This document shows positions 1 to 64,000 of a stretch of DNA of 64,000 nucleotides, in pieces; the stretch's first letter is position 1; each line of letters opens with the position of its first letter. The translations under genes and the position numbers were made by a program. The stretch is from Chloroflexota bacterium. Its GTDB lineage: Bacteria > Chloroflexota > Anaerolineae > Aggregatilineales > Phototrophicaceae. Below the pieces are notes generated by a model. That model had not been told where the DNA came from and ran no database searches. It worked only from the letters and a program-made list of their open reading frames with translations. The stretch lies in the NCBI GenBank assembly GCA_028873975.1, contig JAPPMO010000037.1, forward strand, positions 22,367 through 86,366. Reading direction: 5' to 3'.

Positions 1-1
1 T

Positions 2-934
2 CTGTTTTCGCCGGCGGCTTGGGCCGAGCGAGAGCGATTATTTCCACTGTATGACGCAGTCCAGACGCCTTACGAGATCATCGACGCCGACGAGATTCGC
101 CAACGCTGGCCGCTTTTGACGCCTGAAGATGACACGGTCGGACTCTTCGACCCGCTGGGCGGCTACAGCGAGCCGGATGACTACCTCCCAGCGCTGGCGC
201 AAAGATGCCGCGATCTGGGCGTCGACATCCGTGAGGGCGTCACTGTCAGCGATTTCGTGAAGGAGCGGGAACGGGTCACAGGCGTCCGTGTCGCTGACGG
301 CGAACTGCTGGAGGCGGACCAGGTCATCTCAACTGTGCATAGCTGGACCAATCGCCTGCTGGCTCAGGCGGGGCATCCGCTGCCAATCAAATCCTTTGTG
401 CATCAGCGCTACCTGACCGCGCCACTGACCAAAGCCGCCAAACTGCCAGCGGTGAACGCCAATCCCTATGAGGCTTATCTGCGCCCTGCCAAAGGCAATC
501 GCATTCTGGTCGGCGGAGAAACAGCCGACCGACCCGAGTTTGGGACGCCTTCCCTCGACTTTGACATGGACCAGCTTCGCTCGCCGAGCGGCTTCAGTGA
601 TTGCCTGCGCGACAAGGTCCAACCGCTGCTGACCGTCCTCAAGCGGCAGCGCTTCACTGAGGAACGGGTGGGGTTAATCTCCTTTACCATGGACGGCGAA
701 CCGATAGTGGGGGCAGCGCCGGAATTGCCGGGTCTGCTGCTCGGCGCATCTTTTCATTCGGGCGGTTTCGCCTACAATCCGGTCGTCGGCAAGCTGCTGG
801 CGGAGTTGGCGACAGTGGGCGAAACCGAGCTGAATATCGAAGCCTTTTCGCCAGCCCGCTTCTGCGCTGCGGCGACGGATGCCTATTTGAACTTGAGTCT
901 GCGGCAGAAAGACTCATTTCCACGCCGGCACTGA
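2..934 (+). CDS. FAD-dependent oxidoreductase, DAO family (5' truncated by window edge)
   Basis: The reading frame is open from base 2 to the TGA at 932-934, so the N-terminal FAD-binding Rossmann part lies outside the window. The visible part has the DAO layout (D-amino-acid oxidase, sarcosine oxidase beta and glycine oxidase relatives). There is an early segment with IIDADEIRQRWP, a YSEPDDYLPAL substrate-domain helix, and a C-terminal FAD-contacting stretch GLLLGASFHSGGFAYNPVVGK. Such enzymes oxidise secondary or D-amino acids with FAD. The exact substrate cannot be read here. It lies 15 bases upstream of a decayed aldo/keto reductase and then a D-threonine-aldolase-like remnant, which suggests an old amino-acid catabolic cluster (inference). 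Family call is confident; substrate unknown. Confidence 0.8.
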   Translation: MFSPAAWAERERLFPLYDAVQTPYEIIDADEIRQRWPLLTPEDDTVGLFDPLGGYSEPDDYLPALAQRCRDLGVDIREGVTVSDFVKERERVTGVRVADGELLEADQVISTVHSWTNRLLAQAGHPLPIKSFVHQRYLTAPLTKAAKLPAVNANPYEAYLRPAKGNRILVGGETADRPEFGTPSLDFDMDQLRSPSGFSDCLRDKVQPLLTVLKRQRFTEERVGLISFTMDGEPIVGAAPELPGLLLGASFHSGGFAYNPVVGKLLAELATVGETELNIEAFSPARFCAAATDAYLNLSLRQKDSFPRRH

Positions 935-949
935 TCGGGAGAGACTTTG

Positions 950-1654
950 ATGCAATATCGTCAACTGGGGAACACGGAATTGCGCCTCTCGGAGTTGTCG
1001 CTGGGCACGGTTGCGCTGGGCATGCCCTACGGCGTGGGCGAGGAGGCGCGTGGCGCAGGGGCTGTGCCGCCGCCGACTGACAGTGAGGCAGTCGCCCTCA
1101 TCCACCATGCCATCGACCGCGGACTCAACTTTTTTGATACGGCGCGTGCCTACGGCCGCAGCGAAGAGCTGCTGGGCAAAGCGCTGCGGGATCGCCGGCA
1201 CAGGGTACTGGTGGCGACGAAGATCGCTTGCCGCTACAATGACGGTGGCGCCTTGCCCCGACGCGAACTGACTGAACAAATGGCGGGGTCGCTGCACACC
1301 AGTTTGCGTCTACTGGGCACGGATCATGTCGACCTCTTGCTATTGCACAGCGCCTCAAACGATTTGCTGGAAAACAGCGATGCCATCGCGCTGCTGAAGC
1401 GCTTCCAGGCGCAGGGCAAAGCGCGCTGCAAGTCGCCTTCAACATTCTGGATCAGCGCATGGCCGCTGAGGTTTTGCCTTGCGCTAAAGCCGCTGGCACA
1501 GGCGAAATCCCGCGCAGTCAAGCGTGCCTCCGCCGCGCTTTCACCGCCGTTGACTGTCCAATCGGCAGCTCTAAAGTTCATCTTGGCACATGAGTCCATC
1601 GCCACCGCCTTGGTCGGCGTCCGCGATATCGCCGAGCTGGAAACGTGCTTCTAG
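950..1654 (+). pseudogene. Aldo/keto reductase, internally deleted
   Basis: ATG at 950 is preceded by GGGAGA at 938-943. The N-terminal half is a good AKR: QYRQLGNTELRLSELSLGT, the catalytic-region DTARAYGRSEELLGKAL and HVDLLLLHSA. After QGKAR (about 1425) roughly 20-25 expected residues are missing. The homologous continuation LQVAFNILDQRMAAEVL is then read in another frame from about 1429. A second gap, at about 1500-1560, drops the helix region and restores the first frame for KFILAHESIATALVGVRD. The product stops at 1654 with about 234 residues, against roughly 310-330 for the family. Two compensating deletions plus a shortened end make an active enzyme unlikely. Assembly error is an alternative. 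Confidence 0.75.
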
Positions 1655-2356
1655 GCGGCTCGCCAACACAGTGTGCGGATAGGCGTCTTGATCGATATCA
1701 ATACCGGCATGAACCGTACCGGACTGCGGCCGGGATTCGCGGTCGTCGAGTTGGCGCAAGCTGTCAACCAGTGCGAGGGACTGCGCTTCCTGGGACTGAT
1801 GACTTGGGAGGGCCATACCCTGGCGCTCGCCGATCCCGAGGCGCGCGCGTGGGCGACCACGGCCGCAATCAAGCAGTTGGTGGCCATGGCTGAGGCCTGC
1901 CGAGCGGCCGGGCTGGAGGTGACCATCGTGAGCGGCGGCGGCAGCGGTACCTACAAGACGACGCCCTTCATCAAGGGCATGACCGAGATTCAAGCCGGGG
2001 GCGCCATATTCTGCGATGTCATTTATCGGAGTTGGGGCGTGGAAACCACACCCTGCCTTTTCGTCCGGACTATCGTCAGCAGTCGGCCCGCCCCCGATCG
2101 CATCGTTATCGACGCCGGTTTCAAAACGCTGCCTGTCTGGCACGCCCAGCCCAGTTGCGCCAAATTGGAAGCTGTCATGAGCCATGTTACATCGGCGGAG
2201 CACGGCATCATAACACTGGAGCGAGCCGATGAACGAGTCAAGGTAGGCGATTTGCTTGACTTCATCGTGGGTTATACCGACAGCACGATCATCTTGCACC
2301 GGAAGCTGTATGGCATCCGCCGAGGCCTGGTAGAAGTCGAGTTGGATGTGATATAG
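1655..2356 (+). pseudogene. D-threonine aldolase / alanine-racemase-fold protein, N-terminal half missing
   Basis: Homology begins immediately after the AKR stop, in the same frame (AARQHSVRIG), with a possible GTG start at 1673. The readable 228 residues match the second half of the DSD1/D-threonine-aldolase group of PLP enzymes: VLIDINTGMNRTGL (a barrel strand with the conserved Gly-Met-x-Arg), VSGGGSGTYK (phosphate-binding loop) and a C-terminal D-ser-dehydratase-like beta domain with VGYTDSTIILHRKLYG. The part carrying the PLP lysine is absent, and family members are about 360-380 residues. The junction with the AKR tail suggests one deletion removed the end of the AKR gene and the start of this one. 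Probably non-functional. Confidence 0.65.
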
Positions 2357-2443
2357 CGCTGCGCAGCCCTGCGCGTCCCCCGCCGATAACGTTTGAAGCG
2401 ATTGCCCTCATCTCGTTATCTATTCACAAACTATTGTGCTATG

Positions 2444-2458
2444 CTTGTTAATAACAAG
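2444..2458. promoter_or_regulatory. Perfect 7-1-7 palindrome upstream of murA, possible operator
   Basis: CTTGTTA-A-TAACAAG is a perfect inverted repeat with a one-base centre, ending ten bases before the murA ribosome-binding site (GGGAGGA, 2469-2475). Its position fits an operator or the base of a small mRNA hairpin. No regulator is identified, so the function is a guess. Confidence 0.3.
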
Positions 2459-2485
2459 TGCCGAGATCGGGAGGATTTCCAGATC

Positions 2486-3796
2486 ATGAACACTTCTGCT
2501 TTCCGCGTAGTGGGTGGAAAGCCCTTGCGCGGCGCGGTGCAAGTGCAAAGGGCGAAGAACGCGATCCTCGGGATGATTGCGGCTTCCATCGTCGTCGAAG
2601 AAGGCGAGACTGTATTGCACGGCGTCCCCAACATTGAAGACGTACAGCGCGCCTTTGAGCTTTTGCGCGCGATTGGCGCGGCTGTCGATCACGACCAACT
2701 GAACGGGACTGTCCATATCGACGCCTCGCGCGTGACTACCGGCATCCTCCCGGAAGAAGTTGCCTCCCGGTTTCGCGGCTCTGTTCTTTTTCTGGCGCCG
2801 CTGCAGATTCGCCTCGGTTACGTAGAATTGCCGGGCAGCGGCGGTTGCGATATCGGCACGCGCAAGCTCGACTTTCATCATCGCGGGTTCGCGCGCCTTG
2901 GCGCAAGGGTTCAATACTTCGAGGACGGTCGCACAGTGATTGATCTCGAGAACCGTCGCTTCACCGGTACGTCGCTCTATCTTGACTTGCCTAGCCACAC
3001 CGGTACCGAGAATCTCATGCTCGCCGCGGCCCTGGCTGACGGACAGACCATTCTGGAAAACGCATCGGTCGAACCCGAAGTGCTCGACTTTGGCAATTTT
3101 CTGATCGGGATGGGCGCCGACATACGCGGCTTGGGCAGTCATACGCTCCTGATCAATGGCGTTGAACAACTCCGAGCCATCGAATATACCCCGATGCCCG
3201 ATCGCCTGGTGGCGGGAACAGTCATGGCGGCCACTGCCATAACCGGGGGCGATGTCACGATTCGCGATGTCGAACCTGATCACCTGCGTATTGTCATCGC
3301 GAAGCTGGAACAGATGGGAGTAGGGATTGAAGTTGACGGCAAGGCGATTCGCGTTTTTCGCCCGCAGAATCGGGACCTGAATCCGATCAATATCCAGACG
3401 GACTTCTACCCCGGTTTCCCGACGGATCTACAACCCTGCTTTGCGGCTTTGTCCAGCGTGGCCAGAGGCACGAGCTATATCCGAGAACGCATATTCGACA
3501 GCCGCTACGATTACGTGGACGCGCTGCTGCAAATGGGGGCTGATATCATTATCAGTCAGAACGATGTCTGCATCATCAAGGGGGTCAACAAGCTGCGGCC
3601 CGCGCGTATCAGGGCGGAAAGCATCCGCGCAGGAGCCACCGTCCTGATGGCTACCCTCGCCGCTGCCGGTGAAAGCGTCATCGAAAACGTCTATCAAATC
3701 GACCGCGGATACGAAGACATCGAGTATCTGCTGAATCAACTCGGCGCTGATATCACCCGCATCGAAACCCAGCCCGCCCCGGTCATCGCCTGGTGA
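2486..3796 (+). CDS. murA: UDP-N-acetylglucosamine 1-carboxyvinyltransferase (MurA-like)
   Basis: Transfers enolpyruvate from PEP to UDP-GlcNAc in the first committed step of peptidoglycan synthesis. The start is ATG 2486 with GGGAGGA ten bases upstream; a longer open frame from 2393 lacks support. The 436-residue product has the EPSP-synthase-like double fold: the Lys24-Asn25 pair (RAKNAILG), the PEP-adduct cysteine at about residue 121 (SGGCDIGTRK), DRLVAGTVMAATAITGG, TDFYPGFPTDLQ with the catalytic Asp, and DRGYEDIEYLLNQLGADI near the end. The loop reads GTRKLDFHH where most MurA have GxRPVDLH, and the arginine-loop region is also divergent, so it could be a second, specialised paralogue. 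It is a single gene, convergent with leuB. Confidence 0.88.
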   Translation: MNTSAFRVVGGKPLRGAVQVQRAKNAILGMIAASIVVEEGETVLHGVPNIEDVQRAFELLRAIGAAVDHDQLNGTVHIDASRVTTGILPEEVASRFRGSVLFLAPLQIRLGYVELPGSGGCDIGTRKLDFHHRGFARLGARVQYFEDGRTVIDLENRRFTGTSLYLDLPSHTGTENLMLAAALADGQTILENASVEPEVLDFGNFLIGMGADIRGLGSHTLLINGVEQLRAIEYTPMPDRLVAGTVMAATAITGGDVTIRDVEPDHLRIVIAKLEQMGVGIEVDGKAIRVFRPQNRDLNPINIQTDFYPGFPTDLQPCFAALSSVARGTSYIRERIFDSRYDYVDALLQMGADIIISQNDVCIIKGVNKLRPARIRAESIRAGATVLMATLAAAGESVIENVYQIDRGYEDIEYLLNQLGADITRIETQPAPVIAW

Positions 3797-3820
3797 AATC
3801 AGACGCCGGCAGCGCGCGAA

Positions 3821-4882
3821 CTATAACTTGGCGATTACCGCCTCGGCGAATTCCTCAGTGGAGGCCGCCCCCCCCTCTTCTCCGGCGATATCGGCAGTGC
3901 GCAGTCCATCAGCCAGCACGGCATCGATAGCTGCTTCAATAGACGCGGCTTCTTCTTCCAGGCGCAGGCTGTAACGCAACAGCATGGCGGCGCTCAAGAA
4001 CATGCCAATGGGATTGGCTTTGCCTTGCCCGGCAATATCCGGGGCAGACCCGTGTACCGGTTCGTACAAGCCAAATTGGTCCGATCGCAGCGACGCCGAG
4101 GGCAACATCCCCAGGCTGCCAGCCAAAACGGAGGCTTCATCGCTGAGAATATCGCCGAACATGTTGCCCGCCACAATCACGTCAAAGCTGCCGGGACGCG
4201 TGAGCAAGTGCATAGTCGCGGCGTCTACCAGCAGGTGCTCCAATTCCACATCCGCGTAATCCTCAGAAACATCGACAACCGTGCGCCGCCATAGACGCAT
4301 CGACGCCAATACATTGGCTTTGTCTACCGAGCACAACTTTTTGCGGCGCCCTTGCGCGGCACGAAAGGCGACGTTCGCCACCTGTTCAACTTCGGCGCGC
4401 GTGTATCGCATGGTATCGTGAGATTCCTCCCCGCTCCCCTGTTCTTGCCGGTCGCCAAAATAAATGCCGCTGACAAGTTCGCGTACGAAGAGGATGTCTA
4501 CATCCCGCAAGAGTTCAGCCCGCAAGGGCGCGTGTTCAACCAGAGCCGGATATGTCTTCACCGGGCGCAGATTGGCGAAGAGACCAAAGTGCTGACGCAG
4601 CCCGAGCAGTCCGCGTTCCGGTTGCACGCTCGCCGTCGGATCCGACCATTTGGGCCCGCCAACCGCCCCTAGCAGTATCGCATCGGCCTCTTCGCAGATT
4701 TTGATCGTCTCTTCGGGCAGCGGATCGCCGCTTTCGTCGATGGCGACGCCACCGATCAACCCTTCAACAAAGGTGAAATCATGCTTGTGTTTATCGGCTA
4801 TCACAGACAACAATCGAGTTGTATGACCTACGACTTCGGGACCAATACCATCGCCCGGCAATACGGCAATCCTTGCCTTCAT
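3821..4882 (-). CDS. leuB: 3-isopropylmalate dehydrogenase
   Basis: NAD-dependent oxidative decarboxylation of 3-isopropylmalate in leucine synthesis. With cimA next door it probably also handles the methylmalate intermediate of the citramalate route to isoleucine. The 353 residues match family length. Motifs are LPGDGIGPEV at the N-terminus, the substrate arginine region LRPVKTYPAL, the catalytic Tyr/Lys segments TMRYTR and SVDKANVL, the metal aspartates in GNMFGDILSDEAS, and the NAD-binding EPVHGSAPDIAGQGKANP. It is the last gene of the branched-chain operon, 72 bases after cimA. Confidence 0.95.
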   Translation of the reverse strand: MKARIAVLPGDGIGPEVVGHTTRLLSVIADKHKHDFTFVEGLIGGVAIDESGDPLPEETIKICEEADAILLGAVGGPKWSDPTASVQPERGLLGLRQHFGLFANLRPVKTYPALVEHAPLRAELLRDVDILFVRELVSGIYFGDRQEQGSGEESHDTMRYTRAEVEQVANVAFRAAQGRRKKLCSVDKANVLASMRLWRRTVVDVSEDYADVELEHLLVDAATMHLLTRPGSFDVIVAGNMFGDILSDEASVLAGSLGMLPSASLRSDQFGLYEPVHGSAPDIAGQGKANPIGMFLSAAMLLRYSLRLEEEAASIEAAIDAVLADGLRTADIAGEEGGAASTEEFAEAVIAKL

Positions 4883-4954
4883 ATCAAATGCACTCCATTA
4901 GACGCGCTGTGGCGTCAAAAGCGGCTCTCACAGCGCAAATGAATAAAGTCCGTC

Positions 4955-6556
4955 CTAGTCGCTCATCACCAGTGACGGGTGATCTTTCTTTTCGTCGGCC
5001 ACTGACATGCCGTATTCGACGCTATCGACCAAGGCCAGCCAACTGGCGCAAATGATGTCGGTCCCCGCGCCAACGGTACTCCAGCGCTCGCTGCCATTAT
5101 ACGAATCAATCAAAACGCGCGTCATGGCGCCGGTTGCATTCTCGCTATCCAGAATACGCACTTTGTAATCGACCAACTGTATGTCTCGCAGCGCTGGATA
5201 CTTCGGCAACAAGGCTTTTCGCAGCGCAAGGTCGAGCGCGTTTACGGGCCCGTTGCCTTCGGCAGCCGTATGCACAATGTCGCCATCCACGTCGAGTTTG
5301 ACCATCGCTTCCGCCAATTGCCCGCGACCCCGTCGATCCTCAACAATTACTGTGAAGTCGATCAAGTTGAAGAGCGGCTGATAGTTCGGGCGCGCCCGCC
5401 GCAGCCGCACCGCCACCGATGCCTCCGCCCCTTCAAACACGAATCCGGCGTTCTCCAGCTCCTTGATATCATTGAGGACCTGGACTGCCTCGTCCTTGGA
5501 AACATCCAGGCCCAGTTCCTCGGCCTTGCTAAGCAAATTGCCGCGACCGGACAGGTCGGACACCAAGACCCGAGTTTGGTTGCCCACCGTCGTCGGTTCG
5601 ATATGCTGATAGCTGTCGACGTTGCGCCGCATGGCCGCCACGTGAATGCCGCCTTTATGCGCGAACGCGCTCTTGCCCACGTAAGGCAAGTGCGTGTCGG
5701 GCGCCAAATTGGCGATCTCGGCCACCGCCCGCGACAGATGGGTCAGAGTAGCGAGATTGCCATCTTCGGCCAAGCAGGGACTACCCATCTTGAGAATCAG
5801 ATCCGGTATGATGCTGCAGAGATTGGCGTTGCCACAGCGCTCGCCATAACCGTTGATAGTGCCTTGTACGTGCATGGCGCCCGCGCGCACCGCCGCCAAT
5901 GAATTGGCAACCGCGAGTTCGCTGTCGTTGTGCGTATGGATGCCGAAATCCATCTCCGGGAACAGTTCGCGCGCCTTGCGCATGAATTCCGCCACTTCCC
6001 AAGGCGTCGAGCCGCCGTTGGTGTCACAGAGCACAATCACGTCGGCGCCGCCTTCGCGGGCAGCGGCCAAGGTGTCGAATCCATACTCCATATCCAGCTT
6101 GGCGCCATCAAAGAAATGTTCAGCATCATAAATCACTTCTTTGCCCAGGCTCTTGAGATAGGCGAGACTGTCGGCGATCATGTTCAGGTTTTCCTCTGGG
6201 GTGGTCTGCAATACATCGGTGACATGTAACATGGAGGTTTTGCCAACGACTGTCACCACAGGTGTATTCGCATCCACCAAGGCGCGAATATTCGCGTCTT
6301 CATCCGGCGTCACGCCTTTTCGCCGCGTGGAACCGAAAGCCGTGATCAGCGAATGCCGCAGGTCCAGCTCGCGTACTTGCTCGAAGTAGGCGACGTCTTT
6401 GGGGTTGGAACCGGGCCAACCGCCTTCGATATACTTCACGCCTAATTCGTCGAGCAGTCTCGTGATGTGAATCTTGTCCGCGACCGAAAAGGATATGCCT
6501 TCCCGCTGGCTGCCATCGCGCAAGGTCGTGTCGTAGATTGCCACAGTTTGCTTCAA
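4955..6556 (-). CDS. cimA: (R)-citramalate synthase
   Basis: Condenses acetyl-CoA and pyruvate to citramalate, opening the threonine-independent route to 2-oxobutyrate and isoleucine. The 533-residue protein has an HMGL-like TIM barrel (DTTLRDGSQREGISF, residues about 9-24; HTHNDSELAVANSLAAV with the metal histidines; GERCGNANL) followed by a LeuA-type dimer and allosteric domain from about residue 390. The GGWPGSNPKD segment and the Q-R-E-G form of the first motif match the CimA subgroup rather than isopropylmalate synthase. The start is TTG at 6556 with GGGGGAGG six bases upstream. A repeat element separates it from leuD upstream. LeuC, LeuD and LeuB from the same operon would process its product. 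Confidence 0.93.
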   Translation of the reverse strand: MKQTVAIYDTTLRDGSQREGISFSVADKIHITRLLDELGVKYIEGGWPGSNPKDVAYFEQVRELDLRHSLITAFGSTRRKGVTPDEDANIRALVDANTPVVTVVGKTSMLHVTDVLQTTPEENLNMIADSLAYLKSLGKEVIYDAEHFFDGAKLDMEYGFDTLAAAREGGADVIVLCDTNGGSTPWEVAEFMRKARELFPEMDFGIHTHNDSELAVANSLAAVRAGAMHVQGTINGYGERCGNANLCSIIPDLILKMGSPCLAEDGNLATLTHLSRAVAEIANLAPDTHLPYVGKSAFAHKGGIHVAAMRRNVDSYQHIEPTTVGNQTRVLVSDLSGRGNLLSKAEELGLDVSKDEAVQVLNDIKELENAGFVFEGAEASVAVRLRRARPNYQPLFNLIDFTVIVEDRRGRGQLAEAMVKLDVDGDIVHTAAEGNGPVNALDLALRKALLPKYPALRDIQLVDYKVRILDSENATGAMTRVLIDSYNGSERWSTVGAGTDIICASWLALVDSVEYGMSVADEKKDHPSLVMSD

Positions 6557-6577
6557 TTCAAACCTCCCCCTACCCGT

Positions 6578-6838
6578 CTGAGAACATGACAGGTCTTTCT
6601 ACTCCATCCCCGGCTTGTGCCCCCTCGGTCCCCCGCCTCACGGGTGAAGTATCCCGAAGCATCAGGGAAGGGTGACTCGTCATCGAAATTGGGATTTTAC
6701 TTGCTGAAAGACGCGAAAATGAACATAAAATCCCATCTTCTAATGGAGCGCTCCCCCTCTCCGATGCTTCGGGGAGGGGGCTGGGGGGTGGGGTTGGCCT
6801 TAAGAAATGCGCGATATTCAAACCTGTCATGTCCTCAG
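6578..6838. repeat. MITE-like element with terminal inverted repeats inside the leu operon
   Basis: The 17-bp ends CTGAGAACATGACAGGT (6578-6594) and ACCTGTCATGTCCTCAG (6822-6838) are inverted repeats with one mismatch. Between them lie GC-rich CCCCTCTCC/GGGGAGGGG arms around GATGCTT at about 6754-6780, and a related CCCGAAGCATCAGGG stretch near 6652-6670. No transposase frame is inside, and short open frames there are not convincing. The element fills almost all of the 315-base gap between leuD and cimA, so it would be transcribed as part of the operon. Confidence 0.65.
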
Positions 6839-6871
6839 CCCTACCCGTGGAACCTCCAGCCATAACTTTGA

Positions 6872-7483
6872 TCAGGCAGTCGTCTCAACTCGCTGCGGAT
6901 TGCGCGCTTCAAAATCGCGTACTTCGGCATCCAGGTTGAGCAAATATCCCAATTGATCCGCCCCGTTCAACAGGCAATACTTGGAAAATCCATCCAGGGG
7001 AAACTGGATTTGGCGGCCATCTGGCAGCGTCAAGCGCTGCGCTTCGACATCAACGCTTACCGATGTATCGGGATCTTCATCAGCCAAGCTGAATAACTGC
7101 TGCTGCGTTTCTTCATCAACAATGACCGGGAGCAAGCCGTTCTTGAGCGCGTTATTCCGGAAGATATCGGCGAATTCGGTGCTGATGACCGCTTTGAAAC
7201 CAGCGCCGATCAGCGCCCAGGGCGCGTGCTCGCGGGAGCTGCCGCAACCGAAGTTATTGCCTGCTATCAAGACTGACGCGCCGGCGTAAGCTGGGTTGTT
7301 CAAAATGAAATCTGGATTCGGCGTTGCGCCGTCTTCCAGATAGCGCCAGTCGCAGAAAGCCGCTTTGCCCAAGCCATTCTTGTCCGTTACTTTGAGGAAG
7401 CGCGCGGGAATGATCTGGTCCGTATCGATGTCGTTAACCGGGATGGCGACGATCGTCCCTTGGATTTGTTTCAGTTTTTCCAT
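6872..7483 (-). CDS. leuD: 3-isopropylmalate dehydratase small subunit
   Basis: Swivelling domain that completes isopropylmalate isomerase with LeuC. It starts at ATG 7483 with AGGGAG seven bases upstream (a longer frame to 7546 has no support), giving 203 residues, normal for LeuD. Diagnostic motifs are NDIDTDQIIPARFLK, GNNFGCGSSREHAPWAL and FADIFRNNALKNGLLPV. The gap to leuC is 25 bases. In this operon the LeuCD complex would serve both isopropylmalate and citramalate isomerisation. Confidence 0.95.
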   Translation of the reverse strand: MEKLKQIQGTIVAIPVNDIDTDQIIPARFLKVTDKNGLGKAAFCDWRYLEDGATPNPDFILNNPAYAGASVLIAGNNFGCGSSREHAPWALIGAGFKAVISTEFADIFRNNALKNGLLPVIVDEETQQQLFSLADEDPDTSVSVDVEAQRLTLPDGRQIQFPLDGFSKYCLLNGADQLGYLLNLDAEVRDFEARNPQRVETTA

Positions 7484-7508
7484 TCTTTTCTCCCTGGCGG
7501 CTTCTGGA

Positions 7509-8939
7509 CTAAAGCATGGCGCGCGGATCGCTGACGACGCCGGCAACAGCGGAAGCGGCCGCGGTCAAAGGACTGGCCAGGAAGGTTCGCCCGCCTTTGC
7601 CCTGCCGCCCCTCGAAATTGCGGTTGCTGGTCGAAACCGCGTATTGACCGGGCGCCAGTTGATCGCCGTTCATCGCGATGCACATCGAACAGCCCGCTTC
7701 TCGCCATTCCGCGCCCGCCGCGCGGAACACCGCGTCCAGCCCTTCGGATTCGGCTTGTCTCTTGACCTGCTGAGAGCCCGGCACAACCATCATACGCACG
7801 CTTTCCGCCACTTGGCGCCCTTCAATGAATTTGGCCGCCTGCCGCAAATCGCTTATCCGCGAATTGGTGCAACTGCCGATAAAGACCACGTCGATCGGTT
7901 TCCCTAGCAACTTTTGCCCAGGCTGCAGATCCATGTAAGCCAGCGCTTTGTCGAGAGCTGTTTTCTTGTTGTAGTCGCTTTCGTCGTCGGGTGCGGGCAC
8001 GGCGGCGGTGATAGGCATACCCATGCCGGGATTGGTTCCGTAGGTAATCATCGGGATCAACTCCTCAGCCCGCAAACTGATCTCCTGGTCGTATTCCGCC
8101 TCATCGTCAGTCGGCAGTCGACGCCATTTGGCGAGCGCGGCCTCCCAATCGGCGCCCGACGGCGCATGTTCGCGCCCACTGATGTACTCAAAAGTGGTAT
8201 CGTCGGGGGCGACCATGCCAGCGCGCGCCCCGCCCTCAATCGACATATTGCAAACGGTCATCCGCCCTTCCATGCCTAGACCCCGAATTGCTTCTCCGCG
8301 GTATTCAAAGACATGTCCAGTTCCCCCGCCAATGCCGATGCGGGCGATTATCGCCAGGATGATATCCTTTGCGGTGACACCCTCTTCCAGCTTGCCTTCG
8401 ACATTGACAGCCATGGTCTTGGGCTTGTTCTGCAGCAGCGTCTGCGTCGCCAGAACGTGGCCGACTTCACTGGTGCCGATGCCGAAAGCCAAGGCCCCGA
8501 AGGCGCCATGCGTGCTGGTGTGGCTGTCGCCGCAGACAATGGTCATGCCAGGTTGCGTGAGACCTTTTTCAGGACCAATGACGTGGACAATACCTTGGTG
8601 TTCGTCCCCCAAGGCGTACATGGGAATGCCGAAATCGCCGCAATTCCGCGTGAACGTATCAAGTTGCTTTGCCGCCATCGCGTCGGCGACCGGTATGATG
8701 CCCTGCTCGTTGCGAGGCGTGGTCGGCGTGCTGTGATCCATGGTGCCAATGGTCAGATCGGGGCGTCGTACCATCAGTCCGCGATCGCGCAACATCGAAA
8801 AGGCTTGCGGAGACGTAACTTCGTGGACCAGGTGCAAGTCAATATAGAGCACTGCGGGGCTGTCTTCGCTCTGGTCGCGCACTGTATGGGCGCTCCATAC
8901 CTTCTCAAATAATGTGCGCGGATTTCCGTTATCTGTCAT
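7509..8939 (-). CDS. leuC: 3-isopropylmalate dehydratase large subunit
   Basis: Aconitase-family Fe-S hydro-lyase converting 2- to 3-isopropylmalate, working with LeuD. 476 residues, full length. The 4Fe-4S cysteines are in IGSCTNSR and in CSMCIAMN. Other signatures are [36 protein letters not shown] and [25 protein letters not shown] 8939 has GAGGAA six bases upstream. It is followed after 25 bases by leuD, and a small unidentified gene precedes it. Confidence 0.96.
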
Positions 8940-9002
8940 TGCTGATTCCTCGGTCTAAACTTACTCGGGAAAGTGCCGGACTGTGTTCAAGAGATTATGA
9001 AA

Positions 9003-9311
9003 CTACAGGGGCTTTTGGTAAATCTTGACACCGTTGTTCAGTTTGCTCACAAAGCGCCAATTCTTCTGTATTACACGTTTCAGCGATTCATAACGATAGT
9101 CATTCTTCGGCACCATCGTCTTTATTGAAAGCGCTTCATCTTGGTAAACGATCAGCACGTCATTTGCCAAGCCAGCATACAGTCCCACGGCGAGCAAGGC
9201 GGCTGACTGCTCGAGCTGCTTCGCTTTTGACATTTTGCGCTCTCGCTTTTGGCGTCGATACAGGTCAATCCCCGCCAAAGTCAAAAAGCTTCCTATCATC
9301 TTCTTGAACAT
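9003..9311 (-). CDS. Small hypothetical protein in the branched-chain operon
   Basis: A 102-residue product if started at ATG 9311. A GTG at 9341 would overlap the leuA stop (GTGA) and add ten residues. Neither start has a clear Shine-Dalgarno, so translation may be coupled to leuA. The sequence has a hydrophobic patch near the start (MFKKMIGSFLTLAGIDLY), a basic segment RRQKRERKMSKAKQ, a second hydrophobic stretch AALLAVGLYAGLANDVLIVY, and a mixed C-terminus with KNDYRYESLKRVIQKNWRFV. I do not recognise the family. Its place between leuA and leuC implies co-transcription, but no role in the pathway can be inferred. Confidence 0.6.
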   Translation of the reverse strand: MFKKMIGSFLTLAGIDLYRRQKRERKMSKAKQLEQSAALLAVGLYAGLANDVLIVYQDEALSIKTMVPKNDYRYESLKRVIQKNWRFVSKLNNGVKIYQKPL

Positions 9312-9337
9312 AACGCGGCTACCAAAACAATCCAAGG

Positions 9338-10948
9338 TCACGACGAGGACAAGCCTACAGTCGCCGCTTCGCCTTCCGGCGCGACGTCCCCAATACCCAG
9401 GCTGGATATCATTCGGTTCAATGCGGCGACATAGGCTTTGACGCTGGAAACGATGATATCGCTGTCAGCGCCATAGCCGCCAAAGGTCCGATTGCTGTTT
9501 TGCGGCGAGATGCGCACGGTCACTTCGCCCAGCGCGTCGATGCCTTCGGTTACGCTGTGCACGTTAAATTCCAGCAAGACGCTGGGCGCCTGGATGATCT
9601 CGTCGATGGCGCGATAGGACGCGTCCACCGGTCCGGTGCCGACCGCCGCAACAACAAATTCCTCGCCAAATTGATTAGCCATTTTCACCGTCGCCGTCGG
9701 CAGACCCATCGTGCCGCAAGCGACCTGGATATCAATCAGGCGAAAATGATCCTCCGGTTTTTGAGCGGCCTCATCCGCGACCAAGGCTTCCAGATCGGCA
9801 TCGGTGACGGTTTTTTTGACGTCCGCCAGATCTTTGAAGCGCTTGAAGATCTCGAGCAGGTCCTCGCCGTCGATCTCGTACCCCAACTCGCGCAAGCGCA
9901 CCCGCAAAGCGTGCCTGCCGCTCAGCTTGCCCAATACCAACTTGCTCTGGGTCAAGCCGACATCTTCCGGCATCATGATCTCGAAGGTTTCGGCGTTTTT
10001 GAGCACGCCGTCTTGATGTATGCCGGACTCATGCGCGAAGGCGTTGGCGCCGACGATTGCCTTGTTGGCTTGCACCGGCATACCCATGTAGTTGCGCACC
10101 ATGCGGCTGGTCTTCATAATCTGAGTCGAATCGATATTGGTCCGCAAGCCGTAATAAGCCTTGCGAGTCTGGATCGACATCACAACTTCTTCCAGGCTGG
10201 TATTGCCCGCGCGCTCGCCTATCCCATTGATGGTCACCTCGACCTGGCGCACGCCTTTCTTCAAGCCGGCCAAGGTATTGGCGGTCGCCAGTCCCAGATC
10301 GTTATGGCAATGCACGGACCAGATCACTCCGCTGCCAAGTCCGGCGCCGGGTGTCTCGTTGATCAGCATCTCCAGCGTTTCCGCCCATTCACTAGGCATC
10401 ACATAGCCGACCGTATCCGGGATGTTCAGGGTGGTGGCGCCGGCTTCCACAGCGACCGCGCAGGCTCGTATCAAGTATTCCGTGTCGGTCCGTCCCGCGT
10501 CCATCGGGCTGAATTCAACATCATCGCAGAGGCTTTTGGCCAGGGTGACCGCCTCGCGGATGCGCTGCAAGCCCTCGTCTTTGTCGATGCGCAGCATGGC
10601 CAAATGGCTCGGCGATGTGCCAAGGAAGGTATGAATACGCGGTTTGGCAGCCTCGCGCACGCCTTCCCAGGCGGCCAAAATATCGCCTTCCAGCGCGCGC
10701 GACAAACCCGCGATCGTCGGCCCATCGGGGCTTCCAACTTCCCGGGCAATCCGCTGTACCGCTTTCAGATCGTCCGGAGACGCGGCGGGGAAACCGGCTT
10801 CTATCACATCGACGCCGAGGCGCGACAATTGCCGGGCAATTTCCAGCTTTTCGGCGCTGGACAAGGTCGCGCCCGGGCTTTGCTCCCCGTCGCGCAGCGT
10901 CGTGTCAAAGACGATGACAGTATTTTCGTCGTAAGTTCGCTTTACCAT
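9338..10948 (-). CDS. leuA: 2-isopropylmalate synthase
   Basis: Condenses acetyl-CoA with 2-oxoisovalerate, the first leucine-specific step. 536 residues from ATG 10948: catalytic TIM barrel with FDTTLRDGEQSPGATL, VHCHNDLGLATANTLAGL (metal histidines), GIGERAGNTSLEEVVM and NAFAHESGIHQDGVLKN, then the C-terminal LeuA allosteric domain with VKMANQFGEEFVVAAVGTGPVDASYRA, split here as VKMANQF and GTGPVDASYRAID, which normally binds leucine for feedback inhibition. The longer frame to 11116 is not used because the first motif should lie close to the N-terminus. Its own RBS is modest (AAAGGA). A short upstream frame with a much stronger RBS overlaps its start. Confidence 0.95.
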   Translation of the reverse strand: MVKRTYDENTVIVFDTTLRDGEQSPGATLSSAEKLEIARQLSRLGVDVIEAGFPAASPDDLKAVQRIAREVGSPDGPTIAGLSRALEGDILAAWEGVREAAKPRIHTFLGTSPSHLAMLRIDKDEGLQRIREAVTLAKSLCDDVEFSPMDAGRTDTEYLIRACAVAVEAGATTLNIPDTVGYVMPSEWAETLEMLINETPGAGLGSGVIWSVHCHNDLGLATANTLAGLKKGVRQVEVTINGIGERAGNTSLEEVVMSIQTRKAYYGLRTNIDSTQIMKTSRMVRNYMGMPVQANKAIVGANAFAHESGIHQDGVLKNAETFEIMMPEDVGLTQSKLVLGKLSGRHALRVRLRELGYEIDGEDLLEIFKRFKDLADVKKTVTDADLEALVADEAAQKPEDHFRLIDIQVACGTMGLPTATVKMANQFGEEFVVAAVGTGPVDASYRAIDEIIQAPSVLLEFNVHSVTEGIDALGEVTVRISPQNSNRTFGGYGADSDIIVSSVKAYVAALNRMISSLGIGDVAPEGEAATVGLSSS

Positions 10949-11033
10949 TGAGAGGCGTTCCTTTCGTCGTTCGAATCCGGTCAAGTACGTACAGCAATCG
11001 TCGTCTAAGATCAACGAGACCATCTTCCGACAT
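10905..11033 (-). CDS. Small upstream ORF overlapping the leuA start (42 codons)
   Basis: ATG 11033 follows AAAGGAGGTG, the strongest Shine-Dalgarno in this operon, at five bases. The frame encodes 42 residues beginning MSEDGLVDLRRRLLYVLDRI, contains eight leucines, is basic, and ends at TGA 10905-10907. That is 44 bases inside leuA in a different frame. It could couple leuA translation to its own, act as a regulatory uORF, or be a chance frame behind an anti-SD-like sequence. The RBS is the main support. Confidence 0.4.
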   Translation of the reverse strand: MSEDGLVDLRRRLLYVLDRIRTTKGTPLNGKANLRRKYCHRL

Positions 11034-11087
11034 GTCAACACCTCCTTTCCGTCTGCGCGTTCCGGGAACAGCCGCTTTGCTATCCCG

Positions 11088-12098
11088 CTAGTCGCTTTGC
11101 TTGATATCCTTGGCATCGAGGAAAGGCATCATCTGGCGCAGATCTGCCCCGACCTTCTCGATTAACAGGTCATGTTCGCGTTGGCGGCGGGCATTGAAAT
11201 TGGGGCGTCCCTGGCGGTTTTCATCAATCCAGTCACGCGCGAATTCGCCGTTTTGGATCCGCTGCAAAACACCCGCCATCTCTTCCTTGACCGTATCTTC
11301 AAATTGGTCGCCGATGACATAGCCGCCATGTTCGGCCGTATTGCTGACGCTATACCACATGTAGCTCAGCCCGCCTTCATATAGCAGGTCCACAATCAGC
11401 TTCAACTCGTGCAGGCACTCAAAATACGCCACCTCCGGCTGATAGCCGGCTTTGACCAGGGTCTCGAAGCTGGCGCGAATCAGGGCGGTTACGCCACCGC
11501 ATAAGACAACTTGCTCGCCAAAAAGATCGGTCTCGGTTTCTTCTTTGAAAGTCGTCTCGATAACGCCTGCGCGCGTGCATCCAATGGCTTTCGCGTAGGC
11601 CAGGGCCAGCGCCGTCGCATTGCCGCTGGCATCTTGTTCAATCGCGACCAGACCGGGCGTCCCCGCGCCCTCGGTGAATACTTCCCGGACACGGTGCCCC
11701 GGCGCCTTGGGCGCGACCATCGCCACATCAACGCTTTCAGGGGGCACGATTTCTTTGAAGTGTATGTTGAAGCCGTGCGCGAACATCAACATGGCGCCGT
11801 CTTTCAAATTGGGCGCGATATGTTCCTCATACACAGCCGCCTGCCGGGTATCGGGAATCAAGATCATGACCACATCGGCCCGTTTGCTCGCTTCCGCAAC
11901 GGTGAAAACCTGCAGCCCGTCCGCCTCGGCTTTTGCTTTGCTCTGGCTGCCCGCGTGCAAGCCGACTATCACATCCTGACCATTGTCCCGCGCGTTCAGC
12001 GCATGCGCGTGCCCTTGGCTGCCGTATCCGATCACCGCGATGGTCTTGCCATCCAGCAGTGTCAGATCCGCGTCTTGGTCGTAGTAGAGTTTCGCCAT
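11088..12098 (-). CDS. ilvC: Ketol-acid reductoisomerase (class I)
   Basis: NADPH- and Mg-dependent isomerisation and reduction of acetolactate and acetohydroxybutyrate. 336 residues, the short class I form. N-terminal Rossmann domain with [14 protein letters not shown]; then [14 protein letters not shown]; metal site [19 protein letters not shown] with the acidic Asp/Glu pair; and the C-terminal knotted domain with the second set of glutamates in [20 protein letters not shown] and the [10 protein letters not shown] serine segment. The cofactor loop ([12 protein letters not shown]) contains serine and lysine residues, as in NADPH-preferring forms. It sits between ilvN and leuA in the operon. 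Confidence 0.96.
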
Positions 12099-12175
12099 TG
12101 ATGGATATTCTCCCTTTTCAAAAGATCGCTAAGCAATATGCCGCTGCCCAGAGCCAACAGCCGCAAATAAAGATG

Positions 12176-12763
12176 TCAAATCACATTGCCATTGCCGCCG
12201 GCCGAGATTTGGTTCTGAATCTTGGCGAGATCGCGGCGCGTGAAGTTGGTGTCGTGAATCCGGGTGCCGCGCCCCATCGACACCACGCCCGTCCGGATCA
12301 TTTCAACGATGCCGGTAGGCCTTACTTCGTCAATGAACTCTTCGAGTATTTCTTCCGTGGCTACCATCTCAATGATAGCGACTTTGGGACCGACATCGAC
12401 GATGCGCGCCGGGTAGCGGTCGCAGATCTCGGTGATGGTATTGCGAGAGTCGGCATCGTCATTTCGCACCTTGATCAGCGCCAGGTCGCGTTCGACATGC
12501 GGTTCGTTGTCCAGCACGCGCACGTCGATGACATTGACGAGCTTCTGCAAGTTGGTCGCGATCTTCCTGGCATACTCCGGACCCGCGACGACGCGAATGG
12601 TCATGCGCGAGATATGCGGCTTATGCGTGCGCCCGACAGTCAAGCTGTCGATATTAAAAGCGCGCCGGCGGAAGAGACTGGCGATCCGGTTCAATACCCC
12701 GGGTTCATTCTCTACCAAAGCGACAACGGTTACCTTGTTAATGTCTACTTGGCTGGTCATCAT
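12176..12763 (-). CDS. ilvN: Acetolactate synthase small (regulatory) subunit
   Basis: Regulatory partner of IlvB. It normally carries valine feedback control. The 195 residues (or 194) contain an N-terminal ACT domain (VVALVENEPGVLNRIASLFRRRAFNIDSLTVG) and the second ALS_ss_C domain with TGVVSMGRGTR near the end. The sequence GGGAGGG-ATGATGA offers ATG 12763 directly abutting the RBS, or ATG 12760 three bases on. The first ATG overlaps the ilvB TGA (12760-12762), a sign of translational coupling. The gap to ilvC is 77 bases. Confidence 0.95.
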   Translation of the reverse strand: MMTSQVDINKVTVVALVENEPGVLNRIASLFRRRAFNIDSLTVGRTHKPHISRMTIRVVAGPEYARKIATNLQKLVNVIDVRVLDNEPHVERDLALIKVRNDDADSRNTITEICDRYPARIVDVGPKVAIIEMVATEEILEEFIDEVRPTGIVEMIRTGVVSMGRGTRIHDTNFTRRDLAKIQNQISAGGNGNVI

Positions 12764-14460
12764 CCCTCCCCTGGCTTGGGACGGCGTTTCATGTCATGCA
12801 AGTCCGCGCCGGCCGGCACCATCGGATAAACCATCTCTTCTTTTTCAACTACGAATTCGATCAACGTGGGGCCATCAATATCGCGGGCGAACTGAACGGC
12901 ATCCGCAATCTCATCTCGTTTTGTCACCCGGCGATTGGGGATTCTATAGGCATCCGCCAGCTTGCAAAAGTCCGGATTAAACAGTGGAGTCGCTTCGTAG
13001 CGCTTTTCATAGAATAACTCCTGCCACTGCCGCACCATGCCCAGGAAGAAATTGTTGATGATGGCGATATTGACATTGACGTTTTCCTGCGCGGCAGTCG
13101 CCAGCTCGCAGAGCGTCATCTGGAAACCGCCGTCGCCGACGATCGCCCAGACCTCTTCCTCGGGCTTCCCGAATTTGGCGCCGATAGCGGCCGGGAAGCC
13201 GAAACCCATCGTCCCGAGCCCGCCACTGGTCAGCAAAGTCGCCGGGCGTTGATGCGGATAATACTGCGCCTCCAACATCTGGTGCTGCCCTACATCGGTG
13301 ACAGTGATGGCTTCGCCTTGGGTATGCTCCCAGATATCGTTGATAACTTGCGCCGTCAAAAGCCGACCGGGCGTTTCATAGTTGAGGATGTCGCGCTCAC
13401 TGGAGTCTTCCAGCCAGTCGCGTATCCTGCCGATCCACTCCGGATGAGATTTCGGCTTGAGTTTGGGCAGCATCTGTGTGAGCACGGTCTTCAAGTCACC
13501 CGCGATGCCGACGTCCGCTTTGACATTTTTGTTGATTTCCGACCGATCGATGTCGACATGGATTTTGCGCGCATTTCTGGCATAGGTCTTGAGGTTGCCG
13601 GTAACGCGATCATCAAAGCGCATACCCAAGGCGATGAGCAGATCGGCTTCTTGAATGGCCAGGTTCGCGGATGCTTCGCCGTGCATGCCCATCATGCCGA
13701 TCACCAGAGGGTGATCTTCCGGCATGCCCCCCTTGCCCAGCAGCGTCAGCGTCACCGGAATCTGCGCCCGCTCGGACAATTCGCGCAGTTCCTGCATGGC
13801 GCCGGACATCATGATGCCGTGCCCGGCCAGGATAATCGGACGCTCCGCCTCTTCGATCAACCGCAAGGCGTCGCTGATCTCCGATCCGTCCGCGGACGAG
13901 GGCGGATGATAGCCCGGCAGCACAATCTCGCCTTCCGGATATTCGAATTCGGTCAGAGCCAACTGCACGTCTTTGGGGACGTCAACCAGTACCGGTCCCG
14001 GCCGTCCCGTGCGCGCGATATGAAAGGCTTCTTTCATCGTGTAGGCGAGGTCGCGCACGTCGGTAACCAGATAATTGTGCTTGGTGATCGGAAGGGTTAC
14101 ACCCGTGACATCCGTCTCTTGAAAGGCATCGGATCCGATGGCTGGAATTGGCACCTGGCCCGTTATCGCCAAAATCGGAGAAGAGTCCATCATCGCTGTC
14201 GCCAAGCCGGTAACCAGGTTGGTCGCGCCGGGTCCGCTGGTTGCGATGCAAACGCCGACTTCGCCGGTAGCGCGCGCATAACCGTCCGCCATATGCGATG
14301 CGCCCTGCTCGTGCCGCACCAAGACATGGTGGAGTCGGTTCTCATACTTGGTCATGGCGTCGTAGGTTGGCAATATCGCGCCGCCAGGATAGCCGAACAT
14401 GACGTGAACGCCTTCTTGCAGCAGGCATTCCATGATGATTTCCGAACCTGTAAGTTTCAT
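12760..14460 (-). CDS. ilvB: Acetolactate synthase large (catalytic) subunit
   Basis: TPP- and FAD-dependent condensation of two pyruvates, or pyruvate with 2-oxobutyrate, the first common step for Val, Leu and Ile. 566 residues from ATG 14460, five bases after AAGGAGG. A GTG three bases earlier is less well spaced. Domains: N-terminal PYR domain with the catalytic glutamate in VRHEQGASHMADGYARATG, central FAD-contacting domain (LGMRFDDRVTGN), and C-terminal TPP domain with GDGGFQMTLCELATA and the closing Asn pair IINN. The end overlaps ilvN by four bases. Confidence 0.96.
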   Translation of the reverse strand: MKLTGSEIIMECLLQEGVHVMFGYPGGAILPTYDAMTKYENRLHHVLVRHEQGASHMADGYARATGEVGVCIATSGPGATNLVTGLATAMMDSSPILAITGQVPIPAIGSDAFQETDVTGVTLPITKHNYLVTDVRDLAYTMKEAFHIARTGRPGPVLVDVPKDVQLALTEFEYPEGEIVLPGYHPPSSADGSEISDALRLIEEAERPIILAGHGIMMSGAMQELRELSERAQIPVTLTLLGKGGMPEDHPLVIGMMGMHGEASANLAIQEADLLIALGMRFDDRVTGNLKTYARNARKIHVDIDRSEINKNVKADVGIAGDLKTVLTQMLPKLKPKSHPEWIGRIRDWLEDSSERDILNYETPGRLLTAQVINDIWEHTQGEAITVTDVGQHQMLEAQYYPHQRPATLLTSGGLGTMGFGFPAAIGAKFGKPEEEVWAIVGDGGFQMTLCELATAAQENVNVNIAIINNFFLGMVRQWQELFYEKRYEATPLFNPDFCKLADAYRIPNRRVTKRDEIADAVQFARDIDGPTLIEFVVEKEEMVYPMVPAGADLHDMKRRPKPGEG

Positions 14461-14506
14461 CACCGCCTCCTTAACGCGCTAGTCTCGCGCCAACGCACTC
14501 GCCGCA

Positions 14507-15427
14507 TCATCCGTTGACAAATGTCAGCCAGTTATATTTGTCCGGCATTTCCCCGGATGTTATTGCGAAAAACTCGTTCTGAACCGCCTCTGTGACTGGA
14601 CCCCGCGCCCCACAGCCAATCGAAATCCTGTCAACCGATTTCACCGGCGTGACTTCGGCAGCCGTGCCTGTAAAGAATATCTCGTCAGCCATATAGAGCA
14701 TCTCGCGGGCGACCGGTTGGAAGCGAATCTCAACCCCCTGCGATTGCAGAATCCGCAAAGCGCTGTCGCGTGTGATGCCCATCAATATCGACGACCAGGC
14801 TCCGGGCGTATAAACGACGCCATCCAGGATGACGAAGATATTCTCCCCGGCGCCTTCGCTGACATAGCCATTGACGTCCAGGGCGATCCCTTCTTCAAAG
14901 CCGTTATCGTGCGCTTCCATGCTGACAAACTGGCTGTTGACGTAATTGCCGCCAGCTTTGACCAGCGCCATGTGCGTGTCCGGCGCCATGCGGCGGAAGG
15001 AACTGATCTGTACGTCAACCCCTTGTTCAATGGCTTCCGCGCCCAGATAGCGTCCCCATTCCATGGTTAGGATGAACGTTTCAGTCTCGGTGCGGCCCCG
15101 CCCTTCCAAGCCAAGGGCTCCGCTGCCGCGGAAAATAATCGGGCGGATGTAACAAGATTCATGGCCATTCCTGCGAACGGTTTCAATGATCGCGCTGTCT
15201 AGCGAATCGGGATCGTACTCGTGATCGATGCGCATGACGCGAGCGCCTTGCATCAGCCGCTCGGTGTGCTCGCGCAGGCGGAAGACTGCTGGACCCTTGG
15301 GCGTATCATAAGCGCGGATACCTTCAAAGACGCTGGAACCATAATGCAAGGCATGAGCGCTGACATGCACCGTCGCGTCGTCCCACTTCACAAACTCGCC
15401 GTTGCGCCAAATCCATTCAGCAGTCAT
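14507..15427 (-). CDS. ilvE: Branched-chain amino acid aminotransferase
   Basis: PLP class IV aminotransferase doing the final transamination to Val, Leu and Ile. 306 residues. Signature segments: ALHYGSSVFEGIRAYDT, CYIRPIIFRGSGALGL, the PLP lysine in MALVKAGGNYVNSQ, DVNGYVSEGAGENIFVI, and FFTGTAAEVTPVKSVD. ATG 15427 is preceded by AAGGGGAAAG at about seven bases. It is the first structural gene after the attenuator, so its transcription depends on the leader decision. The gap to ilvB is 46 bases. Confidence 0.96.
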   Translation of the reverse strand: MTAEWIWRNGEFVKWDDATVHVSAHALHYGSSVFEGIRAYDTPKGPAVFRLREHTERLMQGARVMRIDHEYDPDSLDSAIIETVRRNGHESCYIRPIIFRGSGALGLEGRGRTETETFILTMEWGRYLGAEAIEQGVDVQISSFRRMAPDTHMALVKAGGNYVNSQFVSMEAHDNGFEEGIALDVNGYVSEGAGENIFVILDGVVYTPGAWSSILMGITRDSALRILQSQGVEIRFQPVAREMLYMADEIFFTGTAAEVTPVKSVDRISIGCGARGPVTEAVQNEFFAITSGEMPDKYNWLTFVNG

Positions 15428-15542
15428 CTACTTTCCCCTTGTTCTCCATTCGCTTGCGCCAAGACGGGCGCCGCTTGAGCCAGCGTCGCGTCTGTTTCAT
15501 TGCTTTAGCCCAGCCTTGGCCCGCTGTCATCCGCCATAAACG

Positions 15543-15569
15543 AAAAAGCCTCCCGTGGCTGGGGAGGCT
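15543..15569 (-). terminator. Intrinsic terminator of the ilv-leu attenuator
   Basis: On the minus strand AGCCTCCC (15569-15562) and GGGAGGCT (15554-15547) form an eight-base-pair stem around CAGCCAC, followed by a run of five T (15547-15543). It lies 40 bases downstream of the leader-peptide stop and about 115 bases before ilvE, with no gene ending there. This is the geometry of a regulatory rather than an operon-end terminator. Confidence 0.85.
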
Positions 15570-15595
15570 GTTGTCTTCTGGTTTCTTCCGCGATT

Positions 15596-15665
15596 CCTGC
15601 CCAAGCCCTTAAAGCCCACTGATAATCAAGAGGACGATGACAAGGATGAGGAGGCTAAGTGCAGG
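15596..15665 (-). promoter_or_regulatory. Alternative pairing segments of the ilv-leu attenuator
   Basis: Segment 2, GGCTTGGGCAGG (15607-15596, minus strand), starts two bases after the leader stop. It can pair with the terminator's 5' side CCTCCCCAGCC to form an antiterminator. Segment 1, CCTGCACTTAGCC (15665-15653), lies inside the leader codons and can instead sequester segment 2 (CCTGC/GCAGG plus AGCC/GGCT). These are the three mutually exclusive pairings expected for ribosome-mediated attenuation. Pairings were found by eye; no free energies were calculated. Confidence 0.65.
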
Positions 15666-15686
15666 TGTCGCGGAATTGCTCTGCAT
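15609..15686 (-). CDS. ilv-leu operon leader peptide
   Basis: A 25-residue frame beginning MQSNSATPA and continuing LSLLILVIVLLIISGL. Fourteen of the last 16 codons are Leu, Ile or Val, except for two Ser and one Gly depending on where the run is counted. Stalling on any of the three cognate tRNAs would expose the antiterminator segment just past the stop codon. The SD is weak (GAGAGA, about 11 bases upstream). The frame lies between a good promoter and the intrinsic terminator and has no other plausible role. It is too short for ordinary gene callers. Confidence 0.85.
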   Translation of the reverse strand: MQSNSATPALSLLILVIVLLIISGL

Positions 15687-15721
15687 CTGTTACATGGTCT
15701 CTCTCATAAAGAATACGCGTT

Positions 15722-15750
15722 ACAATAGCGAACTTTCTCGCATCTGTCAA
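15722..15750 (-). promoter_or_regulatory. Sigma-70-type promoter of the ilv-leu operon
   Basis: On the minus strand TTGACA (15750-15745), a 17-base spacer and TATTGT (15727-15722). The -35 is consensus and the -10 matches four of six. Initiation near 15715 would leave about 30 bases before the leader ATG at 15686. Confidence 0.75.
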
Positions 15751-15791
15751 GCAATTTGGAGGATTGCTTTTTCTAAAGTTCATAGACAATT

Positions 15792-15806
15792 ACAGGGATG
15801 CCCTGT
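15792..15806 (-). terminator. Small hairpin after argH, weak terminator candidate
   Basis: ACAGGG-CAT-CCCTGT on the minus strand begins 14 bases after the argH stop and is followed by AATTGT. It lacks a real U-tract. It may help separate argGH from the ilv promoter 40 bases further on, or only trim the mRNA. Confidence 0.35.
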
Positions 15807-15819
15807 GCATATTACCCAA

Positions 15820-17190
15820 CTAGCTCGTCAATCGCGTCTTGGCCAGGGCGATCTGCTTTCGCACTTCATCAGGCGCGGTCCCTCCGTAGGTCTTGCGTTG
15901 CGCCACCGACCGAGGGAAATCGAATACCTCCGCGACGTCATCGCCGAATAGCGGGGAAATGGCTTGCAGGCTGGGAAGCGGGAGAGCCGACAAGTCCGTC
16001 CGCCTCTCGCTTGCGAGGCGCGCGACTTCGCCGACGATATGATGCGCCTGCCGGAAAGGCAAGCCCCTGCGCGCCAGGTAATCGGCCAAGTCCGTGGCGA
16101 GAAGCTCCTCTGTCAAGGAGTCCATCATTTTTTCGGCGTTCACCTGGAGGCTGGCGACAATCGCTGTCATCACCGGCAACAACTGATGCATGGTATCGCA
16201 AGAATCGAATAGCGATTCTTTGTCCTCTTGCAAGTCCTTGTTGTAGCCACTGGGCAATCCCTTTAAGGTCGTCAGGAAACCGGCCAGATTGCCGACGAGA
16301 CGGCCCGCCTTGCCGCGCATCAACTCCATAGGATCGGCATTGCGCTTTTGCGGCATCAAACTGGAACCGGTGCTGTAGCGATCATCCAGGGTGATGAAGC
16401 CAAAGGAAGGATTGGAGTAAACGAGTATGTCTTCCGCCAAGCGACTTAGATGACCGGCGCACAAAGCGATCGCGTATAAGAGATCGGCGACGAAATCCCT
16501 GTCGCTGACGGCATCGAGGCTGTTCTGGCTCGGCGCGTCAAAACCCAGATCAGCGGCGATTTGCTGGCGATCCAGACCAAAAGGGTTGCCGGCCAGCGCG
16601 CCCGAGCCCAGCGGGCAAATCGACATTCGCTGCCGGGCTGATCCCAAACGATCCTGGTCGCGCTCCAGCATCCAGAAAAAGCTCATCAACCAGTGAGCGA
16701 CCGTGATCGGCTGCGCCGGTTGCAGATGCGTGTAACCCGGCATCAATGTCTCTATGCGGCTTTCGCTTGTCTCGACGATCGCGGCCTGCAGATCCCGCAA
16801 TTCGCTGGCCAGGCGATCGGCCGCGCGCATGCTCCACAGACGAAAATCCGTCGCCACTTGATCATTGCGGCTGCGGCCCGTGTGCAGCTTGCCGCCGACA
16901 TCGCCGATGATCTCGATCAGACGCCGTTCGACGGCGGTATGGACATCTTCATCGGCTTCCTGCAGCTCGAAATCGCCGGTCTCGAATTCCTGCAAGACTT
17001 CGCGCAATCCCGCAACAATCGCCTGCGCTTCGTCGGATCTAATGATTTCGGCATCCGCAAGCGCCAGAGCATAGACGATACTACCTTCGATGTCTTCCCG
17101 GTAAAAGCGAATGTCGAAGCCGATGCTGTCGTTCAGCGCCCGCAAGTCTTGATCGCTTGGCTGGGAGAACCGTCCGCCCCAGAGGCTCAT
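15820..17190 (-). CDS. argH: Argininosuccinate lyase
   Basis: Cleaves argininosuccinate to arginine and fumarate, the last step of arginine synthesis. 456 residues, normal length. Fumarase-superfamily signatures: LWGGRFSQPSDQDLRALNDSI start, DVHTAVERRL, HTGRSRNDQVATDFRLW, MPGYTHLQPAQPITVAHWL (catalytic His), and the flexible signature loop GSSLMPQKRNADPMELMRGKAG with the catalytic Ser. It follows argG by 26 bases, in one operon. Confidence 0.96.
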   Translation of the reverse strand: MSLWGGRFSQPSDQDLRALNDSIGFDIRFYREDIEGSIVYALALADAEIIRSDEAQAIVAGLREVLQEFETGDFELQEADEDVHTAVERRLIEIIGDVGGKLHTGRSRNDQVATDFRLWSMRAADRLASELRDLQAAIVETSESRIETLMPGYTHLQPAQPITVAHWLMSFFWMLERDQDRLGSARQRMSICPLGSGALAGNPFGLDRQQIAADLGFDAPSQNSLDAVSDRDFVADLLYAIALCAGHLSRLAEDILVYSNPSFGFITLDDRYSTGSSLMPQKRNADPMELMRGKAGRLVGNLAGFLTTLKGLPSGYNKDLQEDKESLFDSCDTMHQLLPVMTAIVASLQVNAEKMMDSLTEELLATDLADYLARRGLPFRQAHHIVGEVARLASERRTDLSALPLPSLQAISPLFGDDVAEVFDFPRSVAQRKTYGGTAPDEVRKQIALAKTRLTS

Positions 17191-17216
17191 ACCTTCATCC
17201 TCGCGCCATTCATAAG

Positions 17217-18479
17217 CTAGTCGCGCTTGAATTTGCTGTAATCCGGCTGCCGATAGCTGGTTTTGCCGCCGCCCTCCGTCTGCAGCATGGCTTCCACTTT
17301 AATCGGCAAACCGAATAATTGAATGAAACCCTGGGCGTCTTGCTGATTGTAAACGTCTTCTTCGCCGAAGGAGGCGTAGTCCTCGCGATACAAGCTATAG
17401 GGACTCTTGCGGCCCGCCACCGCGATATTGCCTTTGTACAGTTTCAAGCGCGCGACGCCGGACACGGTGCGCTGCGTGACATCCACGAAGGCGTCCAAGG
17501 CTTCGCGCAGTTTGCTGTACCACATGCCATTGTAAACCAGCTCGGCGTACTTGGCAGCCAGGATATCCTTGTACTGCATCGTGTGTTTATCCAGGCAGAT
17601 GCTTTCCAGCAACTGATGGGCTCGATGCGCAATTGTCCCGGCCGGCGCCTCGTATACACCGCGGCTCTTCATGCCGACAAGCCGGTTTTCCACAATATCG
17701 CTACGGCCAATGCCATGATTGCCGCCAATCTTGTTCAGCCTCAAAAACAGATCGACAGCGCCCAGTTCCTCGCCGTTCAAGGCGACAGGATAGCCTTCCT
17801 CGAAGGCAATCTCGATGTATTCGGCTTCGTCCGGCGCCTCCTCCGGACTCTTGCTGAGCTGGTACATGCTGTCTTCCGGCTCGTTCCAGGGATTCTCCAA
17901 CAAGCCGCCTTCATGCGACAAGTGGAAGATATTGCGGTCGCGGCTATAGATGTCTTTCTCGGTTTGCGAGACCGGCACGTTGAATTCTTCCGCGTAAGCC
18001 AGCGCGTCTTCCCTGCCCCGGATATCCCATTCGCGCCAGGGAGCGATCGTCTTCAGCTTGGGATTGAGCGCCATCGTCGATACTTCAAAGCGCACCTGGT
18101 CGTTTCCCTTGCCGGTACATCCGTGCGCTACGGCATCGGCTCTTTCCATTTCGGCAATCTCGACCATGTGCTTGGCGATCAACGGACGCGCGAACGATGT
18201 GCCGAGCAGATATTCCCGCTCGTAGATCGCGCCGGCTCGCATGGTCGGGAATACGAAGTCAGTGAGAAACTCTTCGCGCAAATCCCGAATATAGAGCTTC
18301 GACGCCCCCGACGCGATTGCTTTCGCTTCCAAGCCTTCGAGTTCTTCCTCTTGCCCCAGATCCGCGCAGAAACAGACTACTTCGCACCCGTAGTTGTTCT
18401 TCAGCCAGGGTACGATCACCGATGTATCTAAACCGCCGCTATAGGCGAGTACTATTTTTGAAATATCGGATGTTGCCAT
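17217..18479 (-). CDS. argG: Argininosuccinate synthase
   Basis: ATP-dependent condensation of citrulline and aspartate. 420 residues. N-terminal nucleotide-binding P-loop [17 protein letters not shown], then [15 protein letters not shown], the citrulline/aspartate-contact region, [47 protein letters not shown] (in two segments around GRSDIVENR) and [22 protein letters not shown] 18479 has GGAG at seven bases. No attenuator or terminator hairpin is visible upstream, unlike the ilv and his operons, and no arginine-box-like operator was recognised. Confidence 0.96.
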
Positions 18480-18646
18480 TGGCCCACTCCATCAGCAGGT
18501 TCATTGAATATCGTCAAGTGTAATCAATCTTGCGGCATTTGGAAGAGGTCGCTGGGCGACATTCATAGCAATCGCAGCATGGTCAAGAATTCAAAGCATA
18601 ATCTAAGTACAGAAATAGGACCACAACTCCAAAATAATAGTCGGCT

Positions 18647-18674
18647 GTAGGGGCGAGCCAAGGCTCGCCCCTAC
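18647..18674. repeat. REP-like palindrome, 13-bp perfect arms
   Basis: GTAGGGGCGAGCC and GGCTCGCCCCTAC flank an AA centre. It is followed by CTACATTTACCTTACAATTTG, which recurs with changes after a related palindrome at 49073-49121. Other GGGCG-type palindromes are at 41888-41910 and 45380-45399. The rest of the 367-base gap 18480-18846 holds a GTTAGAAAAATCTG repeat (about 18730-18756, also at 51768) and the promoter for the next gene. Confidence 0.75.
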
Positions 18675-18774
18675 ATTTACCTTACAATTTGTTGAACGAC
18701 TTACTTGGACTTACTTCTGTGTCCTCGGCGGTTAGAAAAATCTGCTGCGATTGCTCGCCAAGGACAAAACACGC

Positions 18775-18803
18775 TTGCCTTCAATTGCTCGCGCGGCTAG
18801 AAT
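18775..18803 (+). promoter_or_regulatory. Promoter candidate for the 18847 gene
   Basis: TTGCCT (18775-18780), a 17-base spacer and TAGAAT (18798-18803). The -35 matches four and the -10 five of six consensus bases. It lies 43 bases upstream of the start codon. Confidence 0.5.
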
Positions 18804-18846
18804 ATGTGGCGGTTTTTTTTGATGTCTTCTTGAATCGGAGTGCCAG

Positions 18847-19155
18847 ATGACGACTGTGGACGACCTGCGGAAAATGCGCGATGGCAAGGCTTTGCCTCAC
18901 CTGGAACAGTACGCGCCGGTTTGGATCATCAGCGAGGAATTATTTGAGTCTGACGAAGCGATCCAGTTTCATGTGCTTTTTGAACATCACCTGCATGGCT
19001 GGGTGAACCGCCGTTATCGTTATGATGGCTTCAACAATACGCTTTATCACAAGGGACAGACCTTGCTGACGGAAGACGCTGCGCTGGAGCACATGGACGA
19101 GGACCCCTATATTGAGGCCAGCGTCGCCGATATCCCCAACGCTTACGGCGGCTAG
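18847..19155 (+). CDS. Small soluble hypothetical protein
   Basis: 102 residues, ATG 18847 with CGGAG eight bases before. Acidic and aromatic-rich, with no membrane segment or signal peptide. Visible features are HLEQYAPVWIISEELFESDEAIQFHVLFEHHLHGWVNRRYRYDG, here cut as VWIISEELFESDEAIQFHV and HHLHGWVNRRYRYD, a histidine-rich centre, and an acidic C-terminus MDEDPYIEASVADIPNAYGG. I do not recognise the family. It has its own promoter candidate and RBS and overlaps the convergent glycosyltransferase gene by four bases at the stop. Confidence 0.75.
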   Translation: MTTVDDLRKMRDGKALPHLEQYAPVWIISEELFESDEAIQFHVLFEHHLHGWVNRRYRYDGFNNTLYHKGQTLLTEDAALEHMDEDPYIEASVADIPNAYGG

Positions 19156-20408
19156 GTCTTGGGCAGTTTCTGACAGGCGACCGTTTCGAATGTCTTGATT
19201 AAGCGCTCGGCGATGCCAGACCAGGCGTATGCCTGCGCCGCCCGCGCCGCGCTGGCGCCCATAGACGCGGATTTCGCAGGATCGCTCACCAATGCGATGA
19301 TGGCTTCCGTAAGCGATATCGGCTCCCGCGCCGGCACGTGGAAACCCGTCTCTCTATCCCTTACCAGGAATTGCAGCCCCCCAACTTGTGATGCGATGAC
19401 CGGCGTTCCGCATGCCATCGCTTCCAGCGCGACCATGCCAAAGGACTCATAGTCCGATGGCACAATGACAGCCGTCGCGGCCGAGTAATACACGGGCAAA
19501 TGCGCTTGTTCTTTTGCGCCCACAAAGCTCACGATCTGGTTGATTCCCAGTCTGCGGCTGAGATCTTGCAAGCGCTGTAGTTCCAGATCGCGGCGCGATT
19601 CGGGATCGCCGCCTACGATCATGAAATGGAGTCGCTTGAGCAGAGACGGCCGCCGCTCCCGCAAGACATGAAGCGCCTCAAGAATGGTATCAACCGCTTT
19701 CAGCGGCTCGATGCGCCCGACAAAAAGCAAAACATGGCTTTCGGGATCAATACCCAGCTCTTGGCGCGCCTCTGCCGCCGATAAATTGGTATTAAATTGC
19801 TCCAGATTAACGCCGGGAGGGATCACAACCAATTGCCTGCGCCGGGCTCGATAGAGCCAGCGCAACTGCGCCAATTCCGCCGGGGTGGCTGCGATGATCC
19901 TGTCCGCCCAATTCAAAACCTGCGCTTCGGTTAATATGCGGCGATCGGGTTGATAGAATTCATTCGCGTGAATGCGCTTCTTCATGTGGCCCAGGGTATG
20001 AAACATGTGCACGAAACAGATGCCCCAAGCCTCCTTTAGTTTGGCGGCGACCCATCCGCTAAGCCAATAGTGACTGTAAACGATATCGTAGCGCAGATTG
20101 TGCAAGGTGGCGAAAGCCATCAGGTTGGCGGTAAATTCGGAAAGATGCGGGTACTGTTCGTCGGGAGGCAACGGCGTCTCTGGACCTGCCTGGAGATAGA
20201 TCACGCGTACCTTGGGACCTATGGAGTGGTCCACATCCGGCTCAGCGGGCGAAGACTTTCGTGTAAAAATGTCGATGTGGTATTCATGTTTGCCCAGCTC
20301 TTGCGCCAACTGGCGGATGTAGACGTTCATCCCGCCCGCCTTCATGCCGCCCATTGGCGCCAGCGGGCTCGTATGGACACTCAACAGGGCAATGCGTTGA
20401 ATCGACAT
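19152..20408 (-). CDS. Glycosyltransferase family 4 (GT-B fold)
   Basis: Retaining nucleotide-sugar glycosyltransferase, related to the sucrose-phosphate-synthase/MshA-like branch of GT4. 418 residues from ATG 20408; a TTG at 20411 is also possible, and no clear SD is present. N-terminal acceptor domain with GGMKAGGMNVYIRQLAQELG. C-terminal donor domain with LLFVGRIEPLKAVDTILEAL, and the E-x7-E motif in DYESFGMVALEAMACGTPVI. The upstream FemAB-like gene ends 16 bases before, so the two are probably co-transcribed. Acceptor and sugar unknown; surface polysaccharide or a soluble glycoside are both possible. Confidence 0.88.
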   Translation of the reverse strand: MSIQRIALLSVHTSPLAPMGGMKAGGMNVYIRQLAQELGKHEYHIDIFTRKSSPAEPDVDHSIGPKVRVIYLQAGPETPLPPDEQYPHLSEFTANLMAFATLHNLRYDIVYSHYWLSGWVAAKLKEAWGICFVHMFHTLGHMKKRIHANEFYQPDRRILTEAQVLNWADRIIAATPAELAQLRWLYRARRRQLVVIPPGVNLEQFNTNLSAAEARQELGIDPESHVLLFVGRIEPLKAVDTILEALHVLRERRPSLLKRLHFMIVGGDPESRRDLELQRLQDLSRRLGINQIVSFVGAKEQAHLPVYYSAATAVIVPSDYESFGMVALEAMACGTPVIASQVGGLQFLVRDRETGFHVPAREPISLTEAIIALVSDPAKSASMGASAARAAQAYAWSGIAERLIKTFETVACQKLPKT

Positions 20409-20424
20409 CAATTGACTCGCGCAG

Positions 20425-21429
20425 TCAAGTTGCGCGGATATTCAGAACGGTGGTATCGCGCCCGCCCATGCGGTACTTGTAGCTCTCGTCGCCTCGCAAA
20501 AAATCGTAATACTTGTAGCCGCTTTTAATGGCATGTTGGATGTTATAGGCCAGCAGAACGATGCCGGGACTCAACTGGCTATAATGCTGATGATCGTGAC
20601 CGGAATTATAGACCATCACCCGGTTCCCATAGACAAAGTTCATATACGCGGCAACGCGCTCTTCGTCGATAGTCAGGAAACTCAACTGCAGCCAACCCTT
20701 GTCTTGCGCCAATGGCACGATCCTTTTGAAAAAGCGCATGTTGCCTTCATCCAGCAAGAAACGCTCTTTTTCCGGGTCGCTGGCCGCCATCAAGCGCGCA
20801 AAATGACCGATTTCTTGATCCAGGTTGTCTGTGCCATTGACAATGTACCAATCGATCGCGCTTTCCGACCCGTGAATGCGCCGCATCTTTCGTCGTACTT
20901 CGTGACGCTGCTTCTTGTCCAGCTGCAGCATATAGCCGCCCCAGTCACTGGGAAGATCAATGACCGGACAGACCTCCTGCGGCTCTACCACAGTTGTGAA
21001 TCCACGTTCTCGCAATAAATCAGGAAGAATCTCGCGGGTCGGGGACTCTTGAGGGATGTTGCAGAGATCGAAGCAATCAATCGTAGCGCGTTCTTTCGCG
21101 AAATAATCGGCAAAGGCTTCAAAGACCGGCTGCAAATGGTTCTCGTCTACAATGAAATCAAGATAATCCGTTACGTCCACACAGCCGATTATCTGGGCTT
21201 TAGGCCCGCGCTCGGATTCGGTCAGGAATAGAGGCGCTATTCCGACCAGCCTTTCCCGCTCGCGACAAGTCAAAATCAACAGTTCACCGGGCTGGTAGGC
21301 CTGCCACCAGGTCGAGTGCCATTCCCATGTGTAAAAGATGCAGTCGGATTGAGCGCGCCCCAGCAGATCGTTCCATTCCGCCTGCAGGCTGTCAAATACC
21401 GCCGCTTGACGATGTACGCTTAGTTCCAC
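20425..21429 (-). CDS. GNAT-fold acyl/aminoacyl transferase, FemAB/BioF2-like
   Basis: 334 residues with a GTG start at 21429, supported by GAGG five bases upstream. The layout fits the double-GNAT acetyltransferase_6 (BioF2/CelD/FemAB-like) family. The first half ends around TDYLDFIVDENHLQPVFEAF; the middle has the basic helix DKKQRHEVRRKMRRIHG; the C-terminal GNAT half has LSFLTIDEERVAAYMNFVYGN, YSQLSPGIVLLAYNIQHAIK and YYDFLRGDESYKYRMGG. Members act in cell-wall or exopolysaccharide modification. The gene precedes a GT4 glycosyltransferase, consistent with a surface-polymer role (inference). Substrate unknown. Confidence 0.82.
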   Translation of the reverse strand: MELSVHRQAAVFDSLQAEWNDLLGRAQSDCIFYTWEWHSTWWQAYQPGELLILTCRERERLVGIAPLFLTESERGPKAQIIGCVDVTDYLDFIVDENHLQPVFEAFADYFAKERATIDCFDLCNIPQESPTREILPDLLRERGFTTVVEPQEVCPVIDLPSDWGGYMLQLDKKQRHEVRRKMRRIHGSESAIDWYIVNGTDNLDQEIGHFARLMAASDPEKERFLLDEGNMRFFKRIVPLAQDKGWLQLSFLTIDEERVAAYMNFVYGNRVMVYNSGHDHQHYSQLSPGIVLLAYNIQHAIKSGYKYYDFLRGDESYKYRMGGRDTTVLNIRAT

Positions 21430-21557
21430 TTTTGCCTCTGCTCTTCGTCGGGTTCGAGCCTCGGCTTAGGGACCGAACTCATTAACTGTGACAGCGCCGA
21501 GTTATCCATTCTTACGAAGCGCGTCCCGCATCGCCCCGCTTTTGATAACCTTGAATT

Positions 21558-21630
21558 GCGGTAGACGCGCGGGTTTATTGTTTTGTGCGAGCGCGGTGGC
21601 TCAAATTCGCCGGTTGCGCGCCGAGCGGCT
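21558..21630 (-). repeat. Family B 3'-end repeat, copy 1
   Basis: On the minus strand it begins AGCCGCTCGGCGCGCAACCG, and its first A is the last base of the sulfurtransferase stop codon. It continues through CGGCGAATTTGAGCCACCGC and CACAAAACAATAAA to GTCTACCGC. It aligns with copies at 35961, 40934-41016, 45261 and, in part, 32206. Confidence 0.7.
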
Positions 21631-22484
21631 TAGCCAGCCGGAACTTTTGGCGTCGCCGGGTCGTTGCCCCACTCTTTCCATGAGCCGTCGTAAAGGCGCA
21701 AATTGCTTGCCCCCGCCAACTCGAGCGCGAGCAATACCAAGCTGGCGGAAACGCCCGAGTTGCAGTAAATGATCGTATCCTCCGCATGCAGGCTGATTCC
21801 CGATGTTGAAAACTGCGCTTGCAGATCCGGGACCGGCTTCAGTGTCAGATCATCGGCGACCATGCTTTTTGCTGGCAAGTTGATCGCCGTCGGGATATGC
21901 CCTCCATATTGGGCCCGCGATGCCTGCCCCGCAAACTCGGCCGGCGAACGCACATCCAATAATTGCATGGACCCGGCGTCGAGACCGCTCAGAATATCCT
22001 CCGCGTTCGCTTTCAAACCGGGGTTTCTTGCCGCAGCGAAGGTCCCCGGTCGCGGCGCGGGCAATGTATCTTCAGTCGGCCGCCCCTCGGCTGTCCACTT
22101 CCGCCAGCCCCCATCGAGGATCCGAACGTCGTCGTGACCATAGTATAGCAGGCACCAGCGCATGCGCGCGGCAAACATGCTTGCGGCATCGTCATAGACG
22201 ACCACGCGACTGTCATTGCTGATTCCCAAGCGCCCCATCAAGTCGCTAAAGCGGTCGGGCGCGGCAATATCGTTGGAGGGCGAACCCGGCTCGACAATAT
22301 CGACCAGCCAATCGACGAAAACCGCGCCGGGAATATGCGCGGCTTCGTAAGCGGCGCGATCGCTAATGTAATGCGGTGGCGGCGCTGTCGGCGGCAGCAC
22401 CAGCCCGCGTATGTCGATAATGCGCAGGTCACCGTCATTCAGATGTTCTTCCAGCCAAGCGCTGTTTACCAATGGCGAAGTCAT
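21630..22484 (-). CDS. Sulfurtransferase with two rhodanese domains (SseA/TST type)
   Basis: Thiosulfate or 3-mercaptopyruvate sulfurtransferase. 284 residues from ATG 22484, eight bases after GGAGG. The N-terminal inactive rhodanese domain has RAAYEAAHIPGAVFVDW and VVVYDDAASMFAARMRWCLLYYGHDDVRILDGG. The C-terminal catalytic domain has LLDVRSPAEFAG, the persulfide cysteine in IIYCNSGVSASLVLLALELAG, and YDGSWKEWGNDPATPK. The loop CNSGVS is close to both CG(S/A)GVT (mercaptopyruvate) and CRKGVT-type variants, so the donor is undecided. The stop codon abuts a family B repeat. It is divergent from the fusion gene at 22620. Confidence 0.9.
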   Translation of the reverse strand: MTSPLVNSAWLEEHLNDGDLRIIDIRGLVLPPTAPPPHYISDRAAYEAAHIPGAVFVDWLVDIVEPGSPSNDIAAPDRFSDLMGRLGISNDSRVVVYDDAASMFAARMRWCLLYYGHDDVRILDGGWRKWTAEGRPTEDTLPAPRPGTFAAARNPGLKANAEDILSGLDAGSMQLLDVRSPAEFAGQASRAQYGGHIPTAINLPAKSMVADDLTLKPVPDLQAQFSTSGISLHAEDTIIYCNSGVSASLVLLALELAGASNLRLYDGSWKEWGNDPATPKVPAG

Positions 22485-22565
22485 AAGCTCCTCCCGCAAT
22501 CATTTTTCCGCAGCAAATTCAGTATGGATATCGCCCTGGTCACAATCAGCCCGCAGCCAGATGTT

Positions 22566-22593
22566 TTTTCAAGACGCGTCTCTCCGATATAAT
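22566..22593 (+). promoter_or_regulatory. Promoter candidate for the hydrolase-ligase fusion gene
   Basis: TTTTCA (22566-22571), a 16-base spacer and consensus TATAAT (22588-22593). The predicted transcript starts about 20 bases before ATG 22620, leaving little room for an SD, and none is visible. Confidence 0.45.
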
Positions 22594-22619
22594 ATATCCA
22601 AAGTTGACCGAGTTTGCCG

Positions 22620-25115
22620 ATGAAAAAGCGCATCCGTGGATTAAAACGGGCTATCTTTCAATTAGATTTCGATCTCTATCGAGTCAAGGTGCCGATTTCC
22701 GGCTATGACGGTGCCCATCTCAGCGTCATTGATCTGTCGCCGCAAGACATCGAGCAGACAATCGTTTTCCAGCATGGATTCGCCGGCGTTGCAGAATCCT
22801 GGGAATACCAGCTCACGCATTTTGCCCATCAGTTTCGCGTTATAGCGCCGGAACTGCGCGGGCATGGACAGAGCGACGCCCCGCATAGCGAGTACGATAT
22901 GCAGGAGCTCGTTGAAGATTTGCAGGCGGTCGTTACTTCGCTGAATCTTCCGCAGAAATTTGTCCTGATCGGCCACTCCTTTGGCGGCGCAATTTGTGTT
23001 GAATATGCCAATGCCTATCCGGAGCGCATCGCCAAACTCGTGCTGGTTGCCACAGCCGGAGAATATCCCCTGCCCAAGGCGGCGTCTTTGCTCTTTCACA
23101 TCCCTATCAAGCTCGCTGTTCCCTTTTGGCGCTATCGACGTAAATGGGATGCGGAATACCACGTGCTGAAGAAAATGTTCCTCAACGCCCTTCATCAATG
23201 GCAGGGCTGGCCGCTTCTGCGCAATATCACAGCGGAATCGCTGGTAATCACCGGCGAGCGCGACACCTATTTCCCGCGCTACATATATGACGATGTCGCC
23301 AAGATGATACCGAAGGCCGAGGTCTATGACATCGGATCGGCCAAACACAAAGTTCAGTTGGAGCGGCACGAAGCGGTCAACCGCGCCATCGAACGATTCA
23401 TTTTAGCCGCTGAACACAGCAGTTGGCGCAGCGAATCCGCGCTCGATCGGCTCAATCGCGGTCGACCCTGGTTGAGCCATTATCACCTCGATACGCCGCA
23501 TGAGATTCCCATTCCCAACCAGCCGCTCTTTCGTTTTCTGGAAAGCGCCGCCGACTGGCGACCCAAGGGAATTGCCACGGTGTTTTATGGCAAGACCATG
23601 ACCTATCGCGAACTTGAGGCGAGAGTCAATCAGTTCGCGCATGGCTTGAGTAAGATTGGGGTCGGGGCGGGCGAGCGCGTGATGATCGTCTTGCCTAATA
23701 CCCCGCAATTCCTCATCGCCTATTACGCGATTCTCAAACTTAATGCCGTGGTCGTGCTTTCGAACCCCGACGCCAACGAGCAATTGATCATCTCCCAAGC
23801 GCAGGAAACCGAAGCCAAAGTTCTCATCACGCTTAGCGCCTTTAGCGAACTGGCGGAGCTGATCCAGCGGACCACAACAGCCCAAACCGTCATCTTCACG
23901 CGCATCGGCAAGCACGTCACGACCAGCCAGAGCAAAGCCTTTGGCAGGCACAAACACCCAACGCAATCTGACGAAGCGATCGCCGGACGCATCGGCAAGT
24001 TCATGTCCGATGTGATGACTGATGAGCGAAGCGCCCCTCCTCAAATTGATGTGAGTCCAAGCGATCTCGCGGTCATATCCTTTACCAGCGGCACTACCAG
24101 CAAACCCCGAGGCGTCTGCCTGTCGCACAGAAACCTGGTCGCGAATGCCTTGCAAACGAGACACTGGATGCCCGAAATCGAATATGGCGAGGAAACTGTC
24201 ATGGCAGTCGTGCCCTTTGAACACAGCTATGGCATGACCGCGTCCATGAATCTGCCGATTTTGATCGCAGCCAAGATCGTGATCGTTTCCGTCTTTGAAT
24301 TGAAGCAAGTGCTGGAACAAATCAAGCGACACAAGCCGACGCTATTCCCGGGCGTGCCCTCCATGTTCACGTTGATCAACCAGGCGCCCAACGTCAGAAG
24401 CTACGGGCTTTCCTCCATCAAAGCCTGTATCAGCGGCGCGGCGCCCTTGCCGGTGGAAGTGCAGGAGGCTTTTGAAAAACTGACGCGGGGGCGTCTGGTT
24501 GAGGGATACGGGCTCACCGAAGCGGCGCCCGTGACACACTCCAATCCACTGTATGGGCTGCGAAAGATCGGATCGATTGGCGTGCCGCTGCCCAATACAG
24601 ACGCCAAAATTGTCGATCTGGTTAATGGAAAGGAGCTGCCCGCGGGAGAAATCGGCGAGTTGATCGTCCGGGGTCCGCAAATTATGTGCGGATATTGGCG
24701 CTCTCCCGAAGAAAATGAGTCCGTTCTGCGTGAAGATTGGTTGCATACCGGCGATGTCGCGATCATGGACGACGAAGGTTACTTCAAGATAATCAGCCGC
24801 AAACGCGACACCATCTTCACCGGGGATTTCAGCGTCTACCCGCGAGACGTCGAAGAAGTTCTTTACGAGAACAATAAGGTTCTGGAAGCTGCTGTCGTCG
24901 GCGTCGGCAGAGAATCCGGCCAGCAAAAGATCAAGGCTTTCGTCGTGCCCAGGCCAAACGCTACCTTATCTAAGGAGGAGTTGGTCGCCTTGTGCAGGAG
25001 GCGGCTGGAAGAATATGCGGTGCCCTGGGAGATTGAGTTCCGGCAAGAACTGCCGCGCTCATTTATCGGCAAAGTCCTGCGGCGCATGCTTTTTGAAGAG
25101 GAGATGGGAAAATAG
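22620..25115 (+). CDS. Alpha/beta hydrolase fused to an acyl-CoA synthetase
   Basis: 831 residues from ATG 22620 (a TTG six bases earlier is the longer option). Residues about 20-270 are an alpha/beta hydrolase: FQHGFAGVAESWEYQ oxyanion region, ELRGHGQSD, nucleophile elbow LIGHSFGGAICVEYA, acid in ITGERDTYFP and a likely His in SAKHKVQLERHE. Residues about 310-831 are an AMP-forming ligase: ISFTSGTTSKPRGVCLSH, EGYGLTEAAPVTHSNP, LHTGDVAIMDDEGYFKIISR and the adenylation lysine in SFIGKVLRRML. The family usually makes acyl-CoA from fatty acids. A hydrolase on the same chain could feed it acids released from esters, or edit the thioester (inference). It is followed after nine bases by a Lon-N protein. 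Confidence 0.88.
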   Translation: MKKRIRGLKRAIFQLDFDLYRVKVPISGYDGAHLSVIDLSPQDIEQTIVFQHGFAGVAESWEYQLTHFAHQFRVIAPELRGHGQSDAPHSEYDMQELVEDLQAVVTSLNLPQKFVLIGHSFGGAICVEYANAYPERIAKLVLVATAGEYPLPKAASLLFHIPIKLAVPFWRYRRKWDAEYHVLKKMFLNALHQWQGWPLLRNITAESLVITGERDTYFPRYIYDDVAKMIPKAEVYDIGSAKHKVQLERHEAVNRAIERFILAAEHSSWRSESALDRLNRGRPWLSHYHLDTPHEIPIPNQPLFRFLESAADWRPKGIATVFYGKTMTYRELEARVNQFAHGLSKIGVGAGERVMIVLPNTPQFLIAYYAILKLNAVVVLSNPDANEQLIISQAQETEAKVLITLSAFSELAELIQRTTTAQTVIFTRIGKHVTTSQSKAFGRHKHPTQSDEAIAGRIGKFMSDVMTDERSAPPQIDVSPSDLAVISFTSGTTSKPRGVCLSHRNLVANALQTRHWMPEIEYGEETVMAVVPFEHSYGMTASMNLPILIAAKIVIVSVFELKQVLEQIKRHKPTLFPGVPSMFTLINQAPNVRSYGLSSIKACISGAAPLPVEVQEAFEKLTRGRLVEGYGLTEAAPVTHSNPLYGLRKIGSIGVPLPNTDAKIVDLVNGKELPAGEIGELIVRGPQIMCGYWRSPEENESVLREDWLHTGDVAIMDDEGYFKIISRKRDTIFTGDFSVYPRDVEEVLYENNKVLEAAVVGVGRESGQQKIKAFVVPRPNATLSKEELVALCRRRLEEYAVPWEIEFRQELPRSFIGKVLRRMLFEEEMGK

Positions 25116-25124
25116 ATTCTCGTT

Positions 25125-25781
25125 ATGTTTGATCTGCCGCTATTTCCGCTGAACACCGTTTTGTTCCCCGGCATGCAACTTAAACTGCATATCTTTGAAG
25201 AACGTTACAAGTTGATGATCCGTCGCTGTATTCATGACGAGAGTCCATTTGGCGTGATCTTGATCAGGAGCGGCCGCGAAGCGCTGGGACCGGCCGCAAT
25301 TACCCATGACGTCGGCTGCACGGCCAAGATTATCGAGGCGCAGAAGCTCCCCTTCGATCGCATGAATATTGTCGCCGTGGGCCAGCGGCGCTTTCGCGTT
25401 CGTGGGCTGGACCACAGCAAGCCCTACCTGGTCGGCGATGTCGAGTACTTTGTGCCGCGAGAAGACGACAAGGCAACCATGCGCCAATGCGGCAGAAGAC
25501 TGCGCCCGCTTATCATTCGCTATCTGGAAATCCTCGCCTCAGCCGAAAAAGTCGACTTCGATCCGGAGCAAATCCCCCATTCGCCCAAGTCGCTTGCCCA
25601 AATCGCTGCTATACTTTTGCAGGCGGACAATGCGCAGAAGCAGGAACTGCTGCGCCAGGATACAATGGCGCAGCTTTTGAACTTGCTGGTAGAGATCTAT
25701 CGCTTGGAGACCATGCTGCTGGGCATGCGCTTGAACCCGCCCGATGACGACTTCAATATCGGGCCCTTTTCCAGCAACTGA
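25125..25781 (+). CDS. Stand-alone Lon N-terminal (LON substrate-binding) domain protein
   Basis: 218 residues. It matches the LON_substr_bdg fold: LPLFPLNTVLFPGMQLKLHIFEERYKLMI at the N-terminus, cited here as LPLFPLNTVLFPGMQ and HIFEERY, then GVILI, the strand region VGCTAKI and VGQRRFRV, and a helical C-terminal half (SPKSLAQIAAILLQADNAQK). No AAA or protease domain follows, so it is not Lon protease. Such proteins are common in bacteria and their function is not established. It starts nine bases after the fusion gene and is probably co-transcribed. Confidence 0.88.
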   Translation: MFDLPLFPLNTVLFPGMQLKLHIFEERYKLMIRRCIHDESPFGVILIRSGREALGPAAITHDVGCTAKIIEAQKLPFDRMNIVAVGQRRFRVRGLDHSKPYLVGDVEYFVPREDDKATMRQCGRRLRPLIIRYLEILASAEKVDFDPEQIPHSPKSLAQIAAILLQADNAQKQELLRQDTMAQLLNLLVEIYRLETMLLGMRLNPPDDDFNIGPFSSN

Positions 25782-25881
25782 TGTGGAATAGTCCAAACCA
25801 TCAGACATGGTAGAATCATGCCGCGGGTTTTCGCTTGAATGCCCCCGCGCTTCGACATAATTCAGCTTCCGAGGCCGTTCA

Positions 25882-27069
25882 TTGACAAGCGTCCTCAAAT
25901 ATTTGTTGCGGCTATTCCTTGTAATGTCTGCCACCGTCGTCTTGCTTGAGATTGCGTTTCAGCTTGCCTTTCTCCACTTGCCCCAGGAACTGATAAGGCG
26001 TATGCCGCAATATCGCGAGCGATCCGGATTTACTTTAGTGACGGAACACGGGGCGAGAGAATCGCCCACCGGTGAAGTTGTCGAGGTAGGCGTCGACCAG
26101 TATTCTGGCGATCTGTTCCGGCTGAGCTGTCTTACTACGGATCACGCGCAATACTTCGAGCCGTACACGGTGAGCTTCACGCGCGACAAACACGGCTTCC
26201 GCAATGCCGAACCCTGGCCGGAGGATCTTGATCTGCTTGTCATAGGAGATTCCTTCACGGCGGCGGAGGCAATTCAGAATCCCTTCTGGGCTGGGCTTTC
26301 CGACGCTATGCTATCATTGGCCTTTCCCGGCAGCGGCACAATCGAACAAAGCCTCTTGCTGGACGCATACGGATTGCCGCTTCAGCCGGATACGGTCGTC
26401 CTGGCTTATTTTGCCGGAAACGATTTGACCGACAATCAAGTCTTCCAGGACCTGCGGCGTCAAGGCAAGTCGATTGCCGACCGAGTGCACCAGGATCGCT
26501 CTCCCTTGGAGTATCTGGTGACCGTTCACCTGGCATTGTATTTGCGCGATGCAATCAATATAGCCAACATAAGCGACTGTCACTATCCACAAGCCGCAGG
26601 TACAGATCCAGCGACGCCGGTTGCCTTTTTTGACGAAATGCTGCCGATCCTCGCCTTGGACGCCGACGCCTTGCGCGCCAGCGACATGTTCCAAGCCACA
26701 CTTGCTTCAATAGTGGAGATGGCGCAAGATCTGGACGCGCGGGGAATCCGCTTTGTCATGATGTATATCCCGCAGAAAGCCGAACTGTACTGGCCATACC
26801 TGAACGCCCAGGGCAAAGGGGAGATCGCGTCCTACGTTGCAGAGAACTTTTCGCCGATTGCGCCGGAGATTGTCGACGAAAATATCTCCACGCAGCGCGA
26901 TCTCTGGTTATCAGTCGCGCCGGAGCGGCAGATTGAGTTCCTGGATCTGACGCCGGCTTTGCGCCTGGCGATAGAAAACGGCAACTCGCCCTATTTCTTT
27001 GCCGATACACACTGGAATCAAATCGGCCACGATCTTGCGCGTGAGGAACTGCAGAAATTTCTAAATTAG
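25882..27069 (+). CDS. Membrane-anchored SGNH/GDSL hydrolase (AlgX/acyltransferase-like)
   Basis: 395 residues from TTG 25882, with GAGG about eight bases before. Starting further in would remove the membrane anchor (about residues 8-30, SVLKYLLRLFLVMSATVVL). SGNH blocks are complete: GDS with Ser124 (LLVIGDSFTAAEA), GND with Asn180 (YFAGNDLTDN) and Asp375-x-His377 (FADTHWNQIGHDLAREEL). The C-terminal DTHWN block resembles AlgJ/AlgX and other polysaccharide O-acetylation hydrolases. It heads a run with a small membrane protein, an O-carbamoyltransferase, DUF5989 and another membrane protein, which suggests modification of an extracellular glycan or metabolite. Confidence 0.82.
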   Translation: MTSVLKYLLRLFLVMSATVVLLEIAFQLAFLHLPQELIRRMPQYRERSGFTLVTEHGARESPTGEVVEVGVDQYSGDLFRLSCLTTDHAQYFEPYTVSFTRDKHGFRNAEPWPEDLDLLVIGDSFTAAEAIQNPFWAGLSDAMLSLAFPGSGTIEQSLLLDAYGLPLQPDTVVLAYFAGNDLTDNQVFQDLRRQGKSIADRVHQDRSPLEYLVTVHLALYLRDAINIANISDCHYPQAAGTDPATPVAFFDEMLPILALDADALRASDMFQATLASIVEMAQDLDARGIRFVMMYIPQKAELYWPYLNAQGKGEIASYVAENFSPIAPEIVDENISTQRDLWLSVAPERQIEFLDLTPALRLAIENGNSPYFFADTHWNQIGHDLAREELQKFLN

Positions 27070-27155
27070 TGTAGGCTTGAATTTGTCGCCGTTTACGGAA
27101 CGGTTTGTTCCGGTGGCGATCTTATATCTCGACGCATAGCGGGAGAAATAATCAC

Positions 27156-27386
27156 TTGAAAAAACTCTGGAAGATTGCCTGGGAGCGCTTCAGTCTCAAT
27201 TCCAGCATTGTGGCTGACGGCAATGGACGATTCATCGCGACGCTGTTCTATTTCACGATTCTGTTGCCCTTTGGGCTCTTGTCCGCTCTGTTCATGGACC
27301 CCCTGCGCGTCCGAAAGGCTGAAGTATCCTGGCAGTCGCGCGAAGCGGTCCCTTCGGACCTTGAATCGGCCAGAGAGCAGAGTTGA
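27156..27386 (+). CDS. Small single-span membrane protein of the carbamoyltransferase cluster
   Basis: 76 residues from TTG 27156, seven bases after GGGAGAAA (27141-27148). N-terminal amphipathic and basic stretch KKLWKIAWERFSLNSSIVAD, then one membrane helix (RFIATLFYFTILLPFGLLSALF), then a soluble acidic tail. The TGA ends two bases before the carbamoyltransferase ATG. In many bacteria an O-carbamoyltransferase gene is accompanied by short membrane proteins of the SxtJ and DUF5989 kind, and this may be a counterpart, though I cannot assign it firmly. Confidence 0.7.
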   Translation: MKKLWKIAWERFSLNSSIVADGNGRFIATLFYFTILLPFGLLSALFMDPLRVRKAEVSWQSREAVPSDLESAREQS

Positions 27387-27388
27387 GC

Positions 27389-29179
27389 ATGTATATTCTG
27401 GGCATATCAGCTTTTTATCACGATTCCGCCGCTGCGCTCATCAAAAATGGCGAGTTAGTGGCGGCCGCCATGGAAGAACGCTTCACGCGGGTGAAACACG
27501 ACAATGGCTTTCCCCAAATGGCCGCGGAATTCTGCCTCGAACAGGCGCGGATTGCTCCTGACGAGCTTGATTACGTGGTCTTTTACGAAAAGCCGCTGGT
27601 GAAGTTTGAACGTATCTTGCAGACAGCCTTGAACGCCTTTCCGCGTTCATCGGGCCTGTGGCGGGAGTCCATGCTCGCTTGGTTGTCGGACAAACTCTGG
27701 GTGCGCAGCCACCTGGCTCGCGGGATTGGCGTTCCCTACGACAAGATTCTCTTTTGCGATCACCATATGAGCCACGCCGCCAGCGCGTTTTTCGCCTGCC
27801 CTTACAAAGAAGCCGCGATTCTGACCGTGGATGGCGTCGGAGAATGGACGACGACTGCGTTGGGCGTCGGCAAAAGCTCGTTGGGCGAGGCGGATGCCAT
27901 GCCGCCGACCATCGACCTTTTTGAAGAGCAGCGTTTCCCGCATTCTTTAGGCTTGCTCTATTCCACATTTACCGCCTGGCTCGGCTTCCGCGTCAATAAC
28001 GGCGAATACAAAGTCATGGGTATGAGCCCTTATGGCGAGGCGCGATATTTGGACAAAGTTTATAAAGTTGTCGCGGGTGACCGCACAACGGGATCATTTC
28101 GCCTCGATATGTCCTATTTCGACTTTCACCGCTCCACGTCCCGCAGTTATAGCGATAAGTTTCTCGAGCTATTTGGGGAAAAACGCGACGCCGACAGTGA
28201 ATTCTTTACCGCCAGTACGCAGCCTCATCGCAAGGACGAAAAACTGGCGATGGAAAAAAATCAATATTATGCCGATGTCGCCGCCAGCGTGCAGCAAGTC
28301 ACCGAAGATACGCTCATTAACATCGCCACCTATCTGCATAGCAAGACTGGCATGAAAAAGCTGGTGATGGCCGGCGGCGTCGCCCTCAATACCAAAGCCA
28401 ATTGGCGCATCCTGAATGAAACGCCTTTTGAAGAACTCTGGATTCAGCCGGCCGCGGGAGATGACGGCGGCGCCTTGGGCGCGGCTCTATGGGCATGGCA
28501 TATCGTCCTTGGCAAACCGCGCCAATGGGTGCAGTCGCACGCCTATTATGGCAAGGGTTATGCCGACGCTGATTGCAGGTCATTCCTCGAGGCGGCCGGC
28601 TTGCGCTATGAATCCTTTGACGACGAAGGCAAGTTGACGGAAACCATCGTCGACGCGCTGACCCGGCAGCAGGTTATTGGATTTCACCAGGGCCGATTCG
28701 AATGGGGTCCGCGCGCCTTGGGCAATCGCAGCATTCTGGCCGACCCCCGCGGCGAAGAAATGAAAGAAATCGTCAATACCAAGATCAAATTCCGCGAACC
28801 CTTTCGGCCCTTCGCCCCGGTTATCCTTCGGGAGCGGTCGCCGGAATATTTTGACTATCCGCAGGTTGCCGAGCACGATACGCCTCGCTACATGTTGATG
28901 GTCGCTCCCATCAAGCCGGACAAACAGTCGGAAATCCATGCCGTCAACCACGAAGGCACGGGGCGGCTGCAATCCATTGACCGCGATACCAACCCGCGCT
29001 ACTATGATGTCGTCAAGCAGTTTGGCGACGCCACTGGCGTGCCCGTTGTCCTCAATACGTCGTTTAACCTGCGGGGCGAGCCCATCGTCAACAGTCCCCA
29101 AGAGGCTTTCAACACCTTCCGCAATAGCGATATTGATATGTTGGTCCTGGGATCGCATGTGGTGCGGAAACCCCTTTGA
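27389..29179 (+). CDS. Carbamoyltransferase (NodU/CmcH/TobZ family)
   Basis: ATP- and carbamoyl-phosphate-dependent O-carbamoylation, with a Kae1-like domain making carbamoyl-adenylate. 596 residues from ATG 27389. Kae1-like N-terminal domain: ISAFYHDSAAALIKNGELVA, EERFTRVKHD, the metal histidines DHHMSHAASAFF, VDGVGEWTT, and GGVALNTKANWRIL. YrdC-like C-terminal domain: GRFEWGPRALGNRSILADPR, FREPFRPFAPVIL and LNTSFNLRGEPIVNSP. Full length and intact. The neighbours (SGNH hydrolase, small membrane proteins, DUF5989) point to a surface or secreted substrate rather than an antibiotic, and no polyketide or aminoglycoside genes are nearby. Confidence 0.93.
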   Translation: MYILGISAFYHDSAAALIKNGELVAAAMEERFTRVKHDNGFPQMAAEFCLEQARIAPDELDYVVFYEKPLVKFERILQTALNAFPRSSGLWRESMLAWLSDKLWVRSHLARGIGVPYDKILFCDHHMSHAASAFFACPYKEAAILTVDGVGEWTTTALGVGKSSLGEADAMPPTIDLFEEQRFPHSLGLLYSTFTAWLGFRVNNGEYKVMGMSPYGEARYLDKVYKVVAGDRTTGSFRLDMSYFDFHRSTSRSYSDKFLELFGEKRDADSEFFTASTQPHRKDEKLAMEKNQYYADVAASVQQVTEDTLINIATYLHSKTGMKKLVMAGGVALNTKANWRILNETPFEELWIQPAAGDDGGALGAALWAWHIVLGKPRQWVQSHAYYGKGYADADCRSFLEAAGLRYESFDDEGKLTETIVDALTRQQVIGFHQGRFEWGPRALGNRSILADPRGEEMKEIVNTKIKFREPFRPFAPVILRERSPEYFDYPQVAEHDTPRYMLMVAPIKPDKQSEIHAVNHEGTGRLQSIDRDTNPRYYDVVKQFGDATGVPVVLNTSFNLRGEPIVNSPQEAFNTFRNSDIDMLVLGSHVVRKPL

Positions 29180-29206
29180 TCGAATGGAGAACGGCAAGGA
29201 GACGGA

Positions 29207-29419
29207 ATGACTTCCAAAGCAAAAACAGGCAAGAATACGCCGAGCGCAGTCCAGGATTTCTTCATGCGTCTGGGAGTGTTCGGCGAGCTGCTTGCCTTCT
29301 TGTGGAAACGCAAACTGTACTGGCTGTTGCCGCTGGTGATCACGCTCTTGGTCTTCGCTCTCGTGATCATGTTCGGCAGCGCAAGTCCCGCCGGCGTCTT
29401 CATCTATTCACTATTCTAG
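29207..29419 (+). CDS. DUF5989 family small membrane protein
   Basis: 70 residues, ATG 29207 with AGGAGA seven bases before. One membrane helix, LYWLLPLVITLLVFALVIMF, after FGELLAFLWKRK, and the typical ending SPAGVFIYSLF. This matches the short DUF5989 proteins that repeatedly sit beside carbamoyltransferase genes. Function unknown; a partner or anchor for the carbamoyltransferase is a reasonable guess. Confidence 0.8.
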   Translation: MTSKAKTGKNTPSAVQDFFMRLGVFGELLAFLWKRKLYWLLPLVITLLVFALVIMFGSASPAGVFIYSLF

Positions 29420-29443
29420 GAAGACGCGCTTTGACACCCGCTG

Positions 29444-29854
29444 GTGCAAGATCGCGATGATGCCGTGGATCCAAAGACGATCGTACTGATAGCGCTCTTG
29501 GCGCTGGTCGCCTGGCTTGGTTGGGCTGTCCACCGGCGCTCAACGGGGCAGCAAGCGATTTATGGTGGCGCGCCGTCCGCCATTTTCAACTTCCTTTCGG
29601 GGCTATGTTTCGCGGCCATCCTGCCCGCGGTCTGCGCATCGGTCCTGGTCTTGCACCCGGATATGCTGGAAGTGGCCGGGATCACCCTAAGCCCCATCAT
29701 CGTCATTATCGTGGGCTTGGCGCTCTTGAGCCTGCTCTTCTCGATCCTGTTCGCCCTCTTCGAGCGCGGTCCCCTGGAACGCGCGCGACAAGAAACAGCC
29801 CTGCGCGACGCGCAAGGCTGGACCGAACAGGATGCGAAGACTTCCGGGCTGTAA
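29444..29854 (+). CDS. Hypothetical three-helix membrane protein
   Basis: 136 residues from GTG 29444; a GTG at 29465 is an alternative. The only SD-like AGGAAG is too far upstream, so the start is uncertain. Three hydrophobic segments: TIVLIALLALVAWLGWAV, ALLSLLFSILFALFE at the third position, and IFNFLSGLCFAAILPAVCAS between, with a fourth possible stretch (ITLSPIIVIIVGLALL) merging into the third. The charged tail is ERARQETALRDAQGWTEQDA. Family not recognised. It closes the carbamoyltransferase cluster and is convergent with gyrB. Confidence 0.65.
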   Translation: MQDRDDAVDPKTIVLIALLALVAWLGWAVHRRSTGQQAIYGGAPSAIFNFLSGLCFAAILPAVCASVLVLHPDMLEVAGITLSPIIVIIVGLALLSLLFSILFALFERGPLERARQETALRDAQGWTEQDAKTSGL

Positions 29855-29874
29855 TTACGAACTTGCCTGATGAT

Positions 29875-31860
29875 CTAAATATCCAGGTTGCGCGCCTGCT
29901 TGGCATGCGTCTGGATGAAGCGCCTGCGCGGCGGTACGCTGGCGCCCATCAGCATATCGAAAACCTTATCTGCGTCGGCCGCGTCTTCAATCGTCACTTG
30001 CAGCAGCGTCCGCGTCTCGGGATCCATGGTGGTCTCCCACAGTTGCTCCGGATTCATCTCGCCCAGACCCTTGTAACGCTGAATGCTGACCTTGTCCTTG
30101 TTCTTGAAGGCTTTGATCGAACGCTGCAACAGCTGCGCGTCGTCCAGGCCGGCTTGCGGATAAACGTATTGCGTTTTCCTGCCGTTTTTCAGCAGATAAA
30201 TCGGCGGCTGCGCAATATACAGATGCCCCTGCTGGATGAGCTGCGGCATGTGTCGAAAGAAGAAGGTCAAGAGCAAGGTGCGGATGTGGCTGCCATCGAC
30301 ATCGGCGTCTGTCATGATTATCACGCGGCCATAGCGCAACTTTTCAATCGTCATCTCGTCGTGGATGCCGGTGCCCAAAGCGGATATCAAAGACTTGATC
30401 TCGTTGTTGTCCAGTATCTTGTCGATACGCGCCCGTTCTGTGTTGAGTATCTTGCCACGCAGCGGCAGAATGGCTTGAAAATGGCGATCCCGGCCTTGCT
30501 TGGCGCTACCGCCGGCCGAGTCGCCCTCGACGAGGTAGATTTCGGCGTCGTCGCCGCGCTGCGAGCAATCAGCCAATTTGCCCGGCAAGGTGCTGCTCTC
30601 CAGCAGGCTGGGACCGCTGCGAACCAAATCGCGCGCTTTCTTGGCCGCCTCGCGCGCGCGTTTGCTGGTCATGCACTTGTCAACGATTCGACGCGCTTCG
30701 CGACTGTTGGTTTCCATAAATTCGTTTAGCGATTCGGTGACGACTTGCGAAACCGCGCCCTGCACCTCCGGATTCAGCAGCTTGACCTTTGTCTGGCTTT
30801 CGAATTGCGGATCCGGATGCTTGACGCTGACTATCGCGGTCAGCCCTTCCAGCGTGTCATTGCCGGAAAAGTTTCCGTCCTTTTCTTTCAGCAAGCCCGC
30901 TTTCCTGGCGTACCGGTTGATCACCCCCGTCACCGCCGAGCGCAGGCCGGTGACATGCGTGCCGCCGTCCGGCGTATTGATGGTGTTGGTAAATGCCAGC
31001 TCGGTTGTGATCGCTACGTCCGAGTATTGCATCGCTGCCTCGACGCCGATCTTGTAGGGCGCGTCGTTGCGGTCCATAAATTCAATGTCCCGCTCCGCAT
31101 GGATGATATTATGGATGGCGCGACGGCTGCGATTCAAATAACGCACGAAGGAACGCAAGCCGCCGTCAAAGTAGAAGGTGACCTCGCGCGGAATGGGCTT
31201 GGCTCGCTCGTCGCGCAGCGTAATCGTCACTTGCCGAGTCACAAAAGCCATTTCCCGAAAACGAGTCATCAAGGTATTGAAGTTGAAGGCGTTCTCTTCC
31301 ATGACCGTGAAATCCGGCACGAATGAGATTACCGTGCCCGTTTCCTCCCCGTTGCGCAGCTTTCGCAGCTTTTTGACGCGGCTTGTGGTCAAGCCTTCCT
31401 CATAGGTCTGCCGCCAAACATGGCCGTCTCGATATATGGTGGCGGTCAATTGGGCGGACAAGGCATTCACAGCGGACACGCCGACGCCGTGCAAACCGCC
31501 GCTAACAGTGTAAACCTCGTTATCGAACTTTCCGCCCGCGCCTATCACCGTCATGACGACCTCGAGCGCGGGCTTGCCGCTTTCGTGCATATCGACTGGA
31601 ATGCCGACGCCATTATCCCGGATCGTCGCGCCGCCGTTCTCGTGCAAACTCACTTCGATTCGATCGCAGCGCCCGGCCAAGGCTTCGTCAATTGAGTTGT
31701 CGACGACCTCATAAATCAAGTGATGCAGCGCGCTCGCATCGGTGCCCCCAACGTACATGCCCGGGCGTCTGCGAACGTGCTCTCGCGGACTCAGCTGCTG
31801 GATGTTCTTCGCGGTATAGCCATTCTGCTGCTGTTCCACTATTTCCTTGTCTTTTGCCAT
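29875..31860 (-). CDS. gyrB: DNA gyrase subunit B
   Basis: ATPase subunit of gyrase. 661 residues, the short form without the long insertion seen in some Proteobacteria. GHKL ATPase domain: [43 protein letters not shown]. Transducer, then TOPRIM domain: [38 protein letters not shown], and C-terminal [23 protein letters not shown] 31860 follows AGGAGA at five bases. A topoisomerase IV ParE function cannot be excluded, but the [21 protein letters not shown] region is gyrase-like. No gyrA nearby. Confidence 0.92.
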
Positions 31861-32042
31861 GGTGTCTCCTGCCAGCTAAACATTAACCGACGAGGCTATT
31901 CATCGGTCCCGATTCTCAGCGAAAATTGCGGACAAGAATACTGACATTCTTCCGAATGAAGGACGATGATACTCTTCATTAATTATACTAGACTGTAGAA
32001 GATGGGACAACGGGCGGCGCCAGCAATTTGAGCCGCGCGGCA

Positions 32043-32071
32043 TTGACAGGCTCGGGGGCGACTCCTACAAT
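32043..32071 (+). promoter_or_regulatory. Promoter of tRNA-Arg
   Basis: TTGACA (32043-32048), a 17-base spacer and TACAAT (32066-32071): a consensus -35 and a five-of-six -10, ending ten bases before the tRNA. The strength suits a stable RNA gene. Confidence 0.8.
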
Positions 32072-32081
32072 TTTGCCAATT

Positions 32082-32154
32082 GCCTCTGTAGCTCAGTGGA
32101 CAGAGCACCGGTCTTCTAAACCGTTGGTCGCAGGTTCGAGTCCTGCCAGGGGCG
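32082..32154 (+). tRNA. tRNA-Arg (anticodon TCT)
   Basis: 73 bases fold as a complete cloverleaf: acceptor GCCTCTG with CAGGGGC (one G-U), D-arm GCTC/GAGC, anticodon stem CCGGT/ACCG around loop CTTCTAA, T-arm GCAGG-TTCGAGT-CCTGC, discriminator G. The CCA end is not encoded. The anticodon TCT reads AGA/AGG arginine codons. Confidence 0.96.
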
Positions 32155-32205
32155 ATTCGCAACTCCTGTTTTGGTATAGCGCGTCGCTCATGCATCGAGT
32201 AGGCT

Positions 32206-32250
32206 GACGATTTTGCCTGAGCGGGACAGACCTTTTCGCCGGTTACGCGC
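32206..32250 (-). repeat. Family B 3'-end repeat, partial copy 2
   Basis: On the minus strand GCGCGTAACCGGCGAAAAGG starts 12 bases after the stop of the BTAD regulator and continues TCTGTCCCGCTCAGG and CAAAATCG. This is nearly the same as the copy at the end of hisH (40934-41016). The first ten bases of the family consensus are missing. Confidence 0.6.
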
Positions 32251-32259
32251 GGGATCGAT

Positions 32260-33546
32260 CTAGGCGATAATGTCACTAAATACCTGCTGGATTTCGCCGG
32301 AAAGACTTGTCTTTGCTGACTTTGCCCATTTCTCCAGCGCCCGATAGTGCGTAACCGCTTCGGCACGACGCCCCAAATGTACGTACAGCCTTAACAGCTT
32401 TTTGTGAATCGCCTCATTCGCGTAGTCGGTATCAAGGGCCCGCGTCAAGGTATGCAGCGCCAATTCGTGTTTCCCGTCCTGCGCCCAATACGCCGCGGTA
32501 TTTTCAAGCGCCTCGATATAAGCAATCTGGTATGCCTCTCGCCGCTCCAGGATCCACTGGTCATTATGTCCCTGCAAAAACGGACCGCGATACAAATTGG
32601 CAACCCGCTGCCAAACTTCAAAGGGGTCATCGGGCTCGCCATATCGCCCAAGCATGAGCGCTTCAATGAATTCGAATACGTCAAAGTAAAATGGCACTTC
32701 CGGGTCAATACGGTAATAGGTCCCGTCGTGCATCATCGCGTCGATTCCCAGCGCCTTGTGCAGCCGCCGTTTGGTAACATGGAAAACGTTGACAGCTTGA
32801 TCAATATCCAGCCCCGGCCAAAATGTCTGGCAAATTTCATTGCGCGTCACCACGGGCCGATCCAGCGTGAAAAATAACAGCAAGCGCGGTAAATGCCCTT
32901 CCCATCGTTCAACCAGGTGATCGCCCATGAAAACGTATCCCGGGCCCAGCGAGAGGACCTTGAGCTCGGCGCCTTCGCTATTGCGATTCTGATAGAAGTC
33001 CTCGCGAACAAGATGGTCATCGCGCAAGATAACAGCCTGCCTCTTCGCAATCATCGACAGCCAGGGCATACGCGGCAAAGTACGCGTATTGATAACGAGC
33101 TTGCACCTCTCCGGCAAAACATGGGACAGGCGTTCGATCAGACGCTGCACGTCATCGGCGCGGTCGGCGCGGTCAAACTCATCCAATATGAGATAATACG
33201 CGCCGTCGTGCAATTCGCTCAATTCGCTTACAAAAGCGCGCAAGACATCGTCAAAGTATTTGTAGGGATTCTTTAGAACCTTGCTTTGCAACAAGTTAAT
33301 ATGACGGCCGAAAGTCGCGTGCTGGTTTGTCATTGCATCTGTGAAGCTGGTCATAAAATTGAGCAAGTTGATGTCGTCCATGTCGAAGGAATAGTAGAAA
33401 CTGCGGATGTCGGGATCACCTATTAGACAGGCAAGCAAGACGTTCCGTAACCGATTTGCAGGATGTAAAAGCACTATTTTCGCATCGGCTGCATATCTAT
33501 TGAAAACTTCAAGCGCGGGCTGCGCCCTGCCTTGTATGCTCATCAT
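32260..33546 (-). CDS. BTAD-domain transcriptional regulator with a P-loop-less STAND-like N-terminus
   Basis: 428 residues; ATG 33546 or ATG 33543. The C-terminal half has an OmpR-like winged helix (LPRLLLFFTLDRPVVTRNEI, TFWPGLDIDQAVNVFHVTKRRLHKALG) and the bacterial transcriptional activator domain with TPR-like helices (LYRGPFLQGHNDQWILERRE; ALHTLTRALDTDYANEAIHKKL). The N-terminal half looks like a MalT/STAND ATPase with Walker B-like YYLILDEFDRAD. The expected Walker A is replaced by LLHPANRLRN, so ATP binding is doubtful. A TATAAT is at 33586-33581 (minus). Targets unknown; nothing nearby is clearly its regulon. Confidence 0.8.
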   Translation of the reverse strand: MMSIQGRAQPALEVFNRYAADAKIVLLHPANRLRNVLLACLIGDPDIRSFYYSFDMDDINLLNFMTSFTDAMTNQHATFGRHINLLQSKVLKNPYKYFDDVLRAFVSELSELHDGAYYLILDEFDRADRADDVQRLIERLSHVLPERCKLVINTRTLPRMPWLSMIAKRQAVILRDDHLVREDFYQNRNSEGAELKVLSLGPGYVFMGDHLVERWEGHLPRLLLFFTLDRPVVTRNEICQTFWPGLDIDQAVNVFHVTKRRLHKALGIDAMMHDGTYYRIDPEVPFYFDVFEFIEALMLGRYGEPDDPFEVWQRVANLYRGPFLQGHNDQWILERREAYQIAYIEALENTAAYWAQDGKHELALHTLTRALDTDYANEAIHKKLLRLYVHLGRRAEAVTHYRALEKWAKSAKTSLSGEIQQVFSDIIA

Positions 33547-34094
33547 ACCTGATCTCGTTCATCGAATATGCTAAGTTATTATTATAGTCTATCACAAACA
33601 ACCATATGCTGACAGGAAACGATGAAGGGAAAAACATACTCCGCTCAATTTATGAGCGCTGCCCAACCGCGCGGATAATGCGGGATTTCCAAAACCGCAT
33701 CGTCCCCGGTCCTTACAAAATACAACACCGAACATCTGCTACATTTTCCATAAGCAATCGCAAAAAACGGACTACTATATGCCATGAAAATATAATCATC
33801 CTGGCAGGTAGAACCTTGCAAGCACTACTTCACAACAGCGCGGTATTGTATCGAAATCGGTTGATATTCTAATGAGCCAAATATAGTTTCACCACAAAGA
33901 CACGAAGGACACATAGAAAACGACTATTTCGCAAACAATTCTCGGTGCTCTCGGTGTTGTAGGGCTGTGTCTACGCGCCCCTCGGTGGTTAAGATTTCCT
34001 GTATCAACCGAAAAGGATGCACTAGCGCAGCGCCGGCTATAGTTTCGCAGCGGACGGTGGTTCCGCAGGCGCGATTAGCGCCGAAGACGACAAT
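33547..34094. other. Intergenic region with a CACAAAGACAC-type repeat
   Basis: This 548-base gap has no convincing gene. An 88-codon frame at 33606-33872 lacks an RBS and family-like composition. Bases about 33888-34000 carry TTTCACCACAAAGACACGAA at one end and CCCTCGGTGGTTAAGA at the other. Relatives occur at 18717, 36195-36306, 41939-41980, 51705-51790 and 63965-64000. Confidence 0.6.
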
Positions 34095-35837
34095 CTATCC
34101 CCCGGCTTCCGCGTCCAATAGCGCCAGCTCTCGCCTCAAGGTTTTTCCGACTGCGGTCTTGGGCAATTCCTCAATGAACGCGATGCGTCGTGGAATCTCG
34201 TAAGGCGCCAATTTGTCCTCAAGGAACTCAATGATATCCTCGGCTGTGGCATTCTGATTCTGTTTCAACACGACCCAGGCTTTTAGCGCTTCTTGTCCCG
34301 CCCTCTCCGGGTGCGGGATGGCGGCAACGCCGACTTCCAACACCGCGGGATGAGCGCTAATCGCCTTCTCCACCGTTGTTGGATAGACATTGAAGCCGCC
34401 TATCAGCGCCATATCCTTTTTTCGATCGACGATATAGAAATAGCCATCTTCGTCCATGCGCGCGATATCCCCGGTATACAGCCAGCGCTTGCCGTCCTCC
34501 TCTCGCAGTACGTTTTGCGTCTCTTCCAGCATGCCGTGATAGCCAACCATCACATTGGGCCCGGCCATCACCAACTCGCCGACCTCGCCGACCGGCACAT
34601 CCGTCTCACCGTCTTCAAGGCTGACAATGCGCATATCCATTTCCGGCAGCGGCAAGCCAATCGATCCGGGGCGATTTTCCTTATAGATCGGGTTGACATG
34701 AGTCGCGGTCGGCGCTTCGCTCATGCCAAAGCCTTCCCGCACCGAACCGCCCGAAAGTCGCTCGAATTCCTCTTTCGTCGTGAGCGGCAGAGGCGCGGAT
34801 CCGCTCAAGCACAAGTGCAGGGAACTCAGGTCCACTTCTCCATTCTTAACCCGGGGATGGTTGTTGATCGCATTGTAAAGAGCTGGCACGCCGGGAAACA
34901 AGGTCGTGCGGAAAGTCTCGATATTTCCGAGCACATCGTCGATATCACGGGGATTCGGGACCAGGACGATCTTGCAGCCCCTGTAGACGCTTGTGCTGAC
35001 TACAACGACCAATCCATATACGTGGAAAAACGGAATCGCGCCCAGAAAGATCTCGTCCTCGCTTGCGGTATCCAAGAGATCCAATATGCCTTCCGTCTGC
35101 AGCATGTTCGCCACCAAAGCGCGATGCTTGGACATGGCCGCCTTGGGTACGCCGGTGGTCCCGCCGGTGTACTGAAAAATCGCCAGGTCCTCAGGCCCAA
35201 CCGCGACCGCGGCTCTTTTGCCATCATATTCTCGCAAGAGATCCTGGAACCAATGGTCGCCGCTTTCCACCGTGGCTAGAAAATGACCATCCTTCTTTTC
35301 CCTGGCGATGGTGAACAAAACCTTCGCCAAAGGCGGCAGGTACTCCTTGACATTGGCGACGATGACTGTCTTTACTTTTGTTCGCGGCTGAACTTGCTTC
35401 ACGAGATCATAAAAGAGCGTCATCGTCAGTACAAATTCGGCGTCGCAATCATTGATCTGATGAGCCATCTTGTCCGCGGGATAGGTCGGATTTGTCGCGG
35501 CGACTACGCCGCCGGCCTTGAGAATCGCATAAAAGCTGATCACAAAAGCAACTGAATTCGGCATCACAATCGCGACGCGATCACTCTTTTTGAGTCCCAG
35601 ATTGACCAGGGCTGCCGCCAAAGCATCCGAGGCGCGGTCAAGTTCCGCATAGGTAAAGTTTTTGCTGACGCGCCCGATCACGGGCAAGGCGGCCGGCGTG
35701 ATCAAGGCCGTGTGCTGCGGGATCCTCGCGCTCGTATCCTTTAAGAACTGGTGTAATGGAACTTCGGGGAATTCAAGCGCTGTCGGCATACCCACATCAT
35801 AATTCTCGGTCCATGGACGCTCCGCATAAGTGACCAT
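34095..35837 (-). CDS. Long-chain fatty-acid-CoA ligase (AMP-forming)
   Basis: 580 residues from ATG 35837, which has GGAG nine bases upstream. A TTG five codons earlier is less likely. ANL superfamily signatures: YTGGTTGVPKAAMSKHRALV, AIPFFHVYGLVVVVSTS, EGFGMSEAPTATHVNPIYK, LYTGDIARMDEDGYFYIVDR, the hinge KDMALIGGFNVYPTTVE, and the adenylation lysine in PKTAVGKTLRREL. This matches FadD-type acyl-CoA synthetases that activate fatty acids for beta-oxidation or lipid synthesis. It is a single gene, distinct from the ligase domain of the fusion at 22620. Chain length not inferable. Confidence 0.9.
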   Translation of the reverse strand: MVTYAERPWTENYDVGMPTALEFPEVPLHQFLKDTSARIPQHTALITPAALPVIGRVSKNFTYAELDRASDALAAALVNLGLKKSDRVAIVMPNSVAFVISFYAILKAGGVVAATNPTYPADKMAHQINDCDAEFVLTMTLFYDLVKQVQPRTKVKTVIVANVKEYLPPLAKVLFTIAREKKDGHFLATVESGDHWFQDLLREYDGKRAAVAVGPEDLAIFQYTGGTTGVPKAAMSKHRALVANMLQTEGILDLLDTASEDEIFLGAIPFFHVYGLVVVVSTSVYRGCKIVLVPNPRDIDDVLGNIETFRTTLFPGVPALYNAINNHPRVKNGEVDLSSLHLCLSGSAPLPLTTKEEFERLSGGSVREGFGMSEAPTATHVNPIYKENRPGSIGLPLPEMDMRIVSLEDGETDVPVGEVGELVMAGPNVMVGYHGMLEETQNVLREEDGKRWLYTGDIARMDEDGYFYIVDRKKDMALIGGFNVYPTTVEKAISAHPAVLEVGVAAIPHPERAGQEALKAWVVLKQNQNATAEDIIEFLEDKLAPYEIPRRIAFIEELPKTAVGKTLRRELALLDAEAGG

Positions 35838-35960
35838 CAGAACTCGCTCCAATTTTATTGCTGCCTAAGTATGCGCCGTAGTATAACATAGCCCCAAATC
35901 AAAGGTAAAACCGCTGCATGTAGACCCCAGGGCAATCGCAGCAAATTGTTTTTTCACCAC

Positions 35961-36050
35961 AGCCGCTCGGCGCGTAACCGGCGAAATTGGGCTACCTCGC
36001 TCACACAAAATAATAAATCTTCTCGGCTACCGCAATTCGCGGTTTATAAA
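35961..36050 (+). repeat. Family B repeat, copy 3, with adjacent CACAGAG repeats
   Basis: Starts AGCCGCTCGGCGCGTAACCG, followed by GCGAAATTGGGCTACC, CACACAAAATAATAAATC and a terminal GCTACCGCAATTCGCGG. It is the longest copy with the one at 45261. Unlike the others it does not follow a gene end. The rest of the 546-base gap 35838-36383 holds GCACCGAGAACACAGAG (about 36057) and TCTCGGTGTCTCTGTGG (about 36204). Short frames there come from these repeats. Confidence 0.65.
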
Positions 36051-36383
36051 ATAAGAAGCACCGAGAACACAGAGTTTAAGTTTTTTCAGGGCAGAACTTC
36101 TCTAGGAATGACTTACAAATGGGTGAAATTGCTTGTCGCGGAATCCGAAATCGAAGTGAAATTCTACGTTTCCCAAGAAATGAAAGATTTTTCTCTGTGC
36201 TCTCGGTGTCTCTGTGGTTATATTTAAGTTTGTATTGTCTTCATTGTAGTGCATGTTTATTTTGCTGCGATTGTCCTGATGCAGACCCTCGGTGGCTGTG
36301 GTGAATCCCCCGTACTGAACCCGCAACGAGCCATGTCCGCGACTGTCACCGTTCCCAATATACCGTCAAAGGCGCGCGATCCA

Positions 36384-36803
36384 TTACCTGGATGGCTCTA
36401 GCCAAGCCGACCAAGCCGCGGGAAGCCGAACGACCCGCCCGGCGCTGTCCAGACAGACCAGCTTCAGCCTCGCTTTGAACAGGCGCTGCCCGCTAAGCGC
36501 GTCAACGATCTCGCAGGCGAAGCTCACAGTCCGGCTCCTGTAGTCAGCAATCCAGGTGCGCACGGTTATTTCTTGATCATAGCGCGCAGCCATCAGATAC
36601 TTCGCTTCAAGTTCTCCGGCCGCCAGGAAGTGACCCGCGCGCTCAATCTCCGCGTAACTGAATCCCTGATCTCGAATATAAGCGCTGCGCCCCTCTTCAA
36701 ACCACACCAAATAGGCGGCATGATGCACGATGCCCATCTTGTCCGTCTCGGCATAACGGACGTGGAAACTAATCTCGCTTACAAAACGGTCGGCGGGCGC
36801 CAT
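36384..36803 (-). CDS. Acyl-CoA thioesterase, YbgC/FadM hot-dog family
   Basis: Hydrolyses acyl-CoA thioesters. 139 residues from ATG 36803, six bases after AGGG; ATG 36809 would directly abut that SD. Hot-dog signature VRYAETDKMGIVHHAAYLVWFEEGRSAYI, quoted as YAETDKMGIVHHAAYLVWFE, contains the catalytic Asp. Then GELEAKYLMAARYDQEITVRTW, cited as KYLMAARYDQEITV, forms the central strand region. Single gene. Substrate unknown; the Tol-Pal-associated YbgC role does not apply, because no tol genes are present. Confidence 0.88.
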   Translation of the reverse strand: MAPADRFVSEISFHVRYAETDKMGIVHHAAYLVWFEEGRSAYIRDQGFSYAEIERAGHFLAAGELEAKYLMAARYDQEITVRTWIADYRSRTVSFACEIVDALSGQRLFKARLKLVCLDSAGRVVRLPAAWSAWLEPSR

Positions 36804-36928
36804 CAACATCCCTATATGATTTCTTCAGCGCGCATAGTCTACTGCTTGATGCCCGCGACATACAAGGATTGAAAGCTGGCTTATTTCTGCGACACTTGAA
36901 GAATCGGGAGAAAAAAAGAGGAACTGTC

Positions 36929-38746
36929 ATGCTTAAACTGACTGCGATTGTATTGAAGCTTCTGCTGGCTGTTTCCATCGGCTCCGCAGCTTGGGCGCAA
37001 AATCTGGAGAATCCTTACGCGGGGACGCCACAATCGCGGACGGACGACGGCGCCTTTGTCTTGGGCGATACCAGCGCGCGCATGCGCTTCATCGAATTTT
37101 CCGATTTTCTCTGTGGTTTCTGCCAAAACTACGAGCCCGTGGCGGCCGAATTCATCCAGGAATACGTTTTGACCGGCGAGGCGCAATTCGAATACCGCAT
37201 GTTCCCGGTCGTTGACCCTCTTTTGTCTCCGCTTAGCGCAGCCCTTGCGGAATGCGCCGATACCCTGTCTCCGGGTTCATTTTGGCTGGCGCACGACCTG
37301 TTGTTCGGCATCGCTGCTGACGATGGATTCACCGAAGGCTCGACAGTTCGCGTCGCCGAAGAACTCGACCTCGACCATGACGATTTAGTCGATTGCGCCT
37401 CAGCGGCGAAGCAGTATCAAATCGATCAGCACTATGGGCTGGATCTGGGCGTACAGGGTACGCCGTCTCTATTTGTACAGTATGATGGCGCGGCGCCGGT
37501 AGCGATCGCGCACGCCCTGCCGGAACATTTCCCCGCGCTGGTTGAGGCTATTCGTCCGGAGACCTCCAACGCTGTCACGATCGAGGACGGACCATATGCG
37601 GGCCTCAGCACCTTTCGCAGCGCCGACGGCGGTTTCGTCCTGGGCGCCCCGGACGCGCCTCTGGCTATCGTTGCCTTCGAAGATTTCCTCTGCCGGCACT
37701 GTCAATCATACCTTGAGACTGTGCACAGTTTTATAGAGTCTCACGTGCGGGGGGGAATGGCGCAATTCGAGTATCGCTTTTACCCTTTGATCGACCCGCA
37801 ATACTCTGCGCAGACCGCTCAAATCGCTGAATGCGTTGGCCACCTTGACATGCGAAAGTTCTGGGACGGGCATGATTTGCTTTTCGAGATGGCGAAAGAA
37901 CGGGAACTCAGCGCGTATAGCGCCAATGATGTCGCGGAATCGCTTGATCTTGACGCCGCCGCGCTCATAAGCTGTATGGAGCGTTCAATTCAGTTTCTTA
38001 TCGATGTCAGACTGGGACAGGCGCAAGGGGTTACCGGCACACCAGCTATCCGCGCCCGGCGAGACGGCGGCGAGCTCGATGTCATCTTCGCTGGCCAGCA
38101 GGCATTGGATCGAGGCGGGGCGCCTTTGGATCTGCTGGTCGCCCTGGCGGATGGATTGCCCGGGGTCACCGTCGGCTCACCCGAACTTAGCGTTCTGAAT
38201 TCCACCATGTTGCTTGATACCAACTTGTTTGCGGGAGATCCTTGTGGGCCGCCCTGCTGGCAAAACATAAGTCCCGGCAAAACGGATATGGGAGAGGCGC
38301 TGGAGATCTTGAGCGGGCTTGATTCGATCAGCATCACAGAAGCAACTGATGCGGATATTGTATTCGCCTACGAATCCGGCGCCCCTTGCTGCCAAATCGT
38401 CAGCGACGACGGCGGCCTGGTAGCTGGGATAGTGCTGCAACTGACGCCACAAGTCCTCGTCGGAGAACTGATCCAACAATTAGGTGAACCAGAGTACGTG
38501 ACGGGCATGCCCTTTAGCGAAAAAGAATATCTGCTCGTTCTGGTTTATCCGGAAAATTCCGCTTTTCTCTATGCCATGGTCACGGGAGCCGACGGCGTCT
38601 TGGACGAGTTGTCCCCAGTTGTCACGGCGATATATTCTACGGACGAGCGAATGCGTCAAGTGATCAGCACATCGCCATTCGACAATTGGAAAGGCTATCT
38701 GAGCTACAGCCAATATATGGACGGAGAGTTCGACAACAATCCCTAG
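36929..38746 (+). CDS. Secreted protein with two DsbA-like thioredoxin folds and a C-terminal PPCW domain
   Basis: 605 residues from ATG 36929 (GAGG eight bases upstream; the longer frame from 36869 lacks a signal peptide at its end). Signal peptide about 1-23 ending SIGSAAWA. Domain 1 has C62-G-F-C65 (FSDFLCGFCQNYEP) and a cis-Pro loop QGTPS (178-179). Domain 2 has C255-R-H-C258 (FEDFLCRHCQSYLE) and TGTPA (371-372). Both resemble DsbA/DSBA-like thioredoxins acting on extracytoplasmic disulfides. From about 410 a third domain begins with DPCGPPCWQNISPGKT, a motif I associate with Chloroflexota secreted proteins of unknown function. The two repeats suggest internal duplication. It ends four bases from convergent hisE. 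Confidence 0.85.
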   Translation: MLKLTAIVLKLLLAVSIGSAAWAQNLENPYAGTPQSRTDDGAFVLGDTSARMRFIEFSDFLCGFCQNYEPVAAEFIQEYVLTGEAQFEYRMFPVVDPLLSPLSAALAECADTLSPGSFWLAHDLLFGIAADDGFTEGSTVRVAEELDLDHDDLVDCASAAKQYQIDQHYGLDLGVQGTPSLFVQYDGAAPVAIAHALPEHFPALVEAIRPETSNAVTIEDGPYAGLSTFRSADGGFVLGAPDAPLAIVAFEDFLCRHCQSYLETVHSFIESHVRGGMAQFEYRFYPLIDPQYSAQTAQIAECVGHLDMRKFWDGHDLLFEMAKERELSAYSANDVAESLDLDAAALISCMERSIQFLIDVRLGQAQGVTGTPAIRARRDGGELDVIFAGQQALDRGGAPLDLLVALADGLPGVTVGSPELSVLNSTMLLDTNLFAGDPCGPPCWQNISPGKTDMGEALEILSGLDSISITEATDADIVFAYESGAPCCQIVSDDGGLVAGIVLQLTPQVLVGELIQQLGEPEYVTGMPFSEKEYLLVLVYPENSAFLYAMVTGADGVLDELSPVVTAIYSTDERMRQVISTSPFDNWKGYLSYSQYMDGEFDNNP

Positions 38747-38750
38747 CAGC

Positions 38751-39041
38751 TTAATCCCTTGGTCGATGCCGGTTTTGAAGTTCCAGCTCTATATCCTGGA
38801 GGGAAAGGTCCAGTTCCGCCATCAAGACCAATACGTGGTAGAACAGGTCCGCCAGTTCGCTCACTTGTTCTTGCCGGCCTTGTTCTAAAGCGGCGATGAT
38901 GGTCTCCACCGCCTCTTCGCCCACTTTCTGCGCGATCTTGCCGCGACCTTCGTCGAAAAGGCGATTTGTATAGCTTCCCTCGGCTGGATTCAGCTTGCGA
39001 TCGCGGATGATCGCTTCCAACTGCTTGAGCATCTCGCTCAT
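38751..39041 (-). CDS. hisE: Phosphoribosyl-ATP pyrophosphohydrolase
   Basis: Hydrolyses PR-ATP to PR-AMP, histidine step 2. 96 residues, standard for a separate HisE. Motifs: YTNRLFDEGRGKIAQKVGEEAVETIIAAL, cited as KIAQKVGEEAVETIIAA, carries the metal-binding ExxE of the MazG-like fold, and SELADLFYHVLVLMAE the second acidic pair. Last gene of the his operon, 14 bases after hisI. Confidence 0.95.
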   Translation of the reverse strand: MSEMLKQLEAIIRDRKLNPAEGSYTNRLFDEGRGKIAQKVGEEAVETIIAALEQGRQEQVSELADLFYHVLVLMAELDLSLQDIELELQNRHRPRD

Positions 39042-39055
39042 CGTCCTGTCCCCGT

Positions 39056-39415
39056 CTAATATCGCTGCGGCTCGTGAATGAACTGATCAAAACTGCGGTA
39101 GAAACAACTGCGGGCTCCGGTGTGGCAGGCGGGTCCGGCGGGTTTAACCAGGATCAGAAGCGTGTCGGCATCGCAATCGATGCGTATATCAACCACCTGT
39201 TGCGTATTGCTGGAGGTCTCCCCTTTTTGCCACAGGGTCCGGCGGCTGCGGCTCCAAAAGGTCGTCTTCCCGGTATCCAGCGTGGCTTGCAAAGATTGCG
39301 CGTTCATGTAGGCCATCATCAAAACTTCGAGCGTCGACGCGTCTTGCACGATCGCCGGTATCAATCCTCGCTCGTTCCATTGAATCGCTTCCAGAACCCC
39401 GCTTTCAAGAGGCAT
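39056..39415 (-). CDS. hisI: Phosphoribosyl-AMP cyclohydrolase
   Basis: Opens the adenine ring of PR-AMP, histidine step 3. 119 residues. ATG 39415 follows GGGAGGAA and lies inside hisF, overlapping its 3' end by 11 bases. Family motifs: [38 protein letters not shown], and the Zn/Mg site [21 protein letters not shown] with the conserved Cys and Asp residues. HisI and HisE are separate here, not fused. Confidence 0.95.
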
Positions 39416-40190
39416 CGGATTCCTCCCAGCCGGACAGCCGAATCGGCAGGCCCTTGTCGTTCAAATACTGCTTTAGCTCGGCGATGCGCATTTCATTGAA
39501 GTGAAATAGCGTCGCCGCCAAAGCCGCGTCCGCGCCGCCTTCTTCCAGCGCTGCGCGGAAATGCTCTTTCCTGCCGGCGCCACCGGACGCGATCACCGGG
39601 ATGGATACCGCCTCCGCTACCGCTTGTGTCATCTCAATATCATATCCGGATTTGGTTCCGTCCTTATCCATACTCGTCAGCAGTATCTCTCCAGCGCCGC
39701 GATCCTCGACCTCTTTCGCCCAGGGAACTGCTTCCTTGTCGGTCGGGATGCGGCCTCCGTTGATGTGAACGAGCCATTTGCCGTCAACTCTGCGGGGGTC
39801 GATCGCCACGACGATGCATTGGCTGCCAAAACCCCAGGCGCCCGATGAGATCAATTCCGGGCTTCGGACAGCGGCGCTATTGATCGAGACTTTGTCGGCG
39901 CCTGCCAACAGAGTCTCGCGTATATCGTCGATGCTGCGAATGCCTCCTCCGACGCAAAAGGGAATGAAGATGCTATCCGCCACTTGTTTGACCATTTCCA
40001 GCCTGGTCTTGCGCGCCTCGTGCGATGCGGTGATATCAAGGAAAACCAACTCGTCAGCGCCTTCTCGATCATAAACGATCGCCTGCTCGACCGGGTCGCC
40101 GGCGTCGCGCAGGTCAATGAAATTGACGCCTTTGACAACGCGCCCGTCCTTCACATCCAGACAAGGTATGATTCGCTTCGCCAACATCAT
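39405..40190 (-). CDS. hisF: Imidazole glycerol phosphate synthase, cyclase subunit
   Basis: Cyclase half of IGP synthase, using ammonia from HisH. 261 residues, (beta/alpha)8 barrel. Catalytic aspartates in [16 protein letters not shown] and [13 protein letters not shown]; phosphate loops [10 protein letters not shown] and [11 protein letters not shown] 40190 follows AAAGGGG at about six bases and overlaps the hisA stop (ATGATG over TGA). Its 3' end overlaps hisI. Intact. Confidence 0.96.
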
Positions 40191-40912
40191 TCAGCCCCTT
40201 TCGCTGCTCGCAGGGCAGCGCACAGCGAGATCTTTTTCTGGTACAGCGCCATGCCGATAATCGCGCCCGCGACGACGCCGCTTGACGCGAGCCGCTTTAT
40301 TTCTCCCGCGCTGCTGACGCCGCCCGACGCGATCACCCGCAGCCCGGTTTCCCGCGCCAAGGCGACCGTATCGTCAATGTTCGCGCCACTTAACATGCCG
40401 TCTCGTTTGACATCGGTATACAGCGCATGCCTGAGGCCCTTTGCATATAACCAACTGCCAAATTCAACCGGCGACTCCGTCGACAATGCCGTCCAGCCAT
40501 GTGTCGTCACCTTGCCGTCTCTTGCATCGAGGGCGACGCAAATAGCGTCGGCGCCAAAGCGCGCTACCGCTTCGACGACCTTGTCAGGCTGCCTGACCGC
40601 CAGCGTTCCCAGGACGACTCGAGCAGCGCCCGCGTCAAGCGCTCCGCCCAGGGCTTTTAAATCGCGCAAGCCGCCGCCAAACTGCAGCTTGACATCAAGC
40701 TTGGCAACGGTTTCCAAGACCCTTATGTTCTCATTGGCCGCGTCAAATGCGCCATCCAAATTGACCATGTGTATCCATTCCGCTCCCTGGTCAATCCAGG
40801 ATTGCGCTGTCGCGGCCGGATCTTCGCTAAAGATCGTTTCTTGACTCAAATCTCCTTCGCGCAGTCGAACGACCTTGCCGTCATGAAGGTCAATTGCCGG
40901 GTAGATTATCAT
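40187..40912 (-). CDS. hisA: ProFAR isomerase
   Basis: Amadori isomerisation of 5'-ProFAR, histidine step 4. 241 residues; barrel homologous to HisF, with catalytic Asp in [15 protein letters not shown] and the second in [13 protein letters not shown]; phosphate loops LQFGGGLRD and [12 protein letters not shown] 40912 has AGGAG seven bases upstream. It follows hisH after an 87-base gap that contains a family B repeat. Confidence 0.95.
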
Positions 40913-40933
40913 CGGCTAACTCCTGTTTACGTA

Positions 40934-41016
40934 AACCGCGTCGCCCACGCGGCGAGACGATTTGCTATTTTGCGCAAGCGCGACAGACCTTTTCGCCGGT
41001 TACGCGCCGAGCGGCT
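40934..41016 (-). repeat. Family B 3'-end repeat, copy 4, containing the hisH stop codon
   Basis: On the minus strand AGCCGCTCGGCGCGTAACCG supplies the last codons of hisH (Glu-Pro-Leu-Gly-Ala) and its TAA at 41002-41000. It then continues GCGAAAAGGTCTGTCGCGC and CAAAATAGCAAATCG into the hisH-hisA gap. Because it lies inside an operon, it cannot be a strong terminator here. Confidence 0.65.
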
Positions 41017-41623
41017 CAATTCTCAGAAAATTGTTCAATATCCGCAAGCCATTGACTTGACTTTTCTCGGGATGAAACTGCACGCCATATATGTTGCCGG
41101 ATTGCACAGCCGCGGCGAATTCAAGGCCGTAATCAACCGCGGCAATGATCGCGCTCGGGTCCTGCGGGGCGCAAAAGTAGCTGTGCACAAAGTAGACATG
41201 GCTGCCTTCGTCCAGCTTGTGAAACAGCCCCGAGCGGCCTTTCAAATCAAGCTGGTTCCAACCCATGTGCGGCACCTTGCGATCGGGAAAAGCTGGAAAG
41301 CGTCGCACCCGACCCGGTATGATCCCCAAGCCCTCGTGTTTCCCCATCTCTTCGCCTACATCAAAAAGCATTTGCATGCCGACGCAGATGCCGAGATAAG
41401 GAATGCCGGCGGCAAGCGCATCCAGCAAGGGCGCAACCAGATCGCGCCGGCGCATCTGCTCCATGCCCGCTCCAAAGGCGCCCACGCCCGGCAAGATGAT
41501 CTTGGACGCGCCGTCCAATTCCGAACCATGCTGTACCAGCCGCAGATTATGCGCCTGGAGATGCTTAAGCGCGTGCAATACGCTCCTCAGATTGCCCGCT
41601 CCATAATCGATAACTGCCAGCAT
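41000..41623 (-). CDS. hisH: Imidazole glycerol phosphate synthase, glutamine amidotransferase subunit
   Basis: Class I glutaminase feeding ammonia to HisF. 207 residues. Motifs: VIDYGAGNLRSVLHAL, ILPGVGAFGAGM, nucleophile cysteine in YLGICVGMQMLFD, and the His-Glu pair in GVQFHPEKSQVNG. ATG 41623 follows GGGAG at six bases. First structural gene after the his attenuator. The last five residues are encoded by a family B repeat rather than by conserved sequence, so the C-terminus may have been replaced when the repeat inserted. Confidence 0.95.
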   Translation of the reverse strand: MLAVIDYGAGNLRSVLHALKHLQAHNLRLVQHGSELDGASKIILPGVGAFGAGMEQMRRRDLVAPLLDALAAGIPYLGICVGMQMLFDVGEEMGKHEGLGIIPGRVRRFPAFPDRKVPHMGWNQLDLKGRSGLFHKLDEGSHVYFVHSYFCAPQDPSAIIAAVDYGLEFAAAVQSGNIYGVQFHPEKSQVNGLRILNNFLRIEPLGA

Positions 41624-41640
41624 CCCTATCTCCCAATTTC

Positions 41641-41670
41641 AAAGAAAAAGCCCCGCAAAGGAGCGAGGCC
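41641..41670 (-). terminator. Intrinsic terminator of the his attenuator
   Basis: On the minus strand GCCTCGC (41669-41663) and GCGGGGC (41656-41650) form a seven-pair stem (one G-U) around TCCTTT, followed by five T and then CTTT. It lies 30 bases after the leader stop and about 20 bases before hisH. A terminator at this place only makes sense as a conditional one. Confidence 0.85.
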
Positions 41671-41719
41671 TCAGTGACAGACTAAATGGCGTGAAGCACT
41701 ACGAGTCCTGGGCCGCTCC
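41660..41719 (-). promoter_or_regulatory. Antiterminator pairing of the his attenuator
   Basis: GGAGCG within leader codons Gly-Ala (41719-41714) is complementary to CGCTCC (41665-41660), which includes the 3' part of the terminator's first arm and its loop. The GGAGCG starts 15 bases after the fourth His codon. A ribosome stalled on His leaves it free, while one at the stop codon covers it. Further GGCC/GGCC pairing could extend the helix. Judged by eye, no energies computed. Confidence 0.6.
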
Positions 41720-41776
41720 TGTTCCGGATGGCAAATGATGATGATGGGAAATTGATTTCTTCACGATCATGTCCAT
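41699..41776 (-). CDS. his operon leader peptide
   Basis: A 25-residue frame MDMIVKKSIS-HHHH-LPSGTGAAQDS with four consecutive CAT codons. It starts at ATG 41776 (an in-frame ATG two codons on is possible) and stops at TAG 41699-41701. A weak AGAG precedes it. It lies between a consensus promoter and an intrinsic terminator, upstream of hisHAFIE. This is the expected form of a histidine-sensing leader, comparable in kind to enteric HisL with its run of His codons. Confidence 0.88.
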   Translation of the reverse strand: MDMIVKKSISHHHHLPSGTGAAQDS

Positions 41777-41792
41777 TCGACTCTAGCGCTGG

Positions 41793-41821
41793 ATTATATG
41801 GGGCGCGGTTGATGTTGTCAA
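41793..41821 (-). promoter_or_regulatory. Consensus sigma-70 promoter of the his operon
   Basis: On the minus strand TTGACA (41821-41816), exactly 17 bases, TATAAT (41798-41793): a perfect match in both hexamers. Initiation near 41786 would put the leader ATG only about 10 bases into the transcript. A strong promoter followed by an attenuator is the usual biosynthetic arrangement. Confidence 0.9.
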
Positions 41822-41887
41822 TGAAGAACAACTGGAAATCTTTGGAGTGTTGAATATTGTGGATATGCCAACATCCCAAAGCTATGT

Positions 41888-41980
41888 GGGGGCGACTCGC
41901 TGAGTCACCCAAAACATACTCCTCTTCGCCAGCCAACAAAGAAAAATCTTCGCGCTCTTTGTGCCTTTGTGGTGAAAACC
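41888..41980. repeat. REP-like palindrome and CACAAAG-type repeat
   Basis: GGGCGACTC-GCT-GAGTCACCC (41888-41910) is an imperfect palindrome of the same kind as that at 49053-49075. It is followed by AGAAAAATCTTCGCGCTCTT and TGTGCCTTTGTGGTGAAAAC (41939-41980), the reverse complement of the TTCACCACAAAGACACAAAG repeat at 51705. Confidence 0.6.
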
Positions 41981-42046
41981 TTTACCATCCCCCGTCAAAT
42001 CCAAGCCCAGCAATACCGCGCGGCCAGAGACCGGAATCGCCAACGA

Positions 42047-42075
42047 TTGTCCATAACCGTTGCGAATGCTATAAT
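42047..42075 (+). promoter_or_regulatory. Promoter of the coiled-coil/selB unit
   Basis: TTGTCC (42047-42052), a 17-base spacer and consensus TATAAT (42070-42075), about 50 bases before ATG 42125. Confidence 0.65.
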
Positions 42076-42124
42076 CAAAGCACACCGTCATTCCGCCAGT
42101 CAATTTGACGGGGGAGCAGGCAGG

Positions 42125-43360
42125 ATGCAAATCAATCAAATCGCCAGCATGATCGAGTGGTTGGATGAAGAGCGCCGGCGCGATAAAGCCATTATCGCGG
42201 CGCTGGAAGAGCGCGTCGCGCAGCAAGTCGAGCTTGTCGGTCAGATGCAACGGCGTGTCCAGAGCGTCGAGTCGGACCAAAGCGTCATCAAGCAGGAAAC
42301 GCTGCCCGCCCAAAAAGAACATGACATCATCGATAAACTGCGGCTGGAAATGGCCCAAATGCTGGAAAATGCCGAAGCGCGGCGCCTGACCGCGGAACGC
42401 GAAGCCGAACGCCGCGTCGATTTGCAGCGGGACGCAGTGCAGCGCAGCGTTCGCGATCTCGGTGAGAAAACGGACCGTATCGAAAAGCAGTTGGCCAATA
42501 TCAGCGGACTGCAAAGCGAGGGCGATCGGCTGACAAACGCGATGCGCGTGCTGAACCAGGAAATGGACGATCTGACCAAGAAGCTCGAAGGGCCGGATCG
42601 CCGCCTCACCTTCCTCGAAGAACAGCGGCGCACCGACGCGCGGCGTCTGGCGGAGATCGAAACTGAACTGCCGGAGTACAGGAAATCGGTTGATGGCATC
42701 GCCCCGAAACTGGGCTTAATAGAAGACTTGGCTGTGCGTAACGAACGCCGTATCCAGGACTACAACAGCGTCGACCGGGAACGTAGAGAACAGTTGCAGC
42801 AATTCATCGACCAGCAACAATTGATGACGCAGCAGCGCGACCAGCAAATGGCAGATCTCACCAAGCGCTTTAGCGTGCATGATGCCGAATTGCAGAAAAA
42901 CATCGAACGCTTCGAGATCTGGGCCCAAGCCTACCGGGAGATGAAACGCATCATCGACGATTTCAACCGCATCGGCGACCGGCTGGAACGGCGCATCAAC
43001 GAAGTTGCGGAAATGCAGCGGCTTAGCGAAGAGCGCTTTCGTCAGGAATGGAACGACTGGCGCGACGAGGATCAAAAGCGCTGGAAACAACTAACCCTGT
43101 CCAGCGATGAGGTCTGGCGCAATCACGACCGGGAGTTCGACAGCTTCGTGCATCGGGTCGCTGACATTGAAGTGCTGATCCCCGATGTGCGCGCGAATAT
43201 CGAACGGCTTTGGCAGTTGGAACGCGCCCGCGCCGAATTGTATCGCGAGCGCTACCAAGCCTTGCTCCACGAATACGACAGCAGCGCGTTCAGCGAAGAG
43301 ACCGGCAGCATGCAAAGCGGAGAAAGCCTCCTGGACAGCAGCGCGGTCGGCGGCGGATAA
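42125..43360 (+). CDS. Long coiled-coil protein upstream of selB
   Basis: 411 residues from ATG 42125 (GGGGGAGCAGG upstream). The longer frame from 41969 crosses the promoter and is rejected. Almost the whole chain is charged heptad-type helix rich in Glu, Arg, Gln and Leu (EWLDEERRRDKAIIAALEER; QLQQFIDQQQLMTQQRDQQM), with a less regular tail YDSSAFSEETGSMQSGESLL. No signal peptide, membrane helix or ATPase motifs, so it is not an SMC protein. It ends three bases before selB and shares its promoter. I do not recognise the family. Role unknown; a scaffold or a partner of SelB are guesses. Confidence 0.78.
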   Translation: MQINQIASMIEWLDEERRRDKAIIAALEERVAQQVELVGQMQRRVQSVESDQSVIKQETLPAQKEHDIIDKLRLEMAQMLENAEARRLTAEREAERRVDLQRDAVQRSVRDLGEKTDRIEKQLANISGLQSEGDRLTNAMRVLNQEMDDLTKKLEGPDRRLTFLEEQRRTDARRLAEIETELPEYRKSVDGIAPKLGLIEDLAVRNERRIQDYNSVDRERREQLQQFIDQQQLMTQQRDQQMADLTKRFSVHDAELQKNIERFEIWAQAYREMKRIIDDFNRIGDRLERRINEVAEMQRLSEERFRQEWNDWRDEDQKRWKQLTLSSDEVWRNHDREFDSFVHRVADIEVLIPDVRANIERLWQLERARAELYRERYQALLHEYDSSAFSEETGSMQSGESLLDSSAVGGG

Positions 43361-43363
43361 GAC

Positions 43364-45232
43364 ATGCGGGTCATCGGCACCTCGGGCCACGTCGATCACG
43401 GCAAGTCCACATTGGTAGAAAAACTAAGCGGGATCAATCCAGATCGGCTGGCTGAAGAGCAGAGCCGTCAGATGACGATTGATCTGGGTTTCGCCTGGAT
43501 GAGCCTGGCCAATGGCGAGACGGTTGGCATTGTCGATGTGCCGGGTCATCGCGACTTCATCGAAAATATGCTGGCGGGCGTCGGCGGCATTGACGCGGCG
43601 CTGCTGGTCATCGCCGCCGACGAAGGCATCATGCCACAGACCCGCGAGCATCTCGCCATTCTGCGGCTGCTGGACGTAAAAGACATTATCGTTGTCATCA
43701 GCAAGGTCGACCTGATCGACGACCCGGATTGGATCGAATTGGTCCGCCTGGATATCGAAGAGATTTTCGCGGGGCAGCAAATGCCGGCGCCGCCAGTGGT
43801 CGAAGTCTCCGCCCATAGCGGGCAAGGCTTGGATCAATTGATCAGGACGCTGCAGGGCGTTTTGCAAGGCGCGCCTCAGCGGGTTGATTACGGTCAGCCG
43901 CGTTTGCCGATTGATCGCGTATTCGTTGTCGGCGGCTTCGGCACCGTCGTGACCGGCGCCCTCGCGGGGGGCAGCCTGTCGGTAGGCGACAGCGTCGAGT
44001 TGCAGCCGACCGGGATCGCCGGGCGCATCCGCGGATTGCAAAGCTACAAACAGGCTGTTGAAACCGTGGGACCAGGCAGCCGCGTGGCTGTGAACATCGC
44101 CGGAATCAGCAGCGATCAAGTCCAGCGCGGCGACATGCTGGCCTCCCCGGGGCAGGTCCGCCCCAGCGCCATGGTCGACGCGCAGTTTTTTCAGCTTGCG
44201 GATCTCGACCGCCCACTCGAACACAACGCGGAAGTCAAATTTTTCTGCGGCGCTGCGGAGTCGATGGCCAAGGTACGGCTTCTCGACGCCGAGCAGCTAT
44301 ATCCCGGCGACGAAGGCTGGCTGCAAATCCGCCTGCGCGATGCGCTTCCGCTTGCTCGCGGCGATCGCTATATCTTGCGCTTTCCCTCGCCCGCGGAGAC
44401 CATCGGCGGCGGACTGATCGTCGACGCGCAGCCTCGCCGACGGCTAAAGCGATTCCAGAAAGCAATCATCCAAGACCTGGAATTGCGCTTGCGCGGTACG
44501 CCGGCGGAAAGACTGGCGAGGTCCGCGGAAGGGAAAATGCCCGTTACGCCCAGGGAGTTGCAATCCAGCCTGGGCTATAGCGATGAAGAGATCCAGAATG
44601 CTTTGCGAGAAGCGCTTGAACTTGGCTTGGTCAAGCGGATTGACGAGACACATTTCTGGTCAGCGGATTCATGGCAGAAGCTGGCGGATCGGGCGCTTGC
44701 GCAATTGGGCGCTTTTCACAGCGCGCATCCGCTGCGGCTGGGGATGCCGCGCGCGCAATTGCGCAGTCGGCTTGATGTCAAGCTCAGCCTGCTTGATCAA
44801 TTCGTTGAACGAGATGAGCGGATTGCCCGCGAAGGAAATCTTTTGAGGCTTCACAATCACCAGGTGGTTTTTGACGACGATCAGAACGCCAAGATCGACC
44901 AGCTAATGCGGCTTTTGCAAGAAAGCCCTTATACGCCGCCTTCGATTGACGAGATGAACGACATCGTCGGCGAAGATGTCGCGCGAGCGCTGCTCGATTT
45001 GCGGAGATTGGTCAACGTCAACGACAGGATCGCCTTCGCGAGCGCCGACTACGAATTTATGGTTAGCCAGATTCGGCAAAAGATTCGCGATCATGGCGAG
45101 ATTGACGCCAAGACCTTGCGCGATCAATTCGGCACATCGCGAAAATACGCCATCGCGCTGCTGGAACATCTCGATTCGCTTGGGATCACCCAGCGGGTGG
45201 GCGATGTCCGCAAACGCGGGCGGAATATGTGA
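43364..45232 (+). CDS. selB: Selenocysteine-specific elongation factor SelB
   Basis: GTPase that delivers Sec-tRNA to UGA codons with a SECIS element. 622 residues. G1 GTSGHVDHGKSTLVEKLSG, G3 VDVPGHRDFIENM, SelB-type G4 ISKVDLI. The switch I region reads RQMTIDLGFAWM, where most SelB have RGITIDLGF. Then EF-Tu-like domains 2 and 3 (VFVVGGFGTVVTGALAGG) and a C-terminal set of winged helices (about 390-622, ending ALLEHLDSLGITQRVGD) that would bind SECIS RNA. No selA, selD, tRNA-Sec or UGA-containing selenoprotein was recognised in the window. Read-through of the family is good; a divergent GTPase paralogue is the alternative. Confidence 0.88.
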   Translation: MRVIGTSGHVDHGKSTLVEKLSGINPDRLAEEQSRQMTIDLGFAWMSLANGETVGIVDVPGHRDFIENMLAGVGGIDAALLVIAADEGIMPQTREHLAILRLLDVKDIIVVISKVDLIDDPDWIELVRLDIEEIFAGQQMPAPPVVEVSAHSGQGLDQLIRTLQGVLQGAPQRVDYGQPRLPIDRVFVVGGFGTVVTGALAGGSLSVGDSVELQPTGIAGRIRGLQSYKQAVETVGPGSRVAVNIAGISSDQVQRGDMLASPGQVRPSAMVDAQFFQLADLDRPLEHNAEVKFFCGAAESMAKVRLLDAEQLYPGDEGWLQIRLRDALPLARGDRYILRFPSPAETIGGGLIVDAQPRRRLKRFQKAIIQDLELRLRGTPAERLARSAEGKMPVTPRELQSSLGYSDEEIQNALREALELGLVKRIDETHFWSADSWQKLADRALAQLGAFHSAHPLRLGMPRAQLRSRLDVKLSLLDQFVERDERIAREGNLLRLHNHQVVFDDDQNAKIDQLMRLLQESPYTPPSIDEMNDIVGEDVARALLDLRRLVNVNDRIAFASADYEFMVSQIRQKIRDHGEIDAKTLRDQFGTSRKYAIALLEHLDSLGITQRVGDVRKRGRNM

Positions 45233-45260
45233 GGGTCTTGTTGCCGGGCGGCTTGACCAC

Positions 45261-45346
45261 AGCCGCCCGGCGGCGGCGAATTTGGGCTACCGCGCTCACA
45301 GAAAATAATTAACCTCCTCGGCTACCGCAGATCGCGGTTTATTAGA
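45261..45346 (+). repeat. Family B 3'-end repeat, copy 5
   Basis: Begins AGCCGCCCGGCGGCGGCGAA 28 bases after the selB stop, in the same orientation as selB. It continues TTTGGGCTACCGCGCTCACA, AAAATAATTAACC and CTACCGCAGATCGCGG, aligning with 35961-36050. Confidence 0.65.
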
Positions 45347-45379
45347 AAAGAGACACGAAGGACAGAAAGTTTATTGTAG

Positions 45380-45399
45380 GGGCGGCTCGTGAGCCGCCC
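45380..45399. repeat. REP-like palindrome
   Basis: GGGCGGCTC-GT-GAGCCGCCC, perfect nine-base arms, preceded by TTGTAG as in the palindrome at 18647. It lies in the 263-base gap between convergent selB and the DUF62 gene, and may act as a bidirectional mRNA end. Confidence 0.7.
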
Positions 45400-45495
45400 G
45401 CTTTCACTGACCTTCGTATTCGCGGGACTTTCAGCGGGGCGCATAGACACCGACCGTCAAATGCCCCTGCCGCGCGCGCATTTAGCCATTCATTC

Positions 45496-46344
45496 TCAAG
45501 AAGTCAGTCGCAGCATGACCTTGTCGCCCAGTTGTATATCCAGGCGATCGGCCGCGCTTTCTTGATTCGCGCAGATCTCAAGGAATCCGTTGCTGTCTAT
45601 TTGAGCGAGGATAGCCCCGAGTTGCGCTTCGTGATAGGCGCGCGAGATCCCATGAATGGTATGACTGTGAATGGTAACGTTGGCGCTGGCGGCCGCTAGC
45701 CGCAGCTCCGGGACCTCGCCATTCCATAGCGGGTCAAGGTTCAGTTCATCATCGCCCTGCCAGCGCAAGATGCCGATACTGGTAATGATGTTGCCGAAGT
45801 GATCGATGTGCATGACCTCGCCGGTAACTCGCTGGCGGAAGTAACTAAGCTGGGGTTTGGGAAAGGTGACGATCCGGTCCAGCTCCGGTCCCATATCTTT
45901 TAAGCACGCGGGATCGCTGGCCAAGCGCGCGGCGGCTGGCGCGAAGATGTCGCGGCCATGAAAAGTATGGCTGGCGCCGGGCAGCTGATATTCGGGATTT
46001 TCCAGCGAGACCGCATGATATTCCGAATCGAGGTCAAACAAGCTGTAGCTGAGCAGGCCGTTGTCCGGCGCGACAAAATGATAACCGGCGCATCGCGCCG
46101 CGATTGGCTTGCGCGCGCTGCCGACGCCTGGATCCACGACGGCGCAGAAGACCGTGCCCCCTGGAAAATAGCGGTAACTGTTCAAGAGCGCGAATGCGCC
46201 TTCGCGGACATTCTGCGGCCCGATGGCATGCGTGATATCTACGATTTGCAGTTCGGGAGCAATGCCCAGCATAACCGCTTTCATTGTGCCGACGTAGGTG
46301 TCTTGCGTACCGAAGTCGGTCAGGATCGCTGCGATTTTTGTCAT
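45496..46344 (-). CDS. S-adenosyl-L-methionine hydroxide adenosyltransferase (DUF62 / SAM_adeno_trans)
   Basis: Family related to fluorinase and chlorinase. The common bacterial members hydrolyse SAM to adenosine and methionine. 282 residues. N-terminal domain begins AAILTDFGTQDTYVGTMKAV, followed by VVDPGVGSARKPIAAR and FVAPDNGLLSY. The catalytic Asp-Arg-His triad region is FHGRDIFAPAAARLAS and IDHFGNIITSI. No 21-residue insertion typical of fluorinase is evident, so a SAM hydrolase is more likely than a halogenase (inference). Single gene, SD weak. It diverges from dgt. Confidence 0.88.
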   Translation of the reverse strand: MTKIAAILTDFGTQDTYVGTMKAVMLGIAPELQIVDITHAIGPQNVREGAFALLNSYRYFPGGTVFCAVVDPGVGSARKPIAARCAGYHFVAPDNGLLSYSLFDLDSEYHAVSLENPEYQLPGASHTFHGRDIFAPAAARLASDPACLKDMGPELDRIVTFPKPQLSYFRQRVTGEVMHIDHFGNIITSIGILRWQGDDELNLDPLWNGEVPELRLAAASANVTIHSHTIHGISRAYHEAQLGAILAQIDSNGFLEICANQESAADRLDIQLGDKVMLRLTS

Positions 46345-46478
46345 AAGGCGCTCTTTAGCTGCGAAGGTCTCGTTGAGCTTTATTTTAGCTTATACTGTGC
46401 CGCAGGAAGTTTGCAAGCGTCCGGGATGCGTAATCCGCCCCGCGCCGCTACAATGAGTGCATCAACGAGGGAAGCCAG

Positions 46479-47624
46479 ATGCATCGCAGCCGGTCGCAGC
46501 TAGAGCAGCAAGAATTGGACACGCTCGCGCCTTACGCGCTGTTCAGTCGGCATTCGCGCGGGCGTTTGCATCACGAAGCCGAGCCGCGCTATCGAACCGC
46601 TTTTCAACGCGATAGAGATCGCATCGTGCATTGCGCGGCTTTTCGTCTGCTGGAATACAAAACGCAGGTATTCGTCAATGACGCGGGAGACTATTTTCGC
46701 ACCCGGCTGACGCATACGCTGGAGGTCGCGCAAATCGGCCGTACGCTGGCGCGGGCCCTGGGCGCCAATGAAGATTTGGTCGAAGTCATCTGTCTGGCTC
46801 ACGACCTGGGCCATCCGCCTTTTGGGCATGCCGGCGAAGAGATTTTGAACCAACTCATGGCCGATTGGGGCGGCTTCAACCACAATCACCAGAGTTTTCG
46901 CGTCGTGACAAAATTGGAACGGCGCTATCCCAAATGGAAGGGCTTGAACCTGACAGCCGAGACCCTGGAAGGCATCGCCAAGCACGAAACGGAATATGAC
47001 ATCAGCCACATATCCGGTATCGAGACGGAGGCGGGGGCGAGCCTGGAGGCGCAGATCGCCAACATTGCCGACGAATTGGCATACAACGCTCACGACCTCG
47101 ACGACGGCCTGCAAGCCGGGCTCATCCGCAGCGAGCAATTGCAGAGTCTGGATATCTGGCGAATTGTTACCAATCGACTGGGATGGACCGGCGGCGTATT
47201 GGACGAGGTGGACCGGCATCATGTCATCAGAGAACTGGTTGGCATGCAGGTCGATGATGTCCTGCAAAACAGCGCCGGGAACATTGCAGCGGCGAAGCCC
47301 AGAAGCTCTTTGGATGTGCAGCGACAGCAGCAGCCGCTGGTGAGCCATAGCGAGCGTCAGCAGGGACAGAATCGCGATCTCAAAGACTTTCTCTTCGAGA
47401 ACATGTATCGGCACTATAGAATCCTGCGTATGCAGACGCGGGCTGAACAGATCTTGCAGGCTCTTTTCGCCGGGTATACGAAAGAACCTCGGCAATTGCC
47501 GGATGACTTCCGCGCCAGGCTGGCAAAGGAAGAAATCGAGCGAGTCGTGGCGGACTACATCGCGAGCCTGACCGATCGCAGCGCGTTTCTGGAGTACCGA
47601 CAATTCTTTGACCCAAAATCATGA
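46479..47624 (+). CDS. dgt: Deoxyguanosinetriphosphate triphosphohydrolase-like protein
   Basis: HD-domain dNTPase that removes triphosphate from dGTP or other dNTPs. 381 residues. Metal-binding HD motif: RTRLTHTLEVAQIGRTLARA (first His), CLAHDLGHPPFGHAGEEIL (HD pair), NIADELAYNAHDLDDGLQAG (final Asp). Start region RYRTAFQRDRDRIVHCAAFR and QVFVNDAGDYFRTR is typical of the dGTPase subfamily. ATG 46479 follows GAGGGAAG. It is followed by a Ser/Thr kinase gene starting 19 bases after its stop. Confidence 0.94.
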   Translation: MHRSRSQLEQQELDTLAPYALFSRHSRGRLHHEAEPRYRTAFQRDRDRIVHCAAFRLLEYKTQVFVNDAGDYFRTRLTHTLEVAQIGRTLARALGANEDLVEVICLAHDLGHPPFGHAGEEILNQLMADWGGFNHNHQSFRVVTKLERRYPKWKGLNLTAETLEGIAKHETEYDISHISGIETEAGASLEAQIANIADELAYNAHDLDDGLQAGLIRSEQLQSLDIWRIVTNRLGWTGGVLDEVDRHHVIRELVGMQVDDVLQNSAGNIAAAKPRSSLDVQRQQQPLVSHSERQQGQNRDLKDFLFENMYRHYRILRMQTRAEQILQALFAGYTKEPRQLPDDFRARLAKEEIERVVADYIASLTDRSAFLEYRQFFDPKS

Positions 47625-47643
47625 GCAAGAGCGGGAATTGGCA

Positions 47644-48945
47644 ATGCCGGGAGAAACGCTGCTAAATCAACGCTATGAGCTGGTTGCCCAACAGGGTTCC
47701 GGGGGCATGTCGGTCATCTACAAGTCGCTCGACCGCATGCTCGGTCGCATGGTCGCGATCAAAATCCTGCGCCCCAGCTTGACCCAGGACCCGGCTTTTT
47801 TGGAGAAGTTTCAACAAGAAGCGCGCAGCGTCGCCATGATGTCGCACCCCAATATCGTGACCGTACACGATGTGGGCAGCGACGGGCATACCCATTACAT
47901 CGTGATGGAAATGATTGAGGGACATGACCTGAAGAAAGTCATCCGGGCGCGCGGCGCCTTGCCCCTGGAGCGCGCGCTCGATTACGGAATCCAAATCTGC
48001 GCCGGACTTGGCTTCGCGCATCGCTCGCAATTGGTTCACGCCGACGTGAAGCCGCAGAACATATTGATCAATCGCGACGGCGTCATTAAAGTCACGGACT
48101 TCGGCATCGCCCAGGCTTATACGGACACCATGCCACAGACGCGCAGCGAAGTCGTTTGGGGCAGCCCGCATTATTTCGCGCCGGAACAGGCGCGCGGGGA
48201 GAAACCCTCGCCCGCGTCCGATGTCTATTCCATCGGCGTCGTCATGTTCGAGATGTTCACCGGCCGCCTGCCCTACATCGGCGCCTCCCAAAGGGAGCTT
48301 GCGCTGGCGCATATCCAGTCGGAGATTCCACAGGCGTCGGAGATCAATCCGAAACTTCCCGAAGAAATCAGCAATATCATCGCCAAGGTGATGAGCAAGC
48401 GACCGAATGACCGTTACAAGCATGCGGATCAGTTGGGTCAGATTCTGCAGCGGGCGCGGGAACGCGCGAAGTACGCTCAAATGCAAGCTGAGAGCGGTCG
48501 TATGGCGGCGCCGCCCATCACAGGGAATCCGCCCGTCTCATCGTCCGCGGCAGCGCCCGCGTCTAATCCGGCGCCGCAAGCGTCAAGCTTTACGCCGCCC
48601 CCGGGCGCGGCGGCCGCAAGTCCGTTTCCGCCACTGAATCCGCGACCGGGGGCGCCGGCCGCGTCATCTCAACCCATGGCCAATGCCGCGCCGTCACAGC
48701 CGCCCGCCTCCCCTCCTGGACAAGCGGCGTCAACGATACCCGGTCCGCCACCCGCTCAATTCAATCCGGACGGCAGTCGCAGGCTTGACGCCACTGGCAG
48801 CTTCACCGGACCATTGCTGCCGCAAAGGCAAGAGAAGAGAAATGGCTTGGATTTAGTGACGCTAATCCTGATAGCCTTGGCGTTTTGCGCGGTTGCCGGG
48901 TTGGCGCCCCTCTACCTTTTCGGGGTGTTTCCAATCTTGAGTTGA
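47644..48945 (+). CDS. Membrane-anchored PknB-like Ser/Thr protein kinase
   Basis: 433 residues from ATG 47644 (GGGA nine bases before); a TTG at 47608 inside dgt is the longer option. Kinase domain 11-280: glycine loop GSGGMSVIY, VAIK Lys40, alpha-C Glu59, catalytic loop HADVKPQN with Asp134, DFG 152-154, APEQ. The usual HRD arginine is Ala133, so activation-loop control may differ. Residues about 290-400 are a Pro/Ala/Ser-rich linker, then one membrane helix (LVTLILIALAFCAVAGLAPLY) close to the C-terminus. There is almost nothing outside the membrane, so no PASTA sensor. Substrates unknown. Confidence 0.9.
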   Translation: MPGETLLNQRYELVAQQGSGGMSVIYKSLDRMLGRMVAIKILRPSLTQDPAFLEKFQQEARSVAMMSHPNIVTVHDVGSDGHTHYIVMEMIEGHDLKKVIRARGALPLERALDYGIQICAGLGFAHRSQLVHADVKPQNILINRDGVIKVTDFGIAQAYTDTMPQTRSEVVWGSPHYFAPEQARGEKPSPASDVYSIGVVMFEMFTGRLPYIGASQRELALAHIQSEIPQASEINPKLPEEISNIIAKVMSKRPNDRYKHADQLGQILQRARERAKYAQMQAESGRMAAPPITGNPPVSSSAAAPASNPAPQASSFTPPPGAAAASPFPPLNPRPGAPAASSQPMANAAPSQPPASPPGQAASTIPGPPPAQFNPDGSRRLDATGSFTGPLLPQRQEKRNGLDLVTLILIALAFCAVAGLAPLYLFGVFPILS

Positions 48946-49010
48946 CAAGGGGATCCTCCACAGAAGTAAAGCCAGGTAAGTCATACAAATTCTTCATCAA
49001 TTGTCGAGTC

Positions 49011-49121
49011 GTAGAGGCGAGCCTTGGCTCGCCCAAAATCTCAAGCAGTAGCGGTGGGCGACTCACAGAGTGGCCCTTACATTTACCTTGCGATTTGTTG
49101 CATTTCTTTGTTGGGCTTACT
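49011..49121. repeat. REP-like palindromes after the kinase gene
   Basis: GGCGAGCC-TT-GGCTCGCC (49016-49033) and the imperfect GGGCGACTCACAGAGTGGCCC (49056-49076). They are followed by TTACATTTACCTTGCGATTT and TTGTTGGGCTTACT, which match the sequence after the palindrome at 18647 with a few changes. Most of the 327-base gap 48946-49272 is this repeat. A TACAAT at 49235-49240 may be the -10 of the next gene, but no good -35 was found. Confidence 0.65.
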
Positions 49122-49272
49122 GAGGCGCAGTGGGAAACCAGTTTTGCGAGTGCGTGGCATACTAGCGTAAAGACGACGCGCGCTCTTCGTCAGTCCCAAT
49201 TCTTGAGGATTCATGATAGCGCGCTTTCCTGTGTTACAATCTTTTTGCGAATCCTAGTGAAAGCGATGCCTG

Positions 49273-49836
49273 ATGGCGACCCAAGAGCGCGTATACACGG
49301 CCGCCGATGTCTGGCGACTTGAAGTGGCGAACGAGAATCCTCTGGAGAAATACTACCTCATCGACGGAGAGTTATATATCAAGATGGCGCCGAGTGAATT
49401 GCATGGAGAAACCGCAAACCTGATCGCGCACTACCTGACTGGATTTGTGCTGGAGCGCGGTTTGGGGCGAGTCGGTGTCGAGGTCGGGTACCATCCGCCG
49501 GGGGATCGTCGTACGCTGCTTCTGCCTGATGTTTCATTCACCAGCAAGGCGCGGGCGGCGAAGTGCGCGCGACGTGGTTATGTGCCAATGATGCCCGATA
49601 TGGCGGTAGAGGTGGTCTCGCCCTCACAGTCCCTGGCGCAAGCCCGCCGCAAAGCCGAAACGTACCTGCGTCATGGGACAGCTTTGGTATGGCTCATAGA
49701 CCCGGAGGCAAAAAGCGCCGAGGTCTGGCAGCGGGGAACGGCGCAGCGCGAAGTCATTGACCTGGACGGTGAATTATCTGGCGCTGACATCCTGCCCGGT
49801 TTCAGCCTGCCGCTCAAGCGCTTGTTCTCCGATTAG
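49273..49836 (+). CDS. Uma2 family (DUF820) putative endonuclease
   Basis: 187 residues. PD-(D/E)XK-fold protein of the Uma2 type: YTAADVWRLEVANENPLEKYYLIDGELY, cited as YYLIDGELYIKMAPSELHG, start region; LLLPDVSFTSK; PDMAVEVVSPSQSLAQARRK with the acidic residues and lysine; then LVWLIDPEAKSAEVW. These occur in many copies in Chloroflexota and Cyanobacteria genomes. A nuclease role is inferred from fold only. Its stop overlaps the mutL stop by three bases, tail to tail. A signal-free single gene flanked by repeats upstream. Confidence 0.9.
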   Translation: MATQERVYTAADVWRLEVANENPLEKYYLIDGELYIKMAPSELHGETANLIAHYLTGFVLERGLGRVGVEVGYHPPGDRRTLLLPDVSFTSKARAAKCARRGYVPMMPDMAVEVVSPSQSLAQARRKAETYLRHGTALVWLIDPEAKSAEVWQRGTAQREVIDLDGELSGADILPGFSLPLKRLFSD

Positions 49837-51569
49837 GCGCGGCGAAATTCGAGAGCCAGTTGTTCGCGCGTCAGGCGAATCAGCGTGGTGTTTCCGCTAG
49901 GCGACGCGAAGGGCGATGAGCAGCGTTCCAACTGCGCCACGAGGGTTTGCATTTCTTCCAGCGATAAGATCTGTCCGTTTTTGACCGCCGCGACCGCGGC
50001 CAGGGCAGCGATCGCTTCTTCTATCCCTTTGTCCTTTCGAGACAGATTTTCCAGTATTCCGGGGAACGCGTCGGCGAGGCGGGATGCGGCAATGACCCTG
50101 GGAAGCGACCGGAAGACATAAGTATGCGGCCCGAAGGATTCGATCTCGAATCCCAATTCGGACAGAATTTCCGCGCATTCGCCCAGCACAATATCATGCT
50201 CCGGCGACAGCAAGACCGTCTGGCTGTCGCCCACAGGCTCAGCAAGGGGAGAACCGGCTCGCTGTTCTTCGCGCATCTCTTCGTAGAGAATTCGCTCGTG
50301 AGCGGCGTTTTGGTCTATCAAGTAAAGCCCTGCCGGTCCTTCCGCCACAATATACATAGCGCCGATTTGCCCAACGACGCGCAGAATCGGCAGCGTGCGA
50401 GGTCTGGCGGGCGCGGCGGCCGTCTCCGGAATGGTTCCGAGATCGGCATCATGGAAGAAGTCATCTTTAGCCGTCCCGGCAAAGGATGGCGAGGGCTGCC
50501 GGTAGTCTATTCTTTCATGTGTGAAGCCGTCCATCTTCCACTGATCGACGTCAGATTGCTCAAGATCCGCCTCCAAAAGCGCTTGGCGCACCGCCCGTTG
50601 AACGGTGGAAAACACCTGGCTCGGTTCGCGAAAACGGACCTGCGCTTTAGTCGGATGCACATTGACGTCGACGAAATCAGTCGGGGTGGAAATCAGAAGT
50701 ACGGCGAAAGGAAAGGTCCCGGATTTGATCATGCCTTCATAAGCCTGGGTGATGGCGTGGCTGAGCGCATTGTCTTGTATGGCTCGCCCGTTGACGAAGA
50801 GCGCGATGCGTGTGCGATCGCTCCGCGTTAAGTCGGGCAGGGACGCAAACCCGTGAACCGCGATTGCCGCCTGACCTATTCGGGTCTGCCCCGCGCTTTC
50901 AATGGGGATCATCCGTTTGAAATGGACCCGGCCAAAGACCCCGGCCACGACGTCCGCAAGATCACCGCGCCCGGAAGAGCGAAACTGCTCACGCTCATCT
51001 TGTTTGAGGGTGAAAGCAATATGCGGATAGGCCATGGCGTAACGCGTGACAACCCCTTGAATATTGCGCTTTTCCGTTCGGTCCGCTTTGAGAAATTTCA
51101 AGCGGGCGGGCGTATTGAAGAAGAGATTCTCGACCGCAACAACCGTGCCAGCCGGGGCGCCAATCGGGCTTTGATGGTCAATCTGGCCCCCATTCAAGCG
51201 TAGGGATATTCCCATCGGATCGTCGCGATGTCGGGTGATGATGGTGGTTTGGCTGACGGCCGCGATGCTGGCGAGAGCCTCGCCGCGAAAGCCGAAGGTC
51301 GACAAGTCTTGCAGATCTTCTGTCGCGCGCAACTTGCTGGTGGCGTGTCGCTTGAAGGCCAGCTCAATCTCCAAACCGGGAATGCCCGCGCCATTGTCCG
51401 ATACGCGAATGAGCTGTCTGCCCCCAGCTATCGCCTCCACGTGTACCGAAGTGGCGCCAGCGTCAATGGAGTTTTCAATCAGCTCTTTCACCGCGGAGGC
51501 TGGGCGTTCGACGGCTTCGCCGGCTGCGATTCGCGCTATGACCTGATCGGGCAGGACAATGATTGTCAT
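49833..51569 (-). CDS. mutL: DNA mismatch repair protein MutL
   Basis: 578 residues from ATG 51569; the longer frame to 51731 runs into a dispersed repeat and is rejected. GHKL ATPase domain: IAAGEAVERPASAVKELIEN (Mg-binding Glu/Asn), RVSDNGAGIP, KRHATSKL, TFGFRGEALASIAAVS, then VDVNVHPTKAQVRF closing the N-terminal region. C-terminal dimerisation domain with YLIDQNAAHERILYEE, ending CSSPFASPSGNTTLIRLTRE. The DQHA(X)2E(X)4E endonuclease motif is replaced by DQNAAHERILYE, where the Gln-His form is altered, so nicking activity is uncertain. No mutS is present here. Confidence 0.94.
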   Translation of the reverse strand: MTIIVLPDQVIARIAAGEAVERPASAVKELIENSIDAGATSVHVEAIAGGRQLIRVSDNGAGIPGLEIELAFKRHATSKLRATEDLQDLSTFGFRGEALASIAAVSQTTIITRHRDDPMGISLRLNGGQIDHQSPIGAPAGTVVAVENLFFNTPARLKFLKADRTEKRNIQGVVTRYAMAYPHIAFTLKQDEREQFRSSGRGDLADVVAGVFGRVHFKRMIPIESAGQTRIGQAAIAVHGFASLPDLTRSDRTRIALFVNGRAIQDNALSHAITQAYEGMIKSGTFPFAVLLISTPTDFVDVNVHPTKAQVRFREPSQVFSTVQRAVRQALLEADLEQSDVDQWKMDGFTHERIDYRQPSPSFAGTAKDDFFHDADLGTIPETAAAPARPRTLPILRVVGQIGAMYIVAEGPAGLYLIDQNAAHERILYEEMREEQRAGSPLAEPVGDSQTVLLSPEHDIVLGECAEILSELGFEIESFGPHTYVFRSLPRVIAASRLADAFPGILENLSRKDKGIEEAIAALAAVAAVKNGQILSLEEMQTLVAQLERCSSPFASPSGNTTLIRLTREQLALEFRRA

Positions 51570-51704
51570 TGTTGTTTCGTGTTCTCCCGCGTTAGCGTTT
51601 CGGAGCAAGTATAACAGAAAGTAAAGGCTATGATTCGCATTGCGGCGCAGGGGAAAGCCATGAAAATAGTGGATTTGGTATGATTGCGAGTTCAATGCGG
51701 TGGA

Positions 51705-51790
51705 TTCACCACAAAGACACAAAGAGCGCAAAGATTTTTTTGTTGCTTTTCTCGGTGTCCTTGATGGTTAGAAAAATCTGGTGCAATTGC
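51705..51790. repeat. CACAAAGACAC-type dispersed repeat
   Basis: TTCACCACAAAGACACAAAG, then GAGCGCAAAGATTTTTTTG, TTTCTCGGTGTCC and GTTAGAAAAATCTGGTGCAA. The last part recurs at about 18730, and the first is inverted at 41939-41980. It lies just upstream of mutL on one side and the tRNA-Thr promoter on the other. Confidence 0.65.
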
Positions 51791-51813
51791 CTTGGACCAG
51801 CGACAGACTTGTC

Positions 51814-51842
51814 TTGATTGACTGGCGGCGCGCTGATAGAAT
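51814..51842 (+). promoter_or_regulatory. Promoter of tRNA-Thr (possibly also valS)
   Basis: TTGATT (51814-51819), a 17-base spacer and TAGAAT (51837-51842), 14 bases before the tRNA. No equally good promoter is visible between the tRNA and the T-box, so it may serve both. Confidence 0.65.
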
Positions 51843-51855
51843 AGGTGCGTGGAGC

Positions 51856-51928
51856 GCCACCCTAGCTCAATTGGCAGAGCGATCGCTTCGTAAGCGATAG
51901 GTTATGGGTTCAAGTCCCATGGGTGGCT
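51856..51928 (+). tRNA. tRNA-Thr (anticodon CGT)
   Basis: 73 bases: acceptor GCCACCC/GGGTGGC, D-arm GCTC/GAGC, anticodon stem ATCGC/GCGAT around TTCGTAA, T-arm ATGGG-TTCAAGT-CCCAT, discriminator T. Anticodon CGT reads ACG. CCA not encoded. It lies 48 bases before the valS T-box. Confidence 0.96.
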
Positions 51929-51975
51929 ATCAAGGAACTCAGGTGCCGCAGGACTTAACATTCGAATATCATAAA

Positions 51976-52220
51976 ACGATGATCGGGAGGAGTAGACAAG
52001 CTCACTCGTAATCAGAGACGCGGGTCATAGTCTGGGAGCCCGCCTGCGAAACCTTGTCGAAAGTCGCCCGGGAGTTGCCCGAAAGAACGCAACCGCCAGT
52101 AGATTCGGGACGGTTCACGCCCGTTATCGCGTCTCGAGCGCAGCGGAGTTTTCTCCGCTGAAACAAGGTGGTACCGCGAAGCTTAGCCTTTCGTCCTTGT
52201 ATAGGACGGGAGGCTTTTTT
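51976..52220 (+). promoter_or_regulatory. T-box riboswitch of valS, specifier GUC
   Basis: Stem I has AGTA (51991-51994) opposite GAAA (52059-52062), a loop-E-like pair, with helix GACAAG/CTTGTC (51995-52000 and 52053-52058) above. Directly after GAAA comes GTC (52063-52065), the valine specifier, then CCC pairing with GGG below. The distal part contains AGAGA and CGGG/CCCG. The T-box sequence AAGGTGGTACCGCG is at 52165-52178. The terminator is a twelve-pair stem 52185-52196 with 52204-52215, followed by TTTTT. Uncharged tRNA-Val would stabilise the antiterminator and switch valS on. Confidence 0.93.
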
Positions 52221-52248
52221 GATCTCTTTTGTGAGGAGGACAGGAGCC

Positions 52249-54894
52249 ATGAGAGCGAGCGCCGAAAGCAATATGCCGCGCAACTTCGACTATGCCGATG
52301 CCGAGCCGCGGCTGTATGCCTGGTGGGAGCGCAAGGGCTGGTTCAAACCCGAGGTCGCCGGATCGAATGCCGAGCCTTTCGTCGTCAGCATGCCGCCGCC
52401 CAATGTCACGGGCAGCCTGCATCTGGGGCACGCGCTTTTCGGCGCGCTGGAAGACTTGATGGTTCGTTACGAGCGCATGCGCGGCAAAGCGGCGCTTTGG
52501 CTGCCGGGGACCGATCACGCCGGCATCGCAACGCAGCTGCAAGTCGAGAACATGCTGCGCGAAGAAGGCAGCAGCCGCGAGGAAGTTGGCTATGAAGAAT
52601 TCTTGCACCGGACCTGGCAATGGAAAGAAGAACACGGCGGGACAATCACGCGACAATTGCGCCGGCTGGGCGCCAGCTGCGACTGGGATCGGGAACGCTT
52701 CACGCTGGACGACGGATTGTCGACAGCGGTCACGCAAGCATTTTTGACCTTGTGGGAACAGGGATTGATCTACCGCGGACCGCGCCTGGTCAACTGGAGC
52801 CCGGGTTTGCAGACAGCCGTTTCCGACCTGGAAGTCGAAAGCACAGAAGAAGAAGCGACGCTCTATTATTTCAAGTACCCGCTTGGCGATGGCGGACACA
52901 TACCGGTGGCGACAACCCGCCCCGAAACCATCCTGGGCGATACGGCGCTTGCGGTCAACCCCGCTGACGCGCGTTACGCGGGTTCCATCGGCAAGAGCGC
53001 TTTTGTGCCGATCTTGAGGCGGGAGATCCCGGTCATCGGCGATGACAGTGTGGACATGGCATTTGGTACGGGCGCTCTTAAAGTCACGCCCGCCCATGAC
53101 TTCAACGACTATGAGATTGGTCAGCGGCACAAGCTCGCGCTGGTTAATGTACTCAACAAAGATGCCAGCATGAATGCAAATGCCGGCAAGTACGCGGGCA
53201 TGGATCGCTATGACTGTCGCGACCGCCTGTGGCGCGATATGGAAGCGGCGGGCTTGGCCATAAAGACCGAAGCATATACCACGCGCATTCCGCGCAGCCA
53301 GCGTGGTGGAGAAGTCGTGGAGCCGATGATGAGCACGCAGTGGTACGTTCGCATCCAGCCCCTGGCGGAAAAGGCGATGGCAGCCGTTCGCCGGGGCGAT
53401 ATCAAAATCGTGCCGGAACGATACGAAAAGGTATATTTTCATTGGCTGGAGAACATTCAGGACTGGTGCATCAGCCGGCAATTGTGGTGGGGACATCGCA
53501 TACCCGCCTGGTATCGCGACAAAGACGGCGACCCGGAGGGTGAAATCCACGTCGGGCGCAACCCGCCGTTGGGCGGGGGCTGGGTGATGGAAGAAGATGT
53601 CCTGGATACCTGGTTCAGCAGCGGGCTATGGCCATTCAGCACCTTGGGCTGGCCGAGCGAGAGCGGGGATCTCGAGCGCTACTACCCGACGCAAGTCATG
53701 GAGACTGGTCACGACATCCTGTTTTTCTGGGTGGCGCGCATGATCATGATGGGCTTGTGGTTCACCGACAAGCCGCCTTTCCACACCGTCTATCTTCATG
53801 GCCTGGTTCGCGACAGGCATGGCAAGAAGTTCAGCAAGTCCCTGGGCAACGTCATTGATCCGCTGACCATTGTCGACAAGCTGGGGGCGGATCCCTTGCG
53901 CTTCACGCTTATCACCAGCGGCACGCCGGGCAACGATGTCAATCTGGACGAAAGACGCGTCGACCATACCTTCCGTTTCATCAACAAAGTCTGGCAAATC
54001 ACCTCATTTATCAACATGAACCTGGAAGGCGATCTCGAGCTGGGTCTGCCCCCAGTCGAAGAACTCGATCTGCCTGCGCGCTGGATACTCAGCAGATTGC
54101 ATCGCCTGATCGCCAACGTGCAGCACTTGTTCGACATTTATCAATTCGGCGAAGCCGGCAGCCAGATTCTCGCCTTCATGTGGGACGAATTCGCGCCTTA
54201 CTACCTGGAAATCAGCAAACATTTCATGTATTCAGGTACGGAAGACGAGAAGATTGCGACACAGCGCGTTCTGGTAGCGGTGCAAGACAGCTGTTTGCGC
54301 ATGCTGCATCCTTTCATGCCATTTATGACGGAAGAAGCCTGGCGCTACATCCCGCACGATGGCGAAGCGCTCATCATTGCCGATTGGCCCAATGCGAATA
54401 CGACGCTCATCGACGACGAGATCGAGGCTCGCATGAATCTCTTGCTCGAGTTGGTTCGAGAGCTGCGCAATACCCGCGGCGAATACAAGGTCGATCCCGG
54501 CAAGCGCATCAAAGCCCTGGCAAAGGCCGGCGCCGCCGCGAAAGATATGGCGGCGCATGACTACGTCTTCAGACGGCTATGCAACGTGGAAGAACTGCAA
54601 CTGCTGGCCGCGGAGGATCCGACGCCGACTAATGCCGCCAGTATCGTCGTCAGCGATGTCACGCTCTACCTGCCGCTGGAAGGCATGCTCGATATCGAGG
54701 CGGAAAGGGGGCGTCTGGAGGGCGAAGCAAGCCGTTTGACCCAGCAGATCGCCAAAACGCAGAAGATGCTAGGCAACGACAATTTCCTGAGCAAGGCGCC
54801 GGAAGCGGTCGTTCAGCGGGAACGCGACCGGCTGGCTGATCTGGAATCGGCACATAAACAAGTGACAGAGCGCTTGTCCAGCCTGCCGCGATAG
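52249..54894 (+). CDS. valS: Valyl-tRNA synthetase
   Basis: 881 residues from ATG 52249 (AGGAGG and AGGAG upstream); ATG 52273 is a shorter option. Class I synthetase: HIGH motif as PPPNVTGSLHLGHALFGAL, editing CP1 domain (VATTRPETILGDTALAVNP), KMSKS motif as HGKKFSKSLGNVIDPL, anticodon-binding domain, and the C-terminal coiled-coil tRNA arm (GRLEGEASRLTQQIAKTQKM). Zinc-finger cysteines of some ValS are not evident. Regulated by the T-box immediately upstream. Confidence 0.97.
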   Translation: MRASAESNMPRNFDYADAEPRLYAWWERKGWFKPEVAGSNAEPFVVSMPPPNVTGSLHLGHALFGALEDLMVRYERMRGKAALWLPGTDHAGIATQLQVENMLREEGSSREEVGYEEFLHRTWQWKEEHGGTITRQLRRLGASCDWDRERFTLDDGLSTAVTQAFLTLWEQGLIYRGPRLVNWSPGLQTAVSDLEVESTEEEATLYYFKYPLGDGGHIPVATTRPETILGDTALAVNPADARYAGSIGKSAFVPILRREIPVIGDDSVDMAFGTGALKVTPAHDFNDYEIGQRHKLALVNVLNKDASMNANAGKYAGMDRYDCRDRLWRDMEAAGLAIKTEAYTTRIPRSQRGGEVVEPMMSTQWYVRIQPLAEKAMAAVRRGDIKIVPERYEKVYFHWLENIQDWCISRQLWWGHRIPAWYRDKDGDPEGEIHVGRNPPLGGGWVMEEDVLDTWFSSGLWPFSTLGWPSESGDLERYYPTQVMETGHDILFFWVARMIMMGLWFTDKPPFHTVYLHGLVRDRHGKKFSKSLGNVIDPLTIVDKLGADPLRFTLITSGTPGNDVNLDERRVDHTFRFINKVWQITSFINMNLEGDLELGLPPVEELDLPARWILSRLHRLIANVQHLFDIYQFGEAGSQILAFMWDEFAPYYLEISKHFMYSGTEDEKIATQRVLVAVQDSCLRMLHPFMPFMTEEAWRYIPHDGEALIIADWPNANTTLIDDEIEARMNLLLELVRELRNTRGEYKVDPGKRIKALAKAGAAAKDMAAHDYVFRRLCNVEELQLLAAEDPTPTNAASIVVSDVTLYLPLEGMLDIEAERGRLEGEASRLTQQIAKTQKMLGNDNFLSKAPEAVVQRERDRLADLESAHKQVTERLSSLPR

Positions 54895-55014
54895 TACAAT
54901 CCCGCACCGGATCGTATCGGCTTGCGCCGCCGCGCGATAGGCTTGTGTCATCCCGCCAGTCTCGAATACCGCCCTCCCTATCCGTTATAATGGGTTTGCA
55001 AGGGAGGATTTCGC

Positions 55015-56334
55015 TTGTCCGAGTCATACAAACGCTGCCCGATCTGTGAAGCGCGCAATCACGGCAATGCCAGCACGTGTTCCACTTGCGGCACGACGAT
55101 AGAGGATGTCGAGGCGCAAGCGCTCTCGGATGAAAGCAACCTGGTCTGGCGAGACTACGACTATCGTCATGGCGAGACCGACCTGTATGAGGGAGCGCTG
55201 AATGACACCGCGCGGGGTCTCTTTGCGGGCATCGCCATCTTGGGGATCGCGCTGCTCGCGGTCATTGCCCTGGCAATTGTCAGCAATCTATCGCGACGCG
55301 AAGATGCCCCACTGGGTGAATTGCCGCCAAGCGCGGCGCCCACGCGCCCGAGCTTTGCGACAGTGACGCCGGGCCTCCCTAGCCCAGTGCCCAGTCCAAC
55401 TCCTGCGCCGACGCTGGCGCCGAGCGAAACCTCGACCCCGTCGCCCTGCATCCATCGAGTGGCTGCGGGAGACTCATTAATCAGCATTATCGCGGGTTGC
55501 GGATACCGCAGACTGGACATCTTGCCAACCGTGAGAGCGATTAACGGGATCGTTGATGAAACGCGTATTCAGATCGGCCAGGATATCGTCGTGCCATTGC
55601 CCAGCGTCACGACCGGTCCTCTTTCAGCGCCAGTTCCACAATTGAATGCTTCCGCGAGCCTGGAAAATACGCCTGCCTCAGAGGGTTTGGCATTGCTTTC
55701 CTTCGATCCATTCGCGCCGCCGGAGACGCCTACGATATTGCCGGGATTGACATGGCACAGGGTTGCGGCAGGCGACAGCATGATCGCGATCGCCGTGCAA
55801 TACGACACTGACGCCAAGCAACTTTCCGACCTGAACCCGGAAGTGGCTTTTGCCTTATGCGATTTTAGCTTGCCCTATGGCGGAGGCGAGTGCATTGTCG
55901 AATTGATCGAAGGACAGACCTTGCGCGTACCCGCTCCCACCGCGACTATAACGCCTGTGCCGACTCTTTCCGGCAGCGAAACGCCGATACCGCCGGCCAC
56001 GGCTACGGTCAACGCGCCTTTCGCTGTTGCTCCCCCTGATCGCGCGTTTTTCGGCGCGGGCGACCAGATCACGCTGCGTTGGGTAGCCACGGGGACGCTG
56101 GCAGCGGATGAAATTTTTCGAGTCGTCATTTCCGAGGTCGGCACGGTCAACAGGTTCTCGGCCGACACGCGCGATCTTTTTTTCATATTGCCGCGGCAGT
56201 GGCAGGCGGACGATGATCAACGCCACACGTATACCTGGCAAGTGTCCATTGTCAGCCAAACTAGCGACGCTTCGTCCACGGCGACGGACATGCGAACTTT
56301 GGTTTGGGAGGGTTCCGGAGGCAGCACATCATGA
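55015..56334 (+). CDS. Membrane protein with cytosolic zinc ribbon and two extracytoplasmic LysM domains
   Basis: 439 residues from TTG 55015, six bases after AGGGAGGA; TATAAT is at 54986-54991. Order: zinc ribbon Cys8-x2-Cys11...Cys22-x2-Cys25, membrane helix about 69-93 (GLFAGIAILGIALLAVIALA), Pro/Thr/Ser linker, LysM 1 (HRVAAGDSLISIIAGCGYRR), linker, LysM 2 (HRVAAGDSMIAIAVQYDTDA), then a beta-sandwich-like C-terminal domain (ITLRWVATGTLAADEIFRVV; TYTWQVSI). LysM domains bind peptidoglycan-type glycans. The next gene overlaps by ATGA and has the same C-terminal domain type, so the pair may work together. Confidence 0.85.
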   Translation: MSESYKRCPICEARNHGNASTCSTCGTTIEDVEAQALSDESNLVWRDYDYRHGETDLYEGALNDTARGLFAGIAILGIALLAVIALAIVSNLSRREDAPLGELPPSAAPTRPSFATVTPGLPSPVPSPTPAPTLAPSETSTPSPCIHRVAAGDSLISIIAGCGYRRLDILPTVRAINGIVDETRIQIGQDIVVPLPSVTTGPLSAPVPQLNASASLENTPASEGLALLSFDPFAPPETPTILPGLTWHRVAAGDSMIAIAVQYDTDAKQLSDLNPEVAFALCDFSLPYGGGECIVELIEGQTLRVPAPTATITPVPTLSGSETPIPPATATVNAPFAVAPPDRAFFGAGDQITLRWVATGTLAADEIFRVVISEVGTVNRFSADTRDLFFILPRQWQADDDQRHTYTWQVSIVSQTSDASSTATDMRTLVWEGSGGSTS

Positions 56335-57449
56335 AACGCGGCCGCTCCTTTCGCGCTCTTATGACAGCCCTTCTCTTCAGCATGTCGGCCTGCAACATAG
56401 GGAATCCCGCGGCCACCATGACGCCGACAATCGAGCAGGAAGAAATCGCGACGGCCAAACCGCCTCTGACAGCCACGGCGACGCCGCCCCCTTCCGCGAC
56501 AAATACGCGCATGCCTACGTTGGAAATCGCAACGGCGACCGCCACAGACACAGCGGCGCCGCCGACGCCGACCAAGATAGCCACGGCGACATCAGCATTC
56601 TTCGAGTACCAGGTCCAGGAAGATGACACGCTGTTTTATATCATCCAACTGCCCCAGCATGGATTCGGCTACGACTTGGGGGTTGCCGCGACCGTGGTTG
56701 CGCTCAACGAGAACATCAGTCATATTGACCTGCTGCCGCCAGTCGGCAATACGATATTCATACCCCGACCGACCTCAACTGCGACAGCTGTCGGCGCGAG
56801 CGCCACGGAAGAGATCCTGGGGACAATCGGCGTTAATCAGGATACGGGCGCGCTACTTCAATCCGGTTCAAGCGTCGGCTGCTACGAAGTTGAATCGGGG
56901 GACTCCATCGTGGCGATCGCCGAACGATACAGCACGACTCTGGAAGTGCTTAGCCAATTGAACAAGGAAATCCAGTTTTTCGGCTGCGCCTTTACCGAAC
57001 CAAGCGGCGGACCCGAGTGCAGACCGAATATCCAGATCGGCCAGTGCGTCTTCGTGCCCTTGCCAACGCCGCTGCCAAGCAAAACACCGACGCCGACCGG
57101 CGACGAAACGGCAACGCCGACTGCCACCTATCTGCCGCCACGCCTCATATTCCCGGCCGACGGCGCATTGGTCCGGACAAGTGAACTGCGGCTGCAGTGG
57201 GTGGGTGTCAGCGGCGCAAACGACGCGGATGAGTACCTCGTCGAGCTGATTGATCAGACTGCCAACAAGTCTCTGCCCTTGGTCAGTAAAGCGAATGATC
57301 TGACCATACCTTCGCAGTTTGCGCCCGATGATGGCCGAGCGCACCTGATGCAATGGCGCGTGAGCGTCGCCCGCAAAGACGAGCAAGGCGTCTACACCAT
57401 CGTAGGCGCGCCGGGGATCTGGCGTAGCTTCGAGTGGGCGGCTCCATGA
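56331..57449 (+). CDS. LysM lipoprotein with Thr/Pro-rich linkers
   Basis: 372 residues. ATG 56331 overlaps the previous stop (ATGA). The N-terminus RALMTALLFSMSACNIG has a lipobox-like SMSAC, so the mature protein is likely lipid-anchored at Cys21. Thr/Pro-rich linker, a LysM-like segment (FFEYQVQEDDTLFYIIQLPQ), a second clear LysM (CYEVESGDSIVAIAERYSTT), and the C-terminal domain LRLQWVGVSGANDADEYLVE. Partner of the preceding gene by position and architecture. Function not known. Confidence 0.83.
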   Translation: MKRGRSFRALMTALLFSMSACNIGNPAATMTPTIEQEEIATAKPPLTATATPPPSATNTRMPTLEIATATATDTAAPPTPTKIATATSAFFEYQVQEDDTLFYIIQLPQHGFGYDLGVAATVVALNENISHIDLLPPVGNTIFIPRPTSTATAVGASATEEILGTIGVNQDTGALLQSGSSVGCYEVESGDSIVAIAERYSTTLEVLSQLNKEIQFFGCAFTEPSGGPECRPNIQIGQCVFVPLPTPLPSKTPTPTGDETATPTATYLPPRLIFPADGALVRTSELRLQWVGVSGANDADEYLVELIDQTANKSLPLVSKANDLTIPSQFAPDDGRAHLMQWRVSVARKDEQGVYTIVGAPGIWRSFEWAAP

Positions 57450-57507
57450 CAAGCGCTAGAAAGTTTTTCCAAGTTTGTCATGCGAGACTGGCCCGCGCGC
57501 TCCGACT

Positions 57508-59079
57508 TCAGCCCTGCGTCGGCGCTGTTTTCTCGATTTCCGCGAAAGTTTGGAAGGCGGGCCTGTCCGCCCCAGCAGCATCAACAAGACTAAAGAAACA
57601 GGCTTCGCTATCGCCCACCGCGCAGCCATTCAGGTTGTAGAGGAAGTGTCCCTCGATGTAGTCTAACCCGTAGGCAATATCGTAGGCTTGGGCGGCGTAA
57701 AGCGCCTGTTCGTCCTGGTCTGTATACTTGAGCCATTCGAGGCCGCTTGCCGGGATTGCCAGATTGGATCCCTCGGTTGTGCCCCAGCCTGCCTGCGTAA
57801 TGTAGATCGGGATGTCATCGGGTGCATTTCGGCTGAGAATATCGCGATACAGATAGAGAATCTCGCGAAAATACTGTAAATGCGATTCGTAGTGTGTGTC
57901 CACGCCCGGCGGCTGTTCGCAGCAGAATAATGTCGGAGGGACCGCCGACGCCCCAAATAGCGCGCCGATACCATCGCTGTAGTTTGTTGCGCCTTCACGG
58001 ATCATATCCCCCAAAAACGCGCCAGTTTCTACCGCATTGTAATTGTCGGTAAAGCCGACAGGCGCCAGACCTGCGGTGATCACAAGCGCGCCGCTATCGA
58101 CCGACTTGATGGCTTCAAAGGCCACCTTCAGCAGATCGACGTAATAGGCAGCCCCGATTTTGATCTTGTCCGGGAACCCGTAATCTCCAGAGGCGCCCAT
58201 TGTTGGCGGCAGTTCGTAGACAGGCGCGGTCCAGTATTTCAGGAGATTGGGCGATTTCCAGATCTCATAAGCATCGACAATACCCGCATAGCGCGCCGCC
58301 AATACGCTCATAAAACTGCCGAAGACCTCCAGGTTCTCCGGGGGTCCCGAATTGGCGCGCAGTAAACTGTTCAATTGCCGAGTATATGACCTGCGCGACC
58401 ATTGCGGCGCCGCGTATACATTTAGCAGAATGTGAATCCCAAGCTGGTCCAAGCCCGCGACCAGCGCATCCAAATCGTCAAATGCGAAGCTGTTTGCGGC
58501 CGGTTCCAGGTCGGCCCAGCTGACTTCGATCTTGGCCCAATTGACGCCAAGCTCTTTGACCCGGCGCAAGATCTCCGGCGTGCTTTCGAGCTTCGGGAAG
58601 AGCGTGATCCCGTGAGCGAATTCGCGCCGAATCGCGCTTCCAGCGGATTGGGGCAAAAGGATCGTTTGACCCGATACAATATGGTCCCGGTCGCCGATGC
58701 CGTTTAGCGATAGCAGGTCCTCGACTGTCGTATCGAACCGGAGGGCGATTTCGAATAAGGAATCGCCGGGTTTTATCAGGTAAGCAGCTACTTCGGCCTT
58801 GTCAAGCCGCGGTACGAGAAGCACGTCGTCCGCGAAAAGCAAACGGGGGTCTCTCAGATCGTTCAGCGACTGGAGAGCCTTCACACTGGTGTTGAAGCGC
58901 TTTGCGATGGTATACAAGGCGTCATTCGGGCGAACGGTATAGCGCTCGAGGCCAACCGCCAACCTCTCAGTCATCAGAGCTGAACCGGGATCCTCCATCT
59001 GTGCCTCTGCTGCCAAGCCAAAAAGGACGGCAATTGCCATTGCCAGACAGGCGCGGGTGATCAGTTTCTGTAACCGCAT
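57508..59079 (-). CDS. Secreted LysM protein with a glycoside-hydrolase-like barrel lacking both catalytic glutamates
   Basis: 523 residues from ATG 59079, with signal peptide ACLAMAIAVLFGLAAEA (about 1-26); the longer frame to 59199 is rejected. LysM 1 at about 46-90 (RYTVRPNDALYTIAKRFNTS), LysM 2 at about 99-143 (YLIKPGDSLFEIALRFDTTV). The rest is a clan-A-type GH barrel. The WNEPN acid/base motif reads WKSPN (274-278), and the nucleophile strand, usually ITEFGW, reads ITQAGW (Gln429). Both catalytic Glu are replaced, so it is likely a glycan-binding pseudoenzyme. It is convergent with the LysM lipoprotein gene. Confidence 0.82.
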   Translation of the reverse strand: MRLQKLITRACLAMAIAVLFGLAAEAQMEDPGSALMTERLAVGLERYTVRPNDALYTIAKRFNTSVKALQSLNDLRDPRLLFADDVLLVPRLDKAEVAAYLIKPGDSLFEIALRFDTTVEDLLSLNGIGDRDHIVSGQTILLPQSAGSAIRREFAHGITLFPKLESTPEILRRVKELGVNWAKIEVSWADLEPAANSFAFDDLDALVAGLDQLGIHILLNVYAAPQWSRRSYTRQLNSLLRANSGPPENLEVFGSFMSVLAARYAGIVDAYEIWKSPNLLKYWTAPVYELPPTMGASGDYGFPDKIKIGAAYYVDLLKVAFEAIKSVDSGALVITAGLAPVGFTDNYNAVETGAFLGDMIREGATNYSDGIGALFGASAVPPTLFCCEQPPGVDTHYESHLQYFREILYLYRDILSRNAPDDIPIYITQAGWGTTEGSNLAIPASGLEWLKYTDQDEQALYAAQAYDIAYGLDYIEGHFLYNLNGCAVGDSEACFFSLVDAAGADRPAFQTFAEIEKTAPTQG

Positions 59080-59240
59080 GCCAAAGGTCCGTTCGCGGGC
59101 GAGAAAACGCGGCGTGCTTTTGTACGCATGGGTCTTTACGCGAGTTGCCCAGCCCGCATTTCGACTGCAAGTCTTCAATTGACATACTACAGGGAGCAAT
59201 TGATCAATTCTACAGAGGGGGCAGCCTTGTAGGTCTAGCG

Positions 59241-61133
59241 TCAGGGCTTCGGCGGATAGTCGAAGCCTTGAAGCAAGAAACTGTCCGATCCGGCCTCTGT
59301 AAGCAGTCGAGCGCCGCTTACAGGGTCATACCAGCCGAGGCGCAATTCATAGCTGCCGGCTTGCAAGGTCTCGGCTGGCAAATAGTAGACATCTCGGAAA
59401 ACCTCGGCCGGCGTCCAGGATCTGCTGTCGATGCGCCCGGATTGCGGGTACTGGTCGTCTTGCGCCCAAAGAATCTCGCCCGTTTCCGGATTCCTTTCGC
59501 CATAGACATGGGCAAATGACTTCAGCGAGTTTCCGGTGATCCCCAGGGGCCGCCAGTATACGCGCAGCAGCAACTCGCCGCTTGGCAGCGGCTCGTCGAA
59601 AAAGCGGTAGTCAAGCAAATCAACCGCGCCCCCGAAGCTGGCCAGCGGTATGAGGCCAGCCTCCAAAACGATCCATTCCTGGTATTGACGAATGGCCAAT
59701 CCGGAGGCGTCGCTGAGCATGACCGGTTGCATATTTTCTCGCATCCAGTCCTCGACGACGCGCGCGTTCCGCCATGACGGCATCGCATTCGACACGACAT
59801 AAATGCTGTCGTAGTTCCCCCGTGCCGCCTGCAATTCGTCGATGATGCTGTTCGCGGGTTGCAAGGGACCGGATGGCAGCGCGCGGTCTTCGGCGGGACC
59901 GCGGTAATAGTAGCCGAAGGCGGGGTCCGCGCTTAGCTGAATGACCAGATCGTCGCTGGTTACTCTGTTGTTGAGAAAATCGCCCAACTCCTGCCAAGCG
60001 GGTGATTTACGGAATGCCGCATCGTTGTAGTAGGTGTGCAGCGACAAAGCTGAAAGAATGAGCCAGGGCGCTAATAACAGCGGCATGACGTATCCTTGCC
60101 ACGCTCCAGCAGTCTTGGCTATCCACGCAGCCAAACGAGCGCTGCCCAAGGAGATCAGCAGTACAAAGCCCGGTATCGTTCCCAATACGTAGCGCGGATG
60201 GAAGATGTTAACTCGCAAGGAAAGGAGCCCAAGCAGCAAGAATGGAATGACTACGATAGCCCCGATAAACTGAAGCTCGCGCCTTGAGCCCCGCGCAAGG
60301 ATGCCTGCAAACAAGCCAAGCGAAAGCGCGAGGAAGATCCATAACCAGAGCGAGGATGCCGGCGCGGTCTCTCCCAGGGTCAAGACCGGCAGGAAACGAA
60401 ACAAGAAATCGGGAATGTATAGCGACTCAATGTTGCCGGGATATGCGCCCGATGCTAAAAGCCCGGCTTGCAGAACAAGGAAAGCCAGCAGCGCGATCAA
60501 GAGCGCGATACCCTGCAAGGGCAGAAATCCCGACAAGAAACGATGATCGCTTTTCTTCCAGCAAATGGCGACAAGCGCCATGGCAATCGACATGAACACT
60601 TCGGTATAGAACATCAGCGCGCAAGTGACGGCCATCAAGGCATGGAGCAGCCAGTTTATCTTTAGCGGACGATCAATCAGGCGCAGACCCAGCCATAAAC
60701 TCGTCACACTCAGGCCAGCCCAGACGGCATAGTTGCGAAAGTCCTGACTATGCCAGATTTCGTAGGGATGAATCGCCCAAATAAGCGCAGCGGCGATGCC
60801 GCCGGTTCGCTTTCCGGAAAGGCGGAAGGCCAAGGCGTATGCGCCGGTGACGCCGATCAAATTGCCAAAGACCGGGAGCAAGCGCAGGGTAAAGGGACTG
60901 TCGATTCCGCCGATGAGAAGTCCCCAAAACCGAAACAATAGGTAAGTCAGCGGTGGATGCGGCTCAAGTCTTGCGATCTCCGTCAGGGACTGATGCAAAG
61001 GAATGCCAGCCCAGTTGAGCGCGCTGAAGGCTTCGTCGCCGCGCAGTGGCACTGAAGCAAGTTCGTGCAAGCGCAAGGCGAAGCCGAGCCAGATAATGAG
61101 TATTAAGATTGCCGTGCTTCTGGGTCGCGCCAT
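59241..61133 (-). CDS. Polytopic GT-C glycosyltransferase, GT39/ArnT-like
   Basis: 630 residues. N-terminal two thirds contain about ten or more membrane helices. The first loop has the acidic motif LASVPLRGDEAFSALNWAG and ARLEPHPPLTYLLFRFWG, the typical DE-bearing loop of protein mannosyl/ArnT-type transferases that use polyprenyl-phosphate sugars. HPYEIWHSQDFRNYAVW follows in a later loop. From about residue 410 a soluble extracytoplasmic domain ends with YELRLGWYDPVSGARLL. Upstream is the NERD-like gene, five bases away. Acceptor unknown, probably a surface protein or lipid. Confidence 0.86.
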   Translation of the reverse strand: MARPRSTAILILIIWLGFALRLHELASVPLRGDEAFSALNWAGIPLHQSLTEIARLEPHPPLTYLLFRFWGLLIGGIDSPFTLRLLPVFGNLIGVTGAYALAFRLSGKRTGGIAAALIWAIHPYEIWHSQDFRNYAVWAGLSVTSLWLGLRLIDRPLKINWLLHALMAVTCALMFYTEVFMSIAMALVAICWKKSDHRFLSGFLPLQGIALLIALLAFLVLQAGLLASGAYPGNIESLYIPDFLFRFLPVLTLGETAPASSLWLWIFLALSLGLFAGILARGSRRELQFIGAIVVIPFLLLGLLSLRVNIFHPRYVLGTIPGFVLLISLGSARLAAWIAKTAGAWQGYVMPLLLAPWLILSALSLHTYYNDAAFRKSPAWQELGDFLNNRVTSDDLVIQLSADPAFGYYYRGPAEDRALPSGPLQPANSIIDELQAARGNYDSIYVVSNAMPSWRNARVVEDWMRENMQPVMLSDASGLAIRQYQEWIVLEAGLIPLASFGGAVDLLDYRFFDEPLPSGELLLRVYWRPLGITGNSLKSFAHVYGERNPETGEILWAQDDQYPQSGRIDSRSWTPAEVFRDVYYLPAETLQAGSYELRLGWYDPVSGARLLTEAGSDSFLLQGFDYPPKP

Positions 61134-61138
61134 ACGGC

Positions 61139-61900
61139 TCAGATTGTCGCTTTTTCGAAAGCTTCGATCTGTCCATCAGAAAGCGGCATTAGATTGGCGT
61201 TTTTTGCGTCGCCGGCTTCTTCCGATATTCGGCGTTTTGTATCGCGCATGAAGTCCTTCAGGTTGGGGGACAATCTCGTATCAGCGAAAAGAACGGGGGT
61301 ATCCAACTCGTCTTCGAAGTTTATCTTCGCCGACGGGTCGACAAAGACCACGAGTGCTTGCACCTCCACATCGGGAGCGATCTCATCAATGGACTGTTGT
61401 ACCTGCTGACGAGCAATTTCGGCATCGCGAAGGGGCTTGCCAACGCCATCCAGCCGAAACAGTGAAAAGAACCTGCTGATGACATTGCGATGACTGCGGA
61501 ACTTGCCGTCTCGGTAGGTGTATTCCTGATCGTGCCAGCGCGTGACAATCGCGTATACGCCTTGCGGACAAATCAGAACATGGCGCGCCGGAAAATGATA
61601 ATAGTTGTACAAGACGCTCTTATTGCTCAAGCCCTTCAAGCCGTCCGCGATCGCCTTCTCCGGGCGCGGAACGCGAGCCCACAGATTTGTCATGCGCACG
61701 GAAAGGACGGTCAAGATGAAGGCGATAGGCAACATGGCGGACTGCGCGATCACGCCGAGTGAATCGGGAATGTCGCCCGTGAACAATGAAGCATTGATCA
61801 CGAAAAAGCTCAAAATGAGAGCGCCGAACGTGCCAAAGAAAAGGTAGTTGGTTAACTTGCGATTGCGGCGAGCCAGTTTTTTGTTTGTGACAACCCGCAT
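61139..61900 (-). CDS. Membrane protein with NERD-like domain
   Basis: 253 residues from ATG 61900 (GGGG eight bases upstream; the longer frame to 61942 has no support). Two membrane helices near the N-terminus (LTNYLFFGTFGALILSFFVI; SAMLPIAFILTVLSV). The soluble part has LYNYYHFPARHVLICPQGVY, which resembles the core of NERD (nuclease-related) domains, with WHDQEYTYRDGKF and QALVVFVDPSA following. The catalytic Asp/Glu/Lys set is not clear enough to claim nuclease activity. It ends five bases before the GT39-like gene, likely co-transcribed. Confidence 0.7.
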   Translation of the reverse strand: MRVVTNKKLARRNRKLTNYLFFGTFGALILSFFVINASLFTGDIPDSLGVIAQSAMLPIAFILTVLSVRMTNLWARVPRPEKAIADGLKGLSNKSVLYNYYHFPARHVLICPQGVYAIVTRWHDQEYTYRDGKFRSHRNVISRFFSLFRLDGVGKPLRDAEIARQQVQQSIDEIAPDVEVQALVVFVDPSAKINFEDELDTPVLFADTRLSPNLKDFMRDTKRRISEEAGDAKNANLMPLSDGQIEAFEKATI

Positions 61901-61963
61901 GACACTACCCCAGACTCCAGTTTGCGCGATTTCCCAGCCCAAGTTTCGTCGCCATTAGCCCGC

Positions 61964-63820
61964 TCAGGCGCCGTCGACGTCTATGACCAGAACTACATTG
62001 TCTCTGTCGATGTAGTCGTTTACCCTGCTGCTGCCAGGGCATGGCGGATCCGAATCCGGCACATCCATCTTGCGATAGAGGATCTTCGCGCTCTGACCGA
62101 CCACCTTGATACTAATCGCAATGTGGCAATCCCCTCTTTTGAACTGCCTTGGCTCTTCGGCCTCGGGACGATACTGAACATGTCCAGAGCGAAACTCAAT
62201 ATCGCAGGCGGGCGAATAGGGAATCAAAATCTTGTCTCTGCCGCTGGTATATGGTCTGCCGATAAAGCAATAATCCAAAGAGGCGCTCGGATGCGGTGTC
62301 TGTGTATGCCAGGCTCTATCGTAGCAGCGTTGGCTGCCTCCAGCCCACTGCAACGCATATTCACTGAACCAGATATTGTCGAATTCGTTGGTCTCTTCCA
62401 CTTTTTCGTCGAAGTCAATCCGTATCTGCAGGCGGTGAAGCTCATGCACATATTGATCCACGATCATCGGACCTATCTCGAGCACTTGGCGATGTCCCGG
62501 TCCCAGTTTGGATGTCGGCACTTTCAGTTCCATCGCTCCAGTAACTGTTCCGGTTCCTATATGGATATTCTCGACAATCACTTTGACATCCGACGATGGC
62601 GTATCGAACCAACTCTGACCGGTATTCACCACCGGTATCTGAAATCCGGTTAAAATCCCGCATTCAAGCGGATGAGGATTGATGCGCGACCAACCAAGTA
62701 CGAGGTTCACATTCTGCGGCGAGACCTCTGTGCGCGGCAAGAAATAGGACAAGTAGCTGGCATGGGTGACTTCGACGCAGACCAGGTCTCCAAAGCGGAC
62801 GGAAGGCAATACATACCAGCGCTCCGGTATATCGCGCGCTTCGGCGATGATAGCCTGTTCAAGGTCAATTGGCTGGACGCGCATGCAATGCGTTACCGGC
62901 ACCGGCAAAGTGCCGATGGCGCCCTCAACATGCAGCTCTTGCGGTATATTCGCCTCCAATTTGTAGAGATGGCCAGCGCGTTGTACATCGAGCAACTCGC
63001 CGGATGGCTGCGCGACATTAGTCGGCGCATCGAACTCTCTGTTGACGCCGCAGGTAATTGTGAATGCGCCTTCCCCGGAGATGTCGATGTCCTCGGGATC
63101 ATAAAACAAATCGCCGCAATAGGGATAGGTTTGCAAAATGGATGTGTCTTGATCGGAGTCGTCTACAAATTGCTTGCCGACGAGAACAGCGCTTGTCGTC
63201 TCTTCATAAAACGGCGTACGCAGTTCAGCTGTGATCCGCGCGATGCCTTCCATGTTGATGCCAACCGGCTCGCTGCCGTCTCCCGGTCCCAGGACCTCCG
63301 CGCTGGACAAAGCATTGACGTCAAAAGCGCCGCCCGGCGTCCAAGCCCAATATGTGAGTACGGACGGACCGGAGGTGTCGGCGTTAAAACGGAAACCAAT
63401 CGGCAAGTAGAATCCGACCCAGATCACCGGTTCGGTCACAATCGCCGCCTGATCCAGAAGGATCCGATTGGCGCCGGAGCCATTGATTGCAACCTGCTGC
63501 CGGTGAATCAGCGACGCGTCAACGGGCGAGCCGCCATTTGCGTCTTGATATATGAGCAGATCCAGAGCGACGCCTGGGACGGCGCGATTCACAAATATGG
63601 TGACCGCGTCAAGCGCAATGGGAAAGCCGAGACCCAGAGGCGCGAGATCAAAACCATTTATCACTACTGAAGGTTCGCCCTCGATGACAAAAACTTGGTT
63701 GCCGGCGCCGGAGTTGTTGCTGATGATCGTGTCGCCGGCTGTCGCTGGCTGGGATACCAACAGGAGCAAAAGCCCCAGAAAAAAGATGCCGTAACGCGCA
63801 TTCTTCAATCGTCTTAGCAT
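61964..63820 (-). CDS. Large secreted beta-rich protein with a CARDB-like domain
   Basis: 618 residues from ATG 63820, seven bases after AGGGAAA. Signal peptide about 1-28 (YGIFFLGLLLLLVSQPATAG). The first 200 residues are beta-rich and end in PVIWVGFYLPIGFRFNADTSG. Around 420-530 a CARDB-like domain has IPVVNTGQSWFDTPSSDVKV and IDFDEKVEETNEFDNIW, the typical EE-x2-EFDN end. Paired cysteines are scattered (PYCGDLFYD; TCGVNREFD; CDIEFRSG). No catalytic motif recognised. Probably a cell-surface or extracellular adhesion-type protein. Confidence 0.78.
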   Translation of the reverse strand: MLRRLKNARYGIFFLGLLLLLVSQPATAGDTIISNNSGAGNQVFVIEGEPSVVINGFDLAPLGLGFPIALDAVTIFVNRAVPGVALDLLIYQDANGGSPVDASLIHRQQVAINGSGANRILLDQAAIVTEPVIWVGFYLPIGFRFNADTSGPSVLTYWAWTPGGAFDVNALSSAEVLGPGDGSEPVGINMEGIARITAELRTPFYEETTSAVLVGKQFVDDSDQDTSILQTYPYCGDLFYDPEDIDISGEGAFTITCGVNREFDAPTNVAQPSGELLDVQRAGHLYKLEANIPQELHVEGAIGTLPVPVTHCMRVQPIDLEQAIIAEARDIPERWYVLPSVRFGDLVCVEVTHASYLSYFLPRTEVSPQNVNLVLGWSRINPHPLECGILTGFQIPVVNTGQSWFDTPSSDVKVIVENIHIGTGTVTGAMELKVPTSKLGPGHRQVLEIGPMIVDQYVHELHRLQIRIDFDEKVEETNEFDNIWFSEYALQWAGGSQRCYDRAWHTQTPHPSASLDYCFIGRPYTSGRDKILIPYSPACDIEFRSGHVQYRPEAEEPRQFKRGDCHIAISIKVVGQSAKILYRKMDVPDSDPPCPGSSRVNDYIDRDNVVLVIDVDGA

Positions 63821-63964
63821 GATAGTTTCCCTAACCAATCGACAACAACGCCACTTGGGTATTGTAGATTCGTTTTGGGAAATGGTCAAGCAAACCTGAA
63901 ACTTGTCCAGGGCAATTGCATCAAAATGGTGGCTACTGAAATGGAGCGAAATTGGACTGATCAT

Positions 63965-64000
63965 TAACCACCGAGGGCGCCGAGGGTCGCGTAGACACTG
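63965..64000. repeat. Partial dispersed repeat at the window edge
   Basis: TAACCACCGAGGGCGCCGAG, followed by GGTCGCGTAGACACTG. It is the reverse complement of the CCCTCGGTGGTTA and GTGTCTACGCG parts of the repeat at 33961-34000, cut by the window end. Confidence 0.55.

Follow-up and report, generated by a model that had tools for sequence, protein, structure and literature searches.

A probable histidine leader-peptide attenuator upstream of hisH in a Chloroflexota bacterium, with patchy counterparts elsewhere in the class Anaerolineae

The window, as we call the whole 64,000-nt stretch of Chloroflexota DNA analysed here, contains a histidine operon beginning with hisH, and the short region upstream of that gene raises the question of how the operon is controlled. 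A preliminary description of the sequence read this region as an attenuator with a leader peptide, and the reading is supported, as far as sequence can support it, by conservation within the family and by compensatory pairing. We consider it highly likely that the region is a ribosome-mediated transcription attenuator controlling hisHAFIE by charged tRNA-His. The genes directly after the leader run in the order hisH-A-F-I-E (hisA to hisE spanning 38751..40912 on the minus strand), and their Pfam domains indicate an operon that makes histidine; we take the first gene to be hisH from its operon context and from known sequence features, beyond what its GATase domain says.

Table 1. Positions in the window of the features discussed in the text
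Feature	Coordinates	Strand	Remarks
Promoter, TTGACA-17-TATAAT	41793..41821	-	12/12 consensus match
-35 box, TTGACA	41821-41816	-	17-nt spacer
-10 box, TATAAT	41798-41793	-	
Leader peptide frame (predicted), MDMIVKKSISHHHHLPSGTGAAQDS	41699..41776	-	contains HHHH; start probably GTG 41764, not ATG 41776
Four His codons	41746-41735	-	within leader frame
Predicted antiterminator segment, GGAGCGGCC	41711..41719	-	starts 15 nt past last His codon, ends 9 nt before stop
GGAGCG	41719-41714	-	15 nt past last His codon
Leader stop, TAG	41701-41699	-	
Intrinsic terminator hairpin	41650..41669	-	7-pair core; 10 pairs with flanking bases
Terminator arms, GCCTCGC and GCGGGGC	41669-41663 and 41656-41650	-	loop TCCTTT between arms; TTTTT follows
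U-tract	41645..41649	-	
hisH	41000..41623	-	first gene of the putatively regulated operon; Pfam GATase
hisA	40912-40187	-	Pfam His_biosynth
hisF	40190-39405	-	Pfam His_biosynth
hisI	39415-39056	-	Pfam PRA-CH
hisE	39041-38751	-	Pfam PRA-PH
Second candidate leader-peptide attenuator	15750-15547	-	TTGACA-17-TATTGT; peptide MQSNSATPALSLLILVIVLLIISGL, rich in Ile/Leu/Val
Terminator of the ilvE leader	 	-	AGCCTCCCCAGCCACGGGAGGCT-TTTT
ilvE, ilvB, ilvN/H, ilvC, leuA	15427-9338	-	follow the Ile/Leu/Val leader; names by reading translations
T-box leader	51970-52201	+	RF00230, 119.7 bits

Read along the minus strand from 41821 to 41623, the elements follow one another as promoter, HHHH frame, terminator with U-tract, and hisH. 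The promoter had been called perfect, and all 12 of its box positions do match the consensus; judging from its position, transcription would start near 41786. Sites matching at least 9 of the 12 positions numbered four in the 3.5-kb region, as compared to an average of 1.7 in shuffles, and by eye, without a count, similar boxes can be made out at this place ahead of many of the family's hisH genes. The seven-pair terminator and U-tract described before hisH are likewise present, with a folding energy of -16.8 kcal/mol (z -4.4) that none of 200 shuffles equalled. The short frame with its HHHH run stands as well, but the length of 25 codons assigned to it does not. When the six closest genomes (L001-L006) were compared by eye, the ATG that gives 25 codons was absent from L004 and L005 and the GTG start was kept in all six, so the leader peptide probably has 21 codons. 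In shuffled upstream regions of the family (300 nt), at least three His in five codons of a short frame occurred in 1.4%. Four consecutive CAY codons were dropped as a lone marker because the window's genome (4.46 Mb in 119 contigs) holds 72 such sites.

Relatives of the window were examined next to it. A hisH-like match was present in 94 of the 101 genomes searched, and the upstream regions compared came from 57 genomes in the window's family, 34 of which, counting the window's own, belong to its genus, and from 33 genomes of the order's other families. A strict rule called for a short frame with at least three His in five codons, a hairpin and a T tail; a relaxed rule accepted two His in five. 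The preliminary description had proposed such an alignment and held that relatives lacking the His run or the terminator would speak against attenuation; most relatives in the family have both: 43 of 57 genomes under the strict rule (27/34 in the window's genus, 16/23 in the rest of the family) and 51 of 57 under the relaxed one (31/34 and 20/23, respectively). In the order's other families, no His frame with a terminator was found before hisH in any of the 33 genomes under either rule; there, hisH often follows what we take to be hisB (by eye, from a motif). Among named hisH loci, 28 of 80 passed the strict rule, all within L031-L067. The nearest named hisH records are Chloroflexi/Anaerolineae MAGs with 94% identity at best, in agreement with the earlier assignment to a probable Chloroflexota genome. 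One named record, JAHHHY010000001.1 (L059), is titled Pleurocapsa minor, a cyanobacterium, and carries hisH with a His leader of the family's type; a genome placed in the window's family (G049) has its hisH match at the same place, and the record looks like a mislabelled MAG.

Six of the 57 family genomes failed the relaxed rule, in different ways. L029 (G014) keeps the promoter-like boxes and the terminator but lacks the His codons, the antiterminator segment and the stop, all three of which its relatives L027 and L030 retain; it reads as a natural loss, as if deleted. L121 (G050) has no leader before hisH, the upstream region of L111 (G004) is masked, L116 lacks the T tail, and L005 and L132 have the frame with a tail of only five T. 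The His run itself is reduced to two adjacent codons in L007, L008, L018, L116, L123, L129 and L134, and L017 and L163 have no adjacent His codons. For the pairing analyses we began with 56 family rows, the masked L111 being left out, and dropped L029 (no frame), L116 and L136 (no hairpin at the T run) and the leaderless L121 (fold -3.4 kcal/mol). A hairpin thus stood at the T run in 52 of the 55 rows with a chosen frame, three of them (L030, L112 and L114) having the terminator arm set by pattern because the fold picked another hairpin. The duplex tests used these 52 rows, 32 from the window's genus and 20 from other genera.

The preliminary description held that GGAGCG can invade the terminator arm, and the calculated duplex bears this out: GGAGCGGCC pairs with GGCC..CGCTCC of the terminator 5' arm at -21.5 kcal/mol, a value reached by a fraction of 0.010 of shuffled segments. 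Because the register of the pairing shifts (GAGCG/CGCTC in the window's genus, CGGTG/CACCG in other genera), we set aside a fixed-column covariation count on an alignment of the leaders (A1; 50 of the 52 rows, with L008 and L163 left out) and relied on tests of own versus swapped duplexes, in which the segment after the His run was paired with the terminator 5' arm and loop of its own or of another species. Segments of other genera paired at -12.8 kcal/mol with their own arms as compared to -9.0 with arms of the window's genus (swaps as good: median 0%, mean 11%), and for the window's genus the segments gave -14.7 with own arms and -11.9 with those of other genera (median 10%, mean 22%). Swaps within a group gave less contrast, since relatives share sequence: little in the window's genus (-14.7 against -13.6), where a median of 40% of swaps were as good, and a moderate one among other genera (-12.8 against -11.3; 32%). 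Taken individually, 25 of the 52 duplexes beat shuffled segments at 0.05.

A second comparison used 47 leaders, within and beyond the family, that were hand-picked after the scan matches were known. Duplicates and near-duplicates were left out (for example L211 for L232, L410 for L248, L411 for L235, L033 for L009, and several of the window's genus); L001, L007 and L009 were taken from the genomes with hisH matches, L007 being admitted under the relaxed rule. In this hand-picked set, own pairing averaged -14.46 kcal/mol and swapped pairing -11.09 (sd 0.35), none of 20,000 permutations was as good, and the median share of swaps as good was 15% per leader. The advantage of own pairing held separately for the 22 non-hisH leaders (six of them named records) and for the 25 hisH leaders. 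When ten pairs of regions were tested on the 47 leaders, only two were strong: segment with arm (z -9.4) and the terminator stem (z -16.7), the latter being expected because leaders were chosen by their terminator. Control pairs gave z -2.1 (upstream region with segment), -2.4 (upstream with post-stop region) and -2.0 (post-stop region with 3' arm), and the remaining pairs -0.5 to 3.3. On these comparisons, the predicted antiterminator is maintained by compensatory change. A further pairing, in which the first part of the frame meets the post-stop region (CGTGAAG/CTTCACG in the window), was considered as a protector, the 1:2 hairpin by which such attenuators terminate when the leader is untranslated. 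It is convincing by eye and weakly supported by the tests, a median of 52% of swaps being as good in the window's genus and 6% in other genera, with 10 of 52 family duplexes beating shuffles at 0.05; we do not claim it.

The distance of 15 nt from the last His codon to GGAGCG, remarked on at the outset as fitting ribosome stalling, is close to that in most relatives. In the 47 of 52 family leaders with a recognised pairing core (five had none), the core lies 16-31 nt past the last His codon, at 16-19 nt in 36 of the 47, and the distance from the end of the core to the end of the stop codon is 12-18 nt in 36 of the 47. Given the length of mRNA that a ribosome occupies, a ribosome at the stop codon would lie over the core, and one on the His codons would leave it exposed. 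Two of the 47 leaders (L125 and L126) have the core past the stop, ending 13 and 20 nt beyond it, and masking by a terminating ribosome, in its simple form, does not account for these.

We propose the following order of events. Transcription would begin at about 41786, and a ribosome would translate the leader frame. With ample charged tRNA-His, the ribosome would reach the stop at 41701 and cover positions 41719-41711; with that segment covered, the terminator arm at 41670-41660 would be left unpaired by it, the terminator at 41669-41650 would form, and transcription would end. With tRNA-His uncharged, the ribosome would stall on the His codons, about 16 nt upstream of the segment, and the free segment would pair with the terminator 5' arm once made, allowing RNA polymerase to continue into hisH. 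Shortage of histidine would very probably be sensed by the stalled ribosome, as in E. coli. Folding of the leader RNA had been suggested earlier as a check: the whole leader folds better than most shuffles (z -2.0; 6 of 200 as good), and the free RNA favours the antiterminator, not the terminator, which suggests that termination depends on the ribosome.

Could the hairpin instead be a constitutive terminator that damps or ends transcription, with a chance His run in a short frame without a role? Such an arrangement might be read into the 72 genomic CAYx4 sites, and into L029, where the terminator persists and the His frame is lost. However, genera and families conserve the frame, its spacing and the segment-arm pairing together; none of the other 71 CAYx4 sites in the genome lies in a short frame with a terminator after it under the strict rule; and the long open frame upstream of the leader (41969-43360) is on the opposite strand and reads away from it. 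We regard a constitutive terminator as very unlikely.

It is scarcely credible that the leader responds to another signal, whether by acting as a T-box or metabolite riboswitch or by binding a protein, and that its His-rich peptide is incidental to this. A T-box does precede a valS-like gene in the same window, so tRNA-sensing RNAs are used in the lineage. At the his leader, however, covariance models gave no Rfam family at gathering score, and the four matches at E up to 10 were far below their cut-offs and none was an amino-acid leader; RF02631, an sRNA family, reached 21.2 bits against a cut-off of 52 (E 0.0039) over 41642-41710, and RF00230, the T-box, was unmatched over 41560-41860. The His codons, moreover, persist although much of the sequence around them varies, mean column identity in alignment A1 being 44%. 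We give hardly any probability to a peptide that acts in trans, perhaps as a small protein that binds metal or regulates, with the terminator a separate matter: trans-acting leader peptides do exist, such as peTrpL in the accessible part of PMC7298713, but the recurring peptide ends here (ARAMRGA, PVLV, REVY) differ by group and fall on the RNA pairing segment, the pattern to be expected from selection on the RNA, not on the peptide. The leader has, in its sequence, most of the features that define attenuators of this kind, namely a frame of product codons (its translation predicted), a terminator before the first gene, and an antiterminator exclusive with it; a protector hairpin is weakly supported. 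Very probably it functions as a His attenuator by the known mechanism, in the manner of the leader-peptide attenuators of his, trp and ilv operons.

The same leader design stands before hisG in other families of the class, an observation absent from the preliminary description. A strict scan of the hisG and hisD neighbourhoods in the order's other families, not every genome being scanned at both genes, found the architecture in 9 of 19 genomes, before hisG and once before hisD. The hits were 4/4 in family f2, 3/3 in f3, 1/2 in f4 (the one before hisD), 1/2 in f6 (the miss having just 400 nt of sequence), and 0/4 each in f7 and f8. The architecture also occurs in six named Chloroflexi/Anaerolineae records (L068, L069, L071, L080, L098 and L101), where it precedes hisH by about 4 kb. 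In the phylum as a whole, 151 of 201 genomes gave a hisG, and one upstream region was examined in 90 of them; the scan extended about 900-1500 nt upstream of the hisG domain, so that a leader before an earlier operon gene would be missed. Within the class but outside the order, a leader precedes hisG in 7 of 13 genomes, all from families f9 and f12; the strict rule found none in the 77 hisG upstream regions from other classes (Fisher 2.3e-7, with species not independent). One locus of another class (L326) passed the relaxed rule and is chance-like. The window's own genome has hisG, hisD and hisB on other contigs than hisH, and the strict scan found no His leader at hisG, at the two copies of hisD or at hisB (L205, L243, L262 and L261). 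Based on these scans, the predicted His leader is widespread but patchy in the class Anaerolineae. Chance hits do arise in the scan, as seen in a second, unrelated match in L033 (8081-8143). Four leaders not of the hisH type (L080, L098, L101 and L342) share CTTTAAG(G/A)A near the stop and a GC(G/A)CTTC terminator arm, and may form a separate subfamily.

How does the leader compare with known systems? As far as the available part of its description goes, the his attenuator of enterobacteria (RF00514) is alike in its run of His codons in a short frame, in the opposition of terminator and antiterminator, and in its place upstream of the his operon. The window leader differs from it in several respects: the design seems content with two competing hairpins, the antiterminator segment lies inside the frame, and the Chloroflexota leaders precede hisH or hisG in another phylum. 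The RF00514 covariance model was unmatched over the leader at gathering score or at E up to 10, and the leader falls outside that family. Features of the enterobacterial type are described in the accessible text of PMC9413887. The view that such attenuation is known mainly from Proteobacteria needs widening; it is published there, but the accessible parts of PMC9413887 and PMC2965389 also report His attenuators in Firmicutes. Candidates in the Bacillus cereus group, in Peptostreptococcaceae with Lutispora and in Erysipelotrichales, obtained by comparative genomics, have leader peptides with three to five consecutive His codons, a terminator and an antiterminator (PMC9413887, text as available); they belong to another phylum, and we liken them to the window leader by description. 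The hisZ/hisS* leader of bacilli, according to the accessible part of PMC2965389, likewise combines a short frame containing His codons with a premature terminator after it, and has different target genes. A T-box (RF00230) senses tRNA charging as well, but without a peptide.

PMC9413887, in the part available, names Chloroflexi nowhere but in its reference list. For leader peptides with His in Actinobacteria, the accessible text of PMC4833913 refers to a conference paper, and it places Chloroflexi among the groups with too few genomes for its test. That of PMC3766115, an RNA-motif survey with five Chloroflexi genomes among those covered, gives the His leader as RF00514 with 49 cases. As the preliminary description had supposed, no case of leader-peptide attenuation in Chloroflexota was recognised among the full-text matches listed; subscription papers lay outside that scope, and a 2010 survey by Lopatovskaya and colleagues could contain one. 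The leaders described here would extend amino-acid leader attenuation to a phylum for which no report was found, backed by several families of one class, and independent origin versus common descent of this mode of control becomes testable. They also offer a reading of histidine control for bacteria that are known chiefly through metagenomes, and they provide a minimal attenuator in dozens of natural variants.

The window contains a second candidate leader-peptide attenuator, rich in Ile, Leu and Val codons, upstream of an apparent ilvE. A like leader and terminator were present before ilvE in all 30 loci of the genus that were fetched, the window's own included, and each of the five leaders inspected has GGCTTGGG close to the stop, which can form pairs with CCCAAGCC or CCCCAGCC in the terminator arm. 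Taking both leaders together, we offer a broader picture that is tentative and less likely than not to hold: leader-peptide attenuation may be old and general in Anaerolineae, with one His design inherited through much of the class, staying with whichever gene leads the operon, passing from hisG to a place before hisH in the window's family and lost in some families. The switch would be a minimal one of two hairpins without a strong protector, ON by default when the leader is untranslated, unlike the textbook logic of trp, and a parallel Ile/Leu/Val leader would control ilvE-ilvBNC-leuA in the window's genus.

The T-box of the window lies just before an apparent gene for valine-tRNA ligase (open frame 52168-54894); the listed start falls within the T-box, and the true one is probably another. 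With this T-box and the leader peptides in one window, the lineage seems to use both.
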